Assembly: GCA_031285765.1 (NCBI GenBank)
Contig: JAITVO010000246.1
Coordinates: 1-36,267 of the forward strand
DNA from: Cytophagaceae bacterium
GTDB taxonomy: Bacteria > Bacteroidota > Bacteroidia > Bacteroidales > Marinilabiliaceae
Length of the DNA: 36,267 nucleotides
Direction: 5' to 3'
Positions 1-36,267 of this stretch are shown here, one piece after another. The position numbers and the translations under genes are program-made. The stretch's first letter is position 1. Every line of letters begins with the position of its first letter. Under the pieces are notes generated by a model, which worked only from the letters and a program-made list of their open reading frames with translations, was not told where the DNA came from and did not search any database.

Positions 1-123
1 TGCAAACAGTGGACGATTGTCTAATAAAAACGCTGGGTAAATTGTACATAATAATGGTATGGAAAAATATACTATTTTTGTTGCTTTAAATTTTAATGCT
101 ATATAAATTAAACAGAAAAAATT

Positions 124-723
124 ATGATTTATGGTTATATTCGGGTTAGCACAGACAGGCAAACGGTAGAAAACCAACGATTTGAAATCAATCAGTTTTG
201 CGATAAAAACGTAATAGTAGTTGATAAGTGGATTGAAGAAACCATTTCGGGTACAAAAACAGTCAAGGAACGAAGACTCGGTAAACTTCTTAAGAAAATG
301 AAACATGGCGACATTCTGATTTGTTCCGAACTTTCGCGTTTGGGCAGAAACCTGCTCATGATCATGGGTATCCTCAACGAGTGCATGAACCGCGATATTC
401 AAGTCTGGACTATCAAAGACAACTATCGCTTAGGGAGCGACATCAATTCCAAAGTTCTTGCTTTTGCTTTTGGCTTGTCTGCCGAAATTGAACGTAACTT
501 GATTTCGCAGCGTACCAAAGAGGCGTTAGCCCGCAAACGAGCCGAAGGTGTAATACTCGGCCGCCCCAAAGGAAGCAAATCAAAAGTCAAGAAACTGACA
601 GGCAAGGAAGCTGAAATCAAAACCTTGCTCGACAAAAAAGTATCGAAGTCGGCGATTGCACGAATTTTGGGAGTACATAGGCTGACGGTATCGGAGTTTG
701 TGAAAAACAACATTTTCGGATAA
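124..723 (+). CDS. Serine site-specific recombinase (resolvase/invertase family)
   Basis: ORF 199 aa; N-term YGYIRVSTDRQTVENQ with catalytic Ser, SRLGRN, AEIERNLISQRTKEALARKRAEG, LGRPKGSK and C-terminal HTH (SKSAIARILGVHRLTVSEFV). Confidence 0.95.
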   Translation: MIYGYIRVSTDRQTVENQRFEINQFCDKNVIVVDKWIEETISGTKTVKERRLGKLLKKMKHGDILICSELSRLGRNLLMIMGILNECMNRDIQVWTIKDNYRLGSDINSKVLAFAFGLSAEIERNLISQRTKEALARKRAEGVILGRPKGSKSKVKKLTGKEAEIKTLLDKKVSKSAIARILGVHRLTVSEFVKNNIFG

Positions 724-1140
724 TTCCGAAGTTTTATATCATCCCCAAATTCTTGTAATTGTGAGAATTTGGGGATGAATTTTTCTTTTTCACAACTGAA
801 CATTTCGCAAGTTCCGTCAGGTACAAAACAACTGCCTGCATGGGTTCAGAAAAGATAATTTTCTATCTATAAAGGCCTCCTATTTCCTGCCAGTTTATAA
901 ATCTCACTTTATGAAAATCTGCGGAGCCAATATTCAGCCTTTTCAAGGCTGTTTTGCGTAATATGTATTACTAACTGAAGTTGCACAAAACCACGCTGTT
1001 AAGGAGGTTTCTTCATATTAAATTGAGGTGATGCACAGGAAACACCCAATGGTGTTCCGCTTTCTTTTCCAACTTTCAGGCATTAACAGAACATGAATAC
1101 ACCGTAAATAGCCGATTTTGTTTCGCGCAGGCATCATTTT

Positions 1141-4131
1141 TTATTCAGCAAACAAATCAAGTATTTCCTGCCGCGATAAGTCTTTGAGTGGATTATTGCC
1201 GGCTACGAATGTGTCGGCTAACTGCTTTTTTGACTGCTGAAGTTGAGCAATTTTTTCTTCGATGCTGCCGGTTGATAAAAAACGATAGACAAAAACGTTT
1301 TTGGTTTGCCCGATACGATGAGCGCGGTTAATGGCTTGCGCTTCGGCGGCGGGGTTCCACCATGGATTGAGCATAAACACATAATCGGCTTTGGTGAGAT
1401 TTAGTCCAACGCCGCCGGCTTTAAGCGAAATCAGGAAAATGCGACACTCCTTTTCAGTCGAAAATGTGTTGATAACATCTTTCCGGTTATGCGTAGAGCC
1501 GGTTAGCATGGCATAGTTCAGATGCCTGCGTTCGAGTTCGGTTCGCAACAGTTCCAAATCTTTTACAAACGACGAAAACACCAGTACGTTATGCTCTTCG
1601 GCTACAATGTTTTCGATGTTTTCGATAACCTGTTCAAATTTGCCCGACGAGCCTTCGTAATTTTCATCCACCATCACCGGATGATTGGCAATTTGCCGAA
1701 GTCGCGTTAATGCCTGCAATGCAATGATGGCTGATTCTTTGGGAACTTTCGACTCAAATATTTTATAGATGGTGTTGCGAATGCCCGATTTCTCCCTGTC
1801 GTAAAATTTTTTCTGTTCGGGCGTCATATCGCAGTAAAGAATCTGTTCCATTACCGGCGGCAAATCGTCGGCAACCTTGTCTTTTGTTCGGCGCAGCATA
1901 AATGGACGAATCAACTTCTGAAGCTGTTCAATTTTCGCCTCGTCATTATTTTTAACAATAGGCGTTACAAAGTGTCGTTTGAAAAACGCCTGCGAACCAA
2001 GCAAGCCATGGTTTGCCAAATCCATCTGCGTCCACAAATCGACTAATGAATTTTCGATAGGCGTACCGGTAAGCATCAGGCAATGACTCGCCTCTACCCG
2101 TTTTATCGCCACATGTATTTTCGATGAAGGATTTTTTACAAATTGACTTTCGTCGATAATAAAATAATGAAACCGGTAACTGCTCAAGAGGTCAATATCG
2201 TTGCGGAGTACGCCATACGACGTAAGTACAATGTGGTAGTGCCGAAAAACTTTTCCAATATCTTTTGAGCGTAAACGATTGCCGCCGGTGTAAGTATATA
2301 TTTTAAGCGACGGGGCAAATTTACGAATTTCGTCCTGCCAGTTAAACAGCAGCGAGGTTGGCATGCAAATAAGCGACGCCGGCAGTCCGCTTACGTTGAA
2401 CGATTTTATTTCGGGCTGTCCAAACAGCGAGAGCTGTGCAATGCCCGTGCCGTTTGTGCTGTTTTTAGCGTTTTCGGGTTGATATATTTTCAGCAGCAGC
2501 GTAATGGTTTGCACTGTTTTTCCCAATCCCATATCGTCGGCAAGTATTCCGCCAAAATTGTTTTCGTACAAAAACGAAAGCCATTCGTAACCCTCTTTCT
2601 GGTAGGGACGCAAGGTTGCATTCAAGCCGTCGGGCAGCGCTGTTGCCGGAAACTGAACTTCCTTATCGTCGGGTTGGTGTTTTTGGGTGATGCTTTCGAT
2701 AATTGCTAAATGAGTTCGGGGCAGCAGAATGGTTTTATCTTCAATTTTTCCGTAATTAAACAGTTCGCTGTAGCGAGTAAACCATTCGCGAGGAATAATA
2801 AACAGTTCGTTGTTGGGCAAATGGAAAACAGGGTCGTTGTCGATAATATTTTTGCGGAAGCGTATAAATGGAATAGTGAACTCGCCAATAATTACCGAAC
2901 CGCGCACTTCGAACCAGTCGCTTTCGTTGCTGGTATCGAGCGCAACGGTATGATTGCCAAAATACAGTTTCGATGTTTCGTATTCGGGAATTATCGTAAT
3001 ATTGTTCGCTTCGAGCTGTTCGCGGTGAGAGTTCACCCATTCGGTTAATTCGGCAAGCGAATTGCGCAACTGCCCGTCGCCGCTCTTTGCCTCAAAAAGC
3101 GATTCACCCGCTTCTTTTAAACCGAACGACTCCAGCAGTTTGGCTATACGGTGTTCAAACTCGGCATTCCGCTGTATTTTAGTAAAACAGTATTTCTCAT
3201 CGTCCGCTTTAAACGATACAAAAATATTCGATTTTGAATCGGCAAAAAACAAACGGTCGTTATATTGAAAATGCAGCGCAATAACTGCTTTTTCTTTTAA
3301 ATTTTTCAGAAATTTGAGTACCGTTACAGGAGTGCTCTCGGCGTCGTTTATTTCAAAACCTGTAGCAACCACGCGGTAATTACGAATGCTGTTGAGAACA
3401 AAGTTTTCCATGTAAAACAATACCTGCTGCGGCTGAATTGTAATAACCGCCTTTTGCATAAAGGGTCGAAACTTTTTGCTGTCGATATTTTCAAAATAAT
3501 ACAAACGGTTATGAATCCGCAAAACGGCAGGCTCGTTAAGCAGCATGCTGACTTCGCGTTCATGTATCGAAAATTCTTTTTCGTTGCCACTGCCGTCAAA
3601 ATATTGTCTTATTTTTAACGAATAAAGAAATCGCTCGTTGTTCAGGTCGAAATAGCAAACCGGCTCGGCAGGACGCGATTCAATTTTAAGCAAATCGGCA
3701 GTATAAAGTCCTGCGTAAACCGACTCTTTGTAATATGCCGGCACCGAAGATGAAGCAAGCAAACGTACTGTTTTGTAAATTTGTTTTTCGATATCTTTCT
3801 TTATATGCGGTTCGAAGCGCGAGTCTTCAGGAAGATTTTCAAAAAACAGTTTCAACGTACCATCCTTCGAATATTTTTGGAATAGATAACGGTCGCTAAT
3901 GCGGTCTAATGTTTCGATAATCAGCTTTTCGTCGTCGGTAAACCGTTTAGGCTCCTGCCGAATGTGTTTGAGCGAAGCATGTTCGTGCAGCGTAATCGGT
4001 TTTTCGTCATCAACCGTAGCCAAATAGGGAATAGCAGTAATTCCAATGTTAATACGCTCAGTAAAAACTACAATCAACTTCTCCATCGTAAAACAGCAAA
4101 TATCTTTTAATGTGCAATTTATATCAATCAA
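1141..4131 (-). CDS. SNF2-family DEAD/DEAH helicase
   Basis: ORF 996 aa (possible internal start MEKLIVVF at 4086); GILADDMGLGKTVQTI, IIDESQFVKN (DESQ box), LTGTPIENSLVDLW, LKAGGVGLNLTKADYVFMLNPWWNPAAEAQAINRAHRIGQ. Confidence 0.96.
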   Translation of the reverse strand: MIDINCTLKDICCFTMEKLIVVFTERINIGITAIPYLATVDDEKPITLHEHASLKHIRQEPKRFTDDEKLIIETLDRISDRYLFQKYSKDGTLKLFFENLPEDSRFEPHIKKDIEKQIYKTVRLLASSSVPAYYKESVYAGLYTADLLKIESRPAEPVCYFDLNNERFLYSLKIRQYFDGSGNEKEFSIHEREVSMLLNEPAVLRIHNRLYYFENIDSKKFRPFMQKAVITIQPQQVLFYMENFVLNSIRNYRVVATGFEINDAESTPVTVLKFLKNLKEKAVIALHFQYNDRLFFADSKSNIFVSFKADDEKYCFTKIQRNAEFEHRIAKLLESFGLKEAGESLFEAKSGDGQLRNSLAELTEWVNSHREQLEANNITIIPEYETSKLYFGNHTVALDTSNESDWFEVRGSVIIGEFTIPFIRFRKNIIDNDPVFHLPNNELFIIPREWFTRYSELFNYGKIEDKTILLPRTHLAIIESITQKHQPDDKEVQFPATALPDGLNATLRPYQKEGYEWLSFLYENNFGGILADDMGLGKTVQTITLLLKIYQPENAKNSTNGTGIAQLSLFGQPEIKSFNVSGLPASLICMPTSLLFNWQDEIRKFAPSLKIYTYTGGNRLRSKDIGKVFRHYHIVLTSYGVLRNDIDLLSSYRFHYFIIDESQFVKNPSSKIHVAIKRVEASHCLMLTGTPIENSLVDLWTQMDLANHGLLGSQAFFKRHFVTPIVKNNDEAKIEQLQKLIRPFMLRRTKDKVADDLPPVMEQILYCDMTPEQKKFYDREKSGIRNTIYKIFESKVPKESAIIALQALTRLRQIANHPVMVDENYEGSSGKFEQVIENIENIVAEEHNVLVFSSFVKDLELLRTELERRHLNYAMLTGSTHNRKDVINTFSTEKECRIFLISLKAGGVGLNLTKADYVFMLNPWWNPAAEAQAINRAHRIGQTKNVFVYRFLSTGSIEEKIAQLQQSKKQLADTFVAGNNPLKDLSRQEILDLFAE

Positions 4132-4491
4132 CTTTTACAAAACAGGCTTCCTTACAAAACAAGCCTGCAAAAATACAAAATATTTGCGTTTCTACAGTGA
4201 ATGAATGTGTATTATTCGGGTAAACACATTAAAAGTATTTAAATATCGAATTGTATTTCCTCGAAAGTAACAACCAAATGCCGGCTTTTATATGTTTTGT
4301 TTCTTTTTTTGTTATTTTTGTCGGCTGTTAGCAGCGATGTTTACGAATAAATCCTTAAAAATAACTCGCTGTTCAACATTCTTATTTTTTAATGGTACGA
4401 TATTTGAAAGGAAGCGGCTTTTTTCCGAGAAAATTAAATCATATAGAATTATTTGCCTAAATAAACTGATTATATTACAAAAATATCAATA

Positions 4492-6021
4492 ATGAAAATG
4501 ATGAAAAAGACGATGCTATTACTGTTTCTGATTTTTGTTGGTTCCAATTATGCTTTCTCGCAAAGCGACGAGGGCGAAACTGTTGACTCAGTAAACTATG
4601 AAATAATTGAAAACAATACCTCAATAGAACTTGACAGCATTACCGGCCTTGTGGTCGATTCGATTTCGGAAGCCACAGAACTCTTGGTAGAGGAGCTTTC
4701 CGACTCTGTTTACATTGCCCGTTTGTCGGCAATTAACTCTCCCATCGAATTGCCATTCAACAGTCAGGTGAAATCGTACATCAAACTTTATACGCAAAAA
4801 CGCAGGAGCCAAGTGGAAAACATGCTCGGACTGGCAGAATATTATTTTCCGCTGTTTGAAGAAGTGCTGGATGCAAACAATTTGCCTCTGGAATTGAAAT
4901 ATCTTCCAATTATAGAATCGGCATTGAATCCAAAGGCGCTGTCGCGTGCGGGCGCTTCGGGAATATGGCAGTTTATGTATTATACCGGCAAGCGATACGG
5001 GTTGGAAATCAATTCATATATTGACGAGCGGCGCGACCCTGTAAAAGCAACTCATGCCGCAGCCGATTTTATTTCGGATTTGTACAACCGGTATAACGAC
5101 TGGCATTTAGCTATTGCGGCATACAACTGCGGTCCCGGAAATGTTGACAAAGCCATTCGCCGTTCGGGAGGCAAACGCGACTTTTGGGAGATTTATTACC
5201 GTTTGCCCCGCGAAACAAGAGGGTATGTACCTGCATTTATTGCAGCCGCTTATGTAATGAGCTATGCTGCGGAACATAAACTTTATCCGCAACAAACGAT
5301 TTTTCCTTCTGTGTCCGATACAATTATGGTAAGTCAGCCGCTTCACTTTGAACAGATTGCCGCAACAATGCATATATCGGTAGAAACATTACGGGAATTG
5401 AACCCACAGTACCGCAGAGATATTATCCCTGCAAAAAACCAGAGTTATGCCTTACGCCTGTCGTCGGAACAATCACTGTTATTTGCGTCCAACGAGGACT
5501 CTATTTATACACACAAACGTCAGCAATATTTTACCGATAACCGGTTAATTGTAAATCCAGTCAATTCCGATTATCCGGTTGTTGCGCCCGAAGGACGCGC
5601 CGCTGTGCAATATACAGTAAAATCGGGCGATGCAGTGGGGCTGATTGCCGACTGGTTCGACGTACGAACTGCCGACCTTCGTTACTGGAATAATCTGAGA
5701 GGCAACATGATTAGAACCGGACAAAAACTCACTGTTTATGTTCCCAAAAATAAAGAAAGCCATTATAAAACAATTGCCCAGTCAAAATCGAAATCATCGG
5801 GAAAGGCTGTGGCGCCTATCCAAACAACAACGAAAACCACTACTTCAATTTCCGAAAATGGCAAGTACGAATATTATACCGTGAAATCGGGCGATAATCT
5901 TTGGACAATAGCAAAAAAATATCCCGGCGTTTCAAATGAAGACATATTAAAACTGAATAATATTGCAGATGACCGTAAAATTAAACCCGGGCAGAAGTTA
6001 AAAATACGACCCCTATCGTAA
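4492..6021 (+). CDS. Membrane-bound lytic murein transglycosylase with C-terminal LysM domains (MltD-like)
   Basis: Signal peptide, SLT domain (LPIIESALNPKALSRAGASGIWQFMYYTGKRYGL, AIAAYNCGPGNVDKAIR), two LysM motifs (YTVKSGDAVGLIADWF, YTVKSGDNLWTIAKKYPGVSNEDILKLNNI). Confidence 0.95.
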   Translation: MKMMKKTMLLLFLIFVGSNYAFSQSDEGETVDSVNYEIIENNTSIELDSITGLVVDSISEATELLVEELSDSVYIARLSAINSPIELPFNSQVKSYIKLYTQKRRSQVENMLGLAEYYFPLFEEVLDANNLPLELKYLPIIESALNPKALSRAGASGIWQFMYYTGKRYGLEINSYIDERRDPVKATHAAADFISDLYNRYNDWHLAIAAYNCGPGNVDKAIRRSGGKRDFWEIYYRLPRETRGYVPAFIAAAYVMSYAAEHKLYPQQTIFPSVSDTIMVSQPLHFEQIAATMHISVETLRELNPQYRRDIIPAKNQSYALRLSSEQSLLFASNEDSIYTHKRQQYFTDNRLIVNPVNSDYPVVAPEGRAAVQYTVKSGDAVGLIADWFDVRTADLRYWNNLRGNMIRTGQKLTVYVPKNKESHYKTIAQSKSKSSGKAVAPIQTTTKTTTSISENGKYEYYTVKSGDNLWTIAKKYPGVSNEDILKLNNIADDRKIKPGQKLKIRPLS

Positions 6022-6058
6022 AATACTTGAGGGTTAATTATTCACACTTTTCTGTGTT

Positions 6059-6093
6059 TAAAAATGCAATGTATTTCACATTGCATTTTTTTA
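6059..6093 (+). terminator. Rho-independent terminator after lytic transglycosylase gene
   Basis: AAAAATGCAATG-TATTTCA-CATTGCATTTTTTT stem-loop with T-run. Confidence 0.8.
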
Positions 6094-6139
6094 TTATACA
6101 CCTTGCAAAACTAAACCGCTATCAGTAATTAATCTGTCG

Positions 6140-6931
6140 ATGGATGAGTTTTTACATTTGGAGGACGGGAAAAATGTAGTGTTTCAATACAATCATGTAT
6201 CGGACGAAAAAAGCTATATTGACCATATTTTACAACTGTCGGATAAATTAAAAGCGATCAGTTTGGTTCCCGACAAGGAACTCCTGTTTACAGCCTATGA
6301 TATTCCGTTTTATCATTTTTTCAAATACCCCGAACTTGTTTTTTTCAGGATATACTCATGGCACAATGCACAAAAGCACAACATTGAACCGTTTCACAAG
6401 TTTTGTAACAGTTCGGAAAATAACAGAATAATACCCATATACGAAAAAATGTACCACGATTACACGCATATTCCTTCAAAGGAAATATGGACAAAACAAA
6501 CAGTGGATACAACACTTCAACTGCTGGAATATTATTGCGATACTGATGCATTTGAGAGTAGGGATACAATTCTGCTTCTTACCAGTCAGTTGTTGAGTTT
6601 GGTTGATTCGGTAAAACAGCTTGCAACCAGCGGGTATAAGGAAAATATAAATAAAACGCCCATTTCTCTTTATTCGTGTTCGGTAGATGTTGAAAACAGT
6701 TTTATGATGCTGCGCAACGGCAGCGACTGGACGTGCACCCTTAAAATGTATGCCATCAACCGAATTGCTTCCGAAAATAAAGTTTTGTGTTTCGATACGC
6801 TTGAATGGATTGAGAGCCTGATTTCAAAATCCATACTTATCAGCGGCAACACGGCTTTCAAAGAGAGAGTTCATTTTTTTGATTCGATAAAAGAAAAGAT
6901 TCAACTCTTCATGAAAAAAATAAACGCATAA
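6140..6931 (+). CDS. Hypothetical protein
   Basis: 263 aa ORF between terminator and next gene; no recognised motif. Confidence 0.7.
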   Translation: MDEFLHLEDGKNVVFQYNHVSDEKSYIDHILQLSDKLKAISLVPDKELLFTAYDIPFYHFFKYPELVFFRIYSWHNAQKHNIEPFHKFCNSSENNRIIPIYEKMYHDYTHIPSKEIWTKQTVDTTLQLLEYYCDTDAFESRDTILLLTSQLLSLVDSVKQLATSGYKENINKTPISLYSCSVDVENSFMMLRNGSDWTCTLKMYAINRIASENKVLCFDTLEWIESLISKSILISGNTAFKERVHFFDSIKEKIQLFMKKINA

Positions 6932-7202
6932 AAAACTTTCAGCAAATACCCGTAAAACAGCATGTTCTTTCGATAAACTTTCAGCATTATCCCGTAATTA
7001 TTTTTTCAATAATCAATATTTGCCAAATGCAGATATATTAACAGCAATTTTACTTTTGATGTTTATCGAATAATGCAAATCGACACGTTATTTGCGCTGT
7101 TCGATAAAATCGTAATTAGGAGGTTATTGGGCTTCTATCTAATTTTGCGGCGCGAAAATGGTGGAAACAGTTCCACTGTTAATTAAATTATTTTTGGGAG
7201 AA

Positions 7203-8879
7203 ATGAGAAACATAACTGTTTTTTGGAGTTTATTTTGTTTGATTGCTTTTACACAATGTAAAAACGATGTTGATTTGTTGTCCGAGCAGTCCGAATTTGC
7301 GGACACGAAAAGTGCAGAACTTGGCAGTAGCGCAGAGCCTGCAGACGAAATGATTTTGGGGCGAAAACTTGAAAACCCCTATTCTGTTGAAAACATGACA
7401 AAGGCGTACGACGGTTTGAAAAAAACGGCACGTAGCCGTTCGATTGACCAAAACATTGTTATCAAAACAACCCACCTGTACATTCGCTTTCAGCCAAGGG
7501 ACACGGCTGAATACAACTACCTGATTGACAGGTCGGGCTTGTCGCTGTTTACCTATCCGCTCGACTATGAAACAGTTCAGGAAGGAAACTGTTATAAAAG
7601 AGCGGATGCAAATGACGGAGAGTTGCCATGGCTGTACACATCCGTACCCGTTGAAAGCGCCGACGAAATAGCGGTGAAATACGACATTCTGGAGTATTGC
7701 CACATTCCCGACGAGGCTGTAGCTGAAGCGCAGCACCGAAGTACGGCTCATACCGAAACACTTGCGCTGCTTGAACTGGAATCTTTGCGCCTGACGGGAA
7801 ACATTACCCGCGCGGAGTACGACGAAGCCATTACGCTTACAAGAGGTAAGAAAAAAAATCCGTCGGGGTACATAAAGGTTCACAATACTTCAACAGGCAT
7901 CCTTGAAGGTGTAAAACGGGTAAAGGTAAGGGTTCACAACTTTGTGAAATGGTGCGAAGCCTATACGGACGAAAACGGTTATTATCAAATGTCCAAATCG
8001 TATCGCTCTAACGTACATTATGCCGTGATATACGAAAACCATACAGGTTTCAAAGTTTGGGGCAATTTTGCTTTTCTGGCTCCAGCCAATCACAATATGA
8101 ACTGGCACTCGCCTTCGGGATACAGCACAAATCTTTACACCAACTCAAGAGCATGGCTGTGGTCAACCGTTAACAATGCTGCATATATTTACAGGGAAAA
8201 GATGTGTCCTGCATTTGGCATTACCAAACCGGCAAGCGATTTACGGTTATGGACAACAAGAGGATTGGGTAGCAGTTTAGGAAGTGGCTCTGCGCCTATG
8301 GCAAAACGACTTTCGCTGGAAGCAGCAGTGCTCACAAAGTTTTTAAGCAAATTTTCGGTATTTGCCAATGTGGGCTATATAGTGTGTGTGATGCCAGATG
8401 TGTTTATTTTAAAAGATTTTAAAGGTACCAAAGAGTGTTATTCTACAGTTTTTCACGAAATGGCACATGCAAGCCATTTTGCAAAGGTAGGAAAAGAGTA
8501 CTGGCTCAATTATATTTGGGGTATCATAAATAATGGCGGGTATGGGAACAGTGCCAATGGAACAAAAGCTGGATACATTGGCGTAGGTGAAATGTGGGGG
8601 TATTACTTTGGATACAAATGTATGAATAACGCACATGCATTGGGATTTACACAGTTCAATAGTGTTGGACTTGAAGGTACTAATTATTGGTTTAAACTTC
8701 AAATCATGAAAGATTTGGATGAAAAATGTGGACTTTCTCCCAAGCAGATATATGACTGTCTTTCGAGTGACGTAACCAACCATACCCAATTTAAAAACAA
8801 ATTAATCAGTAAATATGCAAGCAATAACACGGCATTACAGCGAAAGATTAATGCAGCATTCTCTTATATTAACCTTTAA
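7203..8879 (+). CDS. Putative lipoprotein zinc metalloprotease (HExxH...E, gluzincin-like)
   Basis: Start chosen at MRNITVFWSLFCLIAFTQC (lipobox-like TQC) inside ORF 7158..8879; zinc motif FHEMAHASHF followed by GVGEMWGYYFGY. Confidence 0.75.
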   Translation: MRNITVFWSLFCLIAFTQCKNDVDLLSEQSEFADTKSAELGSSAEPADEMILGRKLENPYSVENMTKAYDGLKKTARSRSIDQNIVIKTTHLYIRFQPRDTAEYNYLIDRSGLSLFTYPLDYETVQEGNCYKRADANDGELPWLYTSVPVESADEIAVKYDILEYCHIPDEAVAEAQHRSTAHTETLALLELESLRLTGNITRAEYDEAITLTRGKKKNPSGYIKVHNTSTGILEGVKRVKVRVHNFVKWCEAYTDENGYYQMSKSYRSNVHYAVIYENHTGFKVWGNFAFLAPANHNMNWHSPSGYSTNLYTNSRAWLWSTVNNAAYIYREKMCPAFGITKPASDLRLWTTRGLGSSLGSGSAPMAKRLSLEAAVLTKFLSKFSVFANVGYIVCVMPDVFILKDFKGTKECYSTVFHEMAHASHFAKVGKEYWLNYIWGIINNGGYGNSANGTKAGYIGVGEMWGYYFGYKCMNNAHALGFTQFNSVGLEGTNYWFKLQIMKDLDEKCGLSPKQIYDCLSSDVTNHTQFKNKLISKYASNNTALQRKINAAFSYINL

Positions 8880-9396
8880 AACGGGTTTATTAATTGGCTT
8901 TGTGGTATCACTTTCTTCCTGCAAACTTTTTGCATGGGATCCGGATTACGAAAGTTGTCATCAGGTGCGAATTGCAAATAGCACCAATGATACGCTTATT
9001 TTCTCTGTTATCACAAAGCATTTATGTCCATCTTGTGAAGTAGCGGCGGAGGATGCATGGAAATTGTTACCAGACGACAATATCCATATTGCAGCACAAC
9101 CAAAGATGTCTGGCTTTGATTTGCTAAATGATTATTGCGGCAGCAGTTTAGATACGGCTATGGTCTATAAAATTATAGATGACACATTGAATAGTAAAAA
9201 ACTGTATGTTTTAAATTTATATAATGCCTATTATCACGTTTTGCCAGTAGTAAAATGGGGAGGTACTCTGCAGGATTTGCCTGACAGCATCCACAGTTTT
9301 TACAACAAAAACTCATGGGTATTTTCAAAAAATCCAAATAACTCAAAAGCGGAGGTCATCACATTTACCATTACCGAAGACGACCTGAAGCCGTAG
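8851..9396 (+). CDS. Hypothetical lipoprotein, overlapping the upstream gene
   Basis: Start chosen at MQHSLILTFKTGLLIGFVVSLSSCKLF (lipobox LSSC) in ORF 8815..9396; overlaps upstream ORF by 29 bp. Confidence 0.65.
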   Translation: MQHSLILTFKTGLLIGFVVSLSSCKLFAWDPDYESCHQVRIANSTNDTLIFSVITKHLCPSCEVAAEDAWKLLPDDNIHIAAQPKMSGFDLLNDYCGSSLDTAMVYKIIDDTLNSKKLYVLNLYNAYYHVLPVVKWGGTLQDLPDSIHSFYNKNSWVFSKNPNNSKAEVITFTITEDDLKP

Positions 9397-9457
9397 TATA
9401 ACAACGGCAGGCATTATCCAGTTACGGAATGCAGGGGCGGGGTACCTGCATTGCATA

Positions 9458-9518
9458 AAAAGAGTGGAGAGTGAAAACACCAGACTGTGTTATTCATCTC
9501 TCCACTTTTCTTTTTTCC
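9458..9518. terminator. Bidirectional terminator between convergent genes
   Basis: AAAAGAGTGGAGAGTGAA ... TTCATCTCTCCACTTTTCTTTTTT inverted repeat between convergent ORFs. Confidence 0.65.
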
Positions 9519-9563
9519 ACTCTCACGTAAAGACGGGTAAAACTCTGCCCTCAAACGTAATTT

Positions 9564-11750
9564 TTAATTCGTAATTGAATTTTTTACCACCTTTACGCTG
9601 CCAACCGCTTTTGTGCCCGAAAACAGGCGAACTATGTAAACGCCGGCGGGCAAGTGGCAGATGTTGACTTCCGTTTTGCCGTTAACCATCTGGGTAAACA
9701 CCTCCCTGCCGCTCATGTTGTAAATTGCGGCTTTGCCCGTGCCATCGTAATCCAAAGTAAAAATACCGTTTGTAGGGTTGGGATACACTTTAATTTCGCT
9801 GTTCGTGATGTGTGTATCGTCTATTCCCACACCATTGTGGTTAATGGTGATGGTGTAGGTTTTTGCGGTGATACCATCGCGGGCGGTTACAGTGATGTCG
9901 AACTCATTGACGCCTGTTTGGAGCACTTTGATGCCCGTGCCTGCAACAGTTGCGGCGGCATCGGTGGCAATGGCGGCAATTACAACAGTCGAAAAATCTA
10001 TCGTGTAGCCAGTAACCGAACTGCTGAATGCAGGCATCAGGTTTGCACTTACCGTTAGGCTTGCAAGCGTGGCATCGGTGTCGGGCGTTTCGCGGATTAC
10101 ATTTACCGTATAGGTTTTGGTAGTGATGCCGTTGGCTGCCGTTACCGTGATGTTGAACCGGTTTTCGCCCACCTCCAACATTTTAACTCCCGTGCCGGCC
10201 ACCGTTGCAGCGGCATTGCTGGCAGTGGCGGCAATATAAACGGCGGTAAGGCTGTTGGCGGCTTCGGCTGTGTAGTCGGTAACCGTGCTGCCAAAGGCAG
10301 GGGCAAGCACACAGTCGCTCACTGTGAGGCTTGCGAGCGTGGCATCTTCGTTGGGATTAACATCGTGCTTCCGGGTTATGTTTACCGTGTAGGTTTTGGT
10401 GGTAACTCCATCCTGCGCCGTAACGGTAATGTCGAACAGGTTGGCTCCCATTTGCAGCGCTTTGGCTCCCGTACCGGCAACCGTTGCAGCGGCATGGCTG
10501 GCAGTGGCGGTAATGTAAACGGCGGTAATGCTGCTGGCAACTTCTGCTGCGTAGCCGGTAACCGCGCTGTTGAAAGCAGGTGCAAGCACACAGTCGCTCA
10601 CCGTGAGGTCGGCAAGCGTGGCTTGGGTGCTGTACCCTTCGCGAACTATCCTCACCGTATAGGTTTTGGTGGTAATGCCATCTTCGGCAGTTACAGCAAT
10701 GTTGAACACATTTTCGCCAATTTGCAGCGGGTGGGCGCCTGCACCGGCAACTGTTGCTGCGGCATCGCTGGCTGTAGCGGCAATGTTGACGGCTGCAACG
10801 CTGTTTACCACATTAACGGTGTAGCTGGTAATTGCGCTGTTAAAGGCAGGTGTAAGCACGCCATTGCTTACCGCGAGGCTGGCAAGTGTGGCATCGGTGC
10901 TGGGTTGTTTGTTTACGCATATTTCGTTGCCAAACTGGCTTTCGCAGCCTCCACCGGTGGCTTTCACCCTGTAGCAGTACTCCTCGCCATCAACCAAATC
11001 GGTATCGGTGTACTCCATGCCATTTACTGTAGCAAGCAGTTCACCGTTGCGGTACAACTGGTAGGTGTTTGCAATGCCCTGCCATGCAATGGCAAAGCCG
11101 TTGTTGACATCTGTAACGGTTAAGTTTTCGGGCACCAGTGTTTCAATTGCGTAAAAATTTCCATTATTGACATAACTCCAAGCTGATGAACTTTGATAAG
11201 CTGCCACAGAGCTACACGGCACATACACACCTCCGGCAGCAGGGACAGCATTAAATGCTCCATTACTGTGCAGGGAAGGTGGAGTAGTACTTTTACAAAT
11301 AATTGTATCCAGCCAGTAGCAGTAGTAAAAAGCCTTTTCGCCAATACTTGTAACACTGCTTGGGATTGTGATGGATGGTAAATGTATGCAGCTATAAAAA
11401 GAACCAAATCCAATATAAGATACTGTATTGGGAATTGTAACCGATTTCAGTTTTTGACAACCGTTAAAAGCATTTGCACCAATATTCGTAGCGCCTTCTT
11501 CAATAATTACACGCCTTATTCGTTCTCTGTAATTTTTCCATGGAATATAATCAGAATTAGTAGAATCATACATGCCCCCCCTGCCACTGATGGCGAGCGT
11601 GCTGTCGCTGGTGAGTTTCCATGTAAGATTAGCGCCACTATAGCCACAGTTGCCTGATGCAATAACAGACTGGGCGTGTGTAGCTGTGCCGGTTACTGCT
11701 GCAAAAAGGAGCAGCAAAACCGTTTTTTGTAATAAAAATGAACACTTCAT
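9564..11750 (-). CDS. BspA-like LRR_5 secreted protein with four cadherin-like beta-sandwich repeats and T9SS type A C-terminal sorting domain
   Basis: Signal peptide; LRR_5 (GANAFNGCQKLKSVTIPNTVSYIGFGSFYSC); 4x DATLASLxVSxGVLxPAFxSxVTxYT...GITTKTYTVxI; C-terminal IKVYPNPTNGIFTLDY...VNICHLPAGVYIVRL. Confidence 0.93.
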   Translation of the reverse strand: MKCSFLLQKTVLLLLFAAVTGTATHAQSVIASGNCGYSGANLTWKLTSDSTLAISGRGGMYDSTNSDYIPWKNYRERIRRVIIEEGATNIGANAFNGCQKLKSVTIPNTVSYIGFGSFYSCIHLPSITIPSSVTSIGEKAFYYCYWLDTIICKSTTPPSLHSNGAFNAVPAAGGVYVPCSSVAAYQSSSAWSYVNNGNFYAIETLVPENLTVTDVNNGFAIAWQGIANTYQLYRNGELLATVNGMEYTDTDLVDGEEYCYRVKATGGGCESQFGNEICVNKQPSTDATLASLAVSNGVLTPAFNSAITSYTVNVVNSVAAVNIAATASDAAATVAGAGAHPLQIGENVFNIAVTAEDGITTKTYTVRIVREGYSTQATLADLTVSDCVLAPAFNSAVTGYAAEVASSITAVYITATASHAAATVAGTGAKALQMGANLFDITVTAQDGVTTKTYTVNITRKHDVNPNEDATLASLTVSDCVLAPAFGSTVTDYTAEAANSLTAVYIAATASNAAATVAGTGVKMLEVGENRFNITVTAANGITTKTYTVNVIRETPDTDATLASLTVSANLMPAFSSSVTGYTIDFSTVVIAAIATDAAATVAGTGIKVLQTGVNEFDITVTARDGITAKTYTITINHNGVGIDDTHITNSEIKVYPNPTNGIFTLDYDGTGKAAIYNMSGREVFTQMVNGKTEVNICHLPAGVYIVRLFSGTKAVGSVKVVKNSITN

Positions 11751-11779
11751 TGTTTTGATATTTAAATTTAAATGATTTT

Positions 11780-13477
11780 CTAAAACGTTATTCCCACTAC
11801 AAGTTCTATTGTGTTGAGATTTGAGGTAATGTACGAGCCATCCGCAGCGCTGCGCGAGGCAGGGCTTAAGCCGTCAGCCGTCATATTCGCAACTTTGTAT
11901 TGCAGTCCGCCAATCAGGTACGATTTCCGTTTCAGCTTGTAGGCACAGTTGATGCCAGCGCTGTATCCGCCCATTGTTCCCACTTCCTTGCTATCCGGAT
12001 TATTAACAATACCAAATTGTAAATAATATTTTGCGTTGGGGATGATGTAAACCGGACCCGCTTTTACTGGTAGCTGCAAACCGGCATGGATACCCATGCT
12101 GGTATATTTGGCAATGCCGGTTGTATCGCTGTCCATGCCATTGAAGCTACCCCTGCCAAAATTGAATCCGCCAATGATGAACGTTGATAATGTATATTCG
12201 TAGGCAAGCGAAAGGTGCATCCTCGTGGCGCTGTTTGCCGGAATACCTACTCCCAGCAGCACTGCGTTTTTGTAGCCAAAAGAGGTTGCTATGCCGCTTT
12301 TAGCCATGTCGCGCATGTCGAGCGCCGAAAAGTTCGACATTGCCCACTCGCCATTTCTGAACGTCCAGCTCGATGTAACCGGAGTATCTCCGTAGCTGAA
12401 AACCACAGTTGCCACACTGTCGGTAAAATTGCTGATGCTGCCGTAGCTTAGTGTTTTTTTACCGAAACGTGTTTCCAGCGCCGATGCAAGCCCTATGCGG
12501 ACGCCATCAACAGGCATTCCGTTGCCGAAACAAACGCTGGTTTCGGCGCCCACCGAATCGGTGAGCGATGCCAGCAGTTCGTAAAAATCGCTTACCGATA
12601 TGTTGGCAATGTAGTCGTCCGACAGGTAGGGGTACACATCGCGGTATCCCTCCTTCATGGCTTTGGCAAAACCCTGTGCCCGTTCTTGCAGTTTTTCCCT
12701 GCTTTGCGGCGCTGCCTGCGAAAAATGGGCGGAGATAAACTCCTGCATGGTAGTTGCCGCAATTGAGAAGTTTGCATTCTCGCGGTTGCGTGCCTGCCAT
12801 GTGTTGATGCCAATAACTGCATAGCCTGTGCCACCTGCACCGGCATTCCTCACAAGCAGCGGTCCGCCGGAGCTTCCGGGGTCAACCTGTGCCGTATGCT
12901 GGATAACCTTTGCCGACTTCTGCACTGTCCACTCCTTCATTTTAGCCGAACTGTTGGATATGATGCCCTTGCCAAGCTGCCACGACGGGTCGCCGCCCAA
13001 TCCGGGGAATCCAGCCGTATAAACCTCGTCGCCATCGGCAAATTTCAATTCGGCAAAAGCCATCGGCGCTGCAAACGCAGCCGTGTCGGGCAGGGCAATC
13101 AAAGCCATTTCCGAACCCTCGTCCACTGCTACAATGCGGCATCCGCTGTATTTCACTTCCGGCGCATCGGCAGGCATCAGTTCAATATCCACATCCTTTG
13201 CCTGTGCCACCACGTGGCGGTTGGTAATAACATAATAACGTCCATCATCATTGTTGAGCCACACAAAACCTGTTCCGTAGCCCCCTTTAGAGTATGCAGC
13301 GAGCAGGTCGGCGGCAGCCGTGTAGCCATCGCGCCGCAGCGACTGCGAAAAACCGGTTAAAAACTTCACTGTACTCCCTGTATAGTTGGGACGAACCACT
13401 ACCACTGCGTCCCTCAGTGTTTGCGCCTGCATAGCAGACGCCCATAAACAGAAAAATAAAACCCAATACTTCTTCAT
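11780..13477 (-). CDS. Secreted trypsin-like serine protease (S1C-type) with C-terminal beta-rich domain
   Basis: Signal peptide; ITNRHVV (His), GSEMALIAL (Asp region), DPGSSGGPLL (Ser). Confidence 0.88.
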   Translation of the reverse strand: MKKYWVLFFCLWASAMQAQTLRDAVVVVRPNYTGSTVKFLTGFSQSLRRDGYTAAADLLAAYSKGGYGTGFVWLNNDDGRYYVITNRHVVAQAKDVDIELMPADAPEVKYSGCRIVAVDEGSEMALIALPDTAAFAAPMAFAELKFADGDEVYTAGFPGLGGDPSWQLGKGIISNSSAKMKEWTVQKSAKVIQHTAQVDPGSSGGPLLVRNAGAGGTGYAVIGINTWQARNRENANFSIAATTMQEFISAHFSQAAPQSREKLQERAQGFAKAMKEGYRDVYPYLSDDYIANISVSDFYELLASLTDSVGAETSVCFGNGMPVDGVRIGLASALETRFGKKTLSYGSISNFTDSVATVVFSYGDTPVTSSWTFRNGEWAMSNFSALDMRDMAKSGIATSFGYKNAVLLGVGIPANSATRMHLSLAYEYTLSTFIIGGFNFGRGSFNGMDSDTTGIAKYTSMGIHAGLQLPVKAGPVYIIPNAKYYLQFGIVNNPDSKEVGTMGGYSAGINCAYKLKRKSYLIGGLQYKVANMTADGLSPASRSAADGSYITSNLNTIELVVGITF

Positions 13478-13592
13478 TTGTTTTAATAAAAATATAACTT
13501 ACTGTTTTGGTGCCGCGCAGCGGTTATCTGTACTTACTGTCGCCATAAGCGACCGAAAAACATCACCACTGCGCAACAGCTGTAACCAACTA

Positions 13593-13717
13593 TATACTCA
13601 AACAAAAATGGTTTGCAAATAACAGTGGATTCCAGTTTTAACTGTTCAGTTTATTTATTGACAAGGGGATTAATCCCCTTGTTGCTTTTATTCGCAAATC
13701 AATTCTGTTTGAGTATA
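13593..13717 (-). repeat. MITE-like family 1, copy 1 (reverse orientation)
   Basis: Ends TATACTCAAACAAAAATGGTTTGCAAATAACAG / CTTTTATTCGCAAATCAATTCTGTTTGAGTATA; central palindrome CAAGGGGATTAATCCCCTTG. Confidence 0.9.
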
Positions 13718-13721
13718 ACTT

Positions 13722-14393
13722 TTAATATTTCTCCTTTTGAAAACCCCACACCCGCAACTCATCTTTCCACGAATCGGGGTAGTTGCCTTTAATGATATAT
13801 ACCAGCGAATTGAGCACTTTGCAAATGTATGCCTTTTTCTGTGCCTTAATGTTTACATGTTCAGCCGAAATGCTGTCGATTGCAATGGCGCTCTTGCGGA
13901 TGGTTTCAAAACGCGAGTGCACATCTTCCCAATAAGCTTTTCCATACTTGCGGTCGCTCAACTCATACTGTTCAATGCCGCTAATCATCTGTTTCAACGA
14001 GCGCTCGCGCTTGTTCTGGTCGCGGGGGATGCGGTATGAGCCGCTCACTTTTACCATGCCAAAATGTGAATAATACGATGATGCATCCTTTGCCGAAAAT
14101 TTTTCGGCAATATAGCCTTTCACATAATTCACCCCTGTATCAATCTCAATATTAATATAGGCAAGCCCTTTGGTGATGGTTGCCCGTTTACCTTTTGTGT
14201 TGCTCCGTATGTCGTACGACGATTCGAACACACCAACAGCCTCCAAAAATTCCTGCGGTGTAGCCCATGCCAGCCAGTTGGCTCCCTTTTTTGCCCACAT
14301 ACCGGCAACACTGTACGATACCGAAATAACATCTGCTTCCTTTTCAGGAATTGTACTGTGCGGTTGCTTCTTTGTTTTAGTTCCTTCTGTCAT
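13722..14393 (-). CDS. Hypothetical protein
   Basis: ORF 13722..14573; likely start at MTEGTKTKKQPHSTIPEKEADVISVSYSVAG (14393). No recognised domain. Confidence 0.7.
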   Translation of the reverse strand: MTEGTKTKKQPHSTIPEKEADVISVSYSVAGMWAKKGANWLAWATPQEFLEAVGVFESSYDIRSNTKGKRATITKGLAYINIEIDTGVNYVKGYIAEKFSAKDASSYYSHFGMVKVSGSYRIPRDQNKRERSLKQMISGIEQYELSDRKYGKAYWEDVHSRFETIRKSAIAIDSISAEHVNIKAQKKAYICKVLNSLVYIIKGNYPDSWKDELRVWGFQKEKY

Positions 14394-14564
14394 CGCTAAA
14401 TAATTTTGATAAGGTTTATATGATTCAATACACACTTCATAAATTAAAAAAACTGTTTTTACATCTGCAAGGCGTCTTTTAAAGTTTATGATATATCCAT
14501 ACGCTCCGTAAATGTATGAACCTAAACTCCGAACATATATGAACGATACGTACATATATGTTTG

Positions 14565-14675
14565 AAAACTCAAAATACATCCAGCAGTTTTGCAACAGCA
14601 TATATTTGCTTTTTGTATTTATCCAAACGTTTCGTACAGGCATGTTTTAAAACTCAAAATACATCCAGCAGTTTT
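14565..14675. repeat. 27-bp direct repeat pair
   Basis: AAAACTCAAAATACATCCAGCAGTTTT at 14565-14591 and 14649-14675, identical, 84 bp period. Confidence 0.9.
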
Positions 14676-15003
14676 ATAACAGTCTGTTCGGAAACTCGAA
14701 TAATGCTGAAACGCAATGTTCCGTTACATTTTTATACATAAAAGGTATCGGCAAATATCTGTTTAATACCGTTGTCATATTCATTGTACTGTTGTACAAC
14801 TTTGTGATATTTTGTACCAGTGCACGGTTAAACGCATGCTCGCAACAAAAGGTTACATTGGAGTGTATTTTTTTTTACAGGAAGCCGTATTTTAACATTT
14901 TGAGCATGAAATATAAGTGCCGGCTTTAAAGTGCACCAAAGGGTTTTGACAGCTGATTCTGTACCGCTCGCCGAGCCAACTCCCGTAAGGTGAATATTAC
15001 AGT

Positions 15004-15129
15004 TATACTTAAACAGCATTGATTTGCGAATAAAAGCAACAAGGGGATTAATCCCCTTGTCAATAAATAAAACTGAACAGTTAAAACTGAAATCCTCTAT
15101 TATTTGCAAACCATTTTTATGTGAGTATA
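15004..15129 (+). repeat. MITE-like family 1, copy 2
   Basis: TATACTTAAACAGCATTGATTTGCGAATAAAAGC ... GCAAACCATTTTTATGTGAGTATA with CAAGGGGATTAATCCCCTTG. Confidence 0.9.
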
Positions 15130-15235
15130 ATTACATTGCGTACCGACGGGCTAAAACTTTCAACTCTCCATCCTTTGAAGTGATGGCTTGTTACTTCTAT
15201 CAAACTATCTGTTCTCAACCGTCAACTCTTTTTAG

Positions 15236-15357
15236 GGAACCTCTAAAAACTCCAATTTCTTCGTTATGCTTCGGACGATAAAATACTCATTTACCTTCAT
15301 GTAAACTGCGCTTTTATCGCCTCGCAAGCCTCGAACTTTGAGTTTTTAGAGGTTCCC
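15236..15357 (+). mobile_element. MITE-like family 2, copy 1 (122 bp) with 5-bp TSD TTTAG
   Basis: TIR GGAACCTCTAAAAACTC ... GAGTTTTTAGAGGTTCCC; TTTAG at 15231-15235 and 15358-15362. Confidence 0.85.
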
Positions 15358-15362
15358 TTTAG

Positions 15363-15393
15363 TTGTTTTCGACAAAAAAAACAGTTAAATTTG
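15363..15393 (+). promoter_or_regulatory. Bacteroidetes-type promoter for PAP2 gene
   Basis: TTG (15363-15365), 20 bp spacer, TAAATTTG (15386-15393), CDS at 15416. Confidence 0.6.
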
Positions 15394-15415
15394 CAGCCGG
15401 TAAAATTAAATTAAC

Positions 15416-16099
15416 GTGCTTAACTCTCTTATAAATTTCGACAAGGATTTATTCCTTTATCTTAATGGCGTTCATTCCCCTTTTTGGGATAATTTTTTCT
15501 GGATATTTACGGGAACCGCTGTTTGGATTCCATTTTACATTACAGTTGTTACAGCGCTATTTGTACGGCATAAAAAACAGGGTATATGGACGCTTTTGGC
15601 TATTATTGCGGTTATTGTTTTGTGCGACCAAGTATCGAGTTCCATATTCAAGGATGCTTTTGAACGCCTGCGCCCTTCGCACGAACCCGCGCTCGAAGAC
15701 GTTGTTCGCTTGTTGAATGGCAAAAAAGGAGGTTTGTATGGTTTCATCTCCTCTCATGCAGCCAACTCTTTTGGACTGGCAACGTTTACAGCACTGCTTT
15801 TCCGCAAATGGTACTACAGCATTACTGTTTTTGCATGGGCTGCCATCAACTCCTATTCGCGTATCTACATGGGTTTGCATTATCCGGGCGACATACTTGG
15901 CGGACTCGTAGCCGGAATATTGCTTGGTATGCTTGTTTACAGTCTGTACAAACGGTTTGTATATAGGCGTAGTGTAAAAAAACTTGACAACGCAACCGCT
16001 TTTAATGGCGAAGTTATTATACCTGCTGCAGGCATCCTGTTTTCGGTTTGTATGATTGCGCTTTGTTCCAAAGCAATGACAGGTATCGCAGTGTGGTAA
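15416..16099 (+). CDS. PAP2-family membrane phosphatase
   Basis: KDAFERLRPSHEP, YGFISSHAANSFGLA, SYSRIYMGLHYPGDILGG phosphatase motifs; multiple TM segments. Confidence 0.95.
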   Translation: MLNSLINFDKDLFLYLNGVHSPFWDNFFWIFTGTAVWIPFYITVVTALFVRHKKQGIWTLLAIIAVIVLCDQVSSSIFKDAFERLRPSHEPALEDVVRLLNGKKGGLYGFISSHAANSFGLATFTALLFRKWYYSITVFAWAAINSYSRIYMGLHYPGDILGGLVAGILLGMLVYSLYKRFVYRRSVKKLDNATAFNGEVIIPAAGILFSVCMIALCSKAMTGIAVW

Positions 16100-16232
16100 T
16101 CAACAATCAAAAATTAATTTACACTAAAAATAAACTACAGGGAGCGCTAAGCTGTTCACAAAGGGCACTGTGCCGTTGCGAGCCTTGTGTATTCTTTGCG
16201 AACTTTGTAGTAAAAGGTTATATCGATTAATT

Positions 16233-16359
16233 TATACTCAAACAAAATTGATTTGCGAACAGAAGTAACAATGGGGCATGCCCCATTGCCGGTGCTGGAT
16301 GGCGGTTGAACCGGTACATGAAGCCTCTGCTGTTTGCAATTTATTTCCATTTGAGTATA
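16233..16359 (+). repeat. MITE-like family 1, copy 3 (divergent core)
   Basis: Ends TATACTCAAACAAAATTGATTTGCGAACAGAAG ... GCAATTTATTTCCATTTGAGTATA; core palindrome CAATGGGGCATGCCCCATTG. Confidence 0.88.
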
Positions 16360-16477
16360 TGTTGGATACTTACTTCAAGATGATTGCTGTTTGTTTTTTC
16401 CCTGCATATAAATTACTTTTGCCGTTTGTTGAGATAAATATTTCTATCAAAAAATAATTTAAACAGTTTCTATCATC

Positions 16478-17398
16478 ATGATGAAAATATTTAAAATAAT
16501 ACTCAATCTGGCAGTATTTTTTCTGATTATCGTATTTATTTGGTGGATATTTTTTTCCACCAATAAAGGCGAGCGGTTGCAATCGCCTGATGCAGGTCAA
16601 ATCGGCAAAGACACAACAATGCTGTTTGTAAGCAGGTATGCGGCGGTGGCTTCGTTTGAATTGCCCGAAGAAATCAACCGCTTTGAACAGTTTGGCGGCA
16701 AACTGTTTATTGCAGCCGGGCAATCGGTGTACATTTATACCGAAGGCGAACCACTGACCCTGTTCCCTGTAAAGCAGGATGTGAGGGACATTGCCGTTGC
16801 AGGCGAAAATATATATGTTTTGTACCCCTCGTTGATTGAAGTATATACAGCCAGCGGAACATTGTCGCATCAATGGGAGGCTTGCAGCGAACTCTCGGAC
16901 TACTGCTCCCTTACGTGTGCAAAAGGTTTTATTTTTGTAACCGATGCCGAAAATAAAAACATCTGCAAATACACGTCGGACGGCAACTTTGTGAAGTTTA
17001 TCGAAAGTCCGCGCGATTTTATTATACCAAGTTATTCGTTCGACATCGACAGCTGGAACGATACGCTGTACTGCGCCAACTCGGGGCGGCATTTGGTAGA
17101 ATCGTACACCGTTGATGGCGATTTTATTGCCGCTTTTGGCGGACCGGGCAGCCAAGCCGGTTCGTTTGTCGGATGCTGTAATCCTGCCTATATTTCGTTT
17201 ACCACCGATGGCAATCTGATTACTTCCGAAAAAGGAAATCCGCGAATCAGTTTATTCAGTCGCAACGGCAGTTTTAATGAGGTTTTACTCAACAGTCGCC
17301 TTTTAGGGGGCGGAAACAAGGCTTACGAAGTGAAAGCGCACGATAACAAACTGTTTGTTGCAGGCAAAAACAAGATTACTGTTTACCAGCTAATTTAG
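16478..17398 (+). CDS. NHL/6-bladed beta-propeller-like membrane-anchored protein
   Basis: N-terminal TM; repeated blades (CKYTSDGNFVKFIESP, ESYTVDGDFIAAFGGPGSQAGSF, ISLFSRNGSF). Confidence 0.75.
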   Translation: MMKIFKIILNLAVFFLIIVFIWWIFFSTNKGERLQSPDAGQIGKDTTMLFVSRYAAVASFELPEEINRFEQFGGKLFIAAGQSVYIYTEGEPLTLFPVKQDVRDIAVAGENIYVLYPSLIEVYTASGTLSHQWEACSELSDYCSLTCAKGFIFVTDAENKNICKYTSDGNFVKFIESPRDFIIPSYSFDIDSWNDTLYCANSGRHLVESYTVDGDFIAAFGGPGSQAGSFVGCCNPAYISFTTDGNLITSEKGNPRISLFSRNGSFNEVLLNSRLLGGGNKAYEVKAHDNKLFVAGKNKITVYQLI

Positions 17399-17426
17399 CC
17401 AATCATTACAGCATCATTCTACTCAA

Positions 17427-19415
17427 ATGAATAATTATCGAAACATATCTTCGCCGGAAATTGAAATATTGCAGAAAAACGGCTGTCTTTGCGCCAATTG
17501 GAATCGCGTATGGGTAAAAGATGGCTTTGTTGCCGAGAGGGTTCGTAACGTATCGTTTTCGGGCGATATTTATCTTGGCGTTTTTCAGCGTCAGATTACT
17601 TTTATGGGCGGAATAGTCAAGTTTTCGGGCATCTACAATGCAACCATCCACAATTGTATTATTGGCGACGATGTTTATATCAATCAAATAAAAAATTATA
17701 TTGCCAATTACGACATCAAAAAAAATGTTTTGATTGAAAGCGTCGATACATTGGCGGTTAATGGCAAGTCGTGTTTTGGAAATGGCACTCGTGTGGCTGT
17801 TTTGAACGAAACCGGCGGGCGCGAAATTCCTGTTTACAGCGAACTGTCGGCGCATACGGCTTACCTTATTGCCTTTTATCGACACAAACCCGCGATGATT
17901 GCCAATTTAGTAAAAATGATTGACGATTACACGGCAAACAGCTGTTCGGACAGGGGTGTCATTCGCGAAGGCGCACATTTGTTGAGCTGCCGTACCATTC
18001 TGAACGTAAACATCGGAGCTTGTGCAAAAGTAGAAAGCATTTACCGCCTCAACAACGGAACTATTAACAGTTCGGAAAAAGACCCCGCTTACATTGGCCC
18101 CGGCGTTATTGCCGAAAACTTTATTACGGCAAGCGGAAGTTCAATCAGCGAATCGTCGGTGGTAAACAACTGCTTTGTGGGGCAAGGAACCATTCTCGGA
18201 AAACAGTATTCAGCCGAAAACTCGGTGTTTTTTGCCAACTGTCGCGGATACAACGGCGAGGCGTGCTCCATCTTCGCAGGTCCGTACACCGTTTCGCACC
18301 ACAAATCGACACTGCTCATTGCCGGCTATTATTCGTTTATGAACGCGGGAAGCGGCTCCAATCAAAGCAATCACATGTACAAACTTGGTCCGATTCATCA
18401 GGGAATTGTTGAACGCGGCAGTAAAACCGCAAGCGACTCGTACATACTGTGGCCTGCCAAAATCGGAGCTTTTTCGCTGGTAATGGGACGTCATTACCGC
18501 AATCCAGATACATCCGAGCTTCCGTTCTCGTACCTCATCGAAAACACCGACGAGAGTATTCTTGTGCCGGGTGTAAATCTGCGAAGCATCGGTACCATTC
18601 GCGACGCCCGCAAATGGCCTAAACGCGACATGCGAAAGGACAACACGCTACTCGATTGCATCGTATTCAATCTGCTTAGCCCCTATTCCATTCAGAAAAT
18701 GATAAAAGGAATTGAAATCCTTGAGAACCTGAAAAAAATATCGGGTCCCGATTGCGATTATTATATGTACAACAGCGTAAAAATAAACGGCAGCGCTCTC
18801 GAAAAGGGAATCCGGCTGTATCGTTTGGGCATTACGAAATTTTTAGGAAACGGATTAGTAAAAAAACTGGAGATTGCTGATTTTTCGAACGAAGACGAGA
18901 TGCGCCAAGCTATTGCGCCAAACGGAACCGATGGAACTGACGAATGGATTGACATGGCGGGCTTGCTTGTTCCAAAGAATGAGGTGGCTAAACTGATTGA
19001 CGGCATCGAAAATGGCAAAATTACGTCGCTCGACGAAATCAACCAGACGTACCACAGTCAGAAAAACAACTATTTTGTGTGGGCATGGAACTGGATTGTG
19101 CCACGATTGAAGAGTGAAGCCGGATTGGACGTAGAAACCGCATCGGTTAGTCAGTTCAAAGCGTTTGTTGAAGCATGGAAAGATGCAGTGGTTACACTCG
19201 ACAAAATGATGTACGACGACGCTAAAAAAGAGTTTACGCTCAAATCGCAAACCGGCTTCGGCATCGACGGCAAAGACGATACACGCGCTTCGGACTTTGA
19301 AAACGTGCGCGGCGAATTTACTGCTCATCCAGCTGTTACCGATATTATTGAACATATTGCAAAGAAAACAAAACTGGCTGAAAAGGTGATTGAAAAATTG
19401 AACGGTGTAAAATAA
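17427..19415 (+). CDS. DUF4954 family protein
   Basis: 662 aa; hexapeptide/beta-helix-like N-terminal half (IYLGVFQRQITFMGGIVKFSGIYNATIHNCIIGDDVYI); recalled similarity to Bacteroidetes DUF4954 proteins. Confidence 0.8.
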   Translation: MNNYRNISSPEIEILQKNGCLCANWNRVWVKDGFVAERVRNVSFSGDIYLGVFQRQITFMGGIVKFSGIYNATIHNCIIGDDVYINQIKNYIANYDIKKNVLIESVDTLAVNGKSCFGNGTRVAVLNETGGREIPVYSELSAHTAYLIAFYRHKPAMIANLVKMIDDYTANSCSDRGVIREGAHLLSCRTILNVNIGACAKVESIYRLNNGTINSSEKDPAYIGPGVIAENFITASGSSISESSVVNNCFVGQGTILGKQYSAENSVFFANCRGYNGEACSIFAGPYTVSHHKSTLLIAGYYSFMNAGSGSNQSNHMYKLGPIHQGIVERGSKTASDSYILWPAKIGAFSLVMGRHYRNPDTSELPFSYLIENTDESILVPGVNLRSIGTIRDARKWPKRDMRKDNTLLDCIVFNLLSPYSIQKMIKGIEILENLKKISGPDCDYYMYNSVKINGSALEKGIRLYRLGITKFLGNGLVKKLEIADFSNEDEMRQAIAPNGTDGTDEWIDMAGLLVPKNEVAKLIDGIENGKITSLDEINQTYHSQKNNYFVWAWNWIVPRLKSEAGLDVETASVSQFKAFVEAWKDAVVTLDKMMYDDAKKEFTLKSQTGFGIDGKDDTRASDFENVRGEFTAHPAVTDIIEHIAKKTKLAEKVIEKLNGVK

Positions 19416-19450
19416 AAAATAACGCTCTACAAAAAAATGAGGTAAAAACT

Positions 19451-19481
19451 TTTGCAGTGAAAAAAAAAACATCTATTTTTG
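19451..19481 (+). promoter_or_regulatory. Bacteroidetes -33/-7 promoter of rpmH
   Basis: TTTG (19451-19454), 19 bp spacer, TATTTTTG (19474-19481). Confidence 0.75.
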
Positions 19482-19583
19482 CACCCCGAATAATGGCAGA
19501 GTAATCTGAAGCATCTGAAATAATACCTGATTTCACAACGAAATGAGGTATTTATTCAACAATAAAAATAATAATACAGACAA

Positions 19584-19739
19584 ATGAAAAGGACATTTCA
19601 ACCCTCAAACCGGAAAAGAAGAAACAAACACGGTTTCCGTTTACGTATGGCAACTGCTAATGGACGTCGTGTGCTGGCGTCGCGTCGCGCTAAAGGAAGA
19701 AAAAAACTGACCGTTTCTGACGAAAGAAAATATAAATAG
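19584..19739 (+). CDS. rpmH: 50S ribosomal protein L34
   Basis: [51 protein letters not shown]; absent from the ORF track. Confidence 0.98.
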
Positions 19740-19764
19740 GCGCTGAGCCTGATATATTCCGAAT

Positions 19765-19799
19765 AAAAAAGCTGTTTTGCAAGCAAAACAGTTTTTTTA
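19765..19799 (+). terminator. Rho-independent terminator after rpmH
   Basis: AAAAAG CTGTTTTGC AA GCAAAACAG TTTTTTT. Confidence 0.8.
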
Positions 19800-19836
19800 T
19801 TTTCCTAATGTTTGCAAAACATATCGCATAAGCAAA

Positions 19837-20712
19837 ATGCAATGGAAAGCTGTTATCGAATGTTTGCGCCCAAAACAGTGGGTAAAAAATCTGTTCATCT
19901 TTTTGCCGCTGTTTTTTGGCGGACAATTAACAGATTTGTGGACTTTATCGCAAACAGCGCTGGCTTTTTTCGGTTTTTGCTTTCTGGTAAGTGGCATCTA
20001 CATTGTTAACGACATTGCGGACATACGTGGGGATAAAAACCATCCGAAAAAGAAGTTTCGCCCCATTGCTTAGGGCAATATATCAACAAAGAAAGCGATA
20101 TGGCTGGCTGTCGGTGCGCTTATAATCGGTGTGCTGATTTTGCTTGCCATAACCAATTGCGCCGATGCAATGATGTGGAGCGGCGCTTATTTGCTGTTGA
20201 ATATTCTTTACACTTTTGTTCTGAAAAAATATTCGATTATCGACGCTGTTGCAATTGCCTGTGGGTTTGTTATCCGCATTTATATGGGCGCTTCGGTGGG
20301 CGAGCTGACCACTTCGGGATGGATTGTTGTACTTGTTTTTATTATGGCGCTGCTGCTGGCTTTTGGCAAAAGGCGCGACGATTTGAACAATTTTGAAAAA
20401 ACAACCGCCGTTTCGCGAACAAATGTATTTGCCTATTCTGTAGAATTTCTGAATGTTATTTTGAGCGTACTTTCTGCCGTAATTGCCGTAACGTACATAC
20501 AATACACGCTTTCGCCCGAAGTGATTGAACGCGTTGGCAAAAATCTTTTTGTTACTGTTCCGCTTGTTGTAATGGGATTATTGCGATATTTGCAAATTGT
20601 TTTGGTAGAAAAAAAGGAATTTAACCCGACCGACATTTTGTGGAAAGACGCTTTTTTACAACTGACGATTGCCGCTTGGATTTTGATGTTTCTGTTCTTC
20701 ATCTATTTTTAA
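19837..20712 (+). pseudogene. UbiA-family prenyltransferase (decaprenyl-phosphate phosphoribosyltransferase-like), interrupted by one in-frame TAG
   Basis: MQWKAVIECLRPKQWVKNLFIFLPLFFGG...YIVNDIADIRGDKNHPKKKFRPIA*GNISTKKAIWLAVGALIIGV...; both halves are in the same frame, stop at ~20071-20073. Confidence 0.88.
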
Positions 20713-20714
20713 AT

Positions 20715-21284
20715 ATGACGGGAAATAAAATAGCGCCTGCGGCGATTGCCGCTTTCGATTTCGACAAGACAATAACCGTAAAAGATTCGTTTACAGATTT
20801 TTTATTTTACTCATTTGGGTACGCAAAGGTGATTGTAAGACTTTTTATCATCGTACCTGCAATATTACTTCCTCTTTTTTTGCGGATGATTACCCGCGAA
20901 CGTGCAAAGCAGTGCGTTTTTTCGTTTTTCTTTAAAGGAATGAGTGTTGACAGTTTCAATCATTTGTGCAACGGCTACAGTAAAAGGATTTCGGCGATTG
21001 TTTCGGCGGAAGCCATGAACAGAATTTGCTGGCATCGGAAAAGAGGCGACGATGTGGTTATTGTAAGCGCGTCAATCATTAATTGGATTCGTGCGTGGGC
21101 TAAGCAAAACGGCATTGAGCAAGTAATTGGTACCGAACCGGAGGTGAAAAATGGCATACTAACAGGCAAATTTGCAACGCCTAACTGCAAAGGTGAAGAA
21201 AAAGTTACACGCTTTTTGAAAATATATCCCGACAGAACATTGTACACTCTGTATGCCTACGGTGACAGTAAGGGAGATAAATAA
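20715..21284 (+). pseudogene. HAD-IB-like phosphatase, prematurely terminated and frameshifted at C-terminus
   Basis: IAAFDFDKTITVKDSF, VIVSASIINWI, YAYGDSKGDK*LLDLADYRYYK then frameshift to PFEIDDK; stop interrupts the usual GDSxGDxxLL continuation. Confidence 0.8.
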
Positions 21285-21331
21285 TTGCTGGATCTGGCTG
21301 ATTACAGGTATTATAAAACCTTTCGAGATAG

Positions 21332-22600
21332 ATGATAAAAGCACTTTTATGGATAAAAAAAGAATTGCAGCACATTTTAAAAAGCATTTTGCCGTTGGAT
21401 AAAATAGAATGGATTCTTTTTATTTTCTTTTTCGGAATTTATGCTGTTTGCGGACTGACGCTTGTTTTCGGTTCGGACATGCTGTACAATACTTCCATCC
21501 GCTCAGGAAGCTATCTGGGATACGATAATATATTTCATTACAAAACTGCCGGCGGCGCTTTGGATGTCAGTCATCCGTTTATTAATCTGTTTCATTTCGC
21601 AAAGTTCGTTATCGGCAAGTGCCTGTCGTTTATTTTTGGCGCAAGGGGCGCAATCGTATTTTGCGTTTTGCTGATGAACTTTTTAGTTACATCAACGCTT
21701 ACTGTACTGTATAAGTATCTAAAAAATATTGCAAAATTGCCTGTTTATCGCAGTTTATTGCTTACGGTTTTCTGCGCTTCGTTTTTTACGGTTATTATAT
21801 TGTCGTTTACGGTCGAAACTTATCCGTTTGCCTTTCTGTTTCTGATGCTGTCGCTTTACATTCTTTCGAAAAAGTACGTTGCAGAAAAGAAATTTGGCTT
21901 CAGCACAGTGCTTATTTTTGAATTTCTTTGCGGAGGTATCACAATAACCAATGCTATTAAGCCTCTTTTGGCATTTTTACTGAACAAAGAGAGTATAAAA
22001 ACTGTTTTTCGGAATCAGCTGAAAGCTACAATTCCTTTTGTGGTAGCAGTAACGATTGTTTTTATTTTTTATTCGCTGAAATCGGTAATGATTGACAATA
22101 ATCACCGTTCAATGATTGAAATAATTAACAGTATATTAAGCTATTTGCATTTCGATAAGGAATGGCTGAAACAAATATTTATGGATTACTGGAGCAGTTC
22201 TATTTTGGTTGCACCATTAACCGCTCAAACGGTTGGCGCAGAAACAGTATTGCGTCCATCTGTTTATCTGCACTTGTGGCAATATCTTTTTTCGGGTTCG
22301 ATATTGTTAATATTTATTGCTTCTTTGGTTCTTAATCGTAAAAATACTCTTGTAAAACTCCTCTTTTTCTACATACTGATTGACATTATTATCCATTTTG
22401 TTTTCAGATACGGATTGAATGAGGCTATTATCTTTGGCGGACACTGGCTTTTTCTGGTCCCGATGCTAACCGGCTGGCTCTATTCCTTTTTTAAGACATG
22501 GAAAGGCGTTACTATTGCAATGGATGTTTATATAACTGTTTGTATTCTTGTGTTGTTGTATAATAATGCTGGGGAAATACTGGTGAAAATATTCGGATAG
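21332..22600 (+). CDS. Polytopic membrane protein of unknown function
   Basis: 422 aa with about 10 hydrophobic segments. Confidence 0.8.
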   Translation: MIKALLWIKKELQHILKSILPLDKIEWILFIFFFGIYAVCGLTLVFGSDMLYNTSIRSGSYLGYDNIFHYKTAGGALDVSHPFINLFHFAKFVIGKCLSFIFGARGAIVFCVLLMNFLVTSTLTVLYKYLKNIAKLPVYRSLLLTVFCASFFTVIILSFTVETYPFAFLFLMLSLYILSKKYVAEKKFGFSTVLIFEFLCGGITITNAIKPLLAFLLNKESIKTVFRNQLKATIPFVVAVTIVFIFYSLKSVMIDNNHRSMIEIINSILSYLHFDKEWLKQIFMDYWSSSILVAPLTAQTVGAETVLRPSVYLHLWQYLFSGSILLIFIASLVLNRKNTLVKLLFFYILIDIIIHFVFRYGLNEAIIFGGHWLFLVPMLTGWLYSFFKTWKGVTIAMDVYITVCILVLLYNNAGEILVKIFG

Positions 22601-22844
22601 CCTTACCTGTGCCTTGACATTGAATAATAAAAAACGCCTGTTTTTTCGCAGTTTCCGGCATATCCGCGCCTTGTAGCCTCACCGCGACTCGAACGCGAAC
22701 CTGAAGTTTATAAATACAATATCACAGACTTGATGTTGTACTTTAAAATTTTAACGGAAATCAGGAATGCTGTGTACAAAATCTAATATATTTATCTGCA
22801 ATTAATTTGTTGATTACACAAAATAATATGCAACAAAATAAACT

Positions 22845-23140
22845 TTAATGGATTAAAATGTTTATGCCAGTTTGAGATTTCTGCTTAGAAATCTTTTTCA
22901 TGCGTTTGCCCTGATATTTATCTGTATTTTTAATTGATTTTTGCGTAAAACCTATTTCTTCATAGTTTTGAAAAATAATTTCAGAATTTACTAGTTCATC
23001 ACCATTATAATAGTTCGTAATTTCTAAAATAAAATCCTTAGCCGCCGCTCTAATCTTTCCTGCAAAGCCAATTCTTTTTTATCGCATGAAAATACAATCA
23101 TGGGCAGCAATAAAATAAACAGTTTTTTTATAGTTTTATG
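22845..23140 (-). pseudogene. Small lipoprotein remnant, frameshifted and lacking an in-frame ATG
   Basis: Minus strand: (H)KTIKKLFILLLPMIVFSCDKKELALQERLER | frameshift | AAAKDFILEITNYYNGDELVNSEIIFQNYEEIGFTQKSIKNTDKYQGKRMKKISKQKSQTGINILIH*. Confidence 0.65.
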
Positions 23141-23211
23141 TTTTTAATTATACTGTAAAAATAATGTCAAATATTTTATTTCCAAAATATTCGCCACAAT
23201 CTTTTTCAAAC

Positions 23212-23247
23212 AAAAAAAGGACTGATTTTATTCAGTCCCTTTTTTTG
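23212..23247 (-). terminator. Terminator downstream of tRNA-Ser
   Basis: AAAAAAAGGACTGA TTTTAT TCAGTCCCTTTTTTT. Confidence 0.8.
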
Positions 23248-23286
23248 TCCGTTGAATTTGTAAGTTGTTGATTTACACAATTTGTT

Positions 23287-23372
<86 letters not shown>

Positions 23373-23563
23373 TTTTTTACAAACATCTCCTCTGAAATGC
23401 GGCGCAAAAGTAGTGAATATTTTTTATCTGCAAAATTATTTCAACGAAAAATTTTCATTTTTTTGGGGTAATCGAATAAAAACAGTTGTGATTTACCAGT
23501 AAAACAAGGTATTGCAAAAGTATATTTTATGCTTTCGGCAACAAAAAAACGGGAATACTAATG

Positions 23564-23685
23564 GAAATTTCTAAAAACTCAAAGTTCGAGGCTTGCGAGG
23601 CGATAAAAGCGCAGTTTACATGAACGTAAATGAGCATTTTATCGTCCAAAGCATAACGAAGAAATTGGAGTTTTTAGAGGTTCCC
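23564..23685 (-). mobile_element. MITE-like family 2, copy 2 (122 bp) with 5-bp TSD TAATG
   Basis: GAAATTTCTAAAAACTC ... GGAGTTTTTAGAGGTTCCC; TAATG at 23559-23563 and 23686-23690. Confidence 0.85.
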
Positions 23686-23730
23686 TAATGCTTATTACCA
23701 CTATTCTCGTTTTTTTCGTATTACTGCGTT

Positions 23731-24228
23731 TCATTGATATTGAGCCTTAACACTTTTCCGCTCCTGTTTCAAAGCCTTTTGTTGCAAACTAATATCGTCC
23801 TGCTCCTTTTTCAGAGCAACTATCTGCGCCTTAATAGCGATTTCTCTGTCATTAAGGTCTTTTTCTCGTTTGTCGAGATTGTCCAGTTTTTCATTAAATT
23901 CGGCTTTCTGCCTTGCACTTTCCATCTTCTCAACTTTGTTAATCGCTTTTTCCCATTTAATAGGGTCTTTCGCTTTTATGACAGATGCCTGTTCCCAAGT
24001 CATTAAATCCACCAACTGGGCGTCGCGCTTCTCTCTTGCACCAAAAATACGGTTTTTCTTTTCTTCTGCCGACAGTGTGGTACTTTCGACTGTATTGTCA
24101 ATTTCTTTCTGCACCTGCTTTTGGATGTTCTTAACCATTTTTTCCTGCTCTTTAGTTAATGGTGTCTGTGCAAATAATACACTTCCTGCCGTGAACAAGA
24201 GTAATCCCATAAACAAAAACTTTTTCAT
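23731..24228 (-). CDS. Hypothetical exported coiled-coil protein
   Basis: 165 aa; signal peptide MKKFLFMGLLLFTAGSVLFAQ then charged helical region. Confidence 0.8.
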   Translation of the reverse strand: MKKFLFMGLLLFTAGSVLFAQTPLTKEQEKMVKNIQKQVQKEIDNTVESTTLSAEEKKNRIFGAREKRDAQLVDLMTWEQASVIKAKDPIKWEKAINKVEKMESARQKAEFNEKLDNLDKREKDLNDREIAIKAQIVALKKEQDDISLQQKALKQERKSVKAQYQ

Positions 24229-24279
24229 ACGCTTACTTATTAAAAAATTGTCAACTATAATTGCTTCTACTATTTAACG

Positions 24280-24373
24280 GACTCTTCTTTTATTAAAAAT
24301 ACTCATTTACTTTGGTAAACTCCGCTTTTGTTTCAGGCGTAAGCCTCGAAAATCTGATTTTTAAAAGTTTCCC
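24280..24373. repeat. Degenerate family 2 MITE relic
   Basis: AAAATACTCATTTACTTTGGTAAACTCCGCTTTTG ... AAGCCTCGAAAATCTGATTTTTAAAAGTTTCCC resembles the core and right end of 15236..15357. Confidence 0.65.
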
Positions 24374-24447
24374 TCCTCAAATTCAACATCTGTTTCTCCG
24401 TACAAGGAACAAATAATAGGCTATTTTTGTTGCAATTTTCACAGGAA

Positions 24448-25398
24448 TTATTTCTTAATCCGTTTTCTTAAGTTAAGAACAGTCCCTGTTTCAGGCTCTT
24501 TCCCCTGCTCCATCCGATTGAGCCGGTAAAGTTTTTTTAGTTTCATACCATACTGATGTGCAACTGCGTGCATGGTTTCATCAGCTTTCAGCGTGTGTGT
24601 GCTGTGGTCGGAATGTGCCTTGTTTCTTTTCGGCTCAATATAGAGGTAACGATACTTTTGAATGTCAATATTATTGGGCAAATCGTTGTAATGTGGAATT
24701 TCCCATTCGCGTAAGTTAAATTCTTTGGCAAGCGAGGCAAATGTATCGCCGCGTTCAACTTCAATATATTTCACACCATTATTGTATTTAACTTCTCGCA
24801 TCTCAAAAGGATTAACAACTTTGCCCGACTTTTGTTGCCGCTTCTGTTTCCTGTTATTCCGAAGCGCTTCACTGTTCTCTTCATCGTAAAGATACAACTC
24901 GTTTTCCTCAATTATCTTAATTAATAAATTAGGATACTGCGGATTGGTGGCATAACCACACTCCTTTAAACCTTTTGCCCACGCTTTGTAGTCGGCAGGG
25001 TCGAGGTCAAACAGTTTGCTGTACCTGTCACGAGATGTAAGAAAGGTTGAATGATCTTCAAATGAGCGTAAAGGATTGTTATATACCCTGAAACATTCGT
25101 TGCGGGCGTCGTCGTGATGATACACACGCTTGCCAGTCCAGTCGTTGTGGCATTTAATACCAAAATGGTTATTCGACTCTTGCGCCAGCTTGCTGTTACC
25201 GTCCGACGACTCAAGACATGCCTGTGCCAACTTGATACTTGCGGGAATTCCCGTTTTTTTCATATCTTCAATAGCCCAGTCTTTATACGTTTGTATATAT
25301 TCCTCGCGGCTGGTTTTATTTTGCGCCGAAACGATTCCGCAAAACGACGCGGATAAGAGCGTTATAATAACTGCGGTGATAGTTTTTAGTCTTTGCAT
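24448..25398 (-). CDS. Glucosaminidase (mannosyl-glycoprotein endo-beta-N-acetylglucosaminidase-like) with LysM
   Basis: Signal peptide; GIPASIKLAQACLESSDGNSKLAQESNNHFGIKCH; LysM-like VERGDTFASLAKEFNLREWEIPHYNDL. Confidence 0.93.
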   Translation of the reverse strand: MQRLKTITAVIITLLSASFCGIVSAQNKTSREEYIQTYKDWAIEDMKKTGIPASIKLAQACLESSDGNSKLAQESNNHFGIKCHNDWTGKRVYHHDDARNECFRVYNNPLRSFEDHSTFLTSRDRYSKLFDLDPADYKAWAKGLKECGYATNPQYPNLLIKIIEENELYLYDEENSEALRNNRKQKRQQKSGKVVNPFEMREVKYNNGVKYIEVERGDTFASLAKEFNLREWEIPHYNDLPNNIDIQKYRYLYIEPKRNKAHSDHSTHTLKADETMHAVAHQYGMKLKKLYRLNRMEQGKEPETGTVLNLRKRIKK

Positions 25399-25749
25399 TT
25401 CTTTATATTTTTAACTGTAACGAATATTTGTCCCTGATAATAAACGCGGCAAAGATACAGTTTTCACTGAAAATACAGAAATAATAATACACAACTCACA
25501 CGCTACGCAAAAATTATATATTGCAACATACAGCTGTAAAAATTGTATTTGGAGGTTGAAACTATCTGCAATATAATTTTGTTTACCCGATTTTTCTTAT
25601 AAATGTTTCGCCTTAAAGAATTGAAAATTATCTACCAACAATAATTTACACTCAAAAGACTTGTATAACATAAGCGCACAACTCTTTTCATCTGTTTTTT
25701 ACAAACAATTTATTTCTACATTTGTTCCCCTAAAAACAGGCTATATCCG

Positions 25750-26277
25750 ATGGAAAAAATAAGTTTAATGCACATTGAAACGCTGCTTGGCGTGATGGTT
25801 GCCTGCGCAACGCAGCAAGGTTTATGTATGCTGGAGTTTACAGACAGGAAAAAAATTGACTGGCAAATCGTAAGTCTAAAAACAATATTGCAAAACAACA
25901 ATATTGTTGAGGACGAAACGCCCATACTGACTGCATTAAAGTGCGAGATGGCGGAGTACTTTGCAGGTAAACGGCAGCAGTTTTCTGTACCGCTACATTT
26001 TGCGGGCACCAATTTTCAGAAAAAGGTATGGACTGCATTGCTGCAAATTCCTTTCGGGGAAACCACTTCGTACATGCAACTGGCAGAAACCATCGGCGAC
26101 GGTGCAAAATATGTACGGGCTGTGGCAAATGCCAATGCAGCCAATAAAATTGCTATCGTGGTACCGTGTCATCGCGTTATTGGCTCCGATGGTTCGCTAA
26201 CGGGGTATGCGGGCGGTTTGCACCGTAAAAACTGGCTTCTGAATCATGAAGACAGCAAGCAGAAATTATTTTTGTAA
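25750..26277 (+). CDS. ogt: Methylated-DNA--[protein]-cysteine S-methyltransferase
   Basis: Active site VVPCHRVIGSDGSLTGYAGGLHRKNWLLNHE; FQKKVWTALLQIPFGETTSY. Confidence 0.95.
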   Translation: MEKISLMHIETLLGVMVACATQQGLCMLEFTDRKKIDWQIVSLKTILQNNNIVEDETPILTALKCEMAEYFAGKRQQFSVPLHFAGTNFQKKVWTALLQIPFGETTSYMQLAETIGDGAKYVRAVANANAANKIAIVVPCHRVIGSDGSLTGYAGGLHRKNWLLNHEDSKQKLFL

Positions 26278-26430
26278 ATAACACTTGTTACATGGCGTCT
26301 TTTTATAATGCTATTGGGTGTTGTTTTTTTTACATAACTTCTTAGATTAGACCGGTTCGTAAAATGTAACAAAGGTTATCCATCAAGTTAATTTTGGCTA
26401 AAGCCGACACACCTTACATACTCCATTAAC

Positions 26431-26556
26431 TATACTCAAACAGAATTGATTTGCGAATAAAAGCAACAAGGGGATTAATCCCCTTGTCAATAAATAAAAC
26501 TGAACAGTTAAAACTGGAATTCTCTGTTATTTGCAAACCATTTTTGTTTGAGTATA
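26431..26556 (+). repeat. MITE-like family 1, copy 4
   Basis: TATACTCAAACAGAATTGATTTGCGAATAAAAGC ... GCAAACCATTTTTGTTTGAGTATA with CAAGGGGATTAATCCCCTTG. Confidence 0.92.
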
Positions 26557-26759
26557 AAAACAACGGTAATGAAATAAGATGCCTCAATCCTCTCCGTCGG
26601 CTGAAGCCCAAATCACTATTCCTATCTTCCGAAGATGCCCATTTAACTAATCAATCAATTGTAGCTACACGCCCACAAGTTTTTGCAGGCGTTTTTATTT
26701 AAGTAAGCGATGCTACACAACAGATATTTTTTAACAGCAAACTCATTCCATTCAAAAGA

Positions 26760-27179
26760 AAAATATTTCCTACAAAGGAAGTTTTTTTTCCTACAAAGGA
26801 AATATTATTTTCTATAAGCCAAATATGTTTTTCTATAATCGAATTATGTTTTTATACAAATGAAATATGTTTTTCTACAAACGAAGCATGCTTTTCTATA
26901 AATGAAATATGTTTTTATATAAGCAAAGTATGTTTTTATACAAATGAAATATTTTTTTCTACAAACGAAGTGCGTTTTTCTATAAATGAAGTATGTTTTT
27001 CTATAAATGAAATATGTTTTTCTATAAATGAAATATGTTTTTCTATAAATGAAATATGTTTTTCTATAAGCGAAATATGTTTTTCTATAAATGAAATATG
27101 TTTTTCTATAAGCGAAGTATGTTTTTCTACAAATAAAATATTCTTTTCTACAAAATAAATATTCTTTTTTACAAAGTAA
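26760..27179. repeat. 20 consecutive 21-bp tandem units, consensus ATATGTTTTTCTATAAATGAA
   Basis: Manual segmentation gives exactly 20 x 21 bp with substitutions but no indels. Confidence 0.95.
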
Positions 27180-27237
27180 ATGTGTTCCATTTAATACACT
27201 GATTGAAATGGATGAATATAATGCCGCTGTGTAACAT

Positions 27238-27499
27238 CAATAAGTAAGTGTGCGAGCGAGAGTAATTAATCCATATTATTTATTGATGTTACGCATTCCG
27301 ATAGGAAATAGAGTTCGGCATTAGCCAATGTATCGCTTGGTAGCGAAGCAATCGTACCAAAAAGTGCAGCATCCTGTTAAGGATGCTGCACTAATAGGAT
27401 ATCCGATTTTCGCACATTGCATTTTCAACCAAGCGACAATCCTTAGCAGGATTTAGACAATCAAAAATAATATGAATTAATTTTGATCACTTACTTAAT
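27238..27499. repeat. ~260 bp nested inverted-repeat element (possible MITE)
   Basis: Ends AATAAGTAAGTG ... CACTTACTTAAT; internal hairpin GTGCAGCATCC TGTTAA GGATGCTGCAC; CGCTTGGT ... ACCAAGCG. Confidence 0.55.
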
Positions 27500-27517
27500 A
27501 CTCCCTTTTTGGTATTT

Positions 27518-29647
27518 CTACTTTTTTTCAGGCTTCGGCAGCAACACTTTGCGCGACAGTTTAAGTTTGCCTGTGCGGGAGTCGATTTCCAGCAACTGAA
27601 CATCAATAACATCGCCTTCTTTTAACACGTCTTCCACTTTTTCGATACGACGGTGGTCGATTTCGGAAACGTGGAGCAAGCCGTCTTTGCCGGGCAGTAT
27701 TTCGATGAATGCGCCAAAGGGCATAATCGATTTTACTTTGCCTGTGTAAACTTTGCCTACTTCGGGAATGGCAACAATGGCGTTGATGCGTTCGAGCGCC
27801 TTGTCAATTGACTCTTTGTTGTCAGCCGAAATATCCACAATGCCATAATTTCCTTCTTCGGTGATAGCAATAACGGTGCCCGATGTACTCTGTATGTCCT
27901 GAATAATTTTTCCGCCTGGTCCGATTACTGCGCCAATCATCTCTTTCGGGATGCGAATAGTTACAATTCGCGGAGCGTGCGGCTTGTAGTCTTCGCGCGG
28001 CTCGGCAAGTGTTTCGAGTATTTTTCCAAGAATGTGCATACGCCCCTCTTTAGCTTGGTTCAATGCCTTTTCGAGGATTTCGTACGAAAGTCCGTCCACT
28101 TTGATGTCCATTTGAGTAGCCGTAATTCCGTTTACAGTGCCAGTTACCTTAAAGTCCATGTCGCCAAGATGGTCTTCGTCGCCAAGAATATCGGAAAGCA
28201 CAACGTATTGACCTGTTTTGGTATCGCTAATCAAACCCATTGCGATTCCCGAAACGGGACGCTTGATTTTGATACCCGAATCCATCAGCGCAAGCGTACC
28301 TGCGCAAACAGTTGCCATCGACGACGAGCCGTTCGATTCCAAAATATCGGAAACGACACGTACAACGTAAGGATTTTCGTCGGGCATCATGGGTTTGAGT
28401 GCTCTAAGGGCAAGGTTTCCGTGTCCGATTTCGCGACGACCCGTGCCGCGATACGGACGCGCTTCGCCTGTCGAAAACGGCGGGAAATTATAATGAAGCA
28501 AAAAGCGGTCGAAACTTTTATTCAATACATCGTCAATCATTTTTTCGTCCAACTTTGTACCCAGCGTAACGGTGGTGAGCGATTGCGTTTCGCCGCGTGT
28601 AAAAATTGCCGAACCGTGAGCTCCCGGTAAATAATCTACTTCGCACCAAATTGGGCGGATTTCGTTCATCTTTCTGCCGTCGAGGCGGATGCCATCGTCG
28701 AGCATCAGTCGTCGAACTGCTTCTTTTTCTACGTCGTGATAATATTTGTTAATCAGTTCGGTTGGAATCTCGTTCTCTTCAACGCTTTCGTAGTTGGTTG
28801 CCACAAACTCGTCCTTTATGGCTTTAAACGAATCGGAACGCTCGTGTTTGTTGGCATTTCCTTTGGCGGCAACAGCATACACCTTGTCGTAAGTTTCTTT
28901 CCACACCTTTTCGCGAAGTTCTTCGTCGTTTTCTTCGTGGCAATATTCGCGTTTTACGGTTTTACCAACCAACTCGGCAAGTTCCAACTGAATTTTACAA
29001 TGACTCTTGATGGCTTCGTGAGCAACCTTCATGGCTTCGAGCAGTTCGGCTTCCGAAACTTCGTTCATTTCGCCTTCAACCATCATAATATTATCGTACG
29101 ATGCGCCCACCATAATGTCCAAATCGGCAGTTTTGAGTTCCGAAAGCGTGGGATTTACAACGAATTTGCCGTTGATGCGGGCAACTCGAACTTCGGAAAT
29201 AGGTCCGTTAAACGGAATGTCGGAAACAGCCAGCGCAGCACTTGCTGCAAGCCCAGCCAGCGCATCGGGCGTACTCTCTTTATCGGCAGAAATCAGGTTG
29301 ATATTCACAAAAACTTCTGCATGAAAATCGTCGGGAAACAGCGGACGCAAAGCTCTATCCACTAATCGCGAAACCAGAATTTCGTAGTCCGACGGCTTTG
29401 CTTCTCTCTTTTGGAAACCTCCGGGGAATCGTCCCGCAGCAGCATATTTTTCTTTGTACTCGACCGATAGCGGCATAAAATCGGTTCCGGGCTTTGCTTC
29501 CTGCGCCGCCACAACGGTAGCAAGCAGATAGGTGTTACCCATGCGTACCACCACTGAGCCATCAGCCTGTTTTGCAAGTTTGCCTGTTTCGATTACGATT
29601 GACCTTCCATCGCCGAGGTCAATTACTTTTTCAATTGGTTTAATCAT
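27518..29647 (-). CDS. pnp: Polyribonucleotide nucleotidyltransferase
   Basis: 709 aa; tandem RNase PH domains ([33 protein letters not shown]), KH domain ([16 protein letters not shown]), S1 domain ([28 protein letters not shown]). Confidence 0.98.
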
Positions 29648-29709
29648 AATTTATACTTCTTTTATTCGGGTGCAAAGGTATATAATATTTCTAACATTTT
29701 TAATTGCTT

Positions 29710-29911
29710 AGATTGATGTTTTTTTGTTGGGGGAATAATTGCACTTCTTCGGGAAAAAATTGGGGCTAAAGCCCTGGTAAAAGGGTTGGCTATCCTGTCT
29801 GCCGGTTAAAACCAACCGACAGTAATGAAACTCTCTCACTGAATAGAGAAAGGTTTCATTGTCGACGGATGAAAGATGTGTAATTAACAGCTTTAGCCAA
29901 AACATCAATCT
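29710..29911. repeat. Intergenic inverted-repeat element of GGCTAAAGCC type
   Basis: AGATTGATGTTTT ... AAAACATCAATCT ends; GGGGCTAAAGCCC and GCTTTAGCC just inside. Confidence 0.6.
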
Positions 29912-29934
29912 ATTTCCCAAAGATGTTTAAAATA

Positions 29935-29970
29935 AAAAAGGCAATCTTCATTGTGAAAGTTGCCTTTTTT
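29935..29970 (-). terminator. Terminator downstream of tRNA-Pro
   Basis: AAAAAAGGCAATCTT CATTG TGAAAGTTGCCTTTTTT. Confidence 0.75.
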
Positions 29971-29971
29971 G

Positions 29972-30045
29972 TCGGGGTGGCGGGATTCGAACCCACGGCC
30001 TCCACGTCCCGAACGTGGCGCGCTACCTGACTGCGCTACACCCCG
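29972..30045 (-). tRNA. tRNA-Pro(CGG)
   Basis: Reverse complement CGGGGTGTAGCGCAGTCAGG..CACGTTCGGGACGTGG..GGGTTCGAATCCCGCCACCCCGA. Confidence 0.95.
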
Positions 30046-30242
30046 AATCGCCGACGCAAAAGTATGAAAATATTTTTATTTGCAACAATTATTTGCGACG
30101 AATATTTGAAATAATTTCTAATTGACTAAATATCACCACAAAAAAATCAGTGTGTTAAAAATGTTTTGGATAATATGATAATGGTGTAGAATCTTGTAAT
30201 TTTGCAGCCATTTTTAAAACTGTTCGTTAATACAAAAATGTT

Positions 30243-30635
30243 ATGGAAATTGTTTTGTATGCCTTATTACTCTTTCTGTTTGCTGTTTACATGATAGCTT
30301 CCGTATGGAGGATTTACAGCAAAGCCAATCAGCCCGGATGGGCTGCCATTATTCCCATTTATCAAGTTATTATTCTGTTGCGAATTGTTGAACGTCCTTG
30401 GTGGTGGATTTTTCTTTTCTGTATTCCGATAGCCAACATTGTTTTTGTGGTTATTGTAGTACACCGTTTGTCAAAAAGTTTTGGGAGAGGCGTCGGATTT
30501 ACGCTGGGGCTTCTTTTTCTCCCCTTTATCTTTTTTCCGTTGCTTGCGTTTGGCGATTTTTTGTTCAAAGGATTTGACAATAACCAGAATTTTGTTTGCA
30601 CCGGGCATAATGATATTCTTTTAACAGACATATAA
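30243..30635 (+). CDS. DUF5684-like small membrane protein
   Basis: ANQPGWAAIIPIYQVIILLRIVERPWWWIFLFCIPIANIVFVVIVVHRLSKSFGRGVGFTLGLLFLPFIFFPLLAFG. Confidence 0.85.
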   Translation: MEIVLYALLLFLFAVYMIASVWRIYSKANQPGWAAIIPIYQVIILLRIVERPWWWIFLFCIPIANIVFVVIVVHRLSKSFGRGVGFTLGLLFLPFIFFPLLAFGDFLFKGFDNNQNFVCTGHNDILLTDI

Positions 30636-30692
30636 TGACCGTTCAGAGTGAAAGCATCACGTTTTATCATGGTTACATATCTGGATTATGGT

Positions 30693-31130
30693 TTAGTTGC
30701 TATGTTGATTTTCAACACTAAACTGAATGGATGGCTTTTTATCGGAAAATGAGTAAGCGCCAAGGGCAGCAATCAAATTCATGTCAAAGTTGTAAAGTAA
30801 GCGATGTCGCAAATGCTCTACGCCGTAAATAATTTTTTTAGTCGATCATTAATTGTCTCAATAAAAGGGCATTTTTGCAATATAATTCGATCATGAAAAT
30901 GTATTAATTTATTTTTCAAATTGCTTGTTATGCCTGTTACAAGGAGAACTCCATCATTGCAAAGCAATTCAAAAAGCGGCTTTGGGATATATACACGGGC
31001 GGCAAAACGATGTCCAAGCAGATTTTTTGTCAGTGTCTTAGTAACATTCAGATTGCGGTCGTCCACATTTCCTTGTGTCAGACTAAAACGAGAGGATTTC
31101 GCCCTTAGTAAACAATTTTTTGAAAGTACA
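30693..31130 (-). pseudogene. IS982-family transposase remnant (C-terminal half, frameshifted)
   Basis: Minus strand: KGEILSF | frameshift | LTQGNVDDRNLNVTKTLTKNLLGHRFAARVYIPKPLFELLCNDGVLLVTGITSNLKNKLIHFHDRIILQKCPFIETINDRLKKLFT | frameshift | VEHLRHRLLYNFDMNLIAALGAYSFSDKKPSIQF..*. Confidence 0.82.
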
Positions 31131-31389
31131 CAGCTGGGAGGCTATAATCACATTGGAAGCATACTTCAAAAGGGAAACGAATTGATAATTTATTCAAAAA
31201 AAACAGCAAATAAATCAATCCGAAAAATATTCACGCTTTCTGCCAATGTGTGTAGTAAAATACTTTTTTTTGTGATATCGAAAGATTTCATTTATCTTTA
31301 AATCCGTAAACGAAAGCATTTCTGGCTGTTTCATAGTGCATAATATATTGAGAAAATGATTGTTGCTGTGTTATTAATGTTTGTTATCA

Positions 31390-31785
31390 ATGAAAATAAT
31401 TCAAATAGAAGAAGGTATAAGACTGACGCTTGAGAAAAGAGTTGAAGAAAAAGAACTCGCGGCTGATATGGAAACTTCAGATGTACCGGTATTATCCACT
31501 TCGGCTTTAATATCTTTTCTTGAAAAGGCTGTTACAAAACTGATTGATCCCTACCTTCCCGAATGTTCTGTTGCGGTTAGCATCGAAATAAATATGCGGC
31601 ACTTAAAGCCTGTTGGGCTTAAAGAACTGATAAGATGTACCGTACATTTAAAATATGTGGAGAAAAACCGTCTGTTTTTTGATGTTGTCATACTCAATGA
31701 ATGTCATGAACAGGTTGCGATGGGGGCGCATTGCCGACAGATTGTCAATAAGGATGATTTTGTAAATTCAGTAAAAAAACATTAA
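31390..31785 (+). CDS. Hotdog-fold thioesterase (FlK-like)
   Basis: VPVLSTSALISFLEKAV, SVAVSIEINMRHLKPVGLKELIRCTVHLKYVEKNRLFFDVVI; start could be 31381 or 31390. Confidence 0.8.
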   Translation: MKIIQIEEGIRLTLEKRVEEKELAADMETSDVPVLSTSALISFLEKAVTKLIDPYLPECSVAVSIEINMRHLKPVGLKELIRCTVHLKYVEKNRLFFDVVILNECHEQVAMGAHCRQIVNKDDFVNSVKKH

Positions 31786-31786
31786 G

Positions 31787-32368
31787 ATGAGCACCGATTT
31801 CGATTTTTGGCTGACATGGATAATTATTCCCGTGCTGATATTTTTAGCGCGAGTTTCGGATGTTACACTCGGCACAATACGCATTGTTTTTGTTTCGAAG
31901 GGAATGAAAGCACTGGCGCCTATTCTCGGTTTTTTCGAAATCTTTATATGGCTGCTTGCGGTCAGCCGTATTTTCGAGAATCTCGACAAATGGCTTTATT
32001 ATGTTGCCTACGCAGCCGGCTTTGCAACAGGAAATTTTGTGGGACTGCTCATCGAAGAACGAATTGCTCTGGGATACATCAACATTAGAATTATCACTCA
32101 ATATTCGGGCGAGGCGCTTATCAAGCGATTATCGGAAGAAGGGTATGGGGTTACTTCGGTTGACGCCACTGGCTCAAAAGGAAAGGTAAACATCATTTAC
32201 TGTGTTCTTAAACGAAGTAATTACAAGCATGTGGCAACTTTAATTAAAGAATGTAATCCCAATGCGTTTTATACAATTGAGGATATTCGTTTTGCCAATA
32301 AGGGCGTTTTTCCTGTCAGACCAACTGTAGGGCATTACGGGAGAATATACTGGCGAAAAGGAAAATAA
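31787..32368 (+). CDS. UPF0316/DUF2179 membrane protein
   Basis: LARVSDVTLGTIRIVFVSKGMKALAPILGFFEIFIWLLAVSRI; GYGVTSVDATGSKGKVNIIYCVLKRSN. Confidence 0.9.
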   Translation: MSTDFDFWLTWIIIPVLIFLARVSDVTLGTIRIVFVSKGMKALAPILGFFEIFIWLLAVSRIFENLDKWLYYVAYAAGFATGNFVGLLIEERIALGYINIRIITQYSGEALIKRLSEEGYGVTSVDATGSKGKVNIIYCVLKRSNYKHVATLIKECNPNAFYTIEDIRFANKGVFPVRPTVGHYGRIYWRKGK

Positions 32369-32394
32369 TTTCAAAAAAAATGCGCGAAAAATTG

Positions 32395-32422
32395 TTTGTT
32401 CAATATAAACCTGTTATATTTG
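32395..32422 (+). promoter_or_regulatory. Bacteroidetes-type promoter of intergenic ncRNA
   Basis: TTG at 32392-32394 / TTTG 32395-32398 and TATATTTG at 32415-32422. Confidence 0.7.
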
Positions 32423-32429
32423 TCGCCGC

Positions 32430-32675
32430 ATACGAATTGTTAGGACAAATAAACCGCATCAACTGTCAGGGATTGTTAAACTCAACACTAACAACAAACT
32501 GAGAAAGCTGTCGGTTTCAAGGACAGGCCTCAACCCTTTCGGGATTATCTTTACGATACGGAGGATCTTCGCGAAGTCGATGCACTCAAACTCCTGTTTA
32601 ATCGGGGTTTAATCAGCCTCAGTTGGTGCGGATTTTACAAAAGAGGGTGAACACAATGTGATTCACTCTCTTTTA
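32430..32675 (+). ncRNA. Structured ncRNA candidate with 6S-like (Bacteroidales-1-like) architecture
   Basis: Own promoter; long-range stem CCGCATCAACTG / CAGTTGGTGCGG closing a ~160 nt domain; terminator AAAGAGGGTGAA..TTCACTCTCTTTTATTTTT; no ORF. Confidence 0.6.
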
Positions 32676-32680
32676 TTTTT
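32638..32680 (+). terminator. Terminator of the ncRNA candidate
   Basis: AAAAGAGGGTGAACACAATGTGATTCACTCTCTTTTATTTTT. Confidence 0.8.
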
Positions 32681-32885
32681 GACCGTATGAGGGTTGCCGT
32701 TGCTTTCAGCCCAATGTCGCCAATTTATACCAAACCGCTATCAAATAATACCGAGAAATTAATCCTTTTCAAGGCTGCTAAAAGTAAACACTACGCAACA
32801 TGAGTTATATAAAGCATGAGCTTTTGCGGTATCTCCTGCCAATGCAGAGGTGTTGAGCGCAATCAAAAACTCTTTTCGTTAAAGC

Positions 32886-34121
32886 CTATTTTTCCGACGA
32901 ATCGTAGTGTCGCCTCACAAGTACCCTGACAGGGTACCATGCAGCAATAAGTCCCATTGTTGAAACGGTGATGAATACGATGAAAATATCGAACCATTTT
33001 AAAACCACCGGATAAGCATTGACTACATAATTACCTTCGGCGCCAAAACTTACCAGCCCAAATGTTTGTTGCAGCCATATCAGCACAATGCCGAATACAA
33101 TGCCACAAACGGCACCCGCAAGCGAAATAAACCATCCTTCAATAATAAAAATGCGGTTGATTAATGTGCGGTCGGCGCCCATGCTCCGCAAAGTCTTTAT
33201 GCTTTCGCGCTTCTCGAATATTAGCAGCGACAAGGTGCCTATTACGTTAAATATGGCAATCATAATGATAAATGTGAGAATGAGGTAAGCTATCAATTTC
33301 TCAACTTTCATCATTTTAAAAAAGGTGTCGTGCTGTTCTTCCCTGTTTTGTATCCTGAAATTAGTTCCTAAAAACTCTGAAACGGCTTTCTGTACTTTGT
33401 CACTCAACGTGGCATTATTCAGTTTTATGCCAATCCAGTTAACCTCGCCGACTTGATAATCGAACAGTTGCTGTGCCTGCTGGATGCCTATGATAACGTA
33501 AGCGCCATCGTACTCAAGCTGATTAACCATGAAAAGTCCCGATGGTTGAAGATATTCGTTTCGGAACGATTGTGCAGGATTCGCCATATTGACATGTCCT
33601 GTGCGGTTAGGTGCAAAAACAGTGAGAGGCGTTACAAAGTTCAGTCGGATACCTAACTGGTCGGCTAAGGCGTAACCAATTACACCTTCGTTCAGATTGT
33701 TGAATCGGGTGCGAAATACGCCATCCACAATAATTGAGTCGATAGCCGAAACTGAATTGAACATGGAGTCGACGCCCAAAACCTGTCCCACACTTTGCCG
33801 TTTTCCGAACCGAAACAAAGCGTAGTCTTCAACTACTGTAGTGTAACTTTTTATTCCTTCGATGGCTGACAGTTTTTGTAAATCAATGTTGTCAAGGTTA
33901 ATGATTTTGCCTGTAACCGGTTCTATTTTAAGGTCGGGGTCGAAAGAACTGTACAGCGAACCCATCAGTCCGTGCAAGCCTCCAAATACCGAAAGCACTA
34001 CCAGCAATGCCAGCGCGCTTGTCATAACACAAATAACCGAAATCCATGAAATTATGTTAATGATATTCTGACTTTTTTTGGCGAACAAATATCGTATGGC
34101 AATGCGTATGGCAAGTTTCAT
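32886..34121 (-). CDS. LolC/LolE-like lipoprotein-releasing ABC transporter permease (FtsX domain)
   Basis: MKLAIRIAIRYLFAKKSQNIINIISWISV; FNVIGTLSLLIFEKRESIKTLRSMGADRTLINRIFIIEGW. Confidence 0.93.
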   Translation of the reverse strand: MKLAIRIAIRYLFAKKSQNIINIISWISVICVMTSALALLVVLSVFGGLHGLMGSLYSSFDPDLKIEPVTGKIINLDNIDLQKLSAIEGIKSYTTVVEDYALFRFGKRQSVGQVLGVDSMFNSVSAIDSIIVDGVFRTRFNNLNEGVIGYALADQLGIRLNFVTPLTVFAPNRTGHVNMANPAQSFRNEYLQPSGLFMVNQLEYDGAYVIIGIQQAQQLFDYQVGEVNWIGIKLNNATLSDKVQKAVSEFLGTNFRIQNREEQHDTFFKMMKVEKLIAYLILTFIIMIAIFNVIGTLSLLIFEKRESIKTLRSMGADRTLINRIFIIEGWFISLAGAVCGIVFGIVLIWLQQTFGLVSFGAEGNYVVNAYPVVLKWFDIFIVFITVSTMGLIAAWYPVRVLVRRHYDSSEK

Positions 34122-34130
34122 AATTATATG

Positions 34131-34811
34131 TTATTGTGCCACATCGTCGGAATTAAAAACAAAGCCCAAACGCTTACCTGTACGCAGGCGCGACTGAACA
34201 ATTTCGTCGTTCATCTGCGCAAGCGAAATAATTTTCATATCGTCATAAGGTGGCACTAGCAGGTCAAATTCGAGCGAATAAAGCATTGCTGTTTCAATAA
34301 TGGTTGTCCAAATCTGCTTGTTGATCACAGATGTGCCAAAATTATTCAATCCCATAGACTGCTGCCGTTTGCCTTCGACAAAAAAGCAGCCTTCGTGGTT
34401 GAGAAATACACGCGCAACAAGATAGCCCAAATCGTTTTGCCGTCCGTAGCGAAACGAATCGGAAAGGAAATTGTAAATGTTGATTACGCCGCAATAGGTA
34501 CGCCGCACATCTTCTTTTGCGTAGGCCAGTTGCCACACTTTATGGTCGCGGTCGAAATGAAACGCATTGGTGTGCATGTAAAACACCAGCACGTCGCCTC
34601 CAGCTTTGAGCTTGGCAACATAACCGGTAACATCTTCGTATTCGAGGTTGACGCGATGGTCTATAAGTTCGGGATTAATAGTTTTGGGCAAACTTTTAAG
34701 CACCTCTTTGAGTTCGGCAAATGCTTTAACGGTTTTGTCGAAAACATTCTTTTTAAGAACGGCACGTGTTTTAAGCTGTTCAATAAATTGTTGTTGAAGC
34801 GTGGGTTCCAT
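34131..34811 (-). CDS. Conserved hypothetical protein
   Basis: Likely start MEPTLQQQFIEQLKTRAVLKKNVFDK at 34811 within ORF 34131..35375; the longer N-term is antisense to the next gene. Confidence 0.82.
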   Translation of the reverse strand: MEPTLQQQFIEQLKTRAVLKKNVFDKTVKAFAELKEVLKSLPKTINPELIDHRVNLEYEDVTGYVAKLKAGGDVLVFYMHTNAFHFDRDHKVWQLAYAKEDVRRTYCGVINIYNFLSDSFRYGRQNDLGYLVARVFLNHEGCFFVEGKRQQSMGLNNFGTSVINKQIWTTIIETAMLYSLEFDLLVPPYDDMKIISLAQMNDEIVQSRLRTGKRLGFVFNSDDVAQ

Positions 34812-34919
34812 AAAATTTATGTTGAATAATTTGCTGCGAAAGTAAGCATTTTTTGTGGAAAACAAATATAATAAATATTTTTTTGCACCTTTGCACCCTG
34901 AAATCAATTTGTTATAACT

Positions 34920-35771
34920 ATGGAAAAGAATAACAAGCCGCGATTCGACAGAAAAGAACGCGAACATACAGAGAAGCGTAATTACGGACGAAAACAGGAA
35001 AACGTCCGCAGTTACAATCGCGAACGGAAATACGACGAGAAGGCGCCGCCGCCGAAAGCTACCATTCGCCTCAACCGTTATATTTCGAATGCAGGTATAT
35101 GCAGCCGGCGCGAAGCCGACAAAATTATTGAAACGGGCGACATTACCGTTAACGGAAAGGTTGTAAAAGAACTTGGCACACAGGTTTCGCTCAACGATGA
35201 TGTTCGTTACAAAGGCAAACGGCTGAACCCCGAAGCCAAAGTTTATGTTTTGCTCAACAAACCAAAGAACTGTGTTACAACTGCTCATGACCCCGAAGGC
35301 AGGCTTACGGTTTTGAATATTGTGGAGAATGCCTGCGAAGAACGAATTTACCCCGTTGGAAGGCTCGACCGCCAAACTACAGGGCTGCTGTTGCTGACGA
35401 ATGACGGTGATTTATCGAAAAAACTGACACATCCAAGTTCCAAAACTAAAAAGATATATCACATCTTTACCGACACTCCTGTTAAACGCGAACACATTAA
35501 GCAGATAGCCGAAGGAATTAATCTTGAAGACGGTTTTATTCAAGCCGACCAAATCAGTTATGTAGATGATGACGAAATGCAGGTTGGTATCGAAATTCAT
35601 TCGGGCAGAAACCGCGTTGTTCGCCGCATTTTTGAACATTTCGGCTACAAAATCATAAAGCTCGACAGAGTTTTCTTTGCAGGACTTACCAAAAAAAATC
35701 TGCCACGTGGAAAATGGCGTCACCTTACACCGCAGGAAGTTACTTTTTTGAAGGCGGGGATTTTGAGGTAG
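34920..35771 (+). CDS. rRNA pseudouridine synthase (RluB/RsuA family) with charged N-terminal extension
   Basis: S4 domain RLNRYISNAGICSRREADKIIETGDITVNG; VYVLLNKPKNCVTT; YPVGRLDRQTTGLLLLTNDGDL; SGRNRVVRRIFEHFGYKIIKLDRV. Confidence 0.96.
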   Translation: MEKNNKPRFDRKEREHTEKRNYGRKQENVRSYNRERKYDEKAPPPKATIRLNRYISNAGICSRREADKIIETGDITVNGKVVKELGTQVSLNDDVRYKGKRLNPEAKVYVLLNKPKNCVTTAHDPEGRLTVLNIVENACEERIYPVGRLDRQTTGLLLLTNDGDLSKKLTHPSSKTKKIYHIFTDTPVKREHIKQIAEGINLEDGFIQADQISYVDDDEMQVGIEIHSGRNRVVRRIFEHFGYKIIKLDRVFFAGLTKKNLPRGKWRHLTPQEVTFLKAGILR

Positions 35772-35849
35772 TGAAAAACGAGGAGTAACACTTCCGGCAA
35801 CCCGAAGCATTCCAAGCGTATCGTTGAGAGCTACATTAGGGACGAAGAA

Positions 35850-35942
35850 ATCTACTACAGTATCGCCCTTTTGTATGCGGGCATACTGCGTGGGCAAACC
35901 ACAACCAACGCCCAAATCGGCATCAGGCTCGTAGTCTTTCAA
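35850..35942 (-). pseudogene. Arsenite methyltransferase (ArsM) fragment
   Basis: Minus-strand LKDYEPDADLGVGCGLPTQYARIQKGDTVVD, characteristic ArsM N-terminal SAM-binding lead-in; diverges after VVD where LGSGAGND is expected. Confidence 0.78.
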
Positions 35943-35959
35943 TTGATGGCTTCAAATTG

Positions 35960-36124
35960 GTTTTCGCCCAACGGCAAGATTGTGCGTTTTGGCAATTTCG
36001 GCTACTTTCAGATTTTGCTCGGCAGCGAGGGCGCGAAGACAGCAGACAAATTCAACGCCTCTATGATTAAAACCAGAAAGTGGCTTTTCGTCCGGGTATT
36101 GACCTGAAAGAAATACTTATATAA
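35960..36124 (+). pseudogene. HU-like DNA-binding protein, C-terminal remnant with frameshift
   Basis: NGKIVRFGNFGYFQILLGSEGAKTADKFNASMIKTR | frameshift | KVAFRPGIDLKEILI*. Confidence 0.78.
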
Positions 36125-36188
36125 ATTATATTTTTAAATTACCCAAACAATAAATACCTTTGCTCCCATAACAGTTAACATATCGATT

Positions 36189-36267
36189 ATGGGACGCAAA
36201 GTAAAACAACTTAAAAATTACACAACCGAACAGGTTGAAACGCTCTTTGAAAGTGATGAAAATAATC
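36189..36267 (+). CDS. IS630-type transposase N-terminus, truncated by window end
   Basis: MGRKVKQLKNYTTEQVETLFESDENN...; resembles the N-terminal region of Bacteroidetes IS630-like transposases. Confidence 0.5.
   Translation, partial: MGRKVKQLKNYTTEQVETLFESDENN

Follow-up and report, generated by a model that had tools for sequence, protein, structure and literature searches.

The 21-bp tandem array analysed here is the interior of a transposable element, which the initial annotation had missed. The array lies in the window, a 36,267-bp stretch of DNA from a Cytophagaceae bacterium. We hold it likely, with a probability of roughly 0.82, that the array is a passenger minisatellite in an old, non-autonomous, IS701-derived element inserted between ogt and pnp. 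A defined mobile element thereby replaces earlier readings of this locus as a cryptic gene or a curvature signal. The relevant features are:

25750-26277, plus strand: flanking gene ogt/mgt, O6-methylguanine DNA methyltransferase (PF01035, 2.7e-33)
26700-26706, no strand: left target-site duplication TAAGTAA, identical to 27241-27247
26707-27240, no strand: array-carrying miniature transposable element (MITE) of 534 bp, with inverted ends and an exact 7-bp target duplication
26707-26719, plus strand: left terminal inverted repeat GCGATGCTACACA, matching CT[CG]ATGTTACGCA at 9 of 13 positions
26765-27184, no strand: minisatellite, 20 units of 21 bp, consensus TTTTTCTATAAATGAAATATG
26936-27190, minus strand: open frame across the array (84 aa, heptads), judged spurious (no codon signal; Pfam matches below the cut-off only)
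27228-27240, minus strand: right terminal inverted repeat, reverse complement TTGATGTTACACA, matching CT[CG]ATGTTACGCA at 11 of 13 positions
27241-27247, no strand: right target-site duplication TAAGTAA, copy of the left one
27518-29647, minus strand: flanking gene pnp, polynucleotide phosphorylase (PF01138, 9.7e-60; PF00575; PF00013)

The two flanking genes are convergent, with the array in between. The end motif, CT[CG]ATGTTACGCA, was derived from other arrays of the same genome and then applied to the window, where the right end reads TGTGTAACATCAA on the forward strand and finishes at 27240. Decay has left 4 mismatches in the left 13-bp end of the element and 2 in the right one, so the case for membership in the MITE family depends on the ends combined with the 7-bp duplication. 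A qualifying end pair with duplication arose with none of 3000 permuted end motifs and at none of 420 random placements, the window itself set apart. The element is short and carries no transposase. Bidirectional promoter activity characterises BrickBuilt-type elements, discussed below; the Bacteroidetes −7 box is TAnnTTTG, and no such motif was found inside the element.

The ends recur in the source genome, with 211 exact copies of the 13-bp end sequence against 0 for its reversed control. Elements bounded by them measure 59-993 bp, some with arrays and some without. A blind search of 384 kb for end pairs CT[CG]ATGTTACGCA with an exact 7-bp duplication returned three elements only, all array-bearing, duplicating TAATTAA, ATAATAA and TTAAAAT. 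Besides the window's own, seven array-bearing elements with the same ends were present in the sampled DNA. Sister elements include:

Contig C9: 21-bp unit, 21 copies, duplication TTATTCA/TTATTAA with one mismatch
Contig C145: 21-bp unit, 11 copies, duplication TCTATAA
Contig C104: 41-bp unit, duplication TGAATAA
Contig C37: 42-bp unit, duplication TAACTAA

One 41-bp unit family occupies three loci with three different target duplications (ATAATAA, TTAAAAT and TGAATAA); ends and array therefore moved together. Of the arrays examined, only 8 lie between two such ends, and many others do not or stop at contig breaks. The window array itself was not seen to have moved. A search for same-unit arrays elsewhere in the genome, proposed in the initial annotation, found none, and IMG/VR contigs, phage records and 84,980 species genomes, collections that may omit records of the source genome, gave no further array of this unit. 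Weak matches in genomes G001, G034, G035 and G040 were set aside as AT-rich chance similarity or short pieces. Separately, a 21-bp array family with unit TTTTTGCATTGCTTCACGACG is found on contigs C62, C159 and C228, with a right flank common to the first two; no IS701-type end pair was found around these arrays, which possibly have another mobile carrier.

The window element has the ends of an insertion sequence of the IS701 family. A complete copy in a Parabeggiatoa genome (L329) is 1146 bp long, has the same ends with TCAATAA on both sides, and encodes a 358-aa transposase that scores 340 bits against NF049921 (IS701 family; cut-off 250). The window element shares the ends and the 7-bp duplication of this full copy and differs from it in having no transposase. 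As an IS701-type MITE, it has parent-like ends, a 7-bp duplication and membership in a short, non-autonomous, multicopy family. Transposase remnants lie beside the same ends in the source genome itself (contigs C90, C360, C276 and C309). One IS701 remnant came to light on one contig during a check of transposases with PF01609; these IS5/IS4-type transposases of the genome were rejected as the parent, none being flanked by a pair of these ends. Classical IS701 makes 4-bp target duplications, so the 7-bp-duplicating insertion sequence appears to represent a distinct IS701 subgroup.

When named genomes were scanned for pairs of ends facing each other, 89 loci in many phyla were recovered. Among the short end pairs at these loci, the exact duplication was 7 bp long in 26 of the 33 cases that had any exact duplication. 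An IS701-type end present in Bacteroidota, Planctomycetes, Thiotrichales, Methylococcaceae, Chloroflexi and others is now linked to minisatellite dispersal. The end pair ATGTTACGCA...TGCGTAACAT is also seen as mini-elements of 50-85 bp with 7-bp duplications (L227-L315), hosted by termite-gut Bacteroidota, Planctomycetes, Opitutaceae, Beggiatoa relatives, Methylococcaceae and Chloroflexi.

Within the element, the twenty 21-bp units with zero indels described in the initial annotation were recovered in the register 26765-27184, with unit length constant throughout; the earlier frame, 26760-27179, differs from it only by a 5-bp shift, and the unit substitutions listed for it are present. TRF reported a period of 21, 18 copies, 82% matches, 0% indels and a score of 446, and autocorrelation reached 0.82, 0.81 and 0.79 at lags 21, 42 and 63. 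Nine of the 21 unit columns are invariant (TTT at 2-4, TA at 7-8, AA at 10-11 and AA at 15-16). Changes from the consensus, 38 transitions and 20 transversions, peak at 7 and 6 in the edge units and fall to 0 in the centre. Block-wise duplication of several units at once was not significant (225 of 2000 unit-order permutations). Rfam returned only miRNA-family matches, all sub-threshold, which we take as chance. Zero indels are not peculiar to this array, as 30 of 34 same-class arrays of the genome also show 0% indels by TRF.

These observations are best explained by the following history. An element with 13-bp ends would have inserted between the convergent ogt and pnp genes and produced the 7-bp target duplication. 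In its gene-free interior, a segment of about 21 bp would have been duplicated many times, either before or after insertion. The tract would then have gained and lost whole units through slippage or unequal exchange, which would keep the exact length while substitutions accumulated, mostly in the outer units. The data directly show where the element begins and ends, its end family, its parent insertion sequence, the joint movement of ends and arrays in sister elements and the lack of a coding signal; from these we infer both that the array grew by one of these two routes and that it has no sequence-specific function in the host.

Against this absence of function, the nine AT columns stay invariant in all units, the strongly diverged outer ones included, which might be due to a binding constraint and not to neutral evolution. 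The units might accordingly be iterated protein-binding sites, with a dimer on each imperfect-dyad unit (TTT..TA.AA...AA, centre at position 9) and 21-bp spacing placing the dimers cooperatively on one helical face, as a partition site, regulator sink or nucleoid anchor. The partial dyad symmetry of the invariant columns and the exact 21-bp spacing would suit such a role. However, the unit sequence was found only here in the genome and collections searched, the units of sister arrays are unrelated, and the 23-bp units (7 of 34 arrays) would leave helical phase within a few units. Partition and replication genes were also absent among the neighbours examined, and we consider binding sites of this kind improbable. 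With regard to plasmid iterons, no replication initiator was found among the 20 window ORFs scanned, a subset of the total, and the immediate neighbours are ogt and pnp.

A second alternative is that helically phased T-tracts were selected for curvature, for example as a supercoil apex or an insulator between the convergent genes. We assessed curvature with a wedge model, for which the ratio of end-to-end to contour length was 0.50-0.64 in phased A-tracts and 0.94 in random DNA. For the array the model predicts 0.66, whereas the window averages 0.93; this puts the array at the 0.4th percentile, among the most bent 0.4% of the window. Column permutation of the units gave an equal bend in only 3% of versions, so that the array exceeds 97% of these controls. 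The strong bend expected earlier from the T-tracts is thus upheld as a prediction, but the genome's other 21-23 bp arrays are mostly unbent (0.75-0.99), although they keep length just as strictly. Curvature is therefore not the explanation of unit length. Because the other same-class arrays lack T-tracts and are for the most part predicted to be nearly straight, the bend of the window array is probably a by-product of its own unit's composition. Helical phase as a strict length rule is further weakened by the 23-bp arrays. Many T5/21-bp arrays of the order resemble coding coiled-coil repeats, so the pattern is not diagnostic, and selection for curvature seems to us very unlikely. Matches to the T5-N16 pattern occur in 62 of 295 genomes of the order; we rejected the T-tract as a common element, these matches being a mix of AT-rich noise, coding coiled coils and unrelated non-coding arrays.

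The weakest alternative, to which we give almost no credence, is that the minus strand, or the plus strand despite its lack of a start, encodes a short protein of coiled-coil or heptad-repeat type. Both proposed frames exist: the plus strand is open from 26703 to 27158 with about 19 [IV]CFS[IT]NE-type heptads and no ATG, and the minus strand holds an ATG ORF of 84 aa with regular [KH][IT]SFIEK-type heptads (26936-27190). Coding 21-bp heptads do occur in other genomes of the order. Yet the ratio of synonymous to non-synonymous substitutions from the consensus unit agrees with expectation in all six frames, and stop-creating changes exceed expectation in both proposed frames (4 observed against 1.0 expected, and 6 against 1.9, the latter on the minus strand). 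A family search with the heptad ORFs gave no match above cut-off (the best Pfam match of the minus-strand ORF being Prefoldin_3, at 22.6 bits against 23.4), no homologue was found, and the ORF is located within a MITE. A 21-bp unit stays in frame automatically, and stop-free units are common by chance. The array is non-coding, and the reading as a cryptic heptapeptide repeat is not supported.

The real puzzle is the repeat length, rather than curvature or a hidden protein. We ran an array census with TRF (period 13-90) on 599 kb of the source genome, a draft of 372 contigs with an estimated completeness of 90%. Genome-wide figures given here come from about 600 kb of sampled stretches, and array copy numbers may be wrong because arrays of this draft are often at contig ends. 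Gene content and the named genomes that share the ends point to a Bacteroidales-type host. The census found 36 arrays, with periods of 21 (17 arrays), 22 (2), 23 (7), 41 (3), 42 (5), 69 (1) and 84 (1). Units of 21, 22, 23, 41 or 42 bp thus make up 34 of the 36, and the single 69-bp array lies inside a long ORF. Unit sequences belong to at least a dozen unrelated families. The strict conservation of length remarked on earlier therefore extends to the genome scale, where length rather than sequence is kept. A first sample showed this pattern and a second confirmed it, although many contigs of the second were chosen for carrying the end motif. Similarity at lag 21 is raised in most 42-bp arrays and in the 84-bp array, which look like dimers and a tetramer of a unit of about 21 bp, and is not raised in the 41-bp family.

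The length peak is not due to reading frame because 22, 23 and 41, all of them found among sister units, are not multiples of 3. The same peak appears in six genomes from other families of the order that were picked for their 21-bp T-tract arrays (19 of 28 arrays). In 20 same-family genomes it is absent (0 of 4 arrays), and a set of mixed loci totalling 628 kb has a broad period spectrum with 4 of 21 arrays in the peak; the peak is therefore not an artefact of TRF. Several unrelated non-coding 21-bp arrays were observed in genomes of other families of the order (G036, contig C351; G081, C3; G174, C146; G062, C8), sometimes with two arrays within 1 kb. Shared length without shared sequence offers a testable clue to the birth of bacterial minisatellites. 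As a tentative and rather doubtful possibility, some Bacteroidales genomes may have a sequence-independent process that duplicates DNA in tandem by a fixed length of about two helical turns (21-23 bp), with 42 and 84 bp as dimers and tetramers and with transposable elements spreading part of what is produced. Opposite-strand nicks two turns apart followed by fill-in could underlie it, as could slippage gauged by a DNA-bound protein.

Porphyromonas gingivalis belongs to the same order as the host. The closest known case comes from this species: BrickBuilt is a 23-nt minisatellite inside a MITE, with the unit AGAYCATARTATCCTCTCRTRTG and IS5-type ends (Klein et al., 2015; PMC4596501). Like BrickBuilt, the window element consists of intergenic, spacer-less tandem repeats in a gene-less element with inverted ends, which are shared with an insertion sequence, and copy number is variable. 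In contrast, its unit (TTTTTCTATAAATGAAATATG) is 21 bp long and unrelated in sequence, its ends are IS701-type with a 7-bp duplication rather than IS5-type, and the source genome has many different arrays inside one end family. The window element is thus a different element of BrickBuilt-like architecture. P. gingivalis also has 464/PgRS, with 41-nt repeats in a MITE (discussed in PMC4596501). Its unit is about twice 21 bp, and the source genome likewise has 41-bp arrays in MITEs, whereas the ends differ and no shared sequence is known. That lengths of about 21-23 and 41 turn up in both genomes is suggestive, and the length pattern may be relevant to the P. gingivalis repeats of 22, 23 and 41 nt as well.

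Other repeats were observed in the window. A dispersed repeat at 27263-27500, with copies at 80-82% identity on contigs C24 and C30, contains an IS701-type end motif (exact core ATGTTACGCA at 27286), the other end of which was not found. A second MITE family of about 127-130 bp is bounded by perfect ends, TATACTCAAACA...TGTTTGAGTATA, and has a GGGGATTAATCCCC hairpin in its interior; the sampled part of the genome contains more than 20 copies that are 92-98% identical, three of them in the window (26431-26557, 13593-13717 and 15004-15130). Finally, a 270-bp repeat in 2.6 copies lies at 10195-10902, within a secreted LRR/cadherin-like protein with a Por secretion tail.
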